64,000 bases of DNA, taken from assembly GCA_033344915.1 (NCBI GenBank), contig JAWPML010000001.1, positions 2,352,369-2,416,368 on the forward strand. The letters are read 5' to 3'. The notes under the pieces are model-generated. The model did no database searches, had not been told where the DNA came from, and saw only the letters and a program-made list of their open reading frames with translations. The DNA comes from Acidimicrobiales bacterium (lineage in GTDB: Bacteria; Actinomycetota; Acidimicrobiia; Acidimicrobiales; Aldehydirespiratoraceae). Both the position numbers and the translations under genes were made by a program. Of this stretch, positions 1 to 64,000 are shown piece by piece; position 1 is the stretch's first letter; each line of letters begins with the position of its first letter.

Positions 1-1908
1 GAGATCGCCGCCCAGCGCCTGATCACCGGCGAGCTTCGGCTCGTCGCCACCGAGGGCGATCGCACCGTCACCGCCGAGCGCACGATCGAGGTGCCGGGCA
101 GTTCGACGAAACGGTTCGTGCTCGTCGCCCCGCTGGCGATGGGCGCCTTCGACGATCTCGTCGTCGAACTGTCGATCGAGGGCGAGGTGATCGTCTCGCA
201 CGAGGTCGTCGCGGCCGTGGACCCGCAGGTCGAGATCGTCGGCGTCATGGGTCTCGTGAGCGCCGCCGACTCGCTTCCGGCCACCGCCGAGCTGGCCGTC
301 CCCAGCGGATCCGCCGTGCTCGTCGGGCTCGACACCGAGACGCTCGGAGCCGGTCTCGCCGCCCTCTCCGTGTTCGACAGCATCGTGGCCTCCGCCGCGG
401 ACCTCGACGCGTTGGCCGGCCGGGAGTTCGAGGCGTTGTCCGCGTGGGTCACGGCGGGCGGGCAACTCGTCGTGGACGAGGTGAGCGGGCCCGTGCCCCG
501 CATCCCCGAGGCGTGGCAACCCGCAACCGGCGAGGCTCGCACGGCCGGACGCGGCCTCGTGCGGCTCTCCGCGGGCGAGGCCAAGGTCGGCGCCTGGGAC
601 ACCGTGCTGTTGCCGACACCGATCGACGACGCCAGCGAGGCCGGCGGGTTCGATCTCCGGGCGGGCGAGGACGAGGCCGCGGGTCTCGACGCGATCCTCA
701 GCGAAGACGCGGGCTTCTCGCTGCCCTCGATCGTCGGCATCCTGATCCTGTTGACGGTCTACGCGCTCGTCGTCGGCCCCATCGGCTATCTGGTGCTCCG
801 TCGCCGGGGCCGGACCGACCTGATATGGGTCACCGTGCCCGCAGTCGCGGCGATCGCCACCGTGGGCGTCATCGTCCTCGGCGCCGATCTGCGGGACAAC
901 ACCAGCGCGGCGCATCTCACGGTGCTCGTGACCGGCGAGGGCACGGATGTCGCCACCACCCACGTGCTCGTCGACAGCGAGGAGTCCGGGATCCGGCTGC
1001 CCCGCGGGTGGACGAGCGTGATGACCGACGTCGGCGAGACCACCCGGGACGCGCTGATCGAGGGGGGCGACGAGGGTTCGACGGCCCGGCTCGACCTCGA
1101 CGCCGGTGACTACGGCCGGATCGCCGCCATCGGGCCCGTCGAGGCCCCCGGTCTCGTCGTCGAAGCGACCTCCGATGGCGCCGGGCGCGTCGAGGGACGC
1201 GTGGTGAACGAGACGGACACGACCCTGCACGACGTGAGCGTGCTCACCTCGGCCTACGGACAGTCGTTCGGATCACTCGGCCCGGGCGAGGAACGGACGT
1301 TCTCCCTCTCCGGCGTCGACGGATTCGAGCTGCGGGCCGACGCCGCTGCCCTCTTGTGGGGCAGCAGCCGCCTCGCCGCGATCGACGCGTGGGAAGCGCT
1401 CTACGACGAACGAGGGGGCGTGAACACGGCCCCGATCGGCGCCGTCGCCGCCGTCGGCTGGTCCGATTCGATGCCGGCCCCGGTCACCACGGCCGACGGG
1501 ACCACGATCGGCTCCGGTCGGACGGTCGTCGTCTCGCACCACACGATCGACGCCGCGCCCGGCTCCAACATGGCCACTCGCCTCGAGATGGTCCGCGGCC
1601 CCGCCGGGATCGGCAGCGGATTGAGCGCCACCTATCAGGGCGTCGTCGACCTGCCCGACGGCACGGAACGGGTTGCGGTCACCATTCCCCGCTTCGCCCT
1701 CGAACTGGAGGTGTGGAACGGCACCCGGTGGCAGTCGATCTCGACCACCGGCCGCGAGAGCACCCGCAACTTCCGGGTGGAGGACGTGGTGATCGACGGC
1801 CTGATCCACGTCACCATGGAGATCGACCGCCGCCAGGTCTTCGAGTTCGCCAACGGCAAGACGCTCGCGATCGGACCCGTGGACGAGGACGAGGCGGTGG
1901 ACGGATGA
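1..1908 (+). CDS. Membrane protein of the MoxR/vWA operon (5' partial)
   Basis: The reading frame is open from base 1, so the start lies outside the window; a GTG at 91 is in frame, but 30 sense codons precede it. About 635 residues are visible. The N-terminal half looks like a mixed beta domain. Two hydrophobic segments follow at roughly 731-795 and 820-885 (residues ~244-265 and ~274-295), and a long beta-rich C-terminal half comes after them. I do not recognise a named family. The stop overlaps the next start (ATGA), so it is translationally coupled to the ABC ATPase. By position it may be an accessory subunit of that transporter, which is an inference. Confidence 0.75.
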   Translation, partial: EIAAQRLITGELRLVATEGDRTVTAERTIEVPGSSTKRFVLVAPLAMGAFDDLVVELSIEGEVIVSHEVVAAVDPQVEIVGVMGLVSAADSLPATAELAVPSGSAVLVGLDTETLGAGLAALSVFDSIVASAADLDALAGREFEALSAWVTAGGQLVVDEVSGPVPRIPEAWQPATGEARTAGRGLVRLSAGEAKVGAWDTVLLPTPIDDASEAGGFDLRAGEDEAAGLDAILSEDAGFSLPSIVGILILLTVYALVVGPIGYLVLRRRGRTDLIWVTVPAVAAIATVGVIVLGADLRDNTSAAHLTVLVTGEGTDVATTHVLVDSEESGIRLPRGWTSVMTDVGETTRDALIEGGDEGSTARLDLDAGDYGRIAAIGPVEAPGLVVEATSDGAGRVEGRVVNETDTTLHDVSVLTSAYGQSFGSLGPGEERTFSLSGVDGFELRADAAALLWGSSRLAAIDAWEALYDERGGVNTAPIGAVAAVGWSDSMPAPVTTADGTTIGSGRTVVVSHHTIDAAPGSNMATRLEMVRGPAGIGSGLSATYQGVVDLPDGTERVAVTIPRFALELEVWNGTRWQSISTTGRESTRNFRVEDVVIDGLIHVTMEIDRRQVFEFANGKTLAIGPVDEDEAVDG

Positions 1909-2765
1909 ACGCACTCACCATGAGCGGCGTCGTCAAACGCTATGGGTCGACTCTCGCGGTCGCCGGCCTCGAACTCGACGTCGCCGCCGGGGCGCTGCTC
2001 GGGCTCATCGGCCCGAACGGGGCGGGCAAGAGCACCACGCTCGCCATGGCGGCGACGCTCACCCGTCCGACCGAGGGTTCCATCGAGGTGCTCGGCATCG
2101 ACGCGGCCGCCGACCCCCGCGAGGTGCGTCGCCGGGTCGGATTCATGCCGGACCAGATGGGCTTCTACGACGACATGACGGTCGACGAATACCTGCGGTT
2201 CTTCGCCGATGCCCACGAGATCGGCCGCAAGGAGCGACCGGCCCTGATCGACAACCTGCTCGAGCTCGTCGAACTCGGTCCCCTGCGTGACCACCCGGTG
2301 GCCGGCCTCTCACGGGGGCAGGCGCAACGCCTCGGGATCGGCCGGGTGCTCGTGCACGATCCCGACCTCCTGCTGCTCGACGAACCGGCCAGCGGCCTCG
2401 ACCCGGTCGCCCGGGCCGACCTGCTGGAGTTGCTGCGCCAGCTGCGCGATCTCGGCAAGACCATCGTGATCAGCACCCACATCCTCTCCGAGCTCGAACC
2501 GATCTGCACCGAGGTGGCCGTCATGGCGGCGGGCCGCGTCGTCGCGATCGGAGCGCCGGACGAGCTGCGGACCGACCCCGACCCGGCCCGAACGATCGAG
2601 GTCCGCTTCGTGGACGGCACCCGCGAGAGCTTCACCGTTCTCGACGACGAGGAACAGGAAGCACTGCTGCGCCGGCTCGTCGCCGACGAGACCCGACCCC
2701 TGCTGGAGTTCCGGCGGAGCCACCGCGGCCTGGCCGCGCTGTTCGAGCGCGAGGTGGCGGAATGA
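1905..2765 (+). CDS. ABC transporter ATP-binding protein
   Basis: A 286-residue stand-alone nucleotide-binding domain of the ABC-2 exporter type. It has Walker A GPNGAGKST near residue 36, a signature LSRGQ near 135 and Walker B LLLLDEPASGLDP near 155, followed by the H-loop in STHILSE. The ATG at 1905 overlaps the preceding stop. It is followed by its presumed permease with a 4-bp overlap. It probably powers export or membrane remodelling by the operon; the substrate cannot be read from the sequence. An apparent longer frame starting at 1356 is an artefact of antiparallel GC-rich sequence inside the upstream gene. Confidence 0.93.
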   Translation: MNALTMSGVVKRYGSTLAVAGLELDVAAGALLGLIGPNGAGKSTTLAMAATLTRPTEGSIEVLGIDAAADPREVRRRVGFMPDQMGFYDDMTVDEYLRFFADAHEIGRKERPALIDNLLELVELGPLRDHPVAGLSRGQAQRLGIGRVLVHDPDLLLLDEPASGLDPVARADLLELLRQLRDLGKTIVISTHILSELEPICTEVAVMAAGRVVAIGAPDELRTDPDPARTIEVRFVDGTRESFTVLDDEEQEALLRRLVADETRPLLEFRRSHRGLAALFEREVAE

Positions 2766-3655
2766 GGCCGCTCTCGAATCCGATCGTGTCCCGCGAGCTC
2801 GGGTCACGGATGCGCAACTGGCCGGCGACGCTCGTGCTCTTCGGATTCCTCGCCGTCGTCACGGCTGTCGCGATCGTGGCGTACGAGGCCGAGCGCTCGT
2901 CGAGCACCGACGCGTTCGACGCCGTCACCGCGGTCGAGGGCGCCCAGGTCGGCCGGACCCTCTTCGACTGGACGCTGTTCCTCGTCCTGTTGCTCATCCA
3001 CTTCGTGGTGCCGGCCGTCGCCGGCGCGGCCATCGCCGGCGAACGCGAACGCCGCACGCTCGCCCCGCTGCAGCTCACCCTCGTGCGGCCCCGGTCGATC
3101 GTGCTCGGCAAGCTCGTCTCGTCGCTCGCCTACGTCCTGCTGCTCGCCGTCGCCGCCGCGCCGATCCTCGCGATCGGGTATCTCGTCGGTGGCGTCGACC
3201 TCGGCGACCTGCTGCGGGCCGCCGTGGCGGTGGTGTTCACCGCCCTGGTGCTCGGCGCGGTGTCGATCCTCTGCTCGGCGTTCTCGACCCGGGTGCAGGT
3301 GGCGACCGTGGCGGCGTACGCGATGGTGGTGCTCATGACCCTGGGGAGCCTCGCCGCCTACAGCGCGGTCGCGATCATCGACGACCGCCAGGGCGACGAC
3401 CCCGTCGACCCTCCCGCCGCCCTGCTCGTCGCCGCCCCGCTGGCCACCGTGGCCGACTTCCTCGCGGCCGACAGCAGTGGCGATTCCGGCCCGTTCGACG
3501 CCCTCGCCTCCCTGACCGAATCGGAGGACGCGTCGGGCCGAACCGTGCGCGGCGAGTTCTGGCCGTGGTCGGCCGGGACCCTTTTGGTCGTTTCCGTCGT
3601 CGTACTGGGTGTGGCCACCCGGCGCGTCCGTGCTCCGGGCGCGCGAGACCGATGA
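2762..3655 (+). CDS. ABC-2 type transporter permease
   Basis: A 297-residue polytopic membrane protein with about six hydrophobic segments (first around residues 20-40, last near the C-terminus). After the second segment it carries the ABC-2/GldF-like cytosolic stretch GERERRTLAPLQLTLVRP, which in this family contacts the ATPase. It starts 4 bp inside the ATPase gene (ATGA), so the two almost certainly form one transporter. The region between the last two membrane segments is polar and acidic and probably extracytoplasmic. Substrate unknown. Confidence 0.9.
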   Translation: MRPLSNPIVSRELGSRMRNWPATLVLFGFLAVVTAVAIVAYEAERSSSTDAFDAVTAVEGAQVGRTLFDWTLFLVLLLIHFVVPAVAGAAIAGERERRTLAPLQLTLVRPRSIVLGKLVSSLAYVLLLAVAAAPILAIGYLVGGVDLGDLLRAAVAVVFTALVLGAVSILCSAFSTRVQVATVAAYAMVVLMTLGSLAAYSAVAIIDDRQGDDPVDPPAALLVAAPLATVADFLAADSSGDSGPFDALASLTESEDASGRTVRGEFWPWSAGTLLVVSVVVLGVATRRVRAPGARDR

Positions 3656-3665
3656 GGAGCGTTCG

Positions 3666-5311
3666 ATGAGTTCTCGAGTGGAAGACCTTCTGCACCGGGT
3701 GATCCGGCGTCTGCGCGTGGTGTGGGCCGTCGACTGGTTGAGCTTCGTGGCGCCGATTCTCGCCGTCGTCGCCCTCCTCCTGCTCTTCGCCGCCCGCCAG
3801 TGGCCGATCACCTGGCCCGAACCGGTGGCGCTCGCGATCGTGGTGGTCGCGATCGTCGTGATCGGCGTCGCCGCGGTGGTTCGGCGGATCAGCCTGCGCC
3901 GAGCCGCGCTGGTGGCCGATCACGCGCTGGGCACGAAGGACGTGTTCAGCACCGCGTTGGAGTTCGACGGCAGCGATGGACCGTTCGTCGACGCCATCCG
4001 CACGCGCGCCGACCAGGCGGCCACCGCGCACCGGGCAACCGAAGCGGTGCACTGGCCCCGACGGACCCGCCGGTGGATCGTCGCCGCGGTCATCGGCGGG
4101 CTCGCCATCTCGCTGCTGTTCATCACGAACCCGCAGGACGCCGCCCGGGCGGCGCGCGATCGCGCCCAGGAGCTGATCGCCGATCAGATCGCCGAACTCG
4201 AGGAGATCGCCGAAGCGCTGGAGGCCGAACGGCCCGAGGACAGCGAGGCGGCCGAGCGGCTGGAGGAACTCATCGCCGAGCTGCGCGGGACCGATGATCT
4301 CGAGCGGGCCGACGAGCTCCTGGCGGAGGCACAGCGCGAGTTGGAGAACGAGATCAGCGACGACCTGCTCGCCCAGCGGGCCGCGAACCGCGGCCTGGAA
4401 CGCAGTCTGGCGGCCGATCCGATCTCGAGCGCCGAGAACGGTGACGCCGCCGAGCAGCTCGAAGCACTCGCCGAGGAGCTCGACGGTCTCGACGCGGCCG
4501 CCCGTGAGGAGCTCGCGGACCGTCTCGAGCAGCTGGCCGAAGCACAGGAGGTCGGCAACCCGGAAGCCGCAGAGGCGCTGCAGCGGGCCGCCGAGGCGCT
4601 CGCCGAGGGCGACACCGAAGCGGCCGCGGACGCCCTGGCCGACGCTGCAGCCGCCCAGGAGGCGTCGAGTGACGCGATCGCGGCCCAGGCCCAACTGGGC
4701 GAGGCGGCGAACGCCGCGGCCACCGCCCGCGACGGGCTGGCCCGGGCCGCCGAAGGATCCGGCGAGCCGTCCGGGCAGGGCGAGGGCTCCGGAGAGGGCG
4801 AAGGCCAGGGCGAGGGTGAGGGCGAGGGTGAGGGCCAGGGCCAGGGCCAAGGCGAAGGCGAAGGTCAGGGCGAGGGATCCGGCCAGGGCGAAGGCCAGGG
4901 CGAGGGATCCGGTCAGGGCCAGGGACAGGGTCAAGGCGCCGGCAACCCGTCGGGCAACGTCGGCGGAAGCCAGGCCCAGACGGGCTCGGGCCAAGGCGGC
5001 CAGGGCAACATCGCCGGTGTCGGCAATGCGGACGTCGCTCCGCTCGACGGCGCGACGGTCCTCGTCGGCCCGGAGGGCACCCCCGGTGAGACGATCAACG
5101 TCGACGGGACGGGCGACGGCCCGAGCGAGACGATCGGTCAGGGCGACACCGAGTCGAGCGACGGCTCGATCACCGTGCCCTTGAGCGACGTGATCACCGA
5201 CTTCCGCGACCAGGCGATCGAGAGTCTCGACGGCAGCCCGATCCCGCCCTCGTTGCGCGACCAGATCGCGGCCTACTTCGAAGCCCTCGCGGCGACCACC
5301 AACGGAGGACC

Positions 5312-5315
<4 letters not shown>
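3666..5315 (+). CDS. Membrane-anchored coiled-coil protein with Gly/Glu/Gln-rich region (DUF4175-like)
   Basis: 549 residues. The ATG at 3666 is preceded by GAGGAGC at good spacing and is preferred over an in-frame upstream ATG at 3609 inside the permease gene. Two adjacent hydrophobic segments lie at about residues 18-65 and a third near 138-158. A long Ala/Glu/Leu-rich coiled coil follows (about residues 165-365), then a GEGQ-type low-complexity stretch (about 367-430) and a polar C-terminal domain. The layout resembles DUF4175-like proteins found next to MoxR/vWA genes. A structural role alongside the vWA proteins is an inference. Its stop overlaps the MoxR start (ATGA). Confidence 0.85.
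4768..4940 (+). repeat. GGCGAGGG/CAGGGC-type imperfect tandem repeat inside the coiled-coil gene
   Basis: The DNA is built of degenerate 6-bp units encoding alternating GE, GQ and GS dipeptides. Synonymous changes (GGC/GGT/GGA, GAG/GAA) show it is under protein-level selection or is old. Length variation between strains would be expected. Confidence 0.85.
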
Positions 5316-6307
<992 letters not shown>

Positions 6308-6314
6308 GATCCCC

Positions 6315-7184
6315 GTGCCCGGCGAGCCCCTGTTGGACGCGAAGACGCTCGCCCGACTCGAGCGTCTTCAACTGCGCACGTCGCAACGGCTGGCCGGACA
6401 GTTCAGTGGCGACCATCGGTCCCAGCGCCGGGGCACATCGCTCGACTTCGCGGACTATCGGGAGTACCACCCGGGTGACGACTTCCGCCGGATCGACTAC
6501 CACCTCTACGCCCGCCTCGATCAGCTCCTCCTGAAGCTCTTCGAGGCCGAGGAGGACGTCACCGTCCGACTGCTCGTCGACACCTCGTCGTCGATGTCCG
6601 CCCCCGACAAGTTCCGGCTCACGAAGCAGGTGGCCGCCGCCATCGGGTTCGTCTCGCTCGTGCGCCGCGATGCGGTGACCGTGGCGACGTTCCCGTTCCA
6701 TCTGCCCCCGCCCCGCTTCAACGGGCGCGCCGCGCTCGGGGCGCTGCTCCACCATCTCGAACAGATCGAACCGGGCGGCGTCACCGAGTTCGCGAACGCG
6801 GTCGGCGACCTGCTCGCCCGCCGCTCCACCCCCGGCCTCACGGTGGTCGTGTCGGACCTCCTCACGCCGGACTGGGCCACGGCGATCCGGCGCCTGCCGG
6901 CCCGCGGCGACCAGGCCGCGGTCGTGCACATCGTCGACCCCCGTGACCACGAGCCGGACGTCGGCGGCGACATCGACGTCGTCGATCGCGAGACGGGGGC
7001 GACGGTCGCCGTGTCCGCCAGCCCGCTCGACCTGCGGGCGCTCCAGACCCGGGTCGCCGAGTGGCAGGACGAGGTCGCCGAGCGGTGCCGGATGTCGGGC
7101 GTCCACTACACCCGCATCGCGGTCGGCGACGACCTCGAGCGCACCCTCTTCGGGTCGTGGCGGGCCGCGGGGATGGTCTCGTGA
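6315..7184 (+). CDS. DUF58 domain protein (vWA-like)
   Basis: 289 residues from a GTG start 7 bp after the moxR stop. The frame extends further upstream, but only through moxR sequence. It carries the DUF58 hallmark RRGTSLDFADYREYHPGDD near residue 37 and a MIDAS-like DTSSSMS near residue 97, so it has a metal-binding vWA-type fold. Proteins of this kind are partners of MoxR and of BatA-like vWA proteins. Its stop overlaps the next start (GTGA). Confidence 0.93.
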   Translation: MPGEPLLDAKTLARLERLQLRTSQRLAGQFSGDHRSQRRGTSLDFADYREYHPGDDFRRIDYHLYARLDQLLLKLFEAEEDVTVRLLVDTSSSMSAPDKFRLTKQVAAAIGFVSLVRRDAVTVATFPFHLPPPRFNGRAALGALLHHLEQIEPGGVTEFANAVGDLLARRSTPGLTVVVSDLLTPDWATAIRRLPARGDQAAVVHIVDPRDHEPDVGGDIDVVDRETGATVAVSASPLDLRALQTRVAEWQDEVAERCRMSGVHYTRIAVGDDLERTLFGSWRAAGMVS

Positions 7185-10100
7185 CCTTCGCCAACCCCGC
7201 CGCGTTCCTCCTGCTCGGGCTGACGATCCCGATCCTGCTCCTGCACGTCCTGCGGCCCCGCCGCGAGCGGATCGAGGTGCCGTCGACCTTCCTCTGGGAC
7301 GAAGCCCCGAGCCCGGTGTCCGCCGCGGTTCCCTGGCAGCGGCTGCGACCGAGCTGGCTCCTGCTCGCCCAACTGCTCGCCGTCCTGCTGCTCGCCACCG
7401 CGCTCGCCCAGCCGACCCGGGCCACCGACGCGATCCTGGCGGACCACACGGTCTTCGTCATCGACACGTCCGCCTCGATGGCCGCCCGCGACGGATCGCC
7501 GGACCGGCTCGCCGACGCCCTCGGCACGGCCCGCGACCTGCGGGGACAGATGCGCGACGGCAGTCTGGCCAGCGTCGTCGTGGCCGGGCCCCGGAGCCGC
7601 GTGCTCCTCTCCGCCAGTCCGGACCGCACCGCGTTCGACGATGCGCTCGATCGGATCGAGGTGTCGGGTGCCCCCGCGGACTTCGTCGACGCGTTCCTGC
7701 TCGCCGAGAGCCTCGAGACGCCGGGGGTGCCGATCGGTTTCGCGCTGATCAGTGACGGTGGGCTGTCGATCGCCGAGCAGCGGCTGCTGCCGCCGGACAC
7801 GACGTACCACGGCGTCGGTCGGTCGAGCACCAACCGGGCGGTGAGCTCCCTGGTCGTGGAGCCGACCGTCAGCGGGCTCGGCATCATCGCGACCGTCACC
7901 AACCATGGTGCGGATCGGGTCGAGCAGCCGGTGCGGGTCGACGTCGACGGCCTCACGGCGGCCGAGACCGTGCTCGACATCGGCCCGGGCGACGAGGCCG
8001 TGTGGGAGATCGACACGGTGCCCGGCGACCGAGTCGACGTCTTCCTCGAGAGCGAGGACCTGATCGACGCCGACGACCACGGCTACGCCGTCACCGCGCG
8101 GCGGCGCGAGCTCACGGCCCTCATCGTCGGCCCCCGGGACCCGTTCCTCGACCGCGCGTTGGCGGTCATTCCGTCGGTCACGGTCGAGCACGTCGAGTCG
8201 CTTCCGCTCAGCGGCACGGATGCCGACGTCGTCGTCTTCAATCAGGTCAACCCACCCGATGACCCGGGCGCACCGTTCCTCGCGATCGCGCCGCCAGACG
8301 GCGCCGGGCCGATCACCGTCCTGGGTGAGGTCACCGCGCCGTCGATCACGCTGGTCGACCCCGACCATGCCATCACCGAGGACCTCGACCTGGTCGACGT
8401 CGTCGTCTCGGCCGCTCAGCAGGTCGACCCCGGGCCGGGCCAGGTGCTCGTCGCCGCCCCGGGCGCCCCGCTGCTGATCGAGAGCACCACCGGCAACCGT
8501 CCGTTCCTCTATCTGGCGTTCGACACCGCGTCGACCAACCTGCCGCTGCAGGTCGCCTTCCCCGTCCTCATGGACCGGGCCGTCACCCTGCTCGCGGGCA
8601 GTGCGCTCCCGCCCACGGGGGTGGAGGTCGGCGACTCGATTCCCATCACCGCGCCGGACGGCGCCACCGTGATCACGCCGGGCAAACAGGAGATCGCGGT
8701 GCCGCCGGGCACCCGTCCGCCCCGCGCCGACCGCACCGGCTTCTGGCGGGTCCTCGACACGGACGGCAACGAGACGGTCATCGCCGTCAACGCACCGGCC
8801 GCGGAGAGCAAGGTCGATCCCGTCCCCGGGTTGCCCACCGAGCTGAGCGTGGTCCGCGACGGCGAGGAACGGCCCCGCGGGGAACGGTCCGTCGTCTACT
8901 GGTTCCTCTGGCCGCTGCTCGCCGTCGTGGTCGCGGAAGCACTGCTGGCCCGGCGCCGGCTCGGCGTCGGCCGTCGCCAATGGCGCTTCGCCGCAGCCCT
9001 GCGGGTGGGGGTGGCGGCGCTCGTCGTCGCCGCCCTGTTCGGCGTCACGATCAACCGGCCGGCGGGTGAGGTCGCGACGGTGTTCCTGATCGACGCCTCC
9101 GATTCGTTGAGTACCGGCGGACGCAGCGAGAGCATCGAGTGGGTCCAGGACGCCCTCGACGCCCAGCCGGGCGGCGTGCGCAGTGCCGTCGCGTTGTTCG
9201 GCAAGGACGCCCGCCTCGAGTCGACGCTCCAGCAGGACAACTCGCTCGGCGTGCCCGCGGTACAGATCGACGCGGCGGCAACCGACCCGGAGCGGGCGCT
9301 GCGCCTCGCCGGGGCCGTCCTGCCGACCGACGCCCGCCGGCGGATCGTGATGCTGTCCGACGGCCGCTTCACCACCGGCGACGGGGAGCTCGAAGCGTCG
9401 ATCCTCGGCAACGCCGGGATCCAGATCGACGTGGTCCCGGTCGGGCGCCAGTCGGGCGTCGACGTCGCCATCGTGTCCGTCGACGCCCCGGGGGCCGTGC
9501 AGGAGGGCGAGACCTACTCGATCACCGCGACCCTCGACGCCACCGACGCGGCCACCGTGGTCGTCGGCCTCCTCGCCGACGGCGACCTCGTCGAGGAACG
9601 CATCGTGGAGGTCGAGCCGGGCGCCACCACGGTCACGTTCGAGCGCGAGGCCGAGGAAGACGGCGTCGATCGCTACCAGATCCAGGTGGCCGCTCCGGGC
9701 GACGAGATCGTCCAGAACGACAGCGCGTTCAGCGCCGTGCGGGTCGAGGGTCCGGCCCGGGTGTTGATCATCGAAGGCCAAGCGGGCGACTCCCGCACGT
9801 TGCGCACCGCTCTCGAGGCGGGCGAACTGCTGGTCGACACCGTGAGTCCGGCGTCCATTCCCGCCCTGGAGGAGCTCGCCACCTATCGCGCCGTCGTGCT
9901 CGTCGACGTCGAGGAACGGGCGCTGACCGACGAGCACATCGAGCAGCTCGGCATCATCAGCCGTGACCTCGGTCGCGGTCTCCTCGTCATCGGCGGCGAG
10001 CGCAGCTACGGCCTCGGCGGCTATCTCGACAGCGAGCTCGAGGAGCTGCTGCCGGTGGTCAGCGAGATCCTCGACCCGGAGCGACGCCAGACCGTCGCCG

Positions 10101-11623
10101 AGGTCCTCGCCATCGACACCAGCGGGTCGATGGGCAACTGCCACTGCAGCGAGGGCGGGAACGCCAGCGACCGACCCGACGGCGGCTCGAACAAGACCGA
10201 CATCTCCCGTTCCGGTGCGGCCCGGGCGATCGACGCGCTGAGCGAGAACGACGAGGTGGGCGTGCTGGCCTTCAACTCGTTCGACCAGTGGGTCATCGAT
10301 CTCCAGAAGCTCCCGAGTGAAGAGGTCGTGACAGCCGGGCTCAACCGTCTCTTCCCCTCCGGTGGTACCAACGTCACCACCTCGCTGATGACCGCGGCCA
10401 ACGCCCTGCGGGAGAGTCAGGCGAGCCTGAAGCACATCATCTTCTTCAGCGACGGCTTCACCGAGGTGTCGGCCCTCGCGGACCTCGCCACCGAGGCCGG
10501 CCAGCTCGCGGCGGAGGGCATCACCGTGTCGGTCGTGGCCACCGGCGAGGGTGCGGCCGACGAGCTCGAGGCGATCGCCACCCAGGGCCAGGGCCGGTTC
10601 TACCCGGGCCGCGATCTCCAGCAGATCCCGGAGATCCTCATGGAGGAGGCGGTCATCGCCAGCCGCGACTTCGTGACGGAGGGCCAGTTCTTCCCCGAGA
10701 TCACCACCGCCTCCGAGGTCGTCGAGAACCTCACCTCCTCCCCCGCCCTGCTGGGCTACGTCGGCACGACCGAGAAGCCGACGGCGCGCACACTGCTGCG
10801 GATCGGCCCGGACCGTGACCCGCTCCTCACCACCTGGCAGACCGGCATCGGCACGGTGTCGGCCTGGAGCAGCGACAGCGGCGAACGCTGGGGTCAGCTC
10901 TGGGCGGAGTGGGACGGCTATGTCGACTTCTGGAACCGGGTGGTGCGCGACACGTTCCCGGCCGGCGTCGGTGCCGGATCGGTCACGGCCACCGTCGGGC
11001 AGGAGTCCATGTCGATCCTGGTCGAGGGGGCCGAGACGTTCCCCGAAGGGGCCGAGGCCATCGCCCGCGTGACCCAGCCCGACGGCACGACCGTCGAGAT
11101 CCCGCTCCAGCGCACCGCCGGTGCCCGGTTCGAGGCGGAGATCACGCTCGATCAGGTCGGCACGTTCGCCGTCGGAGCCGCCGTGGAAGCCGCCGGCGAG
11201 GGCGTGCTGTCGGTGTCGACGATCACGAACTCCACCTTCGCCCCCGAGTACCTGCCCGGGGCTCCGGAGCCGGAGGCCCTGCTCCGACTGTCCGAGCTGT
11301 CCGGCGGCCGGGGTGCCATCGGGCCGACGCAGGCGTTCGACGTCGCCGACCTCGCGGTGGGCACGAGGGAGATCGACCTGGCCAACTGGTTCCTGCTGGC
11401 CGCGATCCTGCTGTGGCCGATCGCCATCGCCCTCAGCCGGCTGGCGGTGCGGGCTCCGGCGGTGTCGATCTCGCTGCCGACCCTGCCGAGTCGACCCGAT
11501 CGACCGGCCCGCGAGCCGACGGAACCGCGTGACGAGCAGCCGACGGCGGAGCCGGAGACGACGGTCGGCGAGCTGCTGCGCCGGAAGCGGGGCGAAGGGT
11601 CAGGCCAAGACCCACCAGCATGA
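7181..11623 (+). CDS. Giant BatA-like membrane protein with three vWA-type domains
   Basis: 1480 residues from a GTG that overlaps the DUF58 stop. Domains in order: two N-terminal membrane segments (about 6-24 and 58-80); vWA 1 with IDTSASM near residue 92; a beta-rich linker; a membrane pair (about 571-590 and 605-627); a vWA-like domain with IDASDS near 636; a class I glutamine-amidotransferase-like segment (about 860-960, with VIGGERSYGLGGY); vWA 3 with IDTSGSMG near 977, whose MIDAS is followed by a Cys/Gly-rich insert (NCHCSEGG); beta domains; and a last membrane segment near 1400-1424. It looks like a BatA-type protein fused to a second vWA/amidotransferase-like membrane protein. Its 3' end overlaps ccmF on the other strand by 191 bp. 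Confidence 0.9.
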   Translation: MTFANPAAFLLLGLTIPILLLHVLRPRRERIEVPSTFLWDEAPSPVSAAVPWQRLRPSWLLLAQLLAVLLLATALAQPTRATDAILADHTVFVIDTSASMAARDGSPDRLADALGTARDLRGQMRDGSLASVVVAGPRSRVLLSASPDRTAFDDALDRIEVSGAPADFVDAFLLAESLETPGVPIGFALISDGGLSIAEQRLLPPDTTYHGVGRSSTNRAVSSLVVEPTVSGLGIIATVTNHGADRVEQPVRVDVDGLTAAETVLDIGPGDEAVWEIDTVPGDRVDVFLESEDLIDADDHGYAVTARRRELTALIVGPRDPFLDRALAVIPSVTVEHVESLPLSGTDADVVVFNQVNPPDDPGAPFLAIAPPDGAGPITVLGEVTAPSITLVDPDHAITEDLDLVDVVVSAAQQVDPGPGQVLVAAPGAPLLIESTTGNRPFLYLAFDTASTNLPLQVAFPVLMDRAVTLLAGSALPPTGVEVGDSIPITAPDGATVITPGKQEIAVPPGTRPPRADRTGFWRVLDTDGNETVIAVNAPAAESKVDPVPGLPTELSVVRDGEERPRGERSVVYWFLWPLLAVVVAEALLARRRLGVGRRQWRFAAALRVGVAALVVAALFGVTINRPAGEVATVFLIDASDSLSTGGRSESIEWVQDALDAQPGGVRSAVALFGKDARLESTLQQDNSLGVPAVQIDAAATDPERALRLAGAVLPTDARRRIVMLSDGRFTTGDGELEASILGNAGIQIDVVPVGRQSGVDVAIVSVDAPGAVQEGETYSITATLDATDAATVVVGLLADGDLVEERIVEVEPGATTVTFEREAEEDGVDRYQIQVAAPGDEIVQNDSAFSAVRVEGPARVLIIEGQAGDSRTLRTALEAGELLVDTVSPASIPALEELATYRAVVLVDVEERALTDEHIEQLGIISRDLGRGLLVIGGERSYGLGGYLDSELEELLPVVSEILDPERRQTVAEVLAIDTSGSMGNCHCSEGGNASDRPDGGSNKTDISRSGAARAIDALSENDEVGVLAFNSFDQWVIDLQKLPSEEVVTAGLNRLFPSGGTNVTTSLMTAANALRESQASLKHIIFFSDGFTEVSALADLATEAGQLAAEGITVSVVATGEGAADELEAIATQGQGRFYPGRDLQQIPEILMEEAVIASRDFVTEGQFFPEITTASEVVENLTSSPALLGYVGTTEKPTARTLLRIGPDRDPLLTTWQTGIGTVSAWSSDSGERWGQLWAEWDGYVDFWNRVVRDTFPAGVGAGSVTATVGQESMSILVEGAETFPEGAEAIARVTQPDGTTVEIPLQRTAGARFEAEITLDQVGTFAVGAAVEAAGEGVLSVSTITNSTFAPEYLPGAPEPEALLRLSELSGGRGAIGPTQAFDVADLAVGTREIDLANWFLLAAILLWPIAIALSRLAVRAPAVSISLPTLPSRPDRPAREPTEPRDEQPTAEPETTVGELLRRKRGEGSGQDPPA

Positions 11624-13301
11624 GGGCCGCGCCGATCCAGATGAACGACGCGAGCGGTCGGTCCCGCACATCGACGACCGCGAATCCGTCGGACCCGTCG
11701 CGCAGCACCACCTGCACGTCGCCGGTCCAGCGCTGATCGAGCGCCGTCTCCGCCAGGAGGACGCCGACCCGTTCGTGGGCGACGAGGCTCGGCACCATCG
11801 CCACGTCGTCGACCAGCAGGTGGGCTTCCACCGCCCGACGATCGCCGTCGAGCTCGCGGACCTCCAGCGACACGAGCTCGATGGTGTGACCGGCCGCGTC
11901 GGTGGGCCGTCCCGGGAACAGGCCGACCTGTTCCTCCACCGTGGCGGTCGATCCGGCGACGCCGAGCAGGAGCAGCGCGATGCCGGCGTGGGCGAGGTGG
12001 GTTGCCGACCGGCGACGGTTGGCGAGCACCGCGGCCCCGGCCACGACCAGCGCGGCTCCGGCCGCGGTGGCGAGCACGACCCCCGACCAGGGCGCACCGG
12101 CGACGACCCCGGTCACGCCCCCGCCCAGCGCCCCGACGATGAAGAGGCGCGGGCGGGGCCGCACGAGGGTGCCTTGCGCGAGTAGGGCGATCAGGGCGAC
12201 CGGCCAGGCGCTGCGGGAGAAGTACTGGCCCTGCACCGTCAGCTTCTCGCTCCAGCCGATGTCGCGGACCACCGGGTAGGCCGTGCCGAGCGCGACGACG
12301 AGCAGGAACCCGACGCCGATCGCCGCGCCGACGGCGGCCGGCGGGCGACGGGGCGGCGCTCCCGAGGCGGGCCGGCGGAGCACGACTATCGCCGTGGCCG
12401 CCGAGACGACCGCGGCCATCGTCGCGAAGCCCCGGCCGACCCCGGGCGTCTGTGCGAACGCGTGGACCGAGCCAGTCAGGCCGGCCCGTGAGACCCACGC
12501 GCCGACCACCATCACCGCGAAGGGCGCCATCGCCAGCGCCGTCCTCGCTCGGGGTGAACGCCACCGGGCCCGGTCGCCGTGGAGCGAGATCAGCAGGGCG
12601 ATCCACGGGAGCAGGGCGGCGTTCTCGACCGGGTCCCACGCCCAGTAGCCGCCCCAACCCAGCTCGACGTAGGCCCAGTTCGCCCCGAGGACGAGGCCTG
12701 TGCCGAGCAACACGGCCGCGATGCGCAACGCCTTCCGGCCGGGGAGCGCCGTCGGCGCCGGCCGGTCCAGCGCGAGCAGGAACGGCACGACGGCCGCGAG
12801 CAGGCCGGCGTAGAGCACGGGCGGATGGATGAGCATGACGGGGTGTTCGAGAATCGGCGTGAGCCCGCGCCCCTGCACGGCGGGGATCGCCAGCCGCTCG
12901 AACGGATCCGCGGCGACGAGGACGAGCGCGGCGGGCGTGGCGACGATCCCGCCACCGACTGCGACGGCGGTCCGCCCGGTCAGGCGTGGCGCGGTCAGCG
13001 TGACGAACGTGGCGAGCATGGCCGTCCACAGCAGCAGCGATCCGCCCATGCCGGCCCACAGCCCCGAGAGCCGGTAGAAGGACCGGCTCGTCTCGCGGGA
13101 GTGGTCGACGACGTAGGCGATCGACAGGTCTGACACGAGCAGCAGCCGAGCGAGGCACGCAACCGCGATCACCGAGGCGAGCGTCGCGACCACCAACGCC
13201 CAGCGGGCGGCGCGCAGCCGGCCACCCATCGCCAGGACCGCCGCGCCAGCGCCCCCGACGACGACGAGCACCGTCGCGACGGAGCCGATGTCGACGGTCA
13301 T
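11433..13301 (-). CDS. ccmF: Cytochrome c heme lyase CcmF-like protein
   Basis: 622 residues if the ATG at 13301 is used; the frame is open another 70 codons upstream, but those codons run into the dnaE2 end and are low in similarity to CcmF. It is a polytopic membrane protein with the tryptophan-rich heme-binding motif WGGYWAWDPVENAALLPW (about residues 200-220), the hallmark of the CcmF/CcmC/CcsA family. CcmF ligates heme to apocytochrome c on the outer face of the membrane. No ccmE, ccmH or ccmA/B gene is adjacent. The last ~60 residues are Pro/Ala/Ser-rich, lie in antisense to the vWA gene, and may not be conserved. Confidence 0.88.
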   Translation of the reverse strand: MTVDIGSVATVLVVVGGAGAAVLAMGGRLRAARWALVVATLASVIAVACLARLLLVSDLSIAYVVDHSRETSRSFYRLSGLWAGMGGSLLLWTAMLATFVTLTAPRLTGRTAVAVGGGIVATPAALVLVAADPFERLAIPAVQGRGLTPILEHPVMLIHPPVLYAGLLAAVVPFLLALDRPAPTALPGRKALRIAAVLLGTGLVLGANWAYVELGWGGYWAWDPVENAALLPWIALLISLHGDRARWRSPRARTALAMAPFAVMVVGAWVSRAGLTGSVHAFAQTPGVGRGFATMAAVVSAATAIVVLRRPASGAPPRRPPAAVGAAIGVGFLLVVALGTAYPVVRDIGWSEKLTVQGQYFSRSAWPVALIALLAQGTLVRPRPRLFIVGALGGGVTGVVAGAPWSGVVLATAAGAALVVAGAAVLANRRRSATHLAHAGIALLLLGVAGSTATVEEQVGLFPGRPTDAAGHTIELVSLEVRELDGDRRAVEAHLLVDDVAMVPSLVAHERVGVLLAETALDQRWTGDVQVVLRDGSDGFAVVDVRDRPLASFIWIGAALMLVGLGLTLRPASGAAARRPSSPAPPSAARHAVPSARGPVDRVDSAGSAARSTPPEPAPPAG

Positions 13302-13357
13302 CGGCTCAGCATCGCATGTGCGACGCCGCTCAGGGCGACGGCACCGGTCCGTTCCGT

Positions 13358-16300
13358 CTACCGAAAGTCTCGCGACGCGGGGGCCGCGCCGACCGGGAGG
13401 GGCTCGACCCGGTCGGCCACCACATTGATCACCCCCTCCTCCTTCTCCAGCTTTCCCCGGATCAGCAGGGCCGGGGCACCCCGCACGCTCTTCTTGTAGC
13501 GCTGCCAGCATCCTTTGGAGACGACGACATTGATCAGCCCGGTCTCGTCCTCGAGGCTGATGAAGGTGGTGCCGCTGGCCGTCGCCGGGCGCTGGCGGTG
13601 GGTGACGACGCCGCCCACGAGCACCCGGCCGCCGCCCTCGGCGTCCTCCAGTCCCTTGGCGGTGATCACCCCCCGCTTGGTCAGTTCGTCGCGGATGAAC
13701 TTCGTCGGATGACCGTCAGGGGCGACGCTCGTGGCCCACAGGTCCGAATGCGACAGCTCCTGGGGCGACATGCCGGGCAGGGTGGGGGCGTCGACCCCGG
13801 TGACGATGCCGGGGAGCCGGTCGGACGCGGTCTGCGCCATCGCCCCGGCCGTCCAGAGCGCCGAGCGACGGTCGATGCCGAAGCAGCCGAAAGCACCGGA
13901 GGTGGCGAGGGCTTCGAGGATCGGCAGGGAGATCTTCGGCACCCGCCGACGGAGGTCCTCCACCGAGGCGTAGGGCCGGCCGGCGTCGATCTCCTCGGCG
14001 AGCTCCTCGCCGATCCCGCGGACATAGTCGAGGCCGACCCGCACGGCGAAGCCCCCTTCCGACGTCGGCTCGGGCTCGAGGGTTGCCTTCGCCGCCGACT
14101 CGTTGAGGTCCGGGGTGCGCACGACCACGCCGTGGCGGCGGGCGTCGCCCACGATCGTGTGGGGCGACCAGAACCCCATCGGCTGGGCGTTGAGCAGGGC
14201 CGCGGTGAAGGCGGCCGGATAGTGGTACTTGATCCACGAGGAGGCGTAGACGAGGTACGAGAACGACACCGAATGGCTCTCGGGGAAGCCGTAGTTGGCG
14301 AAGGCGGCGAGCTTCAACCAGATCTGCTCGCCGATGTCGTCGGTGATGCCGTTGGCCCGCATGCCGTCGAAGAAGCGGGCCTTCAGCTGTTCCATCCGTT
14401 CCTTGCTGCGCTTGGACCCCACCGCCTGGCGGAGCTGGTCGGCGTCGGACGGGGTGAAGTTCGCGACGTCGATCGCGATCTGCATCAGCTGTTCCTGGAA
14501 GAGGGGGACGCCGAGGGTCTTCGCCAGGGCGTTCTCGAGCAGCGGGTGGAGGTAGGTGACGGGCTCCTCGCCGTTGCGGCGACGGATGTAGGGGTGGACC
14601 GAGCCGCCCTGGATCGGACCGGGGCGGATCAGGGCGACCTCGACCACGAGGTCGTAGAAGCAGCGGGGCTTGAGCCGGGGCAGCGTGGCCATCTGGGCCC
14701 GGGACTCGATCTGGAACACGCCGATCGTGTCGGCCTGCTGGAGCATGTCGTAGACCTCGGGCTCCTGGGGCAGGGTGGCCAGGTCGACGTCGACGCCGTC
14801 GGTCTCCGCGATGAAGTCGATGGCGTAGTGCAGGACCGACAGCATCCCGAGCCCGAGCAGGTCGAACTTCACGAGGCCGGCCGCGGCGCAGTCGTCCTTG
14901 TCCCATTGCAGGACGCTGCGGTCCACCATGGCGCCCCACTCGACGGGGCACACCTCGATCACCGGCCGGTCGCACATCACCATCCCGCCCGAGTGGATCC
15001 CGAGGTGGCGGGGGAAGTGTTCGATCTCGGCGGCCAACTCGAGGACCGGGAGCGGGATGGACGTGTCGGGGTCGACGGCGCCGGCCTTCACGTCCCTCCA
15101 CCGGTCGACCTGTTTGGAGAAGGCGTCCTGCTGGCCGGTGGCGTAGCCGAGGGCCTTCGCCATGTCCCGGATCGCGGACTTGGACCGGTAGGTGATGACG
15201 TTGGCCACCTGGGCGCAATGGTGGCGGCCGTGCTTGGCGTAGACGTACTGGATGACCTCTTCTCGACGGTCGCTCTCGATGTCGATGTCGATGTCGGGCG
15301 GGCCGTCACGCTCGGGCGACAGGAAACGCTCGAAGAGGAGGTTGAGCGACACCGCGTCGGCGTTGGTGATGCCGAGGGCGAAGCACACCGCGGAGTTCGC
15401 GGCCGAGCCGCGCCCCTGGCAGAGGATGTCGGCCCGCCGGCAGAAGTCGACGATGTCCCACACGACGAGGAAGTAGCCGGGGAACCCGAGGTCGTCGATG
15501 AGGGCGAGCTCGCGGTCGAGCTGGGTCCAGGCGCCCTCGACCCGCTCGGCGGTGCGGGGGCCGTAGCGGCGGGTGCCGCCCTCCTCGACGAGGCGGCGGA
15601 GGTAGCCCATCTCGTCGAGCCCGTCGGGGCACGGGTAGGGCGGCAGGTTGGGGGCCACGAGGGCGAGGTCGAACGCGCATTCGAGCCCGATCGCCGCGGC
15701 CCGCTCGACCACGCCGGGATAGCGGGCGAACCGCAGGGCCTGTTCGTCGCCCGACCGGAGGTGGAGACCGGCCGGCGGGAGCCAGCCGTCGATCTCGTCG
15801 AGGCTGCGGCGGGCCCGCACCGCGGCCATCGCCGAGGCGAGCCGCTGACGGGCGACGGAGTGGTGGTGGACGTTGCCGGTGGCGACGAGGTCGAGTCCGG
15901 TCGACGCCGCGAGTTCGGCGAGGACATCGTTGCGCACCGAGTCGGCCGGGAGGCCGTGGTCCCAGAGTTCGACGGCCACGTTGGCTCTGCCGAAGTCGCT
16001 CACCAGCCGTTCGAGGGCACGTCGGGCCGCGGCCGGGCCGGCCTCGGTGAGCGCCTTGGGCACCGGGGCCTTGCGACAGCCGGTGAGGATCAGCCAGTGG
16101 TCTTCGCCCCGCTCGCTGCCGACCCCGCCGAGTTCGACGAGTCGCTCGTAGCTGATCCTCGGCGCGCCCTTCTCCCCCGCGAGCTGCCCTTCGCTGATGG
16201 CCCGGCCGAGCGTGGCGTAGCCCTCGGGGTCGCGGGCGAGGACGAGGAGGTGTTCGCCCACCGGATCGGCGGGACCGGGTCGCGAGAGGTCGAGGGTGGG

Positions 16301-16705
16301 TTCTCCGAGCGTGAGTTCGGCGCCGAACACCGTGGGCAGACCGACCGCTCTCGCCGCCTCGGCGAAGCGGACGATGCCGTAGAAGCCGTTGTGGTCGGTG
16401 AGTGCCAGGGCCCGCAGGTCGAGCCGCGCCGCCTCCTCGGCCAGCTCCTCGGGATGCGAGGCGCCGTCGAGGAACGAGAAGTTGGAGTGGCAGTGGAGCT
16501 CCGCATACGGGGTCGCGCTGCGGTACTGCTCGGGCTCGGTCGGGGGTTCGTACGCCCCTCGTTTGCGCGACCACGCGGGGCTGTCGCCACCGTCACCGAA
16601 AACATCGTCGCCCAGCCAGTACTCGCGGGCGCGACCCGACGGCGGGCGGTCCGAGAGTGTGCGTTCGATGTCGGACCATGGCACGTTGGGGCTGTTCCAA
16701 CCCAT
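13358..16705 (-). CDS. dnaE2: Error-prone DNA polymerase III alpha subunit (DnaE2/ImuC)
   Basis: 1115 residues. It has an N-terminal PHP domain (ELHCHSNFSFLDGASHPEE near residue 70, ALTDHNGFYG), a polymerase core with the catalytic PDIDIDIES near residue 468, helix-hairpin-helix and OB regions, and a C-terminal ending GAAPASRDFR. The N-terminal extension YWLGDD and the length match DnaE2 rather than DnaE1 (~1180). DnaE2 is the translesion polymerase of the actinobacterial SOS mutasome and works with ImuA' and ImuB, encoded here at 25.6-27.8 kb. A LexA-type box lies 14 bp upstream of the ATG. Confidence 0.95.
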   Translation of the reverse strand: MGWNSPNVPWSDIERTLSDRPPSGRAREYWLGDDVFGDGGDSPAWSRKRGAYEPPTEPEQYRSATPYAELHCHSNFSFLDGASHPEELAEEAARLDLRALALTDHNGFYGIVRFAEAARAVGLPTVFGAELTLGEPTLDLSRPGPADPVGEHLLVLARDPEGYATLGRAISEGQLAGEKGAPRISYERLVELGGVGSERGEDHWLILTGCRKAPVPKALTEAGPAAARRALERLVSDFGRANVAVELWDHGLPADSVRNDVLAELAASTGLDLVATGNVHHHSVARQRLASAMAAVRARRSLDEIDGWLPPAGLHLRSGDEQALRFARYPGVVERAAAIGLECAFDLALVAPNLPPYPCPDGLDEMGYLRRLVEEGGTRRYGPRTAERVEGAWTQLDRELALIDDLGFPGYFLVVWDIVDFCRRADILCQGRGSAANSAVCFALGITNADAVSLNLLFERFLSPERDGPPDIDIDIESDRREEVIQYVYAKHGRHHCAQVANVITYRSKSAIRDMAKALGYATGQQDAFSKQVDRWRDVKAGAVDPDTSIPLPVLELAAEIEHFPRHLGIHSGGMVMCDRPVIEVCPVEWGAMVDRSVLQWDKDDCAAAGLVKFDLLGLGMLSVLHYAIDFIAETDGVDVDLATLPQEPEVYDMLQQADTIGVFQIESRAQMATLPRLKPRCFYDLVVEVALIRPGPIQGGSVHPYIRRRNGEEPVTYLHPLLENALAKTLGVPLFQEQLMQIAIDVANFTPSDADQLRQAVGSKRSKERMEQLKARFFDGMRANGITDDIGEQIWLKLAAFANYGFPESHSVSFSYLVYASSWIKYHYPAAFTAALLNAQPMGFWSPHTIVGDARRHGVVVRTPDLNESAAKATLEPEPTSEGGFAVRVGLDYVRGIGEELAEEIDAGRPYASVEDLRRRVPKISLPILEALATSGAFGCFGIDRRSALWTAGAMAQTASDRLPGIVTGVDAPTLPGMSPQELSHSDLWATSVAPDGHPTKFIRDELTKRGVITAKGLEDAEGGGRVLVGGVVTHRQRPATASGTTFISLEDETGLINVVVSKGCWQRYKKSVRGAPALLIRGKLEKEEGVINVVADRVEPLPVGAAPASRDFR

Positions 16706-16719
16706 CCCCCGACCTTAAG

Positions 16720-16733
16720 CGAACAGGTGTTCG
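16720..16733. promoter_or_regulatory. LexA (SOS) box between dnaE2 and the acyl-CoA dehydrogenase gene
   Basis: CGAACAGGTGTTCG matches the Gram-positive/actinobacterial SOS consensus CGAAC-N4-GTTCG exactly. It lies 14 bp upstream of the dnaE2 start and 9 bp upstream of the divergent acyl-CoA dehydrogenase start, within a 37-bp intergenic space. Confidence 0.88.
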
Positions 16734-16742
16734 GTCCACAAG

Positions 16743-17972
16743 ATGACGATTCTCGAAGACGCACGCACATGGGCACAGGCCAACTGGGATCCCGACATGA
16801 CGGTGCGGGAGTGGTGGCAGTGCCTCGCCGATGCCCGCTACGCGCTCCCCTCGCTTCCCGAGGAGGCGTTCGGTCGCGGCTACTCCCGCCAGGAGGAGCA
16901 GGAGGTCAAGCGGGCGCTCGCCGAGGTCGGCACGCTCGGCCCGCCGTCCAACATCGGCACGATGATGGCCGCGCCGACGATCGCCACCCACGGCACGCCC
17001 GAACAGATCGAGCGGTTCGTGCCGCCCGTGCTGAACGGCACCGAGACGTGGTGTCAGCTCTTCTCCGAGCCCGGCGCCGGTTCCGACCTCGCCGGCCTCA
17101 CCACCAAGGCCGAGCGCGACGGTGACGAGTGGATCGTCAACGGCCAGAAGGTCTGGACGAGCCTCGCCGTCGGCACCGACTTCGGGATGCTGCTCGCCCG
17201 CACGGACCCCGATCAGCCCAAGCACGCGGGGATCTCCTGGTTCGCCTTCCCGATGCGCCAGGACGGCGTGGACATCCGGCCCCTCGTCGAGATGACCGGC
17301 AACGCCATGTTCAACGAGGTGTTCATGGACGACACCCGCGTGCCCCACGCCCACCTCATCGGCGATCTCAACAACGGCTGGCGGGTCGGCAACACCACCC
17401 TCATGTTCGAGCGGGGTTCGCTAGCCGGTGCCGTCGTCGAGCTGCCCTACGCCCGGGGCGGGTCGCAGTCCGAGGATCTCGATCTGCCGGCCGGTTCGTT
17501 CGGCCTGCGGACCGAGGGCGGTCCCCGGGCCACCGTGGACAGCGCGCCCACGGCCGTTCGCTACGGCGACTACGCCCGCGCGCTCGGCCGTGACGACGCC
17601 GCTCGTCGAGACGCCCGCACCCGCCTGCACATCCGCGAGGAGGTCAACCGCCTCCTCGGCCAGCGGGCCCGGTCCGGGGCCGTGCCGGCGATCGGCAATC
17701 TCGGCAAGCTCGCCATGAGCGAGATCGCCCGCATGCGGCGCGAGGCCGGAAACCTCGCCATCGGTGCGGCGGGGATGCTCGCGGGCGACGACGCCGCCGC
17801 CGGTCCGGGAAACGGCGAGGTGCAGGCCACCACCGTGCACTCCCCCGCCCCGTCGATCTATGGCGGGACCGATCAGGTCCAGCGCAACATCCTCGGCGAG
17901 CGCTTCCTCGGCCTGCCCAAGGAGCCGGGACCTCCCAAGGAGACGCCGTTCCGGGATCTGCCGAGGAACTGA
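16743..17972 (+). CDS. Acyl-CoA dehydrogenase family protein
   Basis: 409 residues. It contains the FAD-binding segment with QLFSEPGAGSDLAGL (about residues 101-115) and NGQKVWTS (about 132-139), and a C-terminal helical domain ending with the Gly/Thr motif APSIYGGTDQVQRNILGERF, all standard for the family. It probably oxidises an acyl-CoA thioester; chain-length or ring specificity cannot be read. It starts 37 bp from dnaE2, with the SOS box between them. Confidence 0.92.
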   Translation: MTILEDARTWAQANWDPDMTVREWWQCLADARYALPSLPEEAFGRGYSRQEEQEVKRALAEVGTLGPPSNIGTMMAAPTIATHGTPEQIERFVPPVLNGTETWCQLFSEPGAGSDLAGLTTKAERDGDEWIVNGQKVWTSLAVGTDFGMLLARTDPDQPKHAGISWFAFPMRQDGVDIRPLVEMTGNAMFNEVFMDDTRVPHAHLIGDLNNGWRVGNTTLMFERGSLAGAVVELPYARGGSQSEDLDLPAGSFGLRTEGGPRATVDSAPTAVRYGDYARALGRDDAARRDARTRLHIREEVNRLLGQRARSGAVPAIGNLGKLAMSEIARMRREAGNLAIGAAGMLAGDDAAAGPGNGEVQATTVHSPAPSIYGGTDQVQRNILGERFLGLPKEPGPPKETPFRDLPRN

Positions 17973-18013
17973 CAACGATTCTTCCGGACGCCGACGGCGC
18001 TACCGTCGGGCCC

Positions 18014-18330
18014 ATGCGCTCGGTGGAGGACTTGATCGAGGAGGACGAGCCAGCGATCGAGCTCATCGCCGAGTGGGCAGATGGCTCTGGGGTGAGGGTG
18101 GACGTCCTCGATCCGTCCGCGAATCGCCAGGCCACGTCCACTACTGGGGGCCAGATTCGCTGCAGTGGGTGTCGCTCGGGGTTGGATTCACGGGCTTCGT
18201 CCAGTGGGCACTTGCCGGCGACTTGCATGTCGTTCTACCCATTCCTCTGGACGGAACAGGGAGCGGCCGCGGCGAGCTCCCGCACGGAGGTACCCATCGA
18301 GGAGGGAGTGGTCGGTTCGGGCCGAGGCGG
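18014..18330 (+). pseudogene. Decayed DUF2625-like gene
   Basis: Three pieces in two frames resemble DUF2625. The N-terminus begins with ATG at 18014 (MRSVEDLIEEDEPAIELI). A central piece from 18130 (HYWGPDSLQWVSLGVG, then GFVQWALAGDL) is in another frame. A C-terminal piece from 18227 (MSFYPFLWTEQG, then VPIEE) is back in the first frame. Sequence that the family has between these blocks is missing, so internal deletions plus frameshifts have destroyed the gene. The family assignment is from memory of its conserved FVQWALSGDL and SFYPFLW motifs. Confidence 0.6.
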
Positions 18331-18437
18331 TCCGACAGCTACAGAGCTAGCTGTATTGATTGTGTGGGGCGTCGACGGTGGCGATGTGGCCCCGCCGAAC
18401 CGCGTGGCAAGACGGGAACCGACTCGGATGTTCGTCT

Positions 18438-18488
18438 CACGTATTGCGACATGCGACAGGACGGATCTGTCGCATGTCGCAAAACGTG
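18438..18488. repeat. Dispersed palindromic repeat, copy 1 (compact hairpin)
   Basis: Arms at 18438-18459 and 18467-18488 match at 21 of 22 positions, with a 7-nt spacer. The core TCGCATGTCGCAAAACGTG is shared with the copy at 58.8 kb. It lies between the DUF2625 remnant and the small membrane protein gene. It may be a REP-like element or may act as a terminator. Confidence 0.8.
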
Positions 18489-18550
18489 GCACGGCAGGGC
18501 GCACGGATCGCCGCAGGGAACCCGCGCCGCCGGGCACTAGCTTCGGCGCC

Positions 18551-18940
18551 ATGCACACCTCCGCCGTCATCGCCGGGTCGATCCGAGCCCTCTCCGGGGC
18601 ATCGTTTCTCATCGCACCGGAGCGGGCGCAGAAGCTCTGGTCGCAGCGGGAGGCAACGGACCCCACGGCTCGACTCCTCCTCCGATCGATGGGCTACCGC
18701 GACCTGTTGATCGGCGGGGGGCTGGTCGCCGCGGGGCTCCGCGACGACGACCGGGTGCCGGCGTGGTTCTTGGCGTCGGCCGGGGCGGATGTGGCCGACC
18801 TGATCGGTGGGCTCGCGGTGAAGGACGAGCTTCCCGAACGCGACCATCTCACCGGGATCGGCGGGGCCGCATTGGGTGTGGCCGTCGGCCTCGCGGGCGC
18901 GATCGCCGCGTACCGGGGTCGGGTCACGACTGGCGGTTGA
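18551..18940 (+). CDS. Small membrane protein (DUF4267-like)
   Basis: 129 residues from the ATG at 18551. An upstream in-frame extension runs through the DUF2625 remnant and the palindrome and is not credible. The sequence has about three to four hydrophobic stretches and a central GYRDLLIGGGLVAAGL motif, like small four-helix integral membrane proteins of the DUF4267 type. Function unknown. It is followed 26 bp later by the amidohydrolase. Confidence 0.75.
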   Translation: MHTSAVIAGSIRALSGASFLIAPERAQKLWSQREATDPTARLLLRSMGYRDLLIGGGLVAAGLRDDDRVPAWFLASAGADVADLIGGLAVKDELPERDHLTGIGGAALGVAVGLAGAIAAYRGRVTTGG

Positions 18941-18966
18941 CCCCTCCCAGCGGCAAGGCTGGACAC

Positions 18967-20220
18967 ATGGCCGTCACCGAGAAGACCTCCACCGGATCCG
19001 ACACCCACTACATCGTCATCTCCGCCGACACGCACGCCGGCGGCAGCCACTCGGCGTACCGCGAGTACCTCGATGCCGAGTTCCTCGACGAGTTCGACGC
19101 GTGGCGGGGCAAGTACAAGAACCCCTACAAGGACCTGGGCGACAACCGCCGTCTGCGCAACTGGGACAAGGAGATGCGCGACACCCAGCAGCTCGACGAG
19201 GAGGGCGTGGTCGGCGAGGTCATCTTCCCGAACACGGTGCCGCCGTTCTTCCCGTCGTTCGTGCTGTTCGCCCAGCCCCCCGGCCCCGAGGACTACCGCA
19301 AGCGTCGGGCCGGAGTGCAGGCCCACAATCGCTGGCTGAAGGAGTTCTGCGAGGAGGCGCCCGAGCGCCGCGCCGGGGTCGGCCAGATCTTCCTCAACGA
19401 CGTCGACGACGCCATCGAGGACGCGATCTGGATCAAGGAGAACGGCCTGCGGGGCGGGATCCTCCTCCCCAACATCGCTCCCGACGTCAAGTGGGTCCGC
19501 CCGGTCCACGACCCCTACTACGACCCGCTGTGGAAGGTGCTCGAAGACCTCGAGATCCCCGTCAACTGTCATGGCGGCACCGGCGCGCCGGACTACGGCA
19601 AGTACCCGATCTCGATGTTGCTCTACATCAACGAGGTCAGCTTCTACAGCCAGCGCCCGCTCGTCCACATGATCCTCGGCGCCGTCTTCGAACGGTTCCC
19701 GAAGATGAACTTCGTGCTGACCGAAACCGGCGCGGCCTGGATTCCCGGTCTGCTCCAGACCCTCGACGGCACGATCAAGACGATCCGCGACACCGGCGAG
19801 ACCGGCGAGATCAAGTACGACAAGGGAACGCTCCCGTCGATGCTGGCCAGCGAGATGTGGGCCCAGAACTGCTGGGTCGGCTGCTCGCAGCCCGGGCCGG
19901 CGGACATCGCCGCTCGCGACAAGATCGGCGTCGACCGCTACATGTGGGGCAGCGACTATCCCCACGACGAGGGCACCCATCCGCACACGAAGGAGCATCT
20001 GCGTCGCCGCTTCGCCGACGTCGACCCGGCCACGACGGAGAAGATGCTCTACGCCAACGCGGCCCGGCTGTACGACTTCGACCTCGATGCCCTGGCGCCG
20101 CTGGCCGAGCAGTACGGGCTCACCCGCGAGGAGATGCACACGCCGATCGTCGGCGGCGAGGATCCGACACTGCGGGACAAGATGACGATGTCCGACGACA
20201 TGTCGTCCGACGCGCTCTAG
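18967..20220 (+). CDS. Amidohydrolase-family TIM-barrel protein
   Basis: 417 residues from the ATG at 18967. Metal-ligand motifs of the amidohydrolase-2 family are visible: ISADTHAGG near residue 17, NCHGGTG near 200 and WGSDYPHDEGT near 327. The family includes decarboxylases and hydrolases of aromatic or cyclic compounds; the exact substrate is unknown. It ends 4 bp from the convergent ABC exporter gene. Confidence 0.88.
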   Translation: MAVTEKTSTGSDTHYIVISADTHAGGSHSAYREYLDAEFLDEFDAWRGKYKNPYKDLGDNRRLRNWDKEMRDTQQLDEEGVVGEVIFPNTVPPFFPSFVLFAQPPGPEDYRKRRAGVQAHNRWLKEFCEEAPERRAGVGQIFLNDVDDAIEDAIWIKENGLRGGILLPNIAPDVKWVRPVHDPYYDPLWKVLEDLEIPVNCHGGTGAPDYGKYPISMLLYINEVSFYSQRPLVHMILGAVFERFPKMNFVLTETGAAWIPGLLQTLDGTIKTIRDTGETGEIKYDKGTLPSMLASEMWAQNCWVGCSQPGPADIAARDKIGVDRYMWGSDYPHDEGTHPHTKEHLRRRFADVDPATTEKMLYANAARLYDFDLDALAPLAEQYGLTREEMHTPIVGGEDPTLRDKMTMSDDMSSDAL

Positions 20221-20224
20221 ATGA

Positions 20225-22093
20225 CTAGCTGACGCCGCCCGTCGCCCACATGTCGGCGAAGTGGCCGCCCGCCGCGATCAGCTCGTCGCGGGTGCCGACC
20301 TCGGCGATGCCGCCACCGTCGACGACCACGATCCGATCGGCCCGCATGGTCGTCTGGAGGCGATGGGCGATGATCACCGCGGTGCGGCCGTCGAGCACGA
20401 CGTCCAACGCGGCCTCGACCGCCTGTTCGGTGCGCAGGTCGAGCGACGACGTCGCCTCGTCGAGCACGAGGAGCCGCGGCTGGGAGATGAACGCCCGGGC
20501 GAGCGCAAGGAGCTGACGCTCGCCGGCGGAGAGCGCGACCCCACGTTCGAGACACGGCGTGTCGAGGCCGTCCGGGAGCCGGTCGAGCAGCGGGCCGAGT
20601 CCGACGGTGCGACACGCGGCCATGAGCTCGTCGTCGCTCATCGTGCGGTTGCCGATCTGGAGGTTCTCCTTGATCGAACCGCCGAACAGGAACGGCTCCT
20701 GCGGAACGACGCCGATCTGACGGCGCAACGAGGCGAAGGTGACGTCGCGCACGTCGTGCCCGTCGATCGTGACCCGACCGGCCTGCGGGTCGTAGAAGCG
20801 GTTGAGCAGCTTCGCGATGGTCGACTTGCCCGCGCCGGTCGGCCCGACGACGGCGATCGTCTCGCCCTCGTGGATCTGGAGGTCGACATCGGAGATCACC
20901 GGTGTGTCCGGGTCGTAGCCGAAGGTCACGCCCTCGAGCCGCACCTCGCCCTGCACCGTGGGCAACTCGTAGGCGTCGGGCTTCTCGGCGACCGTCGGCT
21001 CGTTGCGGAACACCCCGTCGAGCTTGAGGACCGACGCCCGACCCTGCTGGTAGATGTTGTACAGCGCGACGAGTTCGGTGATCGGTGCGAAGAAGGCGCC
21101 GACGTAGAGCACGAAGGCGATCAACTCACCCAGCGACACCTGCCCCTCGAGCACGAGCCCGCCGCCCACGACGAGCAGCACCATCTGGGCGAACGGCCCC
21201 ATCGCCTCGGCGCCAGGGCCGTAGACACCGTTGATGTAGGCGGTGCGGTCGTTGGCGTCGAGATACTCACCCGCCTCGTTCTGGTGCTCGATCACGGTGC
21301 GCCGGCGCCGGTTGTGGGCGGTGATGATCCGGATGCCGGCCAGGCTCTCCTGGAGATGGGCCAGCACGTCGGCGATCGTGTCGCGCACCCGCAGCTGGGC
21401 CACCTCGGCGACCCGCCGATACCACAGCGACAGCACGAGGGTGCCGGGCACGACGGCGAGCAGGGTGATGACCGCCAGCAGCGGGTTGAGGATGAACAGG
21501 GCGATCGTGACCGCGGCGAGGGTCACGCCCTGCACCGCGAGCTGCACGAGCCCCTGCTGGAAGAGTTGCTGGAGCGGCTCGAGGTCGCTGGTCATGCGGC
21601 TCAGGAGCCGACCGGCCCGCTCGTTCGTGTAGTAGTCGATGCTCAGCCGCTGGAAATGGGCGAACAGCTGCACCCGCAGGTTCGCCATCACCCGGGCCCC
21701 GACCCGCCCGGCGAACATCGTCCGCACGACGCCGACCAGGATCGACACGGGCACGAAGACGGCGAACAACACGCCCATGAACACGACGAGATCGCGGTCA
21801 CCCTTGGCGATGCCCTCGTCGATCGAGATCTGGAGCAGGAGCGGACCCGCCTGGGCCATCACCGCTTCGAGCGCGATCAGCACGAAGACGCCGACGAAGG
21901 CGAGCAGGTAGGGGCGCAGGAAGTGCGTCATCGTGAACGGCGCCCGGTCGTACTCGCTCTGGCTGAACGGCGGCGGGTCCTCCGAGACGTCCGGGGGCCC
22001 CTCGTCCATCCAGCGTTGGACCTTCTCCGCGACCTCCGGCGGGATGCCGCTGAACCCCGTGTCGGCGATGCCGCCCCAGCCTGCGTGCGCCAT
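20225..22093 (-). CDS. ABC exporter half-transporter, catalytic-Glu subunit (heterodimer partner 2)
   Basis: 622 residues: an N-terminal six-helix membrane domain (about 60-340) and an NBD with Walker A GPTGAGKST (~412) and Walker B VLDEATSSLD (~538) carrying the catalytic Glu. The signature is LSAGE (~517) instead of LSGGQ. The start overlaps the stop of the partner gene by one base. In heterodimeric exporters of the BmrCD/TM287-288 kind, a variant signature in one subunit pairs with a degenerate Walker B in the other, and that is the pattern here. Probably a drug or lipid exporter. Confidence 0.92.
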   Translation of the reverse strand: MAHAGWGGIADTGFSGIPPEVAEKVQRWMDEGPPDVSEDPPPFSQSEYDRAPFTMTHFLRPYLLAFVGVFVLIALEAVMAQAGPLLLQISIDEGIAKGDRDLVVFMGVLFAVFVPVSILVGVVRTMFAGRVGARVMANLRVQLFAHFQRLSIDYYTNERAGRLLSRMTSDLEPLQQLFQQGLVQLAVQGVTLAAVTIALFILNPLLAVITLLAVVPGTLVLSLWYRRVAEVAQLRVRDTIADVLAHLQESLAGIRIITAHNRRRRTVIEHQNEAGEYLDANDRTAYINGVYGPGAEAMGPFAQMVLLVVGGGLVLEGQVSLGELIAFVLYVGAFFAPITELVALYNIYQQGRASVLKLDGVFRNEPTVAEKPDAYELPTVQGEVRLEGVTFGYDPDTPVISDVDLQIHEGETIAVVGPTGAGKSTIAKLLNRFYDPQAGRVTIDGHDVRDVTFASLRRQIGVVPQEPFLFGGSIKENLQIGNRTMSDDELMAACRTVGLGPLLDRLPDGLDTPCLERGVALSAGERQLLALARAFISQPRLLVLDEATSSLDLRTEQAVEAALDVVLDGRTAVIIAHRLQTTMRADRIVVVDGGGIAEVGTRDELIAAGGHFADMWATGGVS

Positions 22094-23913
22094 CAGCCGG
22101 CCTCGACGTCTGCCGCGTCCTCGGCCTCGTCGTCATCCATGTGCTCGAGCAGCTCGCGATAGCGGGGCTCGCAAGCGAGCAGCTCCTCGTGGGTACCTTC
22201 CGCAGCCACGACGCCGTCGGCCAGCAGCACGACGCGATCGGCCAGCGAGATGGTCGACACCCGATGGGCGATGACGATCACCGTGCGATCGGCCGTGGCC
22301 TCGCGCAGCCCGGCATGGATCTTCTCCTCCACCCGCACGTCGATCGCGCTCGTCGCGTCGTCCAGCACGAGCACCTGCGGGTCGTGGAGCAGGGCGCGGG
22401 CCAGCGAGATGCGCTGGCGCTGGCCGCCGGAGAGCGTGTAGCCCCGTTCGCCCACGACCTCGTCGTAGCCGTCGTCGAGCTCGGCGATGAACCCGGCGGC
22501 CTGGGCGGTGCGGGCGGCGGCCTCGATCCGCTCCTGCGAGGCCGTCGGATCGGCGAACGCGATGTTGTCGCGGATGCTCATCGAGAACAGGAACGGATCG
22601 TCGAGCGCGACCCCGACCACGGACCGCACCGAATCCAGCGTGGCGTCGCGGATGTCGACCCCGTCGACGCGGACGGACCCGCTGCGCACGTCGTAGAGGC
22701 GGGGCAGCAGGCGGGCCACGGTCGACTTGCCCGACGCCGTGGCGCCGACCAGGGCGACCGTCTCCCCCGGCTCGACCGTGAGGTCGAAGCCGCGCAGGAC
22801 GTCGGCGTCGTTGCCGTAGCCGAAGTGGACGTCGTCGAACCGGATCGCACCGCGAGCACCCGTGAGGTCGACCGGGTCGTCGCACTCGACCACCGTGATG
22901 GGCTCGTCGAAGACCTCGTAGACCCGCATGGCCGACGCCTTGGCCCGCTGCGCCATCTGCACGAGATGGCCGATGAAGCGGAACGGCACCTGCACCATCG
23001 CCACGTAGGAACTGAAGGCGACGAGGGCTCCGATGCCGATGTCGCCGCTCTCGACCAGCAGGCCGCCGTAGAGGAGCACCGCGACCTGACTCATGCGGGG
23101 CAGGTGCTCGAGGGCGGGGATGTAGCGGGCCGACACGTCGGCGCCCTTGACCATCGCCCACCGGAGCTGGTCGGCGACGCCGGTCATGCGGGCGATCTCG
23201 TGCTCCTCACCCGCGAAGTTGCGCACCACCCGCACGCCGGCGACGTTCTCCTCGACGACGGTGGCGACGTCGGCCTGGCGGGCCATCACCAACCACCACG
23301 CGGGCAGCTGGGGGTGGCGGCTGCGCAGTCCGAGGTAGGCGACGATGGGGACCGGGATGATCGTGACGAGGGTCAACGGCACGCTGACCGCGAGCATGAG
23401 GACGAGCGCGATGCCGAGGCTCGCGAGCGAGAGCGCCATGAACGGCCCGAAGTTGAGGAACATCTGCACGGCGCGGATGTCGCCGTTGGCGCGGGCGAGC
23501 AGCTGTCCGGTCTCGCTGCGGTCGTAGTAGGACGACGACAGTCGGGACAGGTGATCGAACACGGCGTGGCGCATGGCCGTCTCGACCCGGAACGCCACCC
23601 GGAACATCGCCCGCCGGGCGATGAAGCCGCTGACGAACGCGACGACCGTGAGCCCCGCGAGGGCGAAGGCGTAGGGCGCGATGTCGTCGGTCTTGTCGTC
23701 CAGCGCGTTGTCGATCGCGAGCATCAGCACGGCGGGCACGAGGGTGCGGGCGAGCATGCCGATCGCGGTGCCGCCGATCGAGGCGATGAGGCCCAATCGC
23801 ATCGGGCGGATGACGGGCCACAGCCGACGGAGCCAGCCCAGGCTCGCGTCCGGATGGGGCCGGCCGAGGGGCTCGGGATAGCGGGCGAGTTCGTCGGTGG
23901 CGACGGCGGTCAT
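22093..23913 (-). CDS. ABC exporter half-transporter, degenerate-site subunit (heterodimer partner 1)
   Basis: 606 residues from the ATG at 23913, which overlaps the marR-like stop (ATGA); an 11-codon upstream extension exists but lies in the regulator gene. It has a membrane domain (about 40-330) and an NBD with Walker A GATASGKST (~388) and a canonical signature LSGGQRQR (~491). Walker B is VLVLDDATSAID, with Asp where the catalytic Glu is expected. This makes it the degenerate half of a heterodimer with the next gene. Co-transcribed with the MarR regulator. Confidence 0.92.
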   Translation of the reverse strand: MTAVATDELARYPEPLGRPHPDASLGWLRRLWPVIRPMRLGLIASIGGTAIGMLARTLVPAVLMLAIDNALDDKTDDIAPYAFALAGLTVVAFVSGFIARRAMFRVAFRVETAMRHAVFDHLSRLSSSYYDRSETGQLLARANGDIRAVQMFLNFGPFMALSLASLGIALVLMLAVSVPLTLVTIIPVPIVAYLGLRSRHPQLPAWWLVMARQADVATVVEENVAGVRVVRNFAGEEHEIARMTGVADQLRWAMVKGADVSARYIPALEHLPRMSQVAVLLYGGLLVESGDIGIGALVAFSSYVAMVQVPFRFIGHLVQMAQRAKASAMRVYEVFDEPITVVECDDPVDLTGARGAIRFDDVHFGYGNDADVLRGFDLTVEPGETVALVGATASGKSTVARLLPRLYDVRSGSVRVDGVDIRDATLDSVRSVVGVALDDPFLFSMSIRDNIAFADPTASQERIEAAARTAQAAGFIAELDDGYDEVVGERGYTLSGGQRQRISLARALLHDPQVLVLDDATSAIDVRVEEKIHAGLREATADRTVIVIAHRVSTISLADRVVLLADGVVAAEGTHEELLACEPRYRELLEHMDDDEAEDAADVEAG

Positions 23914-24344
23914 GACTCGTTGCGCCGGGCCAGCGCCTCGCGCCACAGGCCGAGGCCGGCCCGGGCGGCCTCGCGGTCGGCCGGGTCGAGGTTGGCGAGC
24001 AGCCCGTCGAGCGCGGCCGAGGCCGCCTCGTCCGCGGTGTCGAGGGCAGCGCGGCCCGCGGGCGTGAGCTCGAAGTCCACCCGTCGTCGATCGTCCTCGG
24101 CGCGAGCGCGCGCCACCAGCCCGTCGTCCACGAGTCCGTTCATCACGGTCGTGACCGTGGGCGGCCGCACGGCGAGGAACCGGGCCAGCACGGCGCCGGA
24201 GGTGACCCCGGCTTCGACGAGGGAGAGGGCGCGGAACTGCGAGCTGGTGAGGCCGGTCTCGTTCACCGAGATCTCGATCGCCCGCCCGAGTCCGATCACC
24301 GCGAGCGCCGGCGCGCGGTTCACAGCGATCTTCTTAGCCCCCAT
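23910..24344 (-). CDS. MarR family transcriptional regulator
   Basis: 144 residues with a winged-helix core (TSSQFRALSLVEAG, RPPTVTTVMNGLVDDGLVAR, then the wing EDDRRRVDFELTPAGR). It is the first gene of a three-gene operon with a heterodimeric exporter. MarR proteins commonly repress such exporters and are released by the exported ligand. A perfect palindrome sits 3 bp upstream of its start codon. Confidence 0.92.
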   Translation of the reverse strand: MGAKKIAVNRAPALAVIGLGRAIEISVNETGLTSSQFRALSLVEAGVTSGAVLARFLAVRPPTVTTVMNGLVDDGLVARARAEDDRRRVDFELTPAGRAALDTADEAASAALDGLLANLDPADREAARAGLGLWREALARRNES

Positions 24345-24347
24345 AAT

Positions 24348-24364
24348 GATTAGCGTAGCTAATC
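24348..24364. promoter_or_regulatory. Probable MarR operator
   Basis: GATTAGCGTAGCTAATC is a perfect 7-bp inverted repeat with a 3-bp centre, the size and AT-rich style of MarR operators, in an otherwise GC-rich context. It lies just upstream of the marR-like ATG and overlaps the stop codon of the preceding membrane protein gene. Autoregulation is inferred. Confidence 0.7.
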
Positions 24365-25540
24365 GTCGGCGGAGACCAACACCCGGTGGTAGGCGGCCCG
24401 CACGGCGAGGGCCTCGCGGACCTCGGCCGTCATGTCCTCGGCGAACTCCTCGCGGTAGGCGTCGTCGGTCAACACCTGCACCGCGAACTGGAGCCCCGAC
24501 ATCAGCCCGATGAACGCGGACACGACGATGAGTTGGCGGGTGAAGATCAGCTCGCCGCCGAACACGGACCAGGTGCGCAACCAGTCGTCCGCCCGCGTGA
24601 GTTCATCCGTCGTCGTCCACTGGGTGAGCGTGTCGGCTCGCACCGTGAACAAGCCGAAGAAGAGATAGAACGCGGTGATGACGAGGGCGACCAGGAAGAT
24701 CTGGATCGCCTGGGAGACGAAGAGCAGCAGGGCCACGTTCCACTCCGCCGGGCGACCCAGGGCGGGAGCATCCGGCGCGGGTGCGTCGTCGCCCGGCACG
24801 CAGCCTTCCATCGGCGTGCCGTCGCAGAACGGCCGCACCTCGGCCCATCGACTGAACCGGGCGAGGTCCACCGTGATGCGCTTGACCGAGAGCATGACGA
24901 ACGCGCTGCCGATGCCGAGGATGACCACGGCGACCACCAGGAAGTAGGGCCACTCGAAGTCGTTGGCGACCTGCCACATCTCCGCGTTGAGGAAGATGAA
25001 GGCGCTGAACAGGAGCAGGATCGGCAGCGACTTCAGGGCGAGGTTGGCGATGTCGTACATCTGTGCCCCCACCTGGCCGAGTGACCAGCGCAGCATGGGG
25101 AGGATGCCCCAGGCCGTGATCACGAACCCGACGCCGAGGATCAGGATGTTCGCGCCGAGCAGCCAGAGGATGTTCTCGCCGAGGGCATCCTGGGCACCGA
25201 TCGCCGTCGGGATCACCGGCAGGATGAGGTAGAGCAGCACCTCGGGAGTGCCAACCGTGTCCGGCAGCATCAACAGGGGGCGACGGCGCAGGCGGTTGAC
25301 GAGGATGAAGGCGCCGAGCATGAGGGCGACGCCGCCGAGAAAGGCGAGCGCCTGGCCGATCCCCGACCAGCGGTCACCGAAGACCAGGAACAGTTCGAGG
25401 AAGACGACCAGCGAGAGAAAGGGGAACATGCGGGTGAGCACGTCCTCGCGGACCGAGTATTCGTCGATCAGGTGCGGGAGGCCCTGACGCACGAACCATC
25501 GTTCGGTGCGATCACGCTGGACAGCAGGCGACTCCTCCAT
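24359..25540 (-). CDS. Polytopic membrane protein of unknown function
   Basis: 393 residues from the ATG at 25540. About eight hydrophobic segments are visible, among them FPFLSLVVFLELFLVFG, VLLYLILPVIPTAIG, ILWLLGANILILGVGFVI, PYFLVVAVVILGIG and IFLVALVITAFYLFF. A soluble loop with two Cys (FCDGTPMEGCVPG) lies between the later helices. No family is recognised. It starts 16 bp after the true end of imuB and may be co-transcribed with it. Because imuB is frameshifted, the shifted frame runs through into this gene without a stop. Confidence 0.8.
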   Translation of the reverse strand: MEESPAVQRDRTERWFVRQGLPHLIDEYSVREDVLTRMFPFLSLVVFLELFLVFGDRWSGIGQALAFLGGVALMLGAFILVNRLRRRPLLMLPDTVGTPEVLLYLILPVIPTAIGAQDALGENILWLLGANILILGVGFVITAWGILPMLRWSLGQVGAQMYDIANLALKSLPILLLFSAFIFLNAEMWQVANDFEWPYFLVVAVVILGIGSAFVMLSVKRITVDLARFSRWAEVRPFCDGTPMEGCVPGDDAPAPDAPALGRPAEWNVALLLFVSQAIQIFLVALVITAFYLFFGLFTVRADTLTQWTTTDELTRADDWLRTWSVFGGELIFTRQLIVVSAFIGLMSGLQFAVQVLTDDAYREEFAEDMTAEVREALAVRAAYHRVLVSADD

Positions 25541-25556
25541 CGTCGCAAACCCTAGG

Positions 25557-27124
25557 TCAGTCCCAGATCGCGGTGACCCACCACTGCCGATGTTCGAGGG
25601 TGAGCAGCCGTGCCTCTCCGTCGTCGGCGAGGATCTGGAAGCGGGCCCGGCGCCGGTGCTCGTCGGTGTCCCACCAGCGTTCGTCGACCGGCCAGGGCCC
25701 GGCCCACCCGACCACGGCGACCCGGCGCCGGTCGACGACGAGGGTCGTGGGCGGCGCCGACGGGAGCCCCCGACCGGTGACGGTGACCATGCGGTCGTCG
25801 GCGTCGAGCAGCTCGGCCGGCGTCGGCGCCGCCGGCACCCGGGTGGGCGACGGGCGGGGCAGGCGGCCGGGCCACGGCGCCTCCTCGTCGTCGGTGAGCA
25901 GCTCGCGCCCCGCAGCTCCACGGTGGCCGCCGGCACCAGCACGAGCTGCTCGTCGGCGTGGCGCCCACCACGGTGCTCGGGCACCATCACCGCATCGGCC
26001 CCGAGCTGCCCCTGGAGACGGGCGGCGACCCGCGCGGCCCGTTCGTCCACCTCGGTCTCCCCGCCCCAGAACCCGAGCTGGCGACCCTTGGCGGCGACGA
26101 CCTCGTCGGGGATCAGCGCCACCCGGGCGATGCCGCCGCTCGGACGGGTGGCGGCCGAACCGTGCAGCCAGCCGTCGAGCTGCCAGCGGACCCGGTCGGC
26201 GATCGCCGCGGCCGACAGTGATCCCTCGTGGCGCCAGAGCCGCAGGAGCGTCTCGCCGTGTTCGGTCTCGGCTTCGATCGCGATGCGGACGCAGGCGATG
26301 CCCTCCCGATCGAGCCGCTGATGGAGATCGTCGGCGAGCGATCTGGCACAGAACGCGACGCGGTCGACCCGGTCGGCCGGCGGGTCGATCTCCATCGTGA
26401 CCGACCAGTCGACCGGGGGGAGCCGGGCATCGGGCGGACGTTCGTCGAGGCCGGCGGCGAGCCGGTGGGCCTCGCGGCCCTCGTCGCCGAAGCGGGCGAG
26501 CACGTCGGTGGCCGGCAGCGCCGCGAACGCGCCCAGCGATCGGAGGCCGAGCCGGAACAGCACATCGGTGAGCTCGGGCCGTTCGAGCACCGAGATGGCC
26601 ATCGGCGACAGAAAGGCCGGGCTCTCCCCCGCGTCGACGATCCGGGTCGACGCGGCCTCACCCTGGGGCGCGGCCCGGGCCGCGAGGCCGGCGGCGAACG
26701 GTCCGTCGGCGATGCCGATGCGCAGGTCGGTGCGTCCGGCGAGGGCGACCGCCATCCGCTCGTGGACGAGGTCGGCCACCGCCGCATCGCCGCCGAAGTA
26801 GCGCCCCGGTCCCCGCATCGCGAACGCGCAGGTGCCGGGCCGGGCGACCTCCACCCGCGGGGTGATGTCGTCGAGGGCCGCCAGGATCGGCTCGAACGAG
26901 CGGGCCTCACGGGCCTCGTCGCGTTCGAGCACGTCGAGATCGGCGCAGCGCGACTGGGCGACCCGGCGGCGCAGCCCGCGGGCGACGCCGGACCGACGAG
27001 CGGCCGGCGAGGCCGCCACGACACGGTTCGCGTGGACGACGGCGACGGGTTCGTCGAGGGGCCGGCCGAGGGCGACGACCGGCCAGTCAGGACACCAGGC
27101 GACCAGTGTCCGCACCGCGGTCAT
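25557..27124 (-). CDS. imuB: ImuB, inactive Y-family polymerase homolog (frameshifted)
   Basis: The N-terminal part (from the ATG at 27124) reads as ImuB: CPDWPVVALGRP, RRVAQSRCADLDVLERDEA, GPGRYFGGDAAVADLV and LGFWGGETEVDERAAR. The acidic catalytic residues of active DinB enzymes are missing, as is normal for ImuB. At 25908-25911 the frame is lost: the following ~115 residues make sense only in another frame (PAELLDADDRMVTVTGRG, then RRRARFQILADDGEARLL to the stop at 25557). One missing G in a G4 run (C4 on the plus strand) explains it. ImuB bridges DnaE2 and the beta clamp, so a real mutation would damage the mutasome. It overlaps imuA' by 38 bp. Confidence 0.9.
25908..25911 (-). other. Frameshift site in imuB (homopolymer run)
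   Basis: Upstream of this run the reading is ...ATVELRG; downstream the sensible reading is RELLTDDEEAPWPGRL in the frame needing one additional base. A four-base C run (G on the coding strand) would have to be five bases long to restore the gene. It may be a real indel or a consensus error. Confidence 0.8.
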
Positions 27125-27824
27125 GCGGATCCTCCCTCTCGCCGATCACGACCGGTTCGCCTTCGGGGCCGGGCAGGAGCATCGCCGTGGCCCTCGGGCG
27201 GGAGAACGCACCACGCCCCTGGGCCTGCACCCGCACGCGGCGGGCCCGCAGGACCCCGTGGCCGACACCGAGGCCCGCCCATTCGTGGTCGACGATCGAC
27301 AGGCCCACGTCGATTCCTTCCTGGGCGCCGGCGCCGATGCGGATGATCACCGATCCCCGCTCGCGCATGCGGGCGTTGAGCCGCCGCATGTCGGCCGGGC
27401 GTACCCGCACCGCCGGACCCACCAGCACGATGTCGACCGAGCCGACGAGGGCGGCAAGAACATTGCCCACGAACGACTTGCCGGTCCGGTCGCCCGACGG
27501 ATCGACGATCAGCATCCGCTCGAGCGCCACCCCGGCCTCCCGAGCCGCCGCGAGCCCCAGGTCCGGGTCGCCCACGACGGCCACCCACGAACCGGACGCC
27601 GACGGCCCGGCCGCCACCGCCAACGCCAGCGCCGTCGCCCCCGTGCCGTCGACCGACACGACGGACCCGCGCTTCAATCCCCCCTCGGGGAACAGCGACG
27701 CCAACGCGGCATGGACCGGCAACGTGCGTTCACGGGCCAGGGCGAGCGGCGCCACCCGATCCGCGACGAGGCGCAGTGACGCATGTCGAGGGTCGTCGAC
27801 GAGGGCGTGCTCCGCAGCTGCCAT
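27087..27824 (-). CDS. imuA: ImuA' (RecA/SulA-like SOS mutasome protein)
   Basis: 245 residues from the ATG at 27824; a longer frame would run through the SOS box and is rejected. The sequence shows a RecA-like core: LFPEGGLKRGSVVSVDGTGA, WVAVVGDPDLGLAAAREAGV, MLIVDPSG and VDIVLVGPAV. With imuB immediately downstream (38-bp overlap) and an SOS box 12 bp upstream, this is the imuA'-imuB cassette that works with DnaE2 in damage-induced mutagenesis. Confidence 0.88.
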   Translation of the reverse strand: MAAAEHALVDDPRHASLRLVADRVAPLALARERTLPVHAALASLFPEGGLKRGSVVSVDGTGATALALAVAAGPSASGSWVAVVGDPDLGLAAAREAGVALERMLIVDPSGDRTGKSFVGNVLAALVGSVDIVLVGPAVRVRPADMRRLNARMRERGSVIIRIGAGAQEGIDVGLSIVDHEWAGLGVGHGVLRARRVRVQAQGRGAFSRPRATAMLLPGPEGEPVVIGEREDPHDRGADTGRLVS

Positions 27825-27835
27825 CGATCCAGTAT

Positions 27836-27849
27836 CGAACACGTGTTCG
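27836..27849. promoter_or_regulatory. LexA (SOS) box upstream of imuA'
   Basis: CGAACACGTGTTCG is a perfect palindrome matching CGAAC-N4-GTTCG, 12 bp upstream of the imuA' start. It is also 51 bp upstream of the divergent selenoprotein-like gene, so LexA could affect both. Confidence 0.9.
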
Positions 27850-27899
27850 CTTTCCGCAAGAGGGGAATGCGGCCGGGCTCGACGTGGTTCACTGCCCAC

Positions 27900-28208
27900 A
27901 TGGAACTCGCCCTCACCGACCGCGCTGCGGCCGTCATCGCCCGCAAGGGCGGCACCGCCGTGGTCGACCTGCTCGAACCCTTCGGTTGAGGAAAGAAGTT
28001 CGAGGTATCAGTTGATACCAGGACCAAGGGCCGGCGACTCGACGGCTACACCGTCCGCCGCATCGACGACCACGAGGTCCTGCTCGACCCCGACCTGCTC
28101 CGCCTGCCGATCGAGTTGACGATCACCTCAGGCGGTCTCTTCGGCCGCGGCCTCAGCGCCACCGCCGACGGTCTCAACGGCGCCGCCTGCCCCATCGAAC
28201 TGCTCTGA
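27900..28208 (+). CDS. Probable small selenoprotein (HesB/IscA-like 'CC/Se' type) with in-frame TGA
   Basis: From the ATG at 27900 the frame reads MELALTDRAAAVIARKGG, TAVVDLLEPFG, then TGA at 27987-27989 (codon 30), and continues in the same frame as GKKFEVSVDTRTKGRR to a second TGA at 28206-28208, 102 residues in all. Both sides of the internal TGA use GC-rich codons like the neighbours. A perfect hairpin begins 15 nt after the TGA. The N-terminal pattern (A-x-x-x-I-x-x-K-G-G, then a beta strand ending at the TGA) recalls the IscA/HesB-like selenoproteins known from genome surveys. The family link is from memory. The alternative is a nonsense-mutated gene. No strong ribosome site is seen; an ATG at 27867 is also in frame. 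Confidence 0.6.
28004..28019 (+). promoter_or_regulatory. Candidate bacterial SECIS hairpin
   Basis: GGTATCAGTTGATACC forms a perfect 7-bp stem with apical GT (or a 6-bp stem with loop AGTT). The loop G is 22 nt after the in-frame TGA. Bacterial SECIS elements lie within the coding region just after the UGA, with the apical loop carrying a conserved G about 16-37 nt downstream; this fits. The surrounding region is GC-rich, so an AT-containing perfect hairpin stands out. Confidence 0.55.
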
Positions 28209-28357
28209 GGCTGCGAGCCGGTTCGAGCTGGCGTCCCCGCGGGGGACGTATTTGCGTCGCCGATGTGACGCAACCGGTGACTCTCGGACGAGGAGATGCG
28301 TCGGTCGTCAGTCTTGGTTGACAACGGCGACGGTTTGTCAAGCGAAACTGACGATCG
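28209..28357. repeat. Structured repeat R, copy A
   Basis: It begins directly after the selenoprotein stop. It contains a GTCCCC/GGGGAC hairpin, a TTGCGTC/GACGCAA hairpin (28252-28258 and 28267-28273) and a long stem (28307-28322 with 28337-28352, 14-nt loop). About 95% identical to copy C by eye, including the preceding gene end. No convincing coding capacity in any frame. The remaining ~95 bp to the cupin gene show nothing further. Confidence 0.8.
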
Positions 28358-28454
28358 TCGTTGGCAGACCCTCATCGAACTGCCAATGAGCACGATTAGG
28401 TAGCCCTGTACGGGACGGGGACTCACCACGGCCGGAGACGTGCCAAGGGCCTCG

Positions 28455-28922
28455 TCAGACTCCCGCCTCCAAGGCCGAGAGGGGTGGGCCGTGCAGGGTG
28501 AAACCGTGCCGGTCGGCAACTTCGGCGAGCGCCTGCGGATCTGGTGGTCCATCGGCGAACACCTCGGCGATGTCGGCGTACACGATGTGGAATCCGCCGG
28601 GCCACTGGTACTGCACGATTTCGGCATGTTCGTCGCCGATCGCCATGAAGGCGTGCACGGCATCGGCGGGGGTGTAGATGAACGAGCCCGCTTTGAGGTC
28701 GAAGGTCTCGCCGTCGACGTGGAACCGGACCTCACCGCGGGTCACGACGTCCCATCCGGCCCAGGGGTGGCTGTGCAGCGGGGGGCCGTCGCCGGGCGCC
28801 AACCGCTCGACCATGACGTCGGGCATCACTTCGTCGCCCTGGCAGAGGAATGTCATCTGGTCGGTCGGCGACGTCGTGAACGTCAGACCCTCGCCGGGTC
28901 GCGTGATGAGGGGTTCGTTCAT
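28455..28922 (-). CDS. Cupin domain protein
   Basis: 155 residues from the ATG at 28922 (GGAG 5 bp upstream). The double-stranded beta-helix motifs are clear: PPLHSHPWAGWDVVTRGEVRF and the second motif YTPADAVHAFM, with His residues able to bind a metal. No enzyme-specific feature is visible. It is divergent from a TetR gene with a perfect palindrome between them, so it is probably a target of that regulator. Confidence 0.88.
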   Translation of the reverse strand: MNEPLITRPGEGLTFTTSPTDQMTFLCQGDEVMPDVMVERLAPGDGPPLHSHPWAGWDVVTRGEVRFHVDGETFDLKAGSFIYTPADAVHAFMAIGDEHAEIVQYQWPGGFHIVYADIAEVFADGPPDPQALAEVADRHGFTLHGPPLSALEAGV

Positions 28923-28954
28923 GTCGTCTCCATCCCGAGGTTGTCGATAACGGT

Positions 28955-28969
28955 ACTGTACCGTACAGT
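28955..28969. promoter_or_regulatory. Probable TetR operator
   Basis: ACTGTACCGTACAGT is a perfect palindrome (7-bp arms, one central base) in the short divergent space between the cupin gene (start 28922) and the TetR gene (start 28991). TetR regulators usually bind such sites and control the divergent neighbour. Confidence 0.8.
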
Positions 28970-28990
28970 TCCGTGACGTCAAGGGGAGCG

Positions 28991-29590
28991 ATGAACGCAG
29001 CCGACCGTCGTTCGCGCTACATCGAGAGTGCGCTTGGCCTGTTCATCGAGCATGGCTACAACGGGATGTCGATGGACGACCTGGTCTCGGCCGTCGGTGG
29101 TTCGAAGGCAACCCTCTACCGCTACTTCGGCAGCAAGGAAGATCTCTTCTCCGCGATCGTCGACGAACTCCAGACTGTTCTCGGAGGTGCACCACCCGCC
29201 CAGGACGTCGGCGACCTCGCCCTCGCTGACGGACTCCGGATCCTGGGACGTGCCACCGCCGACGCCGCCCTGAGCGAGCGCGCCATCGTGCTACTGCGAC
29301 TCGCTGTCGGTGAGCAGAACCGATTTCCCGAGCTCGCACGCCTGCTGTTCGACCTCGCCCCTCAGCGGAGCTACGAGAGGTTCGTGGCGTTCCTCGAACT
29401 CAAGCGTGAGCGAGGCGAGGTCGACTTCGAGGACGCCCAGATCGCCGCCGAGCACTTCCTCGCCGGACTGGTTGGGCACCAGCAGCTCCGCATGCTCCTC
29501 GTTGGAGACAAACCGAGCCCAGCCGCCGTAGACCGCCGGGTCGACGCCGCAGTCCGGATGTTCCTCCGGACCTACGCAACGAGACAGTGA
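28991..29590 (+). CDS. TetR family transcriptional regulator
   Basis: 199 residues. The ATG at 28991 follows AGGGGAG and is preferred over a GTG at 28973 that overlaps the operator flank. It has an N-terminal helix-turn-helix of TetR type (ALGLFIEHGYNGMSMDDLVS, then GGSKATLYRYFGSKEDLF) and an AefR-like C-terminal ligand domain (NRFPELARLLFDL). Presumed repressor of the divergent cupin gene. Confidence 0.92.
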   Translation: MNAADRRSRYIESALGLFIEHGYNGMSMDDLVSAVGGSKATLYRYFGSKEDLFSAIVDELQTVLGGAPPAQDVGDLALADGLRILGRATADAALSERAIVLLRLAVGEQNRFPELARLLFDLAPQRSYERFVAFLELKRERGEVDFEDAQIAAEHFLAGLVGHQQLRMLLVGDKPSPAAVDRRVDAAVRMFLRTYATRQ

Positions 29591-29602
29591 CCGGCGAAAC
29601 GG

Positions 29603-29735
29603 CGCAGCATGCCCCATCGAGCCGGCTCTGAGGCTTCGCGCCGGTTCGAGTTGGCGTCCCCGCGGGGACGTGTTTGTGTCGCCGATGCGACACAACCGGC
29701 GACTCTCGGACGAGGCGGTGGGTCGGTCGCGAGAG
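29603..29735. repeat. Structured repeat R, copy B (diverged)
   Basis: Homologous to copies A and C from the GCCCCATCGA block through the GTCCCCGCGGGGAC hairpin and the second hairpin. The second stem is TTGTGTC (29674-29680) with GACACAA (29689-29695), a paired change relative to TTGCGTC/GACGCAA. The third stem is lost. The rest of 29591-29930, a stretch without an intact gene, holds only this copy, a short CTCGTCCTGCTCGTCG-like segment also near copy C, and the gene remnant at 29846. Confidence 0.75.
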
Positions 29736-29845
29736 AAACCCTGCATCGTCCTGCTCGTCGTCCTCTGTCGCGACGCAACCGCGGGCTGCGAGCCGCGGGT
29801 CTGGGACGGCCCTCGTTGGCAGACACCATTTGATCTCCGCGAAGT

Positions 29846-29914
29846 CTCGGGTTGATACCAGGACCAAGGGCCGAGAGGCCTCAACGGAGCCGCCTGCGCG
29901 ATCGAACTGCTCTG
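29846..29914 (+). pseudogene. Internally deleted remnant of the selenoprotein gene
   Basis: GTTGATACCAGGACCAAGGG is identical to the selenoprotein gene just after its hairpin. It then jumps to the last ~40 bp of that gene (CTCAACGG..GCC, then ATCGAACTGCTCTGAGG), about 110 bp being missing. The frame is broken. It proves a second, decayed copy of the gene. Confidence 0.75.
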
Positions 29915-29930
29915 AGGTGGTCAGCAGGAA

Positions 29931-30353
29931 TCAGCCTTGCGCTGATCTCCCGAGACGAGCCAGCCGCACCACTTCGTCAGAATCAAGGAGCGTCACCCAC
30001 AGATCTTCGCCGGCGACCTGGATCCTCTGATCACCGGTACGGCGAGGAGGCGGCGTAATCGCATCCCTTGGCAACCGGACCAGCACCGCGTTGGGCGCCG
30101 GTCTCAGTCGCCTGTCCAGCTCGACCTTCACGACGTTTCTGTCGGTCAGACCAACAGCAAGCCGGCGACGCCACCGATTCACGCCACCGGTCGCCGTCAG
30201 CACGCCGAACAAGCCGACGAGAGGTCCCAACAACACGAGCCACGCCTCCGCGCCGGGCCGCGGTCCCCGAATCGCGACAAACGTCCCCAGCAGACTCTCG
30301 CCCTTCTCGAGCAGTGTCTCGACTTCCCGAGCGAGAGCATCGGACTGCGCCAT
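29931..30353 (-). CDS. Small membrane-anchored protein of unknown function
   Basis: 140 residues if the ATG at 30353 is used; the frame stays open upstream through repeat sequence, so the start is uncertain. It has a short N-terminal helix (ALAREVETLLEKGESLLG), one hydrophobic segment AWLVLLGPLVGLFGVLT and a basic beta-rich C-terminal half with LVRLPRDAI and GEDLWVTLLDSDEVVRL. No family recognised. It is bounded on both sides by repeat R sequence and gene remnants, so it looks like accessory cargo. Confidence 0.6.
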   Translation of the reverse strand: MAQSDALAREVETLLEKGESLLGTFVAIRGPRPGAEAWLVLLGPLVGLFGVLTATGGVNRWRRRLAVGLTDRNVVKVELDRRLRPAPNAVLVRLPRDAITPPPRRTGDQRIQVAGEDLWVTLLDSDEVVRLARLGRSAQG

Positions 30354-30423
30354 CAACAAACGGTAGGCGGTCCACTCCAGGGCGTGTGTACGTGGCTGCA
30401 CGGCTGAGGACCAAACGCCGTTT

Positions 30424-30489
30424 CGAGCCGCGGCCTCAGCGCCGCCGACGACGGTCTCACGGCGCCGCCTGCCCCATCGAACTGCTCTG
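30424..30489 (+). pseudogene. 3' remnant of the selenoprotein gene preceding repeat copy C
   Basis: It matches the last ~65 bp of the gene at 27.9 kb (GCCGCGGCCTCAGCGCC, then GCCTGCCCCATCGAACTG) with a one-base deletion and substitutions, so the frame is lost. It is followed without a break by repeat R copy C, just as the intact gene is followed by copy A. Confidence 0.75.
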
Positions 30490-30641
30490 AGGCTGCGAGC
30501 CGGTTCGAGCTGGCGTCTCCGCGGGGACGTATTTGCGTCGCCGATGTGACGCAACCGGTGATTCTCGGACGAGGAGATGCGTCGGTCGTCAGTTTTGGTT
30601 GACAACGGCGACGGCCTGTCAAGCAAAACTGACGAGCGCCG
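30490..30641. repeat. Structured repeat R, copy C
   Basis: It has the same order of hairpins as copy A. The long stem pairs GTCAGTTTTGGTTGAC (30588-30603) with GTCAAGCAAAACTGAC (30618-30633), 15 of 16 positions, around a 14-nt loop. The gene-free stretch 30354-30729 contains this copy and the preceding remnant; in 30642-30729 I see nothing else. Confidence 0.8.
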
Positions 30642-30729
30642 ATCGCACGGACAACGCCTCGTCCTGCTCGTCGCTCTGTCATCTGACATCGACCGTAGGC
30701 GGCGGCGTGCCCGCGGGGACGCCCGTCGG

Positions 30730-31089
30730 TCACGACTCCTGGCTGAGGGATCGCAGCACGCAGAACTCGTTGCCCTCGGGATCGGCAAGCACCACCCAGG
30801 ACTGGTCACCCGGCCGGACATCAGCACGCACCGCGCCGAGCCGTTCGAGCCGCTCGACTTCGGCGTCCTGATCGTCCGGCCTGAAGTCGAGATGCAGCCG
30901 ACTCTTCGCCATCTCGAGCTCGTCGACGGCCACGAAGAGCAGCCCGGGCATCCGGTCGGGTGACGGCCGAATCTCGAACTCGCCGGGGCCTTCGTCCACG
31001 ACCACCCACCCGAGCGCCTCGCACCACCAGCGGCCGAGCGCGGCCGGATCGCGGGCGTTCACGATCGTCTGCTCCCACGTCAGAGTCAT
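30730..31089 (-). CDS. VOC/glyoxalase-like protein
   Basis: 119 residues, one glyoxalase/bleomycin-resistance fold. It starts TIVNARDPAALGRWWCEALGW and ends LADPEGNEFCVL, as is typical of short actinobacterial VOC proteins. The final Glu/Asn/Phe strand is the usual metal or substrate strand. Substrate unknown. It lies 13 bp downstream of the GNAT gene on the same strand. Confidence 0.88.
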   Translation of the reverse strand: MTLTWEQTIVNARDPAALGRWWCEALGWVVVDEGPGEFEIRPSPDRMPGLLFVAVDELEMAKSRLHLDFRPDDQDAEVERLERLGAVRADVRPGDQSWVVLADPEGNEFCVLRSLSQES

Positions 31090-31102
31090 ACGGTCACCGG
31101 AG

Positions 31103-31690
31103 TCATGCGGTCACCGGACGCAGGTCGCGCCGCATGAGCACCCGGGGGAAGCCGTTGAGCACCGACGTGGTGTCGGCCGCCTTCACGAACCCGGCCTTCT
31201 CGAACGTGGCCATCGTCCCCACATACGCCATCGTCGTGTCGATCGTGGCGCCCCGGTTGTCGAGCGGGTAGCCCTCGATCGCGGCGGCGCCGTACGACCG
31301 GGCGAACTCGACGGCGCCGGCGAGCAGGTGGTGGGAGATGCCCTCCTTGCGGTGACCCGGCCGCACCCGCATGCACCACACCGACCACACGTCGAGGTCG
31401 TCGACATGGGGGATCTTGCGGTTGCGGGCGAAGCTCGTGTCGGCCCGCGGGTGCACGGCGGCCCAACCGACGACCTCGTCGCCGTCGTAGGCGAGCACGC
31501 CGGGCGGCGGATCCTGGGCGACGAGCAGCTTCACCCGTTCACCCCGGGCCGGGCCGACCAGTTCCCGATTCTCCTTCGACGACCGGAGGCGGTAGCTCAG
31601 ACACCAGCACACGCTCGCATCGGGGCGCTTGGGCCCGACGATCGCCTCGACGTCCTCGAAGACGGTCGCCGGCCGTACCTCGATCGCCAT
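31103..31690 (-). CDS. GNAT family N-acetyltransferase
   Basis: 195 residues. The acetyl-CoA-binding region is CMRVRPGHRKEGISHHLL (about residues 110-127). The preceding beta strand VVGWAAVHPR and the following helix are in the expected order. The N-terminal stretch with CWCLSYRLR is shared with a GNAT subfamily of unknown substrate. Its start overlaps the serine hydrolase stop by one base, so it is translationally coupled. Confidence 0.85.
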   Translation of the reverse strand: MAIEVRPATVFEDVEAIVGPKRPDASVCWCLSYRLRSSKENRELVGPARGERVKLLVAQDPPPGVLAYDGDEVVGWAAVHPRADTSFARNRKIPHVDDLDVWSVWCMRVRPGHRKEGISHHLLAGAVEFARSYGAAAIEGYPLDNRGATIDTTMAYVGTMATFEKAGFVKAADTTSVLNGFPRVLMRRDLRPVTA

Positions 31691-32853
31691 CAGGCTCCGG
31701 CGCCGCCCATGAGCGCGCCGTAGGCGGACAACACGACCTGACCGCCCCGCAGGTCACCGAGCAGGTCGGCCTCCATATGGTTCATCACGTAGGTGGCGGT
31801 GAGCTCGTTCTCGAGATCGATGACAGCGATCGAACCGCCCCACCCGCCCCAGTAGAAGCAGCGTTCGTTGGGCATCGGCATGGCGTCGGTGCCGAGGCCG
31901 AAGCCCAGGCCGTGGCGCAACGGCGTCATCATCACCAGATCCGTCCGATCGGTCTGGACCTCGAGGATCGACTCGACCGTCTCGGGTGACATCAGGCTCA
32001 CCCCGTCCACCGTGCCGCCGCAGGCCAACGCCGAGTGGACCCGGCCGACAGATCGGGCGTTGCCGAACCCGCCGGCGGCGCCGATCTCGGCGGCCCGCCA
32101 CTCGCGGGTGCGGGGTTCGGTGGCGTCGATCGAGCAGCTGGCGAACGCCCGGGCCGCGACCGAGTCCGCCGCGACGGCGCCCATCGAACCCGCCAGCGAC
32201 GACATGTCGGGTGGCACGAGCTCACCACACCGATGGTCGTGCTCGGGTCCGAACCCGATGTGGAAGTCCGCCCCCAACGGCTCGGCGACCTCCTCACGGA
32301 AGAACGTGCCGAGCGACCGTCCGTCGACGCGGCGGACGAGTTCGCCGAGCAGATAGCCCTGCGAGACGAGGTGGTAGGCCGACGCGGTGCCGGGCTCGAA
32401 CCACGGCTCCATCGCGGCGAGGATCTCGACACAGCGGTCCCAGTCGTAGAGCGTCGACGCGTCGATCGCCGGGTCCCACCCGGGCACGCCGGCCTGATGG
32501 CTCATGCAGTGGGCGACGGTGACGTTCTCCTTGCCGTTCGCCGCGAACTCGGGCCAGTAGGTGGCGACGGTCGCCTGCGGGTCGAGGAGCCCCCGGTCGA
32601 TGCACATCAGGACGCACGTGGCCGTCATCGTCTTGGTCGTCGAGTAGACGTTGACGATCGTGTCGTCGACCCATGGCGTGCCGTCGGGCGCACGGTCACC
32701 GGCCCAGATGTCGACGACGGGACGTCCGTGGTGGGTGATGCACGCGGACGCCCCCAGTTCGGTCGCGTTCGTGAAGTTCGCGGCGAACGCCGTCGCCACG
32801 GGCTCCCAACCCGGCTCGATCGTGCCGCTGATCTCCAACCCGTCGATGTTCAT
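31690..32853 (-). CDS. Beta-lactamase-fold serine hydrolase (class C/esterase type)
   Basis: 387 residues from the ATG at 32853. It has the nucleophile motif S-x-x-K in VYSTTKTMTA (~70), a Tyr motif around TASAYHLVSQGYLLGELV (~155) and a C-terminal WGGWGGS motif replacing KTG. This layout is that of EstB-like esterases rather than true beta-lactamases. No signal peptide is seen, so it is likely cytoplasmic. Divergent from the lipoprotein gene. Confidence 0.88.
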   Translation of the reverse strand: MNIDGLEISGTIEPGWEPVATAFAANFTNATELGASACITHHGRPVVDIWAGDRAPDGTPWVDDTIVNVYSTTKTMTATCVLMCIDRGLLDPQATVATYWPEFAANGKENVTVAHCMSHQAGVPGWDPAIDASTLYDWDRCVEILAAMEPWFEPGTASAYHLVSQGYLLGELVRRVDGRSLGTFFREEVAEPLGADFHIGFGPEHDHRCGELVPPDMSSLAGSMGAVAADSVAARAFASCSIDATEPRTREWRAAEIGAAGGFGNARSVGRVHSALACGGTVDGVSLMSPETVESILEVQTDRTDLVMMTPLRHGLGFGLGTDAMPMPNERCFYWGGWGGSIAVIDLENELTATYVMNHMEADLLGDLRGGQVVLSAYGALMGGAGA

Positions 32854-32916
32854 GGTGCTCCGTTCCCCGATCTGCCCGAGGACCGTACCGCGGACCTCCC
32901 CGGTACGTTGAAGCCC

Positions 32917-34308
32917 ATGCCGCTGCGCCGTGTCGCCCTGCTCCTCGCGGTCGTCGCCACCGCGTGCGCACCGGGACCGGACCTGAACGCCGACGCCGAC
33001 GATCCCGACGAGCCGACGGCCACCACCACGACGCTCCCGAGCGAGTCGACGACGACCACCGTCGCGCCCGACGAGCCGACCCTGCCGACCCTCCCCGAGA
33101 TCGAACCGGGACCCGTCGACGACGCCCCCGCCGGCCCCGTCGACCCGATCGACGGCCGCGCCGTGTTGCAGAACCGGGTGGTCACCATCCGCGCCGGCGA
33201 GGAGGTGATCGAGGTCCCGACCACCGGGCTGCCCACCCAGCCGACCTGGTCGCGCGACGGCGAACGCCTCGTGTTCCTCACCAACCGCAACGGCGCATCG
33301 TCGGTGGTCGTGACCGACCCGGACGGCACCGTGATCGCCGATCAGGCGGCGACCCGGCCGTACTTCTTCTTCTCCTGGAGCCATGACGGCACCCGGATCG
33401 CCGCCCTCGGACCCGGCGACGAGCGCACCACGCTCGACGTCCTCGACGCCGACGGCGCGGTGCTCCAGACCGACGTGGCCGACGCCCAGTCGCTGTGGAT
33501 CGCGTGGGATCCACAGTCGCTGCGCCTCGCGGCCCACGCCGACGAGCGACTGCTGCGCGTCGACGCCGACGGCACCGCGACGGACCTGGGCGAGGTGGGC
33601 CTCCAGTTCTTCGCCCCGAAGTGGATCCCGGGACGCGACGAGATCCTGCTCGTCGTCGACATCGAAGGAACCGAGACGCTCGTCCGCCGGGGGCTCGACG
33701 GCGGCGACACGCTCGTCGCCCTCGGATCCGTCGAGACCGAGACGAGCATCGTCGTCAACCCCGACGGCCGCACCGCCGCACTCACGATCCTCTTCGATGT
33801 GGAAGGCGGCGGCGGTGGCGTGGGCGAGCGGACCGCCCTCGGCCCGCCGCTCGCCCAGGAGACCCCTGCCCGTTCCGGCCGCGTCGACATCATCGACCTG
33901 GACACGGGCGAGCGGGTGCCCGTCTTCACCGGCCACGCCCTCTGGGTCGAGTGGAACCCGATGGGCGACCGATTGCTCGTGGGTACCGCCGACATCGCCG
34001 AGGGAACCGGGGCGTGGTGGGTCTACGAACACGACGATCCGTTCGCGGACGCGGCCGCGGAGATCGAACCGACCGTCACGCTCGCCGTCGCGTCCTACGT
34101 GCCCACCCGCGTCTTCCTCGCGAGCTATCTGGTGTTCGCCGACCAGTTCGTCGAACAGCCCCGCCTGTGGGCCCCGACCGGCGACCGGTTCATCTACACG
34201 ACGGACACGACCGACGGCGGATGGGCGATGGCGGCCGCCCTCGACGATCTCGGCCGACCGGACAAGATCGGGCCGGCCGCGGTCGCGTTCTGGAGTCCGG
34301 TCGGGTGA
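32917..34308 (+). CDS. Lipoprotein with beta-propeller (TolB-like) repeats
   Basis: 463 residues from the ATG at 32917. It has a signal peptide (MPLRRVALLLAVVATAC) whose Cys-17 would be the lipidated residue, then a Thr/Ser/Pro-rich linker (~25-75). A series of WD40/TolB-like blades follows: PTWSRDGERLVFLTNR, FSWSHDGTRIAALG, IAWDPQSLRLAAH and VEWNPMGDRLLVG. It is probably anchored outside the membrane; function unknown. The 17-bp gap to the next gene suggests one operon. Confidence 0.85.
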   Translation: MPLRRVALLLAVVATACAPGPDLNADADDPDEPTATTTTLPSESTTTTVAPDEPTLPTLPEIEPGPVDDAPAGPVDPIDGRAVLQNRVVTIRAGEEVIEVPTTGLPTQPTWSRDGERLVFLTNRNGASSVVVTDPDGTVIADQAATRPYFFFSWSHDGTRIAALGPGDERTTLDVLDADGAVLQTDVADAQSLWIAWDPQSLRLAAHADERLLRVDADGTATDLGEVGLQFFAPKWIPGRDEILLVVDIEGTETLVRRGLDGGDTLVALGSVETETSIVVNPDGRTAALTILFDVEGGGGGVGERTALGPPLAQETPARSGRVDIIDLDTGERVPVFTGHALWVEWNPMGDRLLVGTADIAEGTGAWWVYEHDDPFADAAAEIEPTVTLAVASYVPTRVFLASYLVFADQFVEQPRLWAPTGDRFIYTTDTTDGGWAMAAALDDLGRPDKIGPAAVAFWSPVG

Positions 34309-34325
34309 ACCCGTAGCCTGCCCCC

Positions 34326-34763
34326 GTGGAACTGCACGAAGTTGCCGACCGGCTCGAGATCACGGCCCTGCTCACCCGCTACGCCAAGGCGGTGGACCGC
34401 AAGGACTGGAACCTCTACCGCGAGGTGTTCACCCCCGACGCCAGCATCGACTACACGTCCGCCGGTGGCATCACGGGCGACACGGAGACGCAGGCCGCCT
34501 GGCTCGCCGAGGCGCTCGCCCAGTTCCCCGCGACCCAGCACATGATCGCCAATGTCGACATCGACTTCGGCGACGACGACACGGCGACCGTCGAGGCGGT
34601 CTTCCACAACCCGATGGTCATGCCGGACAAGTCCGCCTGGGTCACCGGCGGCTGGTACCACCACGAGATGATCCGCACGCCCGACGGCTGGCGGAGCCGC
34701 AAGCTCGTCGAGGAGTCGGCGTACTTCTCCGGGATGCCGACCGACCTGGATCGACCGGAGTGA
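34326..34763 (+). CDS. NTF2-like/SnoaL-like protein
   Basis: 145 residues of the SnoaL_4 type: an N-terminal helix LEITALLTRYAKAVDRKDW, then YREVFTPDASIDYTSAGG, and the final WYHHEMIRTPDGWRSRKLVEE. Such proteins are small barrels that act as isomerases, dehydratases or ring-hydroxylating subunits; the role here is unknown. The stop overlaps the NUDIX start (GTGA). Confidence 0.88.
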   Translation: MELHEVADRLEITALLTRYAKAVDRKDWNLYREVFTPDASIDYTSAGGITGDTETQAAWLAEALAQFPATQHMIANVDIDFGDDDTATVEAVFHNPMVMPDKSAWVTGGWYHHEMIRTPDGWRSRKLVEESAYFSGMPTDLDRPE

Positions 34764-35503
34764 GCGCCGAAGACCGCGTCGCCCGTGACAAGGCCCGCTT
34801 CGACGAGTGGGCCCGCCATGCCGCGACCAGCGGCGAGACCCCGGCCATCGACGCGGCCACGGTCGTGGTCCTGCGCGACGGCGACGACGGGCTCGAGACC
34901 CTCATGCTGCGCCGCAACTCGAAGATCGCGTTCGGCGGCATGTGGGTCTTCCCCGGCGGCCGGGTCGACCCGGACGACTGGCGGGGCGGCGACGATCCCC
35001 TTGCCGCGGCCCGCGCCGCTGCCGTGCGCGAGGCGCAGGAGGAGGCGGCGCTCGCGATCGCCGAACCGGACCTCGTCCTCTTCGCCCACTGGATTCCCCC
35101 GCCGATCGCCCCGAAGCGCTACGCCACCTGGTTCTTCGCCGCGGGCGTGGACGACCACGTCCACACCATCGACGACGGCGAGATCATCGACAGCGACTGG
35201 ATGACACCGGCCACCTGCCTCGGCCGTCACCACGAGGGCGAGGTCGAGCTCGCCCCGCCCACCTGGGTCACGCTCCACAGCATCCGCCAACAGCGCTCGG
35301 TCGACACCGCCCTCGACCTCCTGCGGCACCGACCGCCCCGCCACCACGCGACGCGGATCGTCCCGACGGACAACGGCCCGATCGCGATGTGGGACGGTGA
35401 CGCGGGCTACGAAACCATCGACCACACGATCGTCGGGCCCCGCCACCGGCTCGAGATGTTCCACGACGGCTATCGATACGACGATTCGGGGATCGTCGAG
35501 TGA
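34760..35503 (+). CDS. NUDIX hydrolase (NUDT19-like)
   Basis: 247 residues from a GTG start overlapping the previous stop. The NUDIX box is split by an insert: FPGGRVDPDDWRGGDD, then AAAVREAQEEAALAI, as in the NUDT19/RP2p group that hydrolyses CoA esters or nucleotide sugars. CoA-type activity would suit the acyl-CoA genes downstream, but this is inference. Its stop overlaps the ATPase start (GTGA). Confidence 0.88.
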   Translation: MSAEDRVARDKARFDEWARHAATSGETPAIDAATVVVLRDGDDGLETLMLRRNSKIAFGGMWVFPGGRVDPDDWRGGDDPLAAARAAAVREAQEEAALAIAEPDLVLFAHWIPPPIAPKRYATWFFAAGVDDHVHTIDDGEIIDSDWMTPATCLGRHHEGEVELAPPTWVTLHSIRQQRSVDTALDLLRHRPPRHHATRIVPTDNGPIAMWDGDAGYETIDHTIVGPRHRLEMFHDGYRYDDSGIVE

Positions 35504-37818
35504 CCGACGCCCTCACCGGTCTGACGACGGCCGAGGTCGATGAGCGGGTCGCGGCCGGACGGGTCAACAACGTGCCCGACGCGCCGGTCCGCACGTTCCC
35601 CGAGATCGTGCGGGCCAACGTGCTCACGCCGGTCAACGGGATCATCGGCACCCTGTTCGTCCTGATCCTCGTGGCCGGCTTTCCCGCCGATGCCCTCTTC
35701 GCCGGCGTCGTCGTGTCCAACAGCGTCATCGGCATCGCCCAGGAGGTGCAGGCCCGGCGCACCCTCAACGCCCTCGCCGTGCTGTCAGCACCCCGCGCCC
35801 GGGTGCGCCGCAACGGCGACGCCGAGGAGATCGGGGTGAGCGGCGTCGTCGAGGACGACCTGCTCGAACTCGAACCGGGCGACCAGATCGTGGTGGACGG
35901 CGTGATCGCCGCCGCCCACGGGCTCGAGGTCGACGAATCGCTGCTGACCGGCGAAGCCGACCCGGTGGACAAGGCCATCGGCGACGAGGTGCTCTCCGGC
36001 TCCTTCGTCTCGGCCGGCTCCGGCGCCTACCGGGCGACGAGTGTCGGCGCGGACTCCTACGCCGCGAAGCTCGCGGACGAAGCGCGGCGCTTCGAGCTGG
36101 CCGGCAGCGAGCTGCGCCGCGGCGTCAACACCATCCTGCGCTGGCTCCAGATCATCATCCCGCCCGCCGCCGCGCTCCTCCTGCTTCGCCAGCTCGACAC
36201 CGAGGACCGTTGGCAGGAGGCCCTCCAGGCCACCGTCGCTGCCGCGGTGGCGATGGTGCCCGACGGCCTCGTGCTGCTCACCAGCCTCAGCTTCATCACC
36301 GGCGTGATCGCGCTGGCCCGTCGCAAGGCGCTCGCCAAGGAACTGGCGTCGGTCGAGCTCCTGGCGCGGGTCGACACCCTTTGTCTCGACAAGACCGGCA
36401 CGATCACCACCGGCGAGATCTCGCTCGGCCGGGTCGAGCCGCTCGGGGACTTCACGGCCGAGGACGCCGCCGCCGCGCTCGGCGCGCTCGGCGCCGCGGA
36501 TCCCACGCCCAACGCCACCCTCGCCGCGATCGTCGGCGGCCACGCCGATCCCGGATGGTCGGCTCGCGAGAGCCTGCCGTTCTCGTCGGCTCGCAAGTGG
36601 GCCGGGGCCGAGTTCGCCGAGCAGGGTGTCTACTACCTCGGCGCACCGGACATCCTCTTCGACGACGACGACATCGACGCCCGGGCCCGCGCCGACGCGG
36701 CTTCGGCCGCCGGCACCCGGGTGCTGCTCGTCACCCGCGCCGACGGCTCGTGGCTCGGCGAGGAGCTGCCGGAGCAGCGCCATCCGGTCGCCCTCGTGCA
36801 TCTGGAGGACACCGTGCGGGAGGACGCGCCCGAGATCCTGGCCTTCTTCCGCGACCAGGGCGTCGACCTGAAAGTGATCTCCGGCGACAACGCAGCCACC
36901 GTCGCCGCTGTCGCCCAGCGGGCCGGCATCCACGGCGCCGACCGCTTCGTCGATGCTCGCTCCCTGCCCGCCGACGGCGAGGGACTCGGCGACGCGCTGG
37001 AGTCGACCACCGTGTTCGGCCGGGTGACGCCCCACCAGAAGCGGGCGATGGTCCACGCTCTCCAGGCCCGCGGCCGCACCGTCGCGATGACGGGGGACGG
37101 CGTGAACGACGTCCTCGCGTTGAAGGACGCCGACATGGGCATCGCGATGGGCGCGGGCTCCTCGTCCACCCGCGCCGTCGCCCAGCTCGTGCTGCTCGAC
37201 AACAAGTTCGCCACGCTGCCGCGGGTGCTCGCCGAGGGTCGGCGGGTCATCAACAACATCGAGCGGGTCGCCAACCTCTTCATCACGAAGGCCGCCTATG
37301 CGGTACTGCTCACCGCGCTGGTGGGCATCGCCGGTTCCCCGTTCCCGTTCCTGCCGCGCCAGCTCACCCTCATCGGCACGTTCTCGATCGGCGTCCCCGG
37401 CTTCTTCCTGGCCCTCGCCCCCAACCACTCCCTCGTGCGACCCGGGTTCCTCACCCGCGTGCTGCGGTTCTCGATCCCCGCGGGGATCGTCGCGGGCGGC
37501 GTCACCTACGGGCTCTACGAGATCGTGCGGCGACGCGAGGGGGTCGACCTCGCCGAGGCCCGGACTGCGGCCACCGCCACGCTGCTGCTGCTCGGCCTCG
37601 TGATCCTCGTGATGATCAGCCGGCCGCTGAAGCCGTGGAAGCTCGGGCTCGCGGCAGCCATGGCTGCGTGCTACATGCTGGTGATGATCTGGCCCTTCGC
37701 CCGCGACTACTTCGAGCTCGACCTCCCCGAGGCGGGGGCGCTCGGACTCGTGGCCGCCGCCGGCGTCATCGGTGGCGCCGGCATCGTGGCCACCACGCGG
37801 TTGTTCTCCCCCGACTGA
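35500..37818 (+). CDS. ctpE: P-type cation-transporting ATPase, CtpE-like
   Basis: 772 residues. It has the actuator motif LLTGEADPVDK, the phosphorylation motif CLDKTGTITTGE (Asp-297), the hinge MTGDGVNDVLALKDADMG and a 10-helix layout. The fourth membrane helix reads AMVPDGLVLLTS, and the whole sequence resembles mycobacterial CtpE, reported to transport calcium. It lacks N-terminal heavy-metal-binding domains. The ion specificity is inferred by similarity from memory. GTG start overlapping the NUDIX stop. Confidence 0.85.
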   Translation: MTDALTGLTTAEVDERVAAGRVNNVPDAPVRTFPEIVRANVLTPVNGIIGTLFVLILVAGFPADALFAGVVVSNSVIGIAQEVQARRTLNALAVLSAPRARVRRNGDAEEIGVSGVVEDDLLELEPGDQIVVDGVIAAAHGLEVDESLLTGEADPVDKAIGDEVLSGSFVSAGSGAYRATSVGADSYAAKLADEARRFELAGSELRRGVNTILRWLQIIIPPAAALLLLRQLDTEDRWQEALQATVAAAVAMVPDGLVLLTSLSFITGVIALARRKALAKELASVELLARVDTLCLDKTGTITTGEISLGRVEPLGDFTAEDAAAALGALGAADPTPNATLAAIVGGHADPGWSARESLPFSSARKWAGAEFAEQGVYYLGAPDILFDDDDIDARARADAASAAGTRVLLVTRADGSWLGEELPEQRHPVALVHLEDTVREDAPEILAFFRDQGVDLKVISGDNAATVAAVAQRAGIHGADRFVDARSLPADGEGLGDALESTTVFGRVTPHQKRAMVHALQARGRTVAMTGDGVNDVLALKDADMGIAMGAGSSSTRAVAQLVLLDNKFATLPRVLAEGRRVINNIERVANLFITKAAYAVLLTALVGIAGSPFPFLPRQLTLIGTFSIGVPGFFLALAPNHSLVRPGFLTRVLRFSIPAGIVAGGVTYGLYEIVRRREGVDLAEARTAATATLLLLGLVILVMISRPLKPWKLGLAAAMAACYMLVMIWPFARDYFELDLPEAGALGLVAAAGVIGGAGIVATTRLFSPD

Positions 37819-37839
37819 CGCGGCGTAGGGTCAGCGATC

Positions 37840-38679
37840 ATGACCGCCCGACTCGCCGGCCGCCGCGCCATCGTGACCGGGGCGAGCCGGGGCATCGGCG
37901 CCGGTATCGCCGAACGGCTCGCGGCCGAGGGCGCGGCGCTGACGCTCGTCGCCCGAACCCTGGACCGGCATCCCACGCTGCCCGGTTCGCTGAACGAGAC
38001 GGCCGAGCGCTGCCGCGCCCTCGGCGCGGCCGTCACGACGATCGTCGCCGACCTCAGCGACGAGGACGCCCGCGCCCGCGTGATCCCCGATGCCGCCGAC
38101 GCGATGGGGGGACCCGTCGACGTGCTCGTGAACAACGCGGCGGCCGCGATCTACCAGCCGCTCCACACCTACCCGCTGAAGCGGCGCCGCCTCATGGTGG
38201 AGATGAACGTCCACGCCCCGCTCGACCTCGCCCAGGCCGCCCTGCCGGCGATGGCCGAAGCCGGCGAGGGGTGGATCGTCAACCTCTCGAGCGGCTCGGT
38301 CGCCCCTCCTCCCGGCCCGCCCTACGACCTGGGCGGCGTGCGGGGCACGTTCGGCTTCTACGCCGCGACCAAGGCGATGCTCAACCGGCTCACGCAGGCG
38401 ATGGCCGCCGAATGGCACGACCGCGGCGTGCGGGTGAACACGGTCGAGCCGCGCGCGGCCGTGCTGTCCGCGGGGGCCGACGAGCTCGTCGGCCACCAGC
38501 TCGCCGAGGACCAGATCGAGTCGATGGAGGCCATGTGCGAGGCCGTGCTGTGGCTGTGCGACTGCCGGGCCGACCACACCGGCCAGGTCGAGGTCAGCCT
38601 CGACCTGCTGACCCGTGAATCCGTGACGCCGATGAACCTCCAGGGCACGGCACCGCACCCCGGAGGCTTCCGTCGATGA
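37840..38679 (+). CDS. Short-chain dehydrogenase/reductase
   Basis: 279 residues with a Rossmann N-terminus VTGASRGIGAGIAERL, a NNAAAAIYQP segment, the catalytic Ser in NLSSGS and YxxxK in FYAATKAML. NAD(P)-dependent oxidoreductase of unknown substrate. It overlaps the enoyl-CoA hydratase gene (ATGA), so a role in the same acyl-CoA or ring-degradation route is plausible. Confidence 0.9.
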   Translation: MTARLAGRRAIVTGASRGIGAGIAERLAAEGAALTLVARTLDRHPTLPGSLNETAERCRALGAAVTTIVADLSDEDARARVIPDAADAMGGPVDVLVNNAAAAIYQPLHTYPLKRRRLMVEMNVHAPLDLAQAALPAMAEAGEGWIVNLSSGSVAPPPGPPYDLGGVRGTFGFYAATKAMLNRLTQAMAAEWHDRGVRVNTVEPRAAVLSAGADELVGHQLAEDQIESMEAMCEAVLWLCDCRADHTGQVEVSLDLLTRESVTPMNLQGTAPHPGGFRR

Positions 38680-39518
38680 CCGACGTCTCCGGCCTCGACG
38701 CCGAGTTCGAGGACCTGCGGGTCGAGGTCGACGGTCAGGTCGCGATCCTCACGCTCGACCGGCCCGACTCGATGAACGCGTTCTCCGGTGCGATGGGGCG
38801 AAGCCTGACCGCGGCCCTACGCGCCGCCGACCGCGACGACGCGATCCGCGTCGTCGTGATCACGGGCGCGGGACGGGCCTTCTGTGCCGGCGCGGACTTC
38901 TCCGGCGGGTCCGCCGTGTTCGGGGCACCGACGAAGGAGACGTTCTCGTCGGATCCGCTCGACGACTTCCACCCCTGGGACGTGCGCAAGCCGGTGATCG
39001 CCGCCGTCAACGGCCACGCGGTCGGACTCGGGATGACGATGACCCTCCAGTGCGACATCCGCATCGTCGCGGCCGAAGCGAAGCTGGGGATCGTCCAGGT
39101 CCGGCGGGGCATCCTGCCCGACCTCCACTCCCACTGGACCCTCCCCCGGCTCGTGGGGCACGCCCGCGCCGCCGAGATCCTGCTCACCGGACGGATGTTC
39201 CGCGGCACGGACGCGGGCGACTGGGGAATCGCCACCGAAGTGCTCCCCGCCGAGGACGTGCTGCCCCGCGCGCTCGAGCTCGCCCACGAGCTCGCGACCC
39301 ACACCGCACCGATCTCGGTCGCCGCCTCGAAGCGGCTGCTCTGGATGTCGAGCCCCGGGCCCGAACGGATCAACGAACTGGAGCGCGACATCCATCTGCA
39401 CCTGATGGGCACGTCCGACTCCCGCGAGGGTGTGACGGCCTTCATGGAGAAGCGCGATCCCGAGTGGTCCCTGACGCTGAGCGAGGATTGGCCCGAATGG
39501 CTCGACGAACTGCCCTGA
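38676..39518 (+). CDS. Enoyl-CoA hydratase/isomerase family protein
   Basis: 280 residues of the crotonase fold. The CoA-binding and oxyanion loops are GRAFCAGADFSGG (~68-80) and NGHAVGLGMTMTLQCDIRI (~112-130). The following helix carries GILPDLHSHWTLPRLVG. Likely hydrates or isomerises an enoyl-CoA. It overlaps the next frame by 22 bp. Confidence 0.9.
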   Translation: MTDVSGLDAEFEDLRVEVDGQVAILTLDRPDSMNAFSGAMGRSLTAALRAADRDDAIRVVVITGAGRAFCAGADFSGGSAVFGAPTKETFSSDPLDDFHPWDVRKPVIAAVNGHAVGLGMTMTLQCDIRIVAAEAKLGIVQVRRGILPDLHSHWTLPRLVGHARAAEILLTGRMFRGTDAGDWGIATEVLPAEDVLPRALELAHELATHTAPISVAASKRLLWMSSPGPERINELERDIHLHLMGTSDSREGVTAFMEKRDPEWSLTLSEDWPEWLDELP

Positions 39519-40162
39519 TCGTCGGCGCGGGCGACCCCGCGACGTCGGTGGCCGCCGGCCTCACCGCGCTCGACTGGACCGTCCATCACCTCGACGACGA
39601 CTCGCTCCCGTGGACGGACGCGACGGTTGCCGGCGAGGTCGGCGACGACCCGCTCGACCTGGTCGTCCACGCGCGCTATCCGGCCGCGAGCCGTCGCCGG
39701 GCCGAGCTCACCACCCTGTCCGCCGAGGACTGGCACGCCGCGGCCGACGAGCCGCTCGAAGCCGCCATCCGTCTCGCCCGCGGCGCCCACGGCCCGCTGG
39801 CCGCCGCGTCGGGCACGCTCGTTTTCCTGGTGCCGCTGATGGCGTCGGCCGGCGGGGAGGGATTCGCCCCGTTCGCCACCGCGGCGGAGGGCGCCCGGTT
39901 GTTGGCGAAGTCGCTCGCCAAGACGTGGGGCGACGACCGCATCCGGGTTCATGCCCTCACCCTCGACCCGGCCGCGTTCCTCGATCCGGCCGACGCGGCC
40001 GGCATGGCCGAGGCCAATGCGCTGCACGATCCACCCCTGGGGCGCGTGCCCGATCTGCACGACGACGTCGCACCCGTCATCGACGTCCTCACCCGGGGCG
40101 AGACGGCGGCCCTGACCGGCGCCTCGCTCGTGGTCGACGGCGGACTCTGGATGCCCGGATGA
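39497..40162 (+). CDS. Degenerate SDR-fold protein lacking catalytic Tyr/Lys
   Basis: 221 residues from the ATG at 39497. It has the Rossmann start LIVGAGDPATSVAAGL and the SDR C-terminus LTGASLVVDGGLWMPG. The region equivalent to YxxxK reads PFATAAEGARLLAKSLAKTW, so the Tyr and the Lys are both replaced (Phe, Glu). The NAG motif is also absent. It is probably a non-catalytic SDR homolog that could pair with the SDR encoded immediately downstream (ATGA overlap). Confidence 0.78.
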   Translation: MARRTALIVGAGDPATSVAAGLTALDWTVHHLDDDSLPWTDATVAGEVGDDPLDLVVHARYPAASRRRAELTTLSAEDWHAAADEPLEAAIRLARGAHGPLAAASGTLVFLVPLMASAGGEGFAPFATAAEGARLLAKSLAKTWGDDRIRVHALTLDPAAFLDPADAAGMAEANALHDPPLGRVPDLHDDVAPVIDVLTRGETAALTGASLVVDGGLWMPG

Positions 40163-40956
40163 GCGAGACCCCCACACCCCGCACCGCCGACCTCGGCGGA
40201 CTCCTCACCGGCCGCGTCGCGATCGTGACCGGGGCCGGCCAGGGGGTCGGCCAGGGCATCGCCGAAGCGCTCGCCGCCGCCGGCGCCGCGGTCGTCATCG
40301 CCGCTCGACGCACGGAGACGGGCGAGCCCGTGGCCGCCGGCATCCGCGACCGCGGCGGCGACGCAATCTGTGTGCGCTGCGACGTGGGCGTCGGGGCCGA
40401 CGTCGAGGACGCAGTCGCCGCCACCGTCGAGCGCTACGGCCGGCTCGACATCATGGTCCACAACGCCGTGTCGCCCCCCGGCCCACCCCGCCCGCTCGAG
40501 GAGATCGACGACGACACGATCGCGGCCCAGATCGCGACGACGACCACCGCGAGCTTCCATTGCGCCCGCGCCGCGTTCCCCCACCTCGCCGTCGACGACG
40601 GCACCCTGATCCTGCTGACCAGCCCGGCCGGCATCGAGGGCAGCGGCCATCTTCCGCTCTACGGCTGCGTGAAGGGCGCCCAGCGGGGGCTGCTCAAGAG
40701 CCTGGCTCGCGAGTGGGGCCCGTCCGGCGTGCGGGTCAACGCGATCGCGCCGGTGGCGTGGACCCCCGCGATGGACGTCGCGACCGCGGCGAACCCCACC
40801 CTCGAAGCGCGCCTCCGGGGCCGAACCCCCTTGCAGCGCATCGGTGAGCCCGCGGCCGACATCGGGCCGGTCGCCGTGTTCCTGGCGTCGCCGATGGCCC
40901 GACACATGACCGGTCAGACACTGGCCGTCGACGGCGGCCGCTACCTCGGGCTGTGA
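40159..40956 (+). CDS. Short-chain dehydrogenase/reductase
   Basis: 265 residues. It has the cofactor motif VTGAGQGVGQGIAEAL, HNAV in place of NNAG, Ser in LLTSPAG and the catalytic LYGCVKGAQ (YxxxK). The C-terminus TGQTLAVDGGRYLGL is standard for FabG-like SDRs. ATGA and GTGA overlaps on both sides tie it to the pseudo-SDR and the kinase-like gene. Confidence 0.9.
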   Translation: MSETPTPRTADLGGLLTGRVAIVTGAGQGVGQGIAEALAAAGAAVVIAARRTETGEPVAAGIRDRGGDAICVRCDVGVGADVEDAVAATVERYGRLDIMVHNAVSPPGPPRPLEEIDDDTIAAQIATTTTASFHCARAAFPHLAVDDGTLILLTSPAGIEGSGHLPLYGCVKGAQRGLLKSLAREWGPSGVRVNAIAPVAWTPAMDVATAANPTLEARLRGRTPLQRIGEPAADIGPVAVFLASPMARHMTGQTLAVDGGRYLGL

Positions 40957-41849
40957 GCGAGACCGTCCACCTCCTCGTGAGTCCCGACGCCGGCCGGGGG
41001 CGGGCGGGTGGCGCTCGCGAGACGGTCCTGCGCGAGCTGGCGGCGGCCGACGTCGAGGTGATCGACATCACCGGCGCGGACGCCGACGGCAGCCGCGCCG
41101 CGGCAGCCGACGTGGTGGCCGCGGGCGCGACCCGGGTCGTGGTGGTCGGCGGCGACGGCCTCGTGCATCTCGCCGTGCAGGCGGTTGCGACCAGCGACAC
41201 CGCCCTGGGCGTGGTCCCGGTCGGCACGGGCAACGACTTCGCCCGCGGCGTCGACGGGGTCGGCGACGACGACCTCCGCGCCTCGGTCCGGGCCGCGCTC
41301 GGGCCGCCCGGGCCGATCGACGCCATCCGGACCGATCACGGGTGGGTCGCCTCCGTCGCCACCGCCGGCTTCTCCGGCGACGTCAACGGCCGCGCGAACC
41401 GGCTGCGGTTCCCACGGGGGCCGTCGCGCTACACCGTGGCCACGGTCGCCGAACTCCCCGGGCTGCGCACCCACGAGATCACGGTCACGGTCGACGGCGA
41501 GACGTTCACCACGCCGGCGGCGCTGCTCGCGGTCGCCAACACCGGCTGGTTCGGCGGCGGTATGCACATCTGCCCGGACGCGGACCCTGCGGACGGCCTG
41601 CTCGAGATGACCGTCGTCGCCGACGTCGGGCGGCTCGAGCTCCTGCGGTTCTTCCGCCTCGTGTTCAGCGGCCGCCACCTGGAACACCCGAAGGTCCACA
41701 CGCACCGGGGCCGAGAGATCCGCGTCGACGCCGGGGATCTCGCGTTCTGGGGCGACGGCGAACCGCTCGGACGGGCGCCGACGACCATGACCGCCGAGCC
41801 CGGCGCCCTGCTCCTCGCGGGCGCCGTCGGACAGCCGCGCGACGACTGA
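40953..41849 (+). CDS. Diacylglycerol/lipid kinase-like protein
   Basis: 298 residues from a GTG start. The DAGK catalytic domain shows VSPDAGRGRAGG (phosphate loop), VVVGGDGLVHLAVQAV and GVVPVGTGNDFARGV, the fingerprint of the YegS/DgkB family. The C-terminal beta domain has NTGWFGGGMHICPDADPADG. It phosphorylates a lipid such as diacylglycerol, sphingoid or a phosphatidylinositol precursor; the substrate is not decidable. Last gene of the coupled series. Confidence 0.92.
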   Translation: MSETVHLLVSPDAGRGRAGGARETVLRELAAADVEVIDITGADADGSRAAAADVVAAGATRVVVVGGDGLVHLAVQAVATSDTALGVVPVGTGNDFARGVDGVGDDDLRASVRAALGPPGPIDAIRTDHGWVASVATAGFSGDVNGRANRLRFPRGPSRYTVATVAELPGLRTHEITVTVDGETFTTPAALLAVANTGWFGGGMHICPDADPADGLLEMTVVADVGRLELLRFFRLVFSGRHLEHPKVHTHRGREIRVDAGDLAFWGDGEPLGRAPTTMTAEPGALLLAGAVGQPRDD

Positions 41850-41855
41850 CGCGGG

Positions 41856-43589
41856 TCAGCCCGGCCACTCGGCCCGGCTGAGCCCCTCCGACTCGTTCAT
41901 CCACACCACGGCGGTCGCCGCGCCGAGGAGCTGGCGACGCTCGTTCAGACCGAGCCCGCCGAAACGGGCGGCCGCCGCCCGCACCCGGTCCTGATCGATC
42001 ACATCGAACGCGGGCGAGTACGGATTCTCGTCGAGGATCTCCGTCACCGCGCTGCCCCAGTCGTCGCCCCGATGGCTGAAGAGCTCACCACCGACGGGCG
42101 CGCCGACCGGCGGTGTCGCTTCGACACGAGGCACCGGCCGGACGTTCCAGTGGCCCTTGGTGAGCGGGTGGTCGAGCAGGTCGTGCGACACGGCGCTGAT
42201 GATCGGCACGTGGATCGGCTCGGTCGAGCGGAACGCCCGGCCCCTCGACCACGCGTAGCGGACGCCGGTGTGGGGGATCGCGGCATAGACCCGGGGCGGG
42301 CCGGCGAGGGGACGGGGCGAGATCCATCGATTGCGGTTGCACGCCTCGTACAACTCGTGGAGTTCGGACACGTCATCGGTGAAGTCGAGACCGGCGACGA
42401 AACGCTCGCGATCCTCCTCTTCGAACTGGCGGGCCAGGTCGGGCACGACGAAGTCGCCCCGCCCGAACGGGTTCCAGGCGAACCGAGCCAGAGCCTCGTC
42501 CAGATCGCCCGGATCGTCGTCGGCGATCGGGGCGCCTCGCATGATCTCGCCGGCGTGCGACGCGATCGCGAGGCGGCGGTCAGGGCTCGCATGGCTCGTG
42601 TCGAACGCGCTGCTCAGACCATCGGTGCGCTCGGCCTGGGCCCGGATCCGATCGACCAGACCGAGCGAGCGCGGTTCGAGCGGCGGCAGCGTCGCCGCCA
42701 GGTCGAAGCGCCCGACGATTCCCGCGGCGATGCGGGTGTCGGCGTTCTCGACGAGCCCACGGGTGATGACGTTGACGTCCGCAAGGAGACCCGCACCCAT
42801 CGTCACGGCGAGGAGCAGGCGGGTGTCCTTGCCGCCGGTCAGGTCGAGGACCGGCGGTTCCGGAGCCGAATCGATGGCGAATCGGACGGCGGCGACCATC
42901 TCCTCGGTGGTTTCCCGCAACGTGGGTTCACGCCCCGGCACCGCGGCGAGGTAGTGCCGCTCCGGTGCTTCGACCCGCGCCCCGTCGGGCGGGAAGTGCA
43001 CGGTGTGGCCCTGCGGGAGGAAGGCGACGTCGCAGAACCCCGTACGGGTGCCGATCGGGATGCCGGCCCACGCCACGAACGCAGCCAGCTCGGGATCACG
43101 ACGCTCGGGTGTGCCGCGGTGAGCGGCCAGCACCTCGGCGACGGCGCGGCTGCGGTTGCCGACGACGGTGAGCGAGCCGGCCGACGCGATGTACAACGCC
43201 TCGAACGCGAACGGGTCGGCGATCGCGAACCCGTCGGCGGCGCCGAGCGACGCGATCGTGTAGTGGCCGGCAAGCTCCGTCGCCGCGTCGGTACCCGTGA
43301 TCGTGGTGGCGATCTCGTCCACGACGACGCGACCCGAGGCCCAGCGACCGAGCCGGGGTCGCGGTCGGCCGGAACAGACGACCATCCGCTCCGGCGTCGC
43401 CCGTGCCGGCGGCGGCTCGCCGGCGGGGGCCCAGGACGTGAGACGCCGGCTTCCGTCCGGACTCGACCAGCACACCGGCGAGGCGGGCGGGTACGGCAGC
43501 CAGGACGGATCACGCCGGGCGAAGAGACGTTGAACCTCGCTCCGGAGCGGCACGCCGCCCGCGGCGACCGCCGCGACCCAGATCGACAC
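41856..43589 (-). CDS. Asparagine-synthase-like (AsnB-fold) protein
   Basis: 577 residues from a GTG start. The N-terminal half resembles a glutaminase-type beta domain without an N-terminal catalytic Cys. The C-terminal half has the ATP-pyrophosphatase loop LDLTGGKDTRLLL (about 248-260), a variant of SGGxDS. The late segment PIHVPIISAVSHDLLDHPLTKG fits the family. It is likely an amidotransferase-like or adenylating enzyme for peptide or sugar modification rather than housekeeping asparagine synthesis. Convergent with the kinase-like gene, 6 bp apart. Confidence 0.75.
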   Translation of the reverse strand: MSIWVAAVAAGGVPLRSEVQRLFARRDPSWLPYPPASPVCWSSPDGSRRLTSWAPAGEPPPARATPERMVVCSGRPRPRLGRWASGRVVVDEIATTITGTDAATELAGHYTIASLGAADGFAIADPFAFEALYIASAGSLTVVGNRSRAVAEVLAAHRGTPERRDPELAAFVAWAGIPIGTRTGFCDVAFLPQGHTVHFPPDGARVEAPERHYLAAVPGREPTLRETTEEMVAAVRFAIDSAPEPPVLDLTGGKDTRLLLAVTMGAGLLADVNVITRGLVENADTRIAAGIVGRFDLAATLPPLEPRSLGLVDRIRAQAERTDGLSSAFDTSHASPDRRLAIASHAGEIMRGAPIADDDPGDLDEALARFAWNPFGRGDFVVPDLARQFEEEDRERFVAGLDFTDDVSELHELYEACNRNRWISPRPLAGPPRVYAAIPHTGVRYAWSRGRAFRSTEPIHVPIISAVSHDLLDHPLTKGHWNVRPVPRVEATPPVGAPVGGELFSHRGDDWGSAVTEILDENPYSPAFDVIDQDRVRAAAARFGGLGLNERRQLLGAATAVVWMNESEGLSRAEWPG

Positions 43590-43650
43590 GATCAGCCCGG
43601 ACTGGACCGGAGGAACGCGCGGTGGCGTGTGGCTCGTGGGGCGTGAGGTC

Positions 43651-44103
43651 TCACGCGAACAGGGTTACCGCACTCTCCCGACCGAGGAAAGCCTCGGCTT
43701 CGGGCGTGAGCCCGATGGCCGGGTCGTAGTCGACCCCCATCGCCTTGCTCACGATCTTGCCGCGTCCGAAGATCGCCTCGACCCAGCGGCGGTACTCGTC
43801 GGTCCCGGGCTGCAGGACCCGCCCCTCGACGTCGCGCCACTCGCCCTTCACACAGAGGCGCGCGGGGTGACCGTCGGTGAAGTTCCGCCACCAGTTCCGT
43901 TCGGGCGCGATCGACGTCGAGACGACCACGGCCCCGTCGAGGTCGTGATAGCCGACCGGGAGCCGGAAGCGGCGTCCACTCCGTCGCCCCTCGTACTCGA
44001 TGACGCAGAGTCCCGCGCTGAGCAGCCGGTGCGCCCGCGACGTGAGGACGCGGATCATCAGCGGATTCGTCCGGTCGAAGAACCGCAGCATCGCCCGCTT
44101 CAC
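43651..44103 (-). CDS. Nitroreductase-family deazaflavin (F420)-dependent oxidoreductase
   Basis: 150 residues. The GTG at 44103 overlaps the FGE stop (GTGA) and is preferred; an ATG at 44091 is the alternative. The core EYEGRRSGRRFRLPVGYH, then SIAPERNWWRNFTDG and LCVKGEWRDVEGRV, is the DUF385/F420-binding split-barrel signature common in actinobacteria. It would reduce a substrate with F420H2 or bind related cofactors. Confidence 0.85.
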   Translation of the reverse strand: MKRAMLRFFDRTNPLMIRVLTSRAHRLLSAGLCVIEYEGRRSGRRFRLPVGYHDLDGAVVVSTSIAPERNWWRNFTDGHPARLCVKGEWRDVEGRVLQPGTDEYRRWVEAIFGRGKIVSKAMGVDYDPAIGLTPEAEAFLGRESAVTLFA

Positions 44104-44975
44104 GACGCCACCCGGAAGCCCATGTTGCCGGTCGAGGTGTCGAAGGTGTTCGACGATCGGGCGCCGACCCGGTAGCGGTTGCAGTAGCTGTCGTGGCAGA
44201 GGTAGGAGCCACCCTTGATCACCTTGTGGTCCGGACGCCCGTCGAAGTCGTCGGCGCACCACTCCCACACGTTGCCGGCGACGTCGTGCAGGCCGAAGCC
44301 GTTGGACGGGTAGGTGGCGACGGGCGACGTGCCGTACCAGCCGTCGTCGAGCGTGTTGTCGGTCGGGAACGTGCCCTGCCAGATGTTGCAGTGTGACTCG
44401 CCGCCCGGCGTGAGCTCGTCGCCCCAGGCGAAGGTGGCCTGGTCGAGTCCGCCCCGCGCCGCTCGTTCCCACTCGGTCTCGGTGGGCAGCCGGCCACCGA
44501 CCCAGGCCGCGTACGCGGCGGCCTCCTGCCAGGTGACGTGGACGACCGGATGGTCACCGAGGCCGGCCAGGTCGCTCTGCGGGCCGAACGGGTGTCGCCA
44601 GTCCGCCCCCTCGACCGCCCGCCACCATTCGGCGCCGACCACGCCGCGCGTCGGCGGGAAGTCGTCCGGCAGGAGCCCGCCGAAGACGAACGACCATCCC
44701 TCGGACTCGGCGAATGTCGTGAGACCGGTCGCATCGACGAAGTGGGCGAAATCGTCGTTGGTGACGGGTGTGAGGGCGATTGCGTAGTCGGCGGTGGTGG
44801 CCTCGCGGACCGGACCCTCCCGGTCCGCGGGGAACCGGCCGTGGTCCGTGCCCATGCGGAACGAGCCCGCCTCGACCGCAGCCATCGCCGGCAGCGATCC
44901 GGCCGGCGAGTACGCGACGGTTTCCGGCGCGGCACCGCCGTCGCGGGAGGGCGCGCAGCAGGGTTCGTCGTTCAC
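44100..44975 (-). CDS. Formylglycine-generating enzyme (SUMF1/FGE)
   Basis: 291 residues. The family hallmarks are present: RMGTDHGRFPADREGPV, RLPTETEWERAARGG, GNVWEWCADDF and KGGSYLCHDSYCNRYRVGAR. Both active-site cysteines (Cys-260 and Cys-265) that bind copper are present, so it should be a true FGE that converts a sulfatase Cys to formylglycine rather than a mere FGE-fold protein. No sulfatase gene is in the window. The short N-terminus NDEPCCAPS is typical of bacterial FGEs. Confidence 0.9.
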   Translation of the reverse strand: MNDEPCCAPSRDGGAAPETVAYSPAGSLPAMAAVEAGSFRMGTDHGRFPADREGPVREATTADYAIALTPVTNDDFAHFVDATGLTTFAESEGWSFVFGGLLPDDFPPTRGVVGAEWWRAVEGADWRHPFGPQSDLAGLGDHPVVHVTWQEAAAYAAWVGGRLPTETEWERAARGGLDQATFAWGDELTPGGESHCNIWQGTFPTDNTLDDGWYGTSPVATYPSNGFGLHDVAGNVWEWCADDFDGRPDHKVIKGGSYLCHDSYCNRYRVGARSSNTFDTSTGNMGFRVAS

Positions 44976-45032
44976 GACACCATCATCGCATCGCCCGCCC
45001 GGGGAGCAGGAATGTGACGAGCGGGAACGGGA

Positions 45033-45419
45033 TCAGGAAGCGCTGGCCATCGCGTCGCGAGCACGCTGCTCGGCGACCCGCTTGCGACCGATGATCGGCG
45101 TGGTGGGAGGGAAGCCGGCTTCGGCCCGCTCCGACTCGCTCTCGCCGCCCCAAAAGCCGAGCTCCCGATTGCTGCGGGCGTACTCCTGGCACGCGGCGAT
45201 GCCGGCGCACCCCTGGCAGATCACACGGGCCGCGGCCTCGCGGCGCACCCGCGCCTCGGGCCGCTCGGCGAACGGCGCGAAGAACAGGTCGCTGTGACCG
45301 GCACACGACGCTTCGTCCATCCAGTCCGTCGATCCGATCGGTCCCGTCGGCGTCTCCGCCGGTTCGATGATCTCGAGCACCTCGTCACCCGCTTCCCTCG
45401 AGCCCGGGCCGCACACCAT
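45033..45419 (-). CDS. WhiB family iron-sulfur regulator
   Basis: 128 residues. The four cluster cysteines are Cys-39, Cys-68, Cys-71 and Cys-77 (C-x28-C-x2-C-x5-C), followed by the turn ELGFWGGESESER. The basic C-terminus PIIGRKRVAEQRARD would contact DNA. WhiB proteins bind a 4Fe-4S cluster and the primary sigma factor. Its presence places the organism in the Actinobacteria. The 254 bp upstream contain no gene; I see no clear operator. Confidence 0.93.
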   Translation of the reverse strand: MVCGPGSREAGDEVLEIIEPAETPTGPIGSTDWMDEASCAGHSDLFFAPFAERPEARVRREAAARVICQGCAGIAACQEYARSNRELGFWGGESESERAEAGFPPTTPIIGRKRVAEQRARDAMASAS

Positions 45420-45673
45420 TGTGCGGTCCTCGGTGCCCTGTTCGGCTACGCCCGTAAACGTAGGAAATCATGGGCCGAATGTCCCGTGAACGCCGATGAT
45501 TGTTCGCGCTAGCACCCATCGCGAAAAGTGATCGACCACGCAGCGTCGGACTGTGGAGCAGAACCGTTCCTGACGGTGCATCAGATTCGGCACGCGCCAA
45601 GTCGGGCTCGGCCGGTGACCGGTGCGCCGATCCGCGGTTCGCCCCGGCCCGCGTCGCTGACTAGGAAAGAGCC

Positions 45674-46327
45674 ATGGCCCCACCCGTCGTCCTCCTCCAC
45701 GGCTTCGCCACATCCACCGAGCGCACGTGGCGCGAGCCCGGCTGGTTCGACCTGCTGAAGGACGCCCGCCGCCGGGCCTTCGGCATCGACCTCCTCGGCC
45801 ACGGCGACGCGCCGAAGCCGACCGACCCGGCCGACTACGACGACCTCGTCACGCCGGTGATCGAGCAGTTCCCCGAGACGCCCGCCGACATCGTCGGGTA
45901 CTCGCTCGGTGCCCGCACCGCCCTGCAGATCGCCATGCAGTATCCGGACCGAGTCAACCGGATCGTGCTCGCCGCGGTCGGGCGGAACCTGGTGGCCGCC
46001 GACGACGCCGACGAGATGGCCAACCACACCGCGAGCCGTTTCGAGTCCCTGATCACGACGCCGGGTAACGACCCCAATGCGTTGCGCGCCTGCATCGGTC
46101 GGGAGCGGCCCCGGTTCACCGCGGACGAACTCGCAACGGTGCAGGCCCCGTGCCTGATCATCATCGGCAGCGACGACTTCGCCGGCCCGCCCGAGCCGCT
46201 CGCCGACGCGCTCCCCGACTGTCAGGTCAAGGTCCTGCCCGGCGTCGACCACTTCGGCCTCCCCAAACAGTTCTCCTTCATCGACGCCGCCCTCGAGTTC
46301 ATCGACGCCGTCCCCACCTGGGACTGA
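45674..46327 (+). CDS. Alpha/beta hydrolase
   Basis: 217 residues. It has an oxyanion region VVLLHGFATS, the nucleophile elbow VGYSLGARTALQIA (Ser ~78) and a late His in PGVDHFGLPKQF. AGGAAAG lies just upstream of the ATG. It is a short esterase-like hydrolase; the substrate is unknown. Confidence 0.9.
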   Translation: MAPPVVLLHGFATSTERTWREPGWFDLLKDARRRAFGIDLLGHGDAPKPTDPADYDDLVTPVIEQFPETPADIVGYSLGARTALQIAMQYPDRVNRIVLAAVGRNLVAADDADEMANHTASRFESLITTPGNDPNALRACIGRERPRFTADELATVQAPCLIIIGSDDFAGPPEPLADALPDCQVKVLPGVDHFGLPKQFSFIDAALEFIDAVPTWD

Positions 46328-46338
46328 CCGCATACTTT

Positions 46339-46355
46339 CTGGGGTCAGACCCCAG
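46339..46355. terminator. Palindrome between convergent genes
   Basis: CTGGGGTCAGACCCCAG forms an 8-bp perfect stem around one base, flanked on both sides by TACTTTCT direct repeats. It sits between the convergent hydrolase and CoA transferase genes, so a bidirectional terminator is likely, though no T-run follows. The GGGGTCAGACCCC core is also typical of dispersed intergenic repeats. Confidence 0.5.
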
Positions 46356-46381
46356 TACTTTCTCGGAGGCCCGGCCGTGCG

Positions 46382-47578
46382 CTAGGCGACGATGCCGTCG
46401 TCGTGGAGGGTGCCGATCTCGGCGGCGCTGAGGCCGAGATCGTCGGCGAGGATCTCGTCGGTGTGCTCGCCGAGGCGCGGCGCCGGCGCCGGCTCGACGG
46501 GGAGCCGCTCGTCGAAGGCGATCGGTGACCCCGGCGTGAGGTACGTGCCGATGCCGGGCTGGAGGACGTCGCGGAAAAGCTCACTCTCCGTGGAACACCG
46601 CGGGTCCTCCTCCACGAGCTGCGTGAAGGTCTGGTAGCGCCCCCAGCAGACCCCGAGCTCGTCGAAGCGGGCACCGACGGTCGCCAGCGGGTTGGCGGCG
46701 ATCCACGGGCCGACGGCGGCGATCACCTCGGCTCGCGCCGCGAACCGGTCGCCCTCGTCGCGGAAGTCGTAGCCACCGGCCGCCTCGATCGCGGCGACTG
46801 CCTCCGTCGCCTCGGTGGCCTCCAACAACGACGCCCACTGCTTGGGGCTGATGCCGACGGCGTAGATCCGCTCGCCGTCGGCGGTGCGGAACTCGGCGCC
46901 GAACGCGCCGTACAGGTCGTTGCCGTACCGCTGCCGCTCGGTGCCGTTGACCTGGGCCTCCCCGACGTGGCCGAGGGCGGCGACCGCCGCGATCGCGACA
47001 TCCGAGAGGGCCACGCTCATGTTCGACCCCTCGCCCGTGCGCAGTCGGTGCCGATCGGCGGCCAGGATGCCGAGCGCCGCCGTCTGGCCGCAGACCAGAT
47101 CCCACGCCGGCAGAACATGGTTGACCGGCTCAGTGCTGTCCACCGGCCCGGTCGCGTACGGGTAGCCGAGCGCACAGTTGACCGTGTAGTCCAGCGCGGT
47201 CGACCCGTCGCGGTTCCCGGTGACGGCGAGCATGACGAGATCGGGCCGCTCGGCGGCGAGCGTGTCGTAGCCCATCCATCCGCGCGCCGGGAAGTTCGTG
47301 AGGAACGTGCCCGCGCCGCGGATCAGGTCGGTCAGGATCTCCCGGGCCCGGGGCGATCGGAGGTCGACCGAGATCGACTTCTTGCCCTTGTTGAGCCCCG
47401 CCCAGTAGATCGACTCGCCGTCGGCGGTGAGCGGCCAGCGCTTGGCGTCGAGACCGCCGCCGATCTGGTCGAAGCGGATGACCTCGGCGCCGAGCTGGGC
47501 GAGCGTCATCCCCCCCGACGGCGCGGCGACGAACGCCGAGCCTTCGACCACCCGGAGCCCGTCGAGCGGAGGTACCAC
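46382..47578 (-). CDS. CaiB/BaiF (family III) CoA transferase
   Basis: 398 residues. It has the N-terminal LDGLRVVEGSAFVAAPSGGM and AQLGAEVIRFDQIGGG, the central NKGKKSISVDLRSPRAR and the C-terminal LGEHTDEILADDLGLS, which define the family. These enzymes transfer CoA between carboxylates, and some racemise acyl-CoAs. It is one base from the aldehyde dehydrogenase gene on the same strand and close to a thiolase, suggesting a small acyl-CoA catabolic locus. Confidence 0.92.
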   Translation of the reverse strand: MVPPLDGLRVVEGSAFVAAPSGGMTLAQLGAEVIRFDQIGGGLDAKRWPLTADGESIYWAGLNKGKKSISVDLRSPRAREILTDLIRGAGTFLTNFPARGWMGYDTLAAERPDLVMLAVTGNRDGSTALDYTVNCALGYPYATGPVDSTEPVNHVLPAWDLVCGQTAALGILAADRHRLRTGEGSNMSVALSDVAIAAVAALGHVGEAQVNGTERQRYGNDLYGAFGAEFRTADGERIYAVGISPKQWASLLEATEATEAVAAIEAAGGYDFRDEGDRFAARAEVIAAVGPWIAANPLATVGARFDELGVCWGRYQTFTQLVEEDPRCSTESELFRDVLQPGIGTYLTPGSPIAFDERLPVEPAPAPRLGEHTDEILADDLGLSAAEIGTLHDDGIVA

Positions 47579-47579
47579 C

Positions 47580-49043
47580 TCAGCCCAGCCAGTTGATGGC
47601 CTGGAGTTCGCTGTAGGCCTCGATGCCGTAGGCGCCCCGGTCCCGACCGACGCCGGACATCTTGAAGCCGCCGAACGGCGCCTCCATGTGGGGCTGGATC
47701 ACGTTGATGCCGACGCTGCCGGACTCGATCTGCTGGGCCAGGGCGAACGCCCGCATCGAGTCACCCGAGAACACATAGCTGTAGAGCCCGTAGTCGGAGT
47801 CGTTCGCCAACGCGATCGCGTGGTCGTCGTCCTCGTACGGCAGCACGACGATGACCGGCCCGAAGGCCTCCTCCTGCACGACGTGCATGTCCGGCGTGCA
47901 GTCGGCCAGCAGGGTCGGGGCGATGTAGTAGCCGTCGAGCTCGGGACGCTCCCCGCCGCAGACGAGCGTCGCGCCGGCGTCCTTGCCCGTCTGGATGAAC
48001 TCCTCGACCCGGTTGCGGTGGAGCTCGGTGATGACCGGACCGATGATCGTGTCGCGCTCCTTCGGATCGCCCACCTTCATGAACCCGGAGAACGTCTTCA
48101 ACGTCTCCACGAGCTGGTCGTAGATGTCCTTGTGGGCGATGACGCGGGTCGGCGCAGTGCAGATCTGCCCGGAGTGGAAGCCCCAGACCGTGGCGATGGC
48201 CTGGGCGGCCTGCCCGATGTCGGCGTCCTCCGTCACGACGGCGGCCCCTTTGCCGCCGAGCTCCATGAGCAGGCGCTTCATGGTCTTGCCGCCGTTCTCC
48301 ATGATCTTGGCGCCGACGGGCGACGAGCCGGTGAAGCTGATCATGTTGACGTCGCGGCTGTCGACGAGGGCGGCGGGGACCTCGGGGCCGGACCCGTTGA
48401 CGATGTTGACCACGCCGGGCGGGAGGCCCGCGGCCTCGACGGCCTCCCCGAGCAGGAAGATGCCCAACGGGTCCTGTGGCGCCGGCTTGATGATCGTGGT
48501 GCACCCGGCGGCGAGCGCCGGCGCGATCTTGCCCGCGACGTTCGTGATCGGGAAGTTGTAGGGCGTGATCGCCGCGACGACCCCGACGGGCTGGCGCTTC
48601 ACATGGGCGCTCATCAGGCCGGCGGGGCCGAGCGGTCCCTTCGCGGTCGGGATCGGACGCAGGTTCTCGTCGAGATCGATCGGGTTCGCGTAGTACCGGA
48701 AGCGGTCGACGGCGGGCCCACCGACCTGGAGGTTCTCGGTCGTCCCGATCGTCGCGCCGGTCTCCGCCTGCACGGTGTCGACCCAGTCGGGCGACCGTTC
48801 GGCGATCTCCTCGCCGAGCCGGCCGACGTGGGCGCACCGTTCTTCACGCGACAGTCGGCGCCAGCCGGCGAGGGCCTCCTTCGCCGCTGCCGCACTGTCG
48901 TTCGCCTGCTCGACGGACGCCTCCGGCGCGTGTCCGACGACCTCCGTGGTCGCCGGATCGATGATGTCGTAGGTGCCCGCGGCAGGGTCGACCCACTCGC
49001 CGTTGATCAGCAGCTGCCAGTTCTTGTCGACGTCGATAGCCAT
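47580..49043 (-). CDS. Aldehyde dehydrogenase family protein
   Basis: 487 residues from the ATG at 49043; an upstream frame is open but unlike the family. Core motifs are ITPYNFPITNVAGKIAPALA, the catalytic Glu in LMELGGKGAAVV and the catalytic Cys in HSGQICTAPTR, then EEAFGPVIVVLPYEDDD. NAD(P)-dependent oxidation of an aldehyde to an acid. Likely co-transcribed with the CoA transferase. Confidence 0.93.
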   Translation of the reverse strand: MAIDVDKNWQLLINGEWVDPAAGTYDIIDPATTEVVGHAPEASVEQANDSAAAAKEALAGWRRLSREERCAHVGRLGEEIAERSPDWVDTVQAETGATIGTTENLQVGGPAVDRFRYYANPIDLDENLRPIPTAKGPLGPAGLMSAHVKRQPVGVVAAITPYNFPITNVAGKIAPALAAGCTTIIKPAPQDPLGIFLLGEAVEAAGLPPGVVNIVNGSGPEVPAALVDSRDVNMISFTGSSPVGAKIMENGGKTMKRLLMELGGKGAAVVTEDADIGQAAQAIATVWGFHSGQICTAPTRVIAHKDIYDQLVETLKTFSGFMKVGDPKERDTIIGPVITELHRNRVEEFIQTGKDAGATLVCGGERPELDGYYIAPTLLADCTPDMHVVQEEAFGPVIVVLPYEDDDHAIALANDSDYGLYSYVFSGDSMRAFALAQQIESGSVGINVIQPHMEAPFGGFKMSGVGRDRGAYGIEAYSELQAINWLG

Positions 49044-49160
49044 GGGCGCGGATCGTAACCCCCGCCGGGGCCGAACGGCGAAGCGGTACGGGCCCGCCGA
49101 CGATGGGCACGCAGAGAAAACGTGTCTATCGTGATGACACATTCTCGCCAAGGAGCCGAA

Positions 49161-50357
49161 ATGCCAGAAGCTGTCATCGTTGCCACGTCCCGTACCCCCA
49201 TCGGGCGGGCCAACAAGGGCTCGCTGGTCGACGCCCGTCCCGACGACCTGTCGTCGTTCATCCTCGCCGACGTGATGGGCAAGGCGGGGGTCGAGGCCTC
49301 CGACGTCGAAGACGTCATGTGGGGCATCGGTCAGCCCGGTGGTGAGGGCGGCTACAACATCGCCCGCGTCATCTCCGCGATGCAGGGACTCGACATCCCC
49401 GGCGTGACGGTCAACCGGTACTGCTCCTCCTCACTGCAGACGATCCGCATGGCATCGCACGCCATCAAGGCCGGCGAGGGCGACTGCTTCGTCGCCGGCG
49501 GCGTCGAGACCGTCAGCCGCTACATGTACGGCGCGGCCGACACCGGACCGCACAACGAGACCTTCGCCGACGCCGAGGCCCGCAGCGCCTCCCGCAGCGA
49601 GGGCGGCCAGGGCGACTGGGCGCCGCCGGAGGGCGTGCCCGACATCTACATCGCGATGGGTCAGACCGCCGAGAACGTCGTGGAGTACACGGGCATCAGC
49701 CGTGAGCGTCAGGACGAGTGGGGCGTCAGCTCCCAGAACCGGGCCGAAGCGGCGCTCAACCGCGGCTTCTTCGAGCGGGAGATCACGCCCTACACCCTCC
49801 CGGACGGCACCGTCGTGTCGACCGACGACGGCATCCGGGCCGGCACCACGCTCGAGAAGGTCAGCCAGCTCCAGCCGGCGTTCCGCCCCGGCGGCACGGT
49901 CACGGCCGGCAACGCCTGCCCGCTGAACGACGGCGCGTCCGCCGTGGTCGTCATGAGCGACACCAAGGCCAAGGCCATGGGCATCGAGCCGATCGCCCGC
50001 ATCGTCTCCTCGGGCGTGTCCGCCCTCAACCCGGAGATCATGGGCCTCGGCCCGATCGACGCCTGCCGTCAGGCCATGGCCCGCGCCGGCATGTCCATCG
50101 GTGACATCGACCAGGTCGAGATCAACGAGGCGTTCGCCGTGCAGGTCATCGGTTCGGCCGACGAGCTCGGCATCGACCTCGACAAGCTCAACCCCAACGG
50201 CGGCGCGATCGCCCTCGGTCACCCCTTCGGCATGACCGGCAGCCGCATCATGACCACCCTGCTGAACGGCCTCAACGACTCCGGCGGCACCGTCGGTATG
50301 GAGTCCATGTGCGTCGGCGGCGGCCAGGGCATGGCCATGATCGTCGAAATGCTCTGA
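49161..50357 (+). CDS. Thiolase (acetyl-CoA acetyltransferase)
   Basis: 398 residues; the ATG at 49161 has AAGGAG at good spacing, better than an in-frame ATG at 49122. It has the acyl-binding Cys-88 in NRYCSSSLQTIR, the GGAIALGHPFGMTGSR block with the catalytic His, and the second Cys in ESMCVGGGQGMAM. It performs thiolytic cleavage or condensation of acyl-CoA. The gene uses the strongly biased codons of a well-expressed gene. Confidence 0.94.
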   Translation: MPEAVIVATSRTPIGRANKGSLVDARPDDLSSFILADVMGKAGVEASDVEDVMWGIGQPGGEGGYNIARVISAMQGLDIPGVTVNRYCSSSLQTIRMASHAIKAGEGDCFVAGGVETVSRYMYGAADTGPHNETFADAEARSASRSEGGQGDWAPPEGVPDIYIAMGQTAENVVEYTGISRERQDEWGVSSQNRAEAALNRGFFEREITPYTLPDGTVVSTDDGIRAGTTLEKVSQLQPAFRPGGTVTAGNACPLNDGASAVVVMSDTKAKAMGIEPIARIVSSGVSALNPEIMGLGPIDACRQAMARAGMSIGDIDQVEINEAFAVQVIGSADELGIDLDKLNPNGGAIALGHPFGMTGSRIMTTLLNGLNDSGGTVGMESMCVGGGQGMAMIVEML

Positions 50358-50391
50358 CCCCGCCTCGTACCCGAGTTGTGGCTTCTTAACC

Positions 50392-50420
50392 GAGTTGTGG
50401 TCGTCTGACGACCACAACTC
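50392..50420. terminator. Perfect 14-bp palindrome between thiolase and amidohydrolase
   Basis: GAGTTGTGGTCGTC and its exact complement GACGACCACAACTC are separated by one T. A further direct copy of CCGAGTTGTGG lies at 50371-50381. It lies between convergent genes and overlaps the amidohydrolase stop codon, which fits a bidirectional terminator. Confidence 0.65.
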
Positions 50421-51228
50421 AACGCGGATCGGAACGGAACCAGAGACGGGCGGTGGTTCCCTCGAGGACCGCCGCCCGTGTCGCGTCCGGCAGACCGTCG
50501 ACGCTCGCCCGGGCGAGGTCAGCGAGCGTGCGGTAATCGCGGTCGCGGATCTGCGGATGATCGCTGCCCCAGGCCAGCCGGTCGGCGCCGACGAGATCCA
50601 GGAGCCGGCGCACGGTCGCGGCCGGATCGAGCGCGCTGTGGTCGAAGACACCGGTGCTGATCTTGAGCACGACGTTCTCGTGGGCGACGAGCGCGCCCAG
50701 CTCGCCCTCGTCGCCGCCGATCGCGACGAAACCGGCGTGGTCGATGGCGAACTCCAGATCCGCCACCGCGGCCACGAGCCGAGCCGCGGCGGGGAGCTCC
50801 TCGGGCAGACAGCAGATCATCGGTGTGAGCCCCAGGTCACGGCATTGCTCGGCGACCACCCGGCCCCGGTCGGCGTCGAGCCAGCTGACCTCCGGGAGCG
50901 GCACGGAGAACAGGCGCGCCCCGGTCGCGCCGGCTCGCGCGGCCCGCTCAAGGGTGGCGGCGGGGTCGGGGTCGTCGGCCCCGACCGCGGCGACCGCCCG
51001 CCACCGATCGCCGAGCGCCGCCGCGCTCTCGAGCGCGAACGTGTTGTCGAACCCGTGGGCCCCGACGGCCTGGACGAGCACCCCACCGTCCACGCCTGCG
51101 GCGGCGAGGCGACCCGCGACCGTCGGCGGCGACGCGTCGAGCGCCTCCCACCAGGCGCCGTCGGGGTGCCCGGTGCGATCCGGTCCCGCGGTCGCCGCGT
51201 CGACCACATGGAGATGTGCGTCGATCAT
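50419..51228 (-). CDS. Amidohydrolase-2 family protein
   Basis: 269 residues from the ATG at 51228, which places the metal motif IDAHLHVVD at the N-terminus as the family requires. Further motifs are FAIDHAGFV (His) and DRLAWGSDHPQIRDRDY. TIM-barrel hydrolase or lactonase, perhaps a dicarboxylate lactonase or decarboxylase. Only 19 bp separate its start from that of the divergent HerA-like gene. Confidence 0.88.
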   Translation of the reverse strand: MIDAHLHVVDAATAGPDRTGHPDGAWWEALDASPPTVAGRLAAAGVDGGVLVQAVGAHGFDNTFALESAAALGDRWRAVAAVGADDPDPAATLERAARAGATGARLFSVPLPEVSWLDADRGRVVAEQCRDLGLTPMICCLPEELPAAARLVAAVADLEFAIDHAGFVAIGGDEGELGALVAHENVVLKISTGVFDHSALDPAATVRRLLDLVGADRLAWGSDHPQIRDRDYRTLADLARASVDGLPDATRAAVLEGTTARLWFRSDPR

Positions 51229-51247
51229 TCCTTTAGCATCGCACCCC

Positions 51248-53650
51248 ATGGACACCACGACGGTCGATGTCACCCCCGGTCACTTCTTCCTCGGGCCCGT
51301 GGAGGGCGGCGAGGACGAGGCGAACATCATCTACGAGGCCGCCGACCTCACGACGCACGGCGTCATCGTCGGCATGACGGGATCCGGCAAGACCGGCCTC
51401 GGCATGATCCTGCTCGAGGAGGCGCTCCTCCAGGGCATCCCCACGCTCGTGATCGACCCGAAGGGCGACATGGGCAACCTGCTGCTCACGTTCCCCGATC
51501 TCGCCCCGAGCGACTTCCGGCCCTGGATCAACGAGGGCGAGGCCGAACGCGACGGCGTCACCCCCGACGAGCTCGCGGCGTCGACTGCCGAGCTGTGGGA
51601 GAACGGACTCGCCGGGTCCGGTATCGGCAAGGACCGCATCGCCCGCCTCCGCGAGATGGCGGACTTCACGATCTACACGCCCGGCTCGACGGCAGGCGTG
51701 GCGCTGAACGTGATCGGCGACCTGTCGGCCCCGGCCGACGGGGCGGACGCCGAAGCGATGCGCGAGGAGATCGACGGTCTCGTCCAGGGTCTGCTCAATC
51801 TCGTCGACGTCACGTCCGATCCGCTCTCCGGACGCGAGCACGTCCTGCTCGCGAATCTCATCCACCACGCCTGGGACGCGGGCACCGACCTCGACCTCGC
51901 CAAGCTCCTGGCCCAGATCCAGGACCCGCCGATGCGCAAGCTCGGGGTGATCGAGCTCGACACGTTCTTCCCGCCGAACGATCGCACGGCGCTGGCCATG
52001 AAGCTGAACGGCCTCCTCGCCTCTCCGTCCTTCGCCGCGTGGGGTGAGGGCATCCCGCTCGACATCGCCTCGATGCTGGAAGGCGGCGGCAAGCCGAAGG
52101 CGGCCATCGTCTCGATCGCCCATCTGTCCGACGAGGAACGCCAGTTCGCGGTCACGCTCATCCTCTCGAAGCTCGTCACCTGGATGCGCAGCCAGCCGGG
52201 CAGCCCCGACCTGCGGGCCCTGGTGTACATGGACGAGGTGTTCGGCTTCGTGCCGCCGACCGCCGAACCGCCGGCCAAGCGACCGATCCTCACGATCCTG
52301 AAGCAGGCGCGTGCCTTCGGTGTCGGCATGGTGCTGTCCACGCAGAACCCGGTCGATCTCGACTACAAGGCAATCAGCAACGCGGGCACGTGGATGATCG
52401 GCCGACTCCAGACCGAGCGGGACAAGGCCCGGCTGCTGGAAGGGATGCGCGCCGCGGGCGGCGACGCCGACATCGACGCCATCGGCGACACGATCGGCGG
52501 ACTCGGCAAACGGAAGTTCCTCCTGCACACGACCCGTGGCGGCGCACCGACCACGTTCGGCACGCGCTGGGCGATGTCGTACCTGCCCGGGCCGCTCACC
52601 CGCGATCAGATCGGCACCCTGATGGCCGATCAGCGACAGGCTGCGGCCCCTGCCCCGGCCGCGGCACCAGCCACCGCGGCCGCCGCGCCCGCCCCCACGC
52701 CGGCCGCCCTCGCCGACGACGAGTCGGCCGTCGCACCGGACGTGGCGGACAATGTGGAGGTCGCGTACCTCGACCCCGCCGCCCCGTGGGCGGCCGAGAT
52801 CGGCGCCGTCGCCGGTGGGCGACGCCTCCGCGCCGCGCTCGCCGCCCGGGTCCGGCTGCTCTTCGACGAAGCCAAGGGCGACCTCCGTCACGAGGCGGAG
52901 TGGGAGGCGATCGTCTCGCCCCTCGGTTCCGACGTGGACGGCGGCGACTTCCGACCCGTCGACTACGACGATCGCGATCTCCGACCGACCCCGCCCGACG
53001 GCGCCGTCTACGTGCTGCCGGACGGCAAGATCCACACGAAGACGTTCTTCACGTCGGCCCAGCGAGCACTCAAGGACCAGCTGTACCGCAACGAGGCACT
53101 CACCCTGCTGCGCAACACCGAGCTGAAGCTGTACTCACGGGTCGGCGAGACCGAGGAGGAGTTCGCGGCCCGGTGCGCTCGCGCCGCGGACGACAAGGCC
53201 GACGAGGAGGCCGACGAGCTCCGAAAGTCGATGGCGAAGAAGGAGGACCGCATCCGCGCCGCGATGTCCAAGGCCGAGGACCGGCTCCGGGAGCTGGAGA
53301 ACGACTCCAAGGACCGCAAGCGCAACGAGGTCCTGAGCGGTGCCATCGACGTCATCGGCGGCCTTTTCGGCGGGCGATCCAGCCGTTCGATCATGTCCGG
53401 CGTCCGCCGGGCCAGTTCGTCGCGGCGCACGTCCGCCAACGCGTCACAGCGGGTGGAGACGGCCAAGAATCGCCTCGCCGAGAAGGCCGACGAGCTCGAG
53501 GATCTGGCGGAGGCCCTCACGGACGCCCTCGGCGAGAGTCAGGACGCGTGGGACGAGGCCGCCGAGGCCATCGAGTCCTACGAGGTGGGCCTGGAGAAGA
53601 CCGACATCACGGTCGAGGACGTCGTCCTCGTGTGGGTACCCACCGACTGA
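51248..53650 (+). CDS. HerA/DUF853-like P-loop ATPase
   Basis: 800 residues from the ATG at 51248; the frame is open much further upstream only as antisense of the amidohydrolase. It has Walker A VGMTGSGKTGLG (~39-50), VIDPKGDMGNLL, Walker B ALVYMDEVFGFVP (~323) and QARAFGVGMVLSTQNPVDLDY. An Ala/Pro-rich hinge (~464-485) precedes a C-terminal coiled-coil domain (KADEEADELRKSMAKKEDR). It resembles HerA-type translocases and DUF853 helicases; the DNA-related role is inferred. Confidence 0.85.
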   Translation: MDTTTVDVTPGHFFLGPVEGGEDEANIIYEAADLTTHGVIVGMTGSGKTGLGMILLEEALLQGIPTLVIDPKGDMGNLLLTFPDLAPSDFRPWINEGEAERDGVTPDELAASTAELWENGLAGSGIGKDRIARLREMADFTIYTPGSTAGVALNVIGDLSAPADGADAEAMREEIDGLVQGLLNLVDVTSDPLSGREHVLLANLIHHAWDAGTDLDLAKLLAQIQDPPMRKLGVIELDTFFPPNDRTALAMKLNGLLASPSFAAWGEGIPLDIASMLEGGGKPKAAIVSIAHLSDEERQFAVTLILSKLVTWMRSQPGSPDLRALVYMDEVFGFVPPTAEPPAKRPILTILKQARAFGVGMVLSTQNPVDLDYKAISNAGTWMIGRLQTERDKARLLEGMRAAGGDADIDAIGDTIGGLGKRKFLLHTTRGGAPTTFGTRWAMSYLPGPLTRDQIGTLMADQRQAAAPAPAAAPATAAAAPAPTPAALADDESAVAPDVADNVEVAYLDPAAPWAAEIGAVAGGRRLRAALAARVRLLFDEAKGDLRHEAEWEAIVSPLGSDVDGGDFRPVDYDDRDLRPTPPDGAVYVLPDGKIHTKTFFTSAQRALKDQLYRNEALTLLRNTELKLYSRVGETEEEFAARCARAADDKADEEADELRKSMAKKEDRIRAAMSKAEDRLRELENDSKDRKRNEVLSGAIDVIGGLFGGRSSRSIMSGVRRASSSRRTSANASQRVETAKNRLAEKADELEDLAEALTDALGESQDAWDEAAEAIESYEVGLEKTDITVEDVVLVWVPTD

Positions 53651-53901
53651 CGGGTGGACAAACGGCGTTCAGTTCGGCCACACTGCAACAAAACCGGCAC
53701 ACGATGGGCGCGAGAGATCGCCACGGAGTGTGCCATAATCGACCGGTTGGTCCCCGGCGGGACACTTTGTGACCAAACCCCTCCCCCATCTCTCTTTTCT
53801 TGCAGTTCAGGCGGCCGAATGCCCTCTTTCCCAGTGAGTTCGACGACCTACAGACGTCTCACCCCTCAGCGTCTACGCTCGTGCACGGAGCGTGAACTCT
53901 C
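53651..53901 (+). promoter_or_regulatory. Leader region of the sugar transferase gene
   Basis: 251 bp without a gene, less GC-rich than its surroundings. It holds a CATAAT that could be a -10 element (53734-53739), though no convincing -35 is present. It also holds an imperfect inverted repeat, GGTTGGTC (53745-53752) with GACCAAACC (53771-53779), followed by a pyrimidine-rich stretch. Regulation of the downstream gene from here is an inference. Confidence 0.3.
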
Positions 53902-55398
53902 ATGACGTCAACGGAGACCCCCGCCACCGAGACAGAGATGTCGAACCCGGTGCTCCTCTACCCCGACAGCGCTTCGCTGCCGGGCGGCCCGACGCGTCAC
54001 AACGCCCTCAACTCGTCCAAGATCACGCTGGTCATCGCCGATCTGTTGGTGGTCAGCATCGCCCTGGTCGCCGGCACCTGGATCCACGAGTGGACCAACC
54101 CGACGGATCCGACGTCCGCCGCCCAGTACATGGGGCTCGTCCTCGCCTCGCTTCCCGTCTGGCCCCTCGTCTTCACGCAGCAACTGCTCTACCGGGCCCG
54201 CTACCTCAGCCGCCGGATCGACGAGATCAACCGCGTCGTGCGCAGTGTCGCGATCGGCGTGCTCGTCACCGGTGGCATCTCCATCATCCTGAAGGTGCAG
54301 GTCGGGCGACAGTGGATCGCGATCGTCGCCGGCCTCCTGCTCACGCTGACCATCGTCGAACGGCTCATCGCCCGCAGCCTGTTCGATCGGGCCCGCCGCA
54401 ACGGCACGTTGCTCCGCCCCGTGGTCATCGCCGGCCGCAACGCCGAGGGCCAGTTCGTCCGGGAGATGCTCGAGTCCGACAGCAGCCTCGGCTACGTGTT
54501 CCACGGCTTCATCGAGGACCTGGTCGAGCGCGAGCCGGGGGAATCGCCGCTCGCCCTGCTCGGCAACCCCGCGAAGATCGTGCGCAAGGTCAACGAGATG
54601 GGCGTCAACAGCGTCATCATCGCGGCGACGGCCATCGACGTCGGCAGCTCCAACCGACTGATCCGCTCGCTCACCGAACACGGCATCCACGTCGAGCTCT
54701 CGTCGACCCTGTGCGACATCGCCGCCCACCGCCTGACGGTGCGCCCTGTCGGCCGGGTGCCGATGATGTACGTCGAGCCGGTGCAGCGCTGGGGATGGCG
54801 CCCCCGCGCGAAGCGGTTCTTCGACGCCCTGACCGCCGGCATCCTCCTCGTCCTCGCCACGCCGGTCATCCTCATCGCCGGTCTGGCCGTGAAGCTCACC
54901 AGCCCGGGGCCGGCGTTCTTCTCCCAGGCCCGCGTCGGGCGTGACGGTGAACTGTTCGCGATGCACAAGCTGCGCACGATGGTCATGGACGCCGAAGATC
55001 GGCTCTCCTCCGTCGAGCACCTCTCGGAGACCACGGGTCCGCTGTTCAAGATCGAGAACGACCCCCGCATCACGCCGGTCGGCCGCTGGTTGCGTCGCCT
55101 CTCGATCGACGAGCTGCCCCAGCTGGTCAACGTCATCAAGGGCGAGATGAGCCTCGTCGGTCCCCGACCGGCCCTGCCCCGCGAGGTCGAGGGATGGGAC
55201 AAGGAGCTCCACAACCGACTGCGGGTCCAGCCGGGCATCACCGGCATGTGGCAGGTCAACGGGCGCAGTGACGGCGACCACGACTCGAAGTACGCCCAGT
55301 TGGACCTCTACTACGTGGACAACTGGAGCCTGGTTACCGATCTTGCGATCGTCGCTCGTACGATCCCCGTCGTGTTGGGACGCAAGGGTCAGTACTGA
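53902..55398 (+). CDS. Exopolysaccharide polyprenyl-phosphate sugar transferase (WbaP/CpsE-like)
   Basis: 498 residues. It has four to five N-terminal membrane segments (ITLVIADLLVVSIALVAG onwards), a CoA-binding-like middle domain (PVVIAGRNAEGQFVREML) and a C-terminal bacterial sugar transferase domain: KRFFDALTAGILLVLATPV, SPGPAFFSQARVGRDGELF, LRRLSIDELPQLVNVIKGEM and VGPRPALPREV. It links a sugar-1-phosphate to undecaprenyl phosphate, the first step of capsule or exopolysaccharide synthesis. Confidence 0.94.
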   Translation: MTSTETPATETEMSNPVLLYPDSASLPGGPTRHNALNSSKITLVIADLLVVSIALVAGTWIHEWTNPTDPTSAAQYMGLVLASLPVWPLVFTQQLLYRARYLSRRIDEINRVVRSVAIGVLVTGGISIILKVQVGRQWIAIVAGLLLTLTIVERLIARSLFDRARRNGTLLRPVVIAGRNAEGQFVREMLESDSSLGYVFHGFIEDLVEREPGESPLALLGNPAKIVRKVNEMGVNSVIIAATAIDVGSSNRLIRSLTEHGIHVELSSTLCDIAAHRLTVRPVGRVPMMYVEPVQRWGWRPRAKRFFDALTAGILLVLATPVILIAGLAVKLTSPGPAFFSQARVGRDGELFAMHKLRTMVMDAEDRLSSVEHLSETTGPLFKIENDPRITPVGRWLRRLSIDELPQLVNVIKGEMSLVGPRPALPREVEGWDKELHNRLRVQPGITGMWQVNGRSDGDHDSKYAQLDLYYVDNWSLVTDLAIVARTIPVVLGRKGQY

Positions 55399-56702
55399 CC
55401 GGCAGTGCCGAACGGGTCCGCACCGGACCCACCGGCCTCGCCGCACGCTTCATCCGGTCGGAGAAGGGCCGGGGCTTCGTCGCGTTCCGCCACGCGTCGT
55501 ACCGGCTGATCTTCAGCGCGTTCCTCATCCAGCAGATCGGCTTCTGGATGAGCCATGTCACGCTCCAGGGCCTCGTGGAGGACCGCGCCGCCGACGGTGA
55601 CAACCTGGCGGTCACCTGGTTGTTCGTCGCTCTGTTCAGCCCCCAGCTCGTCATCGGCCCGTTCGCCGGGGTGCTCGCCGACCGGGTCGACCGCAAACGG
55701 GTCGTCGTCGCCTGCTACCTCGGCTCGGCGCTGACCGCGGCGGGCTTGGCGACCCTCACGACGGTGTCCGATGCGCCGCCGCTCGGCGCCGTCTACCTGC
55801 TCGCCTTCACCCTCGGCGCCACGTTCTCCTTCATCGGGCCGTCCGCCGGCGCCCTCACGGTGAACGCGGTGACCCCGGAGGACGTTCCCAGCGCCATCTC
55901 CACCCAGGCCGCGGTGCAGAACGTCACCCGGGTGGCCGGACCGATCCTCGCCGCCGCGATCATCGCGTCCGGGTCCTTCGAGCTCGGGTTCGCGGGCTTC
56001 ACCGCGGCGACGCTGATCGCCGCGATGCTGATGCGCCGGGTCGACGTCCCGGCGCGCGACATCGTGGCCGACGATCTCGGCGTCTTCGCCCGCATGGGAA
56101 TCGGCTTCCAGCACGCCCGGGAACGGCGGCCGGCCGTCCTCGGCATCTCGACGGTCGGCGTTGCATCGATGTTCGGCGTGGCCCACACGGCGCTGATCCC
56201 GTCGTTCACCTCGGAGGTGCTGGGCGAGCCGGAGGGTCGCTTCGGTCTCATCGTGGCGTCCACCGGGGTCGGCGCCATCGTGGGTGCGCTCACCGTCGGC
56301 TACAGCAAGCGAGAGGCGAGCCTCTCCCGGGGTGCCGCCGCCCTCGCCGCCTACGGCCTGTGCCTCACCGGGTTCGCCCTGTCCGGGGTGCTGTGGCTGG
56401 CGATCCTCTTCCAGGTGGTTCTCGGCTTCTGCTACTTCATGACGATGACGACCATCCAGACGCTGGTGCAGCAGGTCGTGGCCGACGACATGCGGGGCCG
56501 CGTCATGTCGCTGTTCGGGATCGCGTGGGGCGGGCTCGTGTGGGTCGGCACGATCATCCTCGGCCTCATGGCCGACGCCCGCGGCCTCGACCTCGGCGAA
56601 CGCACGACCCTGCTGCTCACCGCCGGCCTGCTGATCACCTACGGCACCGTGGTGGCCCTCGTCGGTCGAGGCATGCCGACCGGTCAGGACTACGCCGACT
56701 GA
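55395..56702 (+). CDS. Major facilitator superfamily transporter (probable CTG start)
   Basis: Family-like sequence (FVAFRHASYRLIFSAFLIQQ) begins well before the first ATG at 55548, and no ATG or GTG occurs in frame between the previous stop and that point. A CTG at 55395 overlaps the upstream TGA as CTGA, the same 4-base coupling seen elsewhere with ATGA and GTGA. From it the protein is 435 residues with about 12 hydrophobic segments and the MFS loop GVLADRVDRKRVVV after helix 2. It resembles enterobactin-exporter-like (EntS/MFS_3) proteins. Substrate unknown. Confidence 0.8.
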   Translation: MTGSAERVRTGPTGLAARFIRSEKGRGFVAFRHASYRLIFSAFLIQQIGFWMSHVTLQGLVEDRAADGDNLAVTWLFVALFSPQLVIGPFAGVLADRVDRKRVVVACYLGSALTAAGLATLTTVSDAPPLGAVYLLAFTLGATFSFIGPSAGALTVNAVTPEDVPSAISTQAAVQNVTRVAGPILAAAIIASGSFELGFAGFTAATLIAAMLMRRVDVPARDIVADDLGVFARMGIGFQHARERRPAVLGISTVGVASMFGVAHTALIPSFTSEVLGEPEGRFGLIVASTGVGAIVGALTVGYSKREASLSRGAAALAAYGLCLTGFALSGVLWLAILFQVVLGFCYFMTMTTIQTLVQQVVADDMRGRVMSLFGIAWGGLVWVGTIILGLMADARGLDLGERTTLLLTAGLLITYGTVVALVGRGMPTGQDYAD

Positions 56703-56727
56703 CCGCCGATTCTCTAGGGTGCGACGC

Positions 56728-57936
56728 ATGATCGATCCGCGTCCCCTCGACATCCTGGACGGCGACTTCTACGTCAACGACCCCTACGCCCGTTACGCGT
56801 GGCTCCGCGAGAACGACCCCGTCCACTGGGATGCCGTCAACGAGCTCTGGGTCGTCACCCGCTACGACGACATCGTCGAGATCGAGAAGAACAAGCGCGT
56901 CTTCATCAACTCCGATTCGGAGAAGGGGTATCGCCCGAACATCGGGGCGGACCAGTCGATCATCGGTTCCGACGACCCGCTGCACCTCGCCCGGCGAAAC
57001 CTCGTCTCGCGGCGCTTCACCCCGCGGGCCGTGCGCCGCTGGGAGGACCACGTCCTCGAGACCGTGGACGGACTGCTCGACGCCGCCCTCGCGAAGGACG
57101 ATGTCGAGATCGTGGCGGAACTGGCGGCTCCGCTCCCGGCGATGATGATCGGTCTGCTGCTCGGGTTCCCCGACGAGATGTGGCCGAAGCTCCAGCACTG
57201 GTCCGAGACCACGATCGCGCTCGGCGGCGGGCCCCGCTATCACGACGAGGCCGGCATCATCTCGGCGATGGAGTTCGGCGGCGCGGCCGCCGAACTCTAC
57301 GAGGAGAAGAAGGGGTGCCCGGCCGAGGATGTGATGTCGCACTGGATCGACGTGGAACGCGAGACCGGTGGCGAGGTCGGTGGCGCCCCGTTCGGTCTCG
57401 ACGAGATCATCTCCGACTGCCTGCTCCTCCTCGACGGCGGGGCCGAGACGACCCGTACCGTGATCGCCCGGACGCTGCTGGCGCTCACGGAACACCCCAC
57501 CGAGTGGGAGAAGTTGAAGGCCGGCGCGGACATGGAGATCGCGGTCGAGGAGTTCATCCGCTGGGTGACGCCGATCCACAACTTCTGCCGCCGGGCCACC
57601 GAGGACCACGAGGTGCGGGGGGTGACGATCAAGGCCGGGGACCAGGTGTTGCTCGCCTATGGCGCGGCCAACCGAGACCCGGATCACTTCGAGGACCCCG
57701 AGGTCTTCGACGTCACCCGTGACCCGAACCATCACATCTCGTTCGGATTCGGCACCCACTTCTGCATGGGGGCGTCGCTCGCCCGGCTCGAGATCAACAC
57801 GTTCTTCCAGCGCCTCGTCGACCGGGTGGACTCGTTCGAGCGCCTGACCGATCGCCCCCATGTCGAGATGCCCAACGCGTTCGTGTTCGGGCTCAAGGAA
57901 GCGCACATGTCATTCAAGAAGAGGAAAGAATCTTGA
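56728..57936 (+). CDS. Cytochrome P450
   Basis: 402 residues from the ATG at 56728; a GTG at 56719 is also possible. The I-helix motif is LLLLDGGAETTRTVIARTLL, the ExxR motif EEFIRW, and the heme loop FGFGTHFCMGASLARLE with the cysteine ligand. Length and motifs fit bacterial CYP enzymes related to the CYP125/142/144 region of actinobacterial sterol and lipid oxidation, but subfamily is not assigned. Its stop overlaps the next start (TGATG). Confidence 0.93.
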   Translation: MIDPRPLDILDGDFYVNDPYARYAWLRENDPVHWDAVNELWVVTRYDDIVEIEKNKRVFINSDSEKGYRPNIGADQSIIGSDDPLHLARRNLVSRRFTPRAVRRWEDHVLETVDGLLDAALAKDDVEIVAELAAPLPAMMIGLLLGFPDEMWPKLQHWSETTIALGGGPRYHDEAGIISAMEFGGAAAELYEEKKGCPAEDVMSHWIDVERETGGEVGGAPFGLDEIISDCLLLLDGGAETTRTVIARTLLALTEHPTEWEKLKAGADMEIAVEEFIRWVTPIHNFCRRATEDHEVRGVTIKAGDQVLLAYGAANRDPDHFEDPEVFDVTRDPNHHISFGFGTHFCMGASLARLEINTFFQRLVDRVDSFERLTDRPHVEMPNAFVFGLKEAHMSFKKRKES

Positions 57937-58754
57937 TGTCGAATCTCTTCAGCTACGAGGGCAAGAAAGTCGTCCTGACCGGCGGCACCACGGGGGTCGG
58001 CGCGGCCGCCGTCGAGCTCATCGCCGACCTCGGATGCACCGATCTCACCGTTCTGGACATCAAGGAGCCGACCGGACCGGCGACGCGGTTCATCCCGACC
58101 GACATGGCCGACCCCGCCTCCATCGACGCCGCCGTTGCGGCCATCGGGTCCGGCGTGGACGTGTTGTTCAACAATGCCGGTGTCGCCGGCGTGCACGCGA
58201 CGGACTTCGTGATCCGCGTCAACTATCTCGGTGTGCGCCGACTCACGCTCGGACTGCTTCCCGGCATGACCAGAGGCGGGGCGATCGTGAACACGGCGTC
58301 GATCGCCGGCCAAGGGTGGCCCGACAATCTGGCCGAGATCCTCGAGCTCGTCGCCATCGACGACTGGGACGAGTCACTCGCCTGGGTCGCCGACCACGAC
58401 GAGCTCGTCTCGGCCGACGTCTACGCGTTCTCGAAGCAGATCGCCCAGGTCTGGACCATGTACTCGTCGGTGCAGACGGCGTCGACCCGGGGCGTGCGGA
58501 CCAACTCGGTCTGCCCGGGTCCGATCGACACCCCCCTCATGGACGACTTCATCAAGACCATGACCGAGCAGGTCATCCAGTGGACCGTCGAACAGTCTGG
58601 CGGCACGATGCTGACCGGCGACGACATCGCCCGGGCCGTCGTCATGCTCGGCACCGATGCGTCGATCGCCATGAACGGACACAACACGATCGCCGACAAC
58701 GGGTTCAGCGCCTCGATGACCACCGGACAAGTGGACTTCAGCGGGCTCGGCTGA
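57936..58754 (+). CDS. Short-chain dehydrogenase (3-alpha-hydroxysteroid/coniferyl-alcohol dehydrogenase type)
   Basis: 272 residues; the ATG at 57936 follows GAGGAAAG in the end of the P450 gene. It has the cofactor motif LTGGTTGVGAAAVEL, VDVLFNNAGVAG, VNTASIAG and the catalytic YAFSKQIAQ. The long insert between Ser and Tyr and the CPGPIDTPLMDDF segment match the small 3-alpha-HSD-like SDR group. Coupled to the P450, so it probably oxidises the P450 product. Confidence 0.88.
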   Translation: MSNLFSYEGKKVVLTGGTTGVGAAAVELIADLGCTDLTVLDIKEPTGPATRFIPTDMADPASIDAAVAAIGSGVDVLFNNAGVAGVHATDFVIRVNYLGVRRLTLGLLPGMTRGGAIVNTASIAGQGWPDNLAEILELVAIDDWDESLAWVADHDELVSADVYAFSKQIAQVWTMYSSVQTASTRGVRTNSVCPGPIDTPLMDDFIKTMTEQVIQWTVEQSGGTMLTGDDIARAVVMLGTDASIAMNGHNTIADNGFSASMTTGQVDFSGLG

Positions 58755-58799
58755 GCGGGCTGGGCTGGGCTGGGCGGACCGACCCGATCGAACCAGCAC

Positions 58800-58897
58800 G
58801 CCACGTTTTGCGACGTGCGACGAGCGGCCGCGGGGGTGAATCGGGGCGGCGGGCAACCACAACGGCGGCCATGTTGTCGCATGTCGCAAAACGTGGC
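58800..58897. repeat. Dispersed palindromic repeat, copy 2 (long spacer)
   Basis: Arms at 58800-58821 and 58876-58897 are complementary at 21 of 22 positions, with a 54-nt spacer. The right arm shares GTCGCATGTCGCAAAACGTG with the copy at 18.4 kb. It follows a short GGGCT tandem after the SDR stop. The rest of 58755-59029 holds no gene. Confidence 0.8.
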
Positions 58898-59029
58898 GCA
58901 CGCCACCGCCGGGCGGCGGGTGCCGGGTGCCGGGTGCGGGGCGCCGCGCCTCGAGAGCGGTGTCACACCGGCTGGCTACGTTCGGCCCCATGCTGACCGA
59001 CACGAACCTTACGCCCGTGACTGGACGGC

Positions 59030-59278
59030 GTGACGACACCGGCGACCGTCGGCGAGATCGCCGACGCCATGGAGCGCTTCGGGGTGCGCCCGCCCGAGCG
59101 CCGCGGCAAGTGGGTCTCGGATGCCCTGCGGACCGAGGTGCGCAAAGGCCGCATCGTGCAGGTCGGGCGAAACCGCTATGTGGGCGGGCTCGCACCGTCG
59201 ACGCGGACGCGAAGCCGGATTCGGTCGGCGTTGCGGGAGGCGGCCCATCGGGGAATCGGCGACAAGCGCCTATGGTGA
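59030..59278 (+). CDS. Small winged-helix-like protein of unknown function
   Basis: 82 residues from a GTG start (an inference). TVGEIADAMERFGVRPPERRGKW, then VSDALRTEVRKGRIVQVGRNRY, has the rhythm of a helix-turn-helix with a basic strand and a very basic C-terminus. It ends 7 bp before the helicase gene and may be its small partner. No family is recognised. Confidence 0.55.
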   Translation: MTTPATVGEIADAMERFGVRPPERRGKWVSDALRTEVRKGRIVQVGRNRYVGGLAPSTRTRSRIRSALREAAHRGIGDKRLW

Positions 59279-59285
59279 CCCGCGC

Positions 59286-61724
59286 ATGAGCCTCATCGAG
59301 CAACTCCCCGCCGGGCCGACGGACGGCGACGAACTGCTCATCGCCTTCATGGAGTGGGCGGGGGACCGCGGGCTGGAGCTGTACCCGCACCAGGAGGAGG
59401 CGATCCTCTCCCTGCTGAGCGGGGAGCATGTCGTGCTGGCCACCCCGACCGGGTCGGGGAAGTCGCTCGTCGCCCTCGCGGGCGCCTGGGCGATGCTCGC
59501 CGAGGGCAAACGAACGGTGTACACGGCCCCGATCAAGGCCCTGGTGAGCGAGAAGTTCTTCGAGATGGCGGCGGAGCTCGGGCCGGAGAACGTCGGCATG
59601 GTGACGGGCGACGCCGCGGTCAACCCCCAGGCGCCGGTGATCGTCTGCACCGCGGAGATCCTGGCGAATCGGGCGCTGCGGGAGGGCCCGGCGACCGACG
59701 TCGACCTCGTCGTCATGGACGAGTTCCACTACTACGGCGACCGCGACCGTGGATGGGCGTGGCAGGTGCCGCTGCTCGAGCTGCCGAATCCTCAGTTCCT
59801 GCTGATGTCGGCGACGCTCGGCGACACCGCGGATCTGCGGGCCGACATCGAGCGCCGCACGGACCGGGCGGTCGAGCTCGTCGACCAGGCCGAGCGGCCG
59901 GTCCCCCTCGACTTCGAGTACCGGGAGACCCCGCTGCTCGAGACGATCGGCGACCTCCTCGACGACGGCCGCACGCCGGTCTACATCGTCCACTTCACGC
60001 AGAAGGAGGCGACGGCGCGGGCCCAGAGCCTGACGAGCCTCGACGTGCTGACGAAGGACGAGAAGACGGAGGTCAAGGCGGCGATCGGCGGGTTCCGCTT
60101 CGACACGCCGATCGGCAAGGACCTGAAGCGCTTCGTCGAGGCCGGCATCGGCGTGCACCACGCCGGCCTGCTCCCGAAGTACCGCCTCCTCGTCGAGAAG
60201 CTCGCCCAACAGGGCCTGCTGAAGCTGATCTGCGGCACCGACACGCTCGGCGTCGGGGTGAACATCCCCATCCGGTCGGTGCTGTTCACCCAGCTGTGCA
60301 AATACGACGGACGCCGCGTGCGGGTGCTGACCGTGCGGGACTTCCAACAGATCGCCGGCCGCGCGGGCCGGCGGGGGTTCGACGTCGCGGGCAGCGTGCT
60401 GGTCCAGGCCCCCGAACACGTCGTGGAGAACAAGCGGGCCGAGGCGAAGGCCGCCACCGATCCGAAGAAAAAGAAGAAGCTCGTGAAGAAGAAGCCGCCC
60501 GAACGGGGCTACGCCCACTGGGACGGCGACACCCTCGTCCGGCTGAGCGAGGGCACGCCGGAGACCCTGGCGTCGAGCTTCACGGTGACCCACGCGATGA
60601 TGCTGAACGTCCTCGATCGCGAGGGTGACGGCTGCGCGGCGATGAAGCGGCTCCTGACGGACACCCACGAGACCCGCAAGGCGCAGCGGGGCCACATCCG
60701 CCGGGCGATCGCCGTCTACCGGTCCCTGCTCGAAGCGGAGATCATCGAGACGGACCCACTCCGGGTCAACCTCGACCTCCAGGACGACTTCCGGCTCAAC
60801 CAACCCCTGTCGCTGTTCGTCGTCGAGGCCATCGAGGCGCTCGACCCCGACGCACCGGACCACCACCTCCAGGTGCTGAGCCTGGTGGAGTCCATCCTCG
60901 AGGACCCGATGGCCGTCCTCATCGCCCAGAAGGACAAGGCGAAGGACACGCTCATCAGCGACCTGAAGGCGCAGGGCGTCGAATACGAGGAGCGCATGAA
61001 CCGGCTCGAGGAGGTGACGTGGCCCCGACCCGAGGCCGACTTCATCGAGCCCGCCTTCGAGATCTTCGCCCGTCACCATCCCTGGGTGGGGCGTGACCGG
61101 GTCAGCCCGAAGGCCGTCGCCCGCGAGATGCTGGAGTTCGCCGAGACGTTCAATCAGTTCGTCGCCCGCTACGGGCTGAAGCGGTCCGAGGGTCTCGTCC
61201 TGCGCTACCTGACCGACGTCTACAAGACCCTCGTCCAGACCGTGCCGGTCGAGCACTCGAGCGACGACCTCGACGACGTCGTCGAGTGGCTCGGCGCCAT
61301 GATCCGACGGGTCGACTCGAGCCTGATCGACGAGTGGGAACGACTCCGCAACCCGACCGAGGAGGGAGCCACCGCGGCCGCGCCGCCCGCCGATCCGGAC
61401 GACATCACGGCGAACGCGCGCGCCTTTCGCGTGCTGGTGCGCAACGAGGTGTTCCGCGTGGTCATGGAGCTCGCGTCCCGACGGACCGATCTCCTGGCGG
61501 ACGACATGGCGCCCTACTGGGACGAGCACGACTGGATCGGCATCGACGCCGAGGCCCGCAGCAGCACCTGGTTCGATCTGTCGCCGGACGCCACGACAGC
61601 CACCCAGATCCTCTGTGATCCGGACGACCATCACGAGTGGTACCTCGAGGTCCGGGTCGACCTCGACGCCTCGCGGTCCGAGGACCGAGCGGTGATCGTG
61701 CCGCTGGCCGTCACTCGACGCTGA
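59286..61724 (+). CDS. Ski2/Mtr4-like DEAD/DEAH-box helicase with DUF3516
   Basis: 812 residues from the ATG at 59286. Helicase motifs in order: Q-like LYPHQEEAIL, I ATPTGSGKSLVAL (~58), Ia TAPIKALVSEKF, II VVMDEFHYYGD, III LLMSATL, V GTDTLGVGVNIP and VI QQIAGRAGRRGFD. A lysine-rich segment (KKKKKLVKKKPP) and a long C-terminal DUF3516 domain follow. Such proteins are the actinobacterial relatives of HelY, presumed RNA helicases. Confidence 0.92.
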   Translation: MSLIEQLPAGPTDGDELLIAFMEWAGDRGLELYPHQEEAILSLLSGEHVVLATPTGSGKSLVALAGAWAMLAEGKRTVYTAPIKALVSEKFFEMAAELGPENVGMVTGDAAVNPQAPVIVCTAEILANRALREGPATDVDLVVMDEFHYYGDRDRGWAWQVPLLELPNPQFLLMSATLGDTADLRADIERRTDRAVELVDQAERPVPLDFEYRETPLLETIGDLLDDGRTPVYIVHFTQKEATARAQSLTSLDVLTKDEKTEVKAAIGGFRFDTPIGKDLKRFVEAGIGVHHAGLLPKYRLLVEKLAQQGLLKLICGTDTLGVGVNIPIRSVLFTQLCKYDGRRVRVLTVRDFQQIAGRAGRRGFDVAGSVLVQAPEHVVENKRAEAKAATDPKKKKKLVKKKPPERGYAHWDGDTLVRLSEGTPETLASSFTVTHAMMLNVLDREGDGCAAMKRLLTDTHETRKAQRGHIRRAIAVYRSLLEAEIIETDPLRVNLDLQDDFRLNQPLSLFVVEAIEALDPDAPDHHLQVLSLVESILEDPMAVLIAQKDKAKDTLISDLKAQGVEYEERMNRLEEVTWPRPEADFIEPAFEIFARHHPWVGRDRVSPKAVAREMLEFAETFNQFVARYGLKRSEGLVLRYLTDVYKTLVQTVPVEHSSDDLDDVVEWLGAMIRRVDSSLIDEWERLRNPTEEGATAAAPPADPDDITANARAFRVLVRNEVFRVVMELASRRTDLLADDMAPYWDEHDWIGIDAEARSSTWFDLSPDATTATQILCDPDDHHEWYLEVRVDLDASRSEDRAVIVPLAVTRR

Positions 61725-61768
61725 CCGGCGTCGACCGGCGACGGCCATCACCACTAGGGTGCCGCGCC

Positions 61769-62608
61769 ATGGGATCGATCGAAGGCTTCGCAACACTCAT
61801 CACCGGCGGCGGTAGCGGCATCGGCGAGGCGGCCGCCGCCCGCCTGGCCGCTGACGGCGCCCACGTCACGATCTGCGGCCGCACCGAGGACAAACTGATC
61901 GCCGCGGTCGAGCGGATCGCGGCGCAGGCACCGGACGGTGTGACCGTGCAGCACATCGTCGCGGACGTCACCCAGGAGGCGGACGTCGAGGCCGCCGTCG
62001 CCGCGGCGGCTGCGGTCACCGGACGACTCGACGCGCTCTTCGCCTGCGCCGGCGGGTCGACCCACATGGGCCCGCTCGCCACCGCGGATCTCGATGCCGT
62101 GCGCAGCACCCTCGAGCTCAACTACATCGGCACGTTCCTGTGTCTCAAGCACGGTGGACGCCAGATGGCCAAGCAGGGCGGGGGCGGCTCCATCATCGGC
62201 TGCTCCTCGCACGCCGGCCAGGATCCGATGCGCTACCTCGGCGCCTACGGTGGCGCGAAGGCGGGCCTCGACCACCTCTGCCGGGTGAGCGCCGACGAGA
62301 TGGGCCGGTTCGACGTGCGGGTCAACAGCATCCAGCCCGGGATCATCGCGACCGACCTCATGGACCCGATCACCAGCGGTGGCCCTCTGCTCGACGACTA
62401 CCTCCCCCAGATCCCGCTCGGCCGGGTCGGCGAACCCGAGGAGATCGCCGAGATGGTCCGCTTCCTCGCCGGCCCGGAGTCGTCGTGGATCACCGGACAG
62501 GCCTTCGCCGTCGACGGAGGCCAGAACCTCCGCCGCGGCGCCGACTACGGCACCCTGCTGCGGGCCTTCGGTCCGGACCCGCTCGACGAGCTAGCGCCCG
62601 AGGGGTGA
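61769..62608 (+). CDS. Short-chain dehydrogenase/reductase
   Basis: 279 residues from the ATG at 61769. It has LITGGGSGIGEAAAARLAADG, a CAGGS segment, Ser in IIGCSSHAGQD and the catalytic AYGGAKAGLDHLC. The C-terminus WITGQAFAVDGGQNLRRG is standard. FabG-like oxidoreductase of unknown substrate. The 3' end overlaps the convergent deaminase gene by 18 bp. Confidence 0.9.
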   Translation: MGSIEGFATLITGGGSGIGEAAAARLAADGAHVTICGRTEDKLIAAVERIAAQAPDGVTVQHIVADVTQEADVEAAVAAAAAVTGRLDALFACAGGSTHMGPLATADLDAVRSTLELNYIGTFLCLKHGGRQMAKQGGGGSIIGCSSHAGQDPMRYLGAYGGAKAGLDHLCRVSADEMGRFDVRVNSIQPGIIATDLMDPITSGGPLLDDYLPQIPLGRVGEPEEIAEMVRFLAGPESSWITGQAFAVDGGQNLRRGADYGTLLRAFGPDPLDELAPEG

Positions 62609-63994
62609 GCGCACCGCCCGCACCAGCGCGGGCGGCAGCAGGAATCCACCGTCCGGCTCCGAGTGGAGCGGGACCTCGGCGAGGACGGCGTCGGCCGTGA
62701 TCGCCCCGTAGAGGTGCGGGAAGCGCTCCACGGTGCCGGTGCCGGCCTCCCAGACCACCGCCGCACCGAGCAGGTGGGCATCGAGCACGACGGCCACCAG
62801 GTCGTCACGCCCCCGGTAGAAGCGGTTGGCCGGCGTCAGCAGCTGGGGCAACGACGACAAGTGGATGAACCCATCGCGATCCCACTCCCGGGGCAGGTAC
62901 GAACCCGACGGCCCGACGGCCTCCCAGACCTCGCGTTCGGTCAGGTGCACGAGCCGAGCCGGCCGCGCGTCCCAACCCGCGGCGATCCGGGCGACCAACG
63001 ACTCGCGCTCGTCGTCCGGCAGGAACGCGGCAACGGCGGCCCGTTCCGCGCACGCGGCCAACTCGACCCGCGTGAAACCGTGGTGCGCAGCGGCCAACTC
63101 GAACTCGCGGCGGGCCGAGGTCGTGGTGATCGCCCGGTCGTCGGGATGGAGCGTGATCCGGAACCCGGCGTCGAACAGGAGGCGGACCGGGTGGTCCTCC
63201 ACGCGTAGGCCGAGACAGGCATTCGAGGTGAGGCAGATCTCCAGGGGAATGCCCCCGTCGCGGACCGCGGCAGCCGTCGGGCCGAGACGGGTGATCCGCC
63301 CGTCGGTGACCTCGCAGTCGTCGATCAGTCGCCAGCCGTGGCCGAGCCGGTCGGGTCGACAGTGGTCGAGCGCGCTCGCGACCTGGTGCACGCCATCCAT
63401 CTCGCCGGCGTGCACCGTGCGGGCCAACCCGTGGTCGGCCGCGAACACGAACGCGGCACGATGGCCCTGCGCCGGGTTCCCGACCTCGCCACCGGCGAGA
63501 TCGAGTCCGACGACCCGCTCCCCCATCCAACGCACCGCGACCTCGGCGGCCTCCACGGAGACCTCCTCGGGCAGGTGCCGCATCGCGCAGACGATCAGCC
63601 GGGCATCACAGCCGAGGTCGGCCGCGTCATCGATCCCCGCGTGGACCGCCGCCATGACCTCGTCGGCGGTGAGTCCGCCCGCGACATGGTTGAGCGGCGC
63701 GAAGCGGAGCTCCGCGTGGACGACGCCGTCCGCGGCAAGATCCTCCACCGCCTCGCGGGCGATGCGGCGCAGCGCCGCCTCGGTCTGGGTGGCGCCGATC
63801 ACGAGATGGAAGCGGGAGAACGCCTCCTCGAACGGCATCCCCGGCGTGATGGTGAGCCACCGAGCCAGTTCTGCCTCGTCGTCCGTCGGCGTCGCGATGC
63901 CGGCCTCGTGAGCGAGCGCCAGCGTCGTCGCGGAACGGACGCCGCCGTCGAGATGGTCGTGCAGGACCACCAGCGGGCCGGAGGCCGCGGTCAC
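62591..63994 (-). CDS. Adenosine deaminase-like protein fused to a DUF952 domain
   Basis: 467 residues from a GTG at 63994, six bases from the window end, so a start further upstream cannot be excluded. The deaminase domain (1 to ~340) has the metal site LHDHLDGG (His-12, His-14), VHAGEMDG (~195), DRLGHGWRL, EICLTSN and the acidic pair in HPDD. After ~345 a second domain begins (LVHLTEREVWEAV, DRDGFIHLSSLPQLL, RFYRGRDDLVAVVLD), the DUF952 fold related to ADP-ribosyltransferase-like proteins. Purine deamination is expected; the role of the tail is unknown. Confidence 0.85.
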   Translation of the reverse strand: MTAASGPLVVLHDHLDGGVRSATTLALAHEAGIATPTDDEAELARWLTITPGMPFEEAFSRFHLVIGATQTEAALRRIAREAVEDLAADGVVHAELRFAPLNHVAGGLTADEVMAAVHAGIDDAADLGCDARLIVCAMRHLPEEVSVEAAEVAVRWMGERVVGLDLAGGEVGNPAQGHRAAFVFAADHGLARTVHAGEMDGVHQVASALDHCRPDRLGHGWRLIDDCEVTDGRITRLGPTAAAVRDGGIPLEICLTSNACLGLRVEDHPVRLLFDAGFRITLHPDDRAITTTSARREFELAAAHHGFTRVELAACAERAAVAAFLPDDERESLVARIAAGWDARPARLVHLTEREVWEAVGPSGSYLPREWDRDGFIHLSSLPQLLTPANRFYRGRDDLVAVVLDAHLLGAAVVWEAGTGTVERFPHLYGAITADAVLAEVPLHSEPDGGFLLPPALVRAVRSPLGR

Positions 63995-64000
63995 GTCTCC

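Follow-up and report, generated by a model that had tools for sequence, protein, structure and literature searches.

A small gene in an Acidimicrobiales genome raises two questions: whether its single in-frame TGA is read as selenocysteine (Sec) or as a stop, and what the partial copies of the gene that lie downstream of it represent. The gene occupies positions 27900..28208 on the forward strand of the 64,000-nucleotide stretch of DNA that was analysed (the window). Frame +1 of this interval reads as the initial annotation had reported, with 102 codons and one TGA at codon 30 (27987..27989, forward strand), and ends with TGA as its terminal codon. The predicted selenoprotein has 102 residues, with Sec30, a single Cys at position 97 and a predicted IscA/SufA-like fold. 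The initial annotation had named three findings that would speak against reading codon 30 as Sec: a genome lacking the Sec machinery, homologs that stop at this codon or carry a residue other than Cys or Sec there, and loss of the hairpin 3' of the codon in relatives that keep the TGA.

The machinery is present in the source genome, a single contig of 4.48 Mb. SelA (384.8 bits, cut-off 267.9), SelB (275.7 bits, cut-off 242.25) and tRNA-Sec (64 bits, cut-off 47) each scored above the cut-off. Homologs of the gene were then read in two sets, 100 relatives (own genome included) and 397 members of the order, which have 12 genomes in common. All 28 homologs in the first set have an in-frame UGA at the aligned codon, and an internal TGA was present in 53 of the 55 homologs in the second; together the sets give 71 genomes of the order with a homolog, 69 of them with an internal TGA. 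The codon-30 position was read in 48 of the 69 TGA homologs (28 + 16 + 4), the remaining 21 contributing to the internal-TGA tally only. In the 50 homologs read, the Sec position holds TGA (48) or Cys (2) and nothing else. Both Cys homologs come from one genus (genomes G422 and G362) and have Cys exactly at the Sec position. Within the family, the homolog is absent from 29 of 51 genomes, which counts against the overall explanation favoured below.

Occurrence of the gene follows that of selA. Among the 100 relatives, a selA match was found in all 28 homolog-bearing genomes, and the gene was found in none of the 20 genomes that gave no selA match (hypergeometric p = 5.8e-4, uncorrected for kinship). 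Over both sets, selA was detected in 68 of the 69 TGA genomes, the exception (G216) being 83% complete. No selA match was obtained in G422 or G362; the Cys homologs occur where selA is absent, as expected of a bacterial selenoprotein.

Downstream of the TGA lies the putative SECIS hairpin, GGTATCAGTTGATACC (28004..28019, forward strand), in which GT is flanked by a perfect 7-bp inverted repeat. Its loop G, at 28011, is 22 nucleotides after the TGA, counted from the A of that codon, which agrees with the initial description in both respects. Folding with ViennaRNA gave a 6-bp stem with an AGUU loop and a z-score of -2.54 for 27987-28022; for the longer stretch 27978-28036 the z-score was only -0.91. 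A hairpin was found in all 48 TGA homologs read (44 with the VSVD motif and four others), and there was no such hairpin in either Cys homolog; none of the TGA homologs read had lost the element. Covariation was assessed on 43 of the 44 VSVD loci (one, which contains N, was excluded), representing 18 distinct sequences. In this alignment 99.2% of cells are paired and three pairs are changed on both sides in a compensatory manner; none of 500 shuffles matched either the observed paired percentage or the covariation score. Two other measures were less telling: at least as many doubly changed pairs arose in 8 of 500 shuffles, and at least as many pair types in 218 of 500. Three loci (L089, L090 and L097) encode the peptide EVAVAT, not EVSVDT, yet keep the stem as GGTGGCGGTCGCCACC.

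These data bear directly on the alternative that the TGA is a true stop or the gene a pseudogene, the hairpin being a by-product of codon choice. In favour of a by-product, a 7-pair hairpin also arises in about 7% of cases when EVSVDT is encoded by typical codons. Nevertheless the hairpin appears to be more than chance, because its stem uses codons that are rare locally: in six neighbouring frames (one of which, 24359-27124, seems frameshifted) GTA and GTT each account for 2 of 299 Val codons, TCA for 9 of 163 Ser codons and GAT for 32 of 205 Asp codons. A stop or a pseudogene is further contradicted by the retention of the TGA across 69 genomes, by the Cys homologs of two genomes in one genus, neither of which has a selA match, by hairpin covariation even where the peptide changes, and by dN/dS values far lower than 1 in the part beyond the TGA. 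We therefore give this alternative hardly any credence. Decoding of UGA codon 30 as Sec is strongly supported by these comparisons, and none of the three adverse findings named at the outset came true.

What kind of protein the gene encodes is less plain from its sequence. A Pfam search gave nothing above 13.4 bits. In NCBIfam the only match was NF041239, a CC/Se motif family (seleno)protein of Moorella, which aligns colinearly over residues 1-75 of 91 with E = 0.015 and 15.4 bits, below its 40-bit cut-off; five relatives scored 13.1-27.4 bits (best E 2.7e-6), all likewise below 40 bits. The initial description of the protein as undescribed was thus nearly right, and has to be amended for this distant named family, another small selenoprotein with a weak colinear match. 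The motif given for NF041239 in a review (PMC13188914) is CxxU, whereas the window protein has PFGU, with Pro at residue 27. TIGR01911, the HesB-like selenoprotein, gave no match at E <= 1; its motif is given in the same review as UxGP (PMC13188914), in contrast to UGKK here, and the likeness lies in Sec within a small protein, in our case with a predicted IscA-like fold.

An AlphaFold2 model built with 41 homologs had a pLDDT of 84.6. Foldseek matched it to SufA with E = 6.3e-4; Z-scores were 8.0 for SufA, 7.5-8.0 for IscA and 7.3 for DsrR, and SufA and IscA chains head the list, although a Z of 8.0 over 84 and 91 residues is middling by the tool's own note. A profile search of PDB sequences gave no match, so that neither Pfam nor PDB places the protein in the IscA/SufA family by sequence, and the resemblance to IscA/SufA/HesB-type proteins is one of predicted fold. 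The earlier label HesB/IscA-like accordingly holds at the level of fold and fails as membership of TIGR01911. IscA/SufA-type proteins have three Cys residues; the window protein has a single Sec and a single Cys. In alignment A2 the Sec/Cys position is one of eight invariant columns. By analogy, the protein probably carries a metal, Fe-S or redox site, where Sec30 and Cys97 may serve as ligands of a metal or Fe-S group, or as the partners of a redox pair. Judged by sequence, the selenoprotein represents a new branch in the vicinity of NF041239, whose cut-off it does not reach and whose given motif it does not share. A well-supported branch of IscA-fold selenoproteins is thereby added in the Acidimicrobiales, one that ordinary annotation would truncate. 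No viral, plasmid or phage carrier of the gene was matched.

Upstream of the gene, and divergent to it, lie imuA/imuB-like SOS mutagenesis genes (24359-27899, reverse strand), named by eye. The imuB frame extends into the following gene and seems to be frameshifted near its C-terminus; 25557-25971 offers an alternative frame. Between the selenoprotein gene and the imuA-like gene is a LexA-type box, CGAACACGTGTTCG (27836..27849), which we take to be a LexA site. Such a box was also found upstream in four other loci of the same genus and in G015, and none was found in the three g8 loci and one g9 locus examined.

The second question concerns the DNA downstream, whose repeated 3' parts and cassettes are absent from the initial annotation. 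The 3' two-thirds of the gene, from about nucleotide 100, recur downstream of it in members of four genera. The left limit of homology between the gene and the clean downstream copies is TTCGAGG (27999..28005, forward strand), just before the hairpin, which we presume to be the crossover segment. The cleaner copies are in G001, G013, G015, G030 (and G025), G021 and G031, while those in the window are decayed; most of the arrays are in MAGs, and some are split over contigs. The start points are clustered: 12 of 22 copies begin at gene nucleotides 97-100, for which uniform starts would give p = 4e-17, a value to be read with the copies not all being independent (a 33-nucleotide piece of the gene 3' end in L063 was excluded from the count). 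The clean copies are, moreover, preceded by an 18-nucleotide leader (ATGAGGGGTTAACGCGNN type); the sequence that precedes TTCGAGG in the intact gene is a different one, TTGAGGCAAGAAG.

A matrix of leader plus core, built from 12 sites, was used to scan about 226 kb and picked out three further junctions, at 30422 in the window (score 19.4), at 11095 in L055 (21.7) and at 3447 in L058 (26.1), the second of which had already been located before the scan. The other matches above 11 were one on the forward strand (12.1) and two on the reverse (12.0 and 14.7), and one training leader site scored only 9.6 when left out. The L058 junction consists of leader and TTCGAGG with no recognisable 3'-part copy behind it. 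A lone leader with a 3'-part copy was seen in L059 (contig G013:C77), near 133340, on a contig other than that of the gene; it is perhaps a secondary insertion or a rearrangement.

The main rival explanation is ordinary local tandem duplication followed by decay, with homologous recombination between repeats shuffling the cargo and no dedicated recombinase. It can draw on the 10 of 22 copies that start elsewhere than nucleotides 97-100; at least two of these, those at window 30422 and L055 11095, have leader and core with an internal deletion, and the L057 copy runs into the contig end. Against it stand the 12 copies, in four genera, that share the same left boundary within 4 nucleotides, and a leader unlike the gene's own 5' sequence.

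The cargo between the copies speaks to the same choice. In the comparison of the window with G003, synteny extends up to the gene stop and resumes weakly at +5177/+4434 (about 33076 in the window) and strongly at +5516/+4791 (about 33415), which delimits a region of variable cargo (28208..33076). A similar difference between G030 and G013 extends from +315 to +3504 or +11310, among the matches listed; over these pairs, synteny breaks after the gene and resumes some 3-11 kb further on. In the window, the gene is directly followed on the forward strand by a dispersed repeat of about 160 nucleotides (28209..28370), of which whole or partial copies also occur near 29625 and 30484 and, elsewhere in the genome, at 464101, 1504888 and 3405593 (partial). 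This repeat makes up part of the window's repetition, a point in favour of duplication. Within it, 30580-30641 contains a 25-nucleotide inverted repeat with an Rfam mir-19 match far below the gathering score; Rfam gave nothing at gathering score in L053 and L055, and three sub-gathering matches in 27000-33000.

Next come genes for a cupin-domain protein (28455..28982, reverse strand) and a TetR-family regulator with an AefR-type C-terminal domain (28991..29590, forward strand), and then two remnants on the forward strand: a decayed copy of the gene 3' end with the downstream repeat (29598..29729, gene nucleotides 277-408) and a decayed displaced 3' part (29851..29917, gene nucleotides 112-134 and 271-311). 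Behind these lies cassette A (29931..30404, reverse strand), which has no Pfam match. Its relative in G001 reaches 66% in amino acids over the matched stretch; the shared segment, 29877-30383 in the window, directly follows the intact gene in G001 and lies further downstream in the window, and in the alignment the decayed 3' end and the cargo are colinear. Cassette A is followed on the forward strand by the leader found with the matrix (30404..30421), which was not among the training sites, and by a copy (30422..30647) consisting of the TTCGAG core, an internal deletion and then the gene from nucleotide 241 onward with the downstream repeat (93%). The remaining cargo comprises a glyoxalase-like (VOC) protein (30730..31089, reverse strand), a relative of which is also found right behind a 3'-part copy in G030 (68% in amino acids), and a GNAT acetyltransferase (31103..31690, reverse strand).

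Across loci, unrelated cargo lies between the copies, and some cargo is common to species at different array positions. Eight matches were obtained over six locus pairs; the match between L057 and L058 spans a junction, so that five pairs share cargo. Besides the two pairs involving the window (with G001 and with G030), cargo is shared between G001 and G004 and between G001 and G003, lying behind the intact gene in G003, and a helix-turn-helix gene is shared between G015 and G021. In addition to cupin, TetR, glyoxalase and GNAT, the families in the variable regions include MerR, helix-turn-helix, DUF4326, HIT, PIN, ECF sigma and alpha/beta hydrolase. That the cargo differs from junction to junction argues against tandem duplication.

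When eight copies were each set against their closest intact gene, dN/dS was 0.09-0.30, with stop codons skipped and with three copies under 210 nucleotides, one with an internal stop and one with a late frameshift in the set. These values suggest that protein selection acted on the copies for most of their history, even though the first 33 codons are missing from them. The gene of G020 appears mosaic: G013 is the closer partner of its 5' part (10 informative sites against 1) and G030 that of its 3' part (32 against 9), with the switch falling between nucleotides 108 and 111. Fisher's test gave p = 5e-5 for this triple, which was picked after inspection; its uncorrected p in a scan of 252 triples was 0.002, and different breakpoints were obtained with other triples.

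We consider it likely that the locus holds a true selenoprotein gene whose Sec30 is inserted with the aid of the hairpin, and that in several related genera the hairpin region is also an insertion site for cassettes. A cassette would combine TTCGAGG and the 3' two-thirds of the gene with cargo genes and a leader of the TGAGG type. In circular form it would recombine site-specifically with the gene at TTCGAGG, replacing the 3' part by its own working copy, so that the reading frame is kept and a new SECIS imported; the previous 3' part and older cargo would be pushed downstream, where displaced copies decay. Since incoming cassettes would bring the Sec-decoding hairpin along with the 3' two-thirds, selection on the selenoprotein would favour functional cassettes. 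Comparison between genomes supplies the case for Sec, the sharp copy boundary, the leader, the variable cargo between conserved flanks, the shared cargo and the purifying selection; from these we infer the recombination mechanism, its circular intermediates and an enzyme that would act in trans. On balance we favour the broader reading, in which the SECIS region doubles as the integration site of an unnamed, integron-like cassette system in the Acidimicrobiales and the gene has repeatedly been rebuilt by mobile DNA.

Several candidates for the enzyme and its target were considered. IntI integrase exceeded the TIGR02249 cut-off in none of the 51 family genomes, and matches below it also occurred in 14 of 14 control genomes. 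In a search of 11 genomes with PF00589, no tyrosine recombinase was found at the arrays of the six array-bearing genomes, and none was limited to those genomes. An array-specific enzyme of this type was rejected: two strong Xer-like matches occur in each of the 11 genomes, the extras vary, and G021 has an array but, beyond the two Xer-like matches, only a fragment. For 123 array reading frames, the families listed (25 of 62 in Pfam, 25 of 44 in PHROG) included no recombinase. A tRNA target was likewise rejected, as neither the window nor 10 of the 11 array loci gave a tRNA, and the one tRNA-Ala, in L059, lies kilobases from the copy. Dyad symmetry around TTCGAGG was highest at this position of 29 offsets, by a small margin (0.40 against 0.38); the 14-nucleotide arms would fit a tyrosine recombinase but are suggestive only.

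That the recombinase searches gave no result is a further point for tandem duplication, as is the fact that repeats by themselves permit homologous exchange. Weighed with the shared boundary, the leader and the differing cargo, we consider duplication unlikely. A second alternative is that the array is a true integron whose IntI and attC-type sites have diverged beyond the reach of the tests applied. Its cassette-sized units and fixed first insertion site fit, and so does cargo that includes a PIN-domain protein, DUF4326, GNAT and regulators, of kinds typical of integrons. The absence of IntI above the cut-off from all 51 genomes counts against it, as does the lack of excess folding at 12 cassette ends. 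Single folds had suggested attC-like hairpins there, a candidate that was dropped when folding was tested by comparison with shuffles: at each of 16 offsets the mean z over the 12 junctions fell within -0.62 to +0.38. A divergent integron is therefore quite improbable, in our estimate, and the cassette system at the SECIS region remains the preferred reading. Literature searches listed no description of this array. If confirmed, it would represent a new cassette platform, with a dedicated recombinase still to be sought, and would show a translational recoding element doubling as a recombination site.

The array can be compared with two kinds of known system. Like integrons, with their attI/attC arrays, it has small unrelated cargo units at one site, with older units apparently displaced downstream and units common to species at different positions; that such an array of unrelated small cassettes is present at one site follows from comparison and not from an observed insertion. 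Unlike integrons, it showed no IntI over the cut-off and no attC-type folding, its insertion point is inside a protein gene, and its clean units hold about 210 nucleotides of that gene. We do not call it an integron because the two defining tests, IntI and attC, failed as far as they were run. One survey of complete genomes records no complete integron in Actinobacteria (PMC9024848).

The resemblance to elements of the SCCmec/SGI1 type lies in the fate of the target gene, which is left intact, its 3' part being provided by the element. SCCmec integrates at rlmH and the 3' part of that gene is restored. SGI1 is described as integrating at trmE (PMC8409611). Here, supply of a working 3' part is indicated by comparison, through intact genes followed by displaced 3' parts, the dN/dS of those parts and the mosaic gene of G020. 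The present units differ from such elements in being mostly about 0.6-2.6 kb long, with no tyrosine recombinase gene found on them, in replacing two-thirds of the gene, and in a site that overlaps the SECIS. Small exchangeable cassettes would thus sit inside a coding sequence and its recoding signal, and not beside an integrase.
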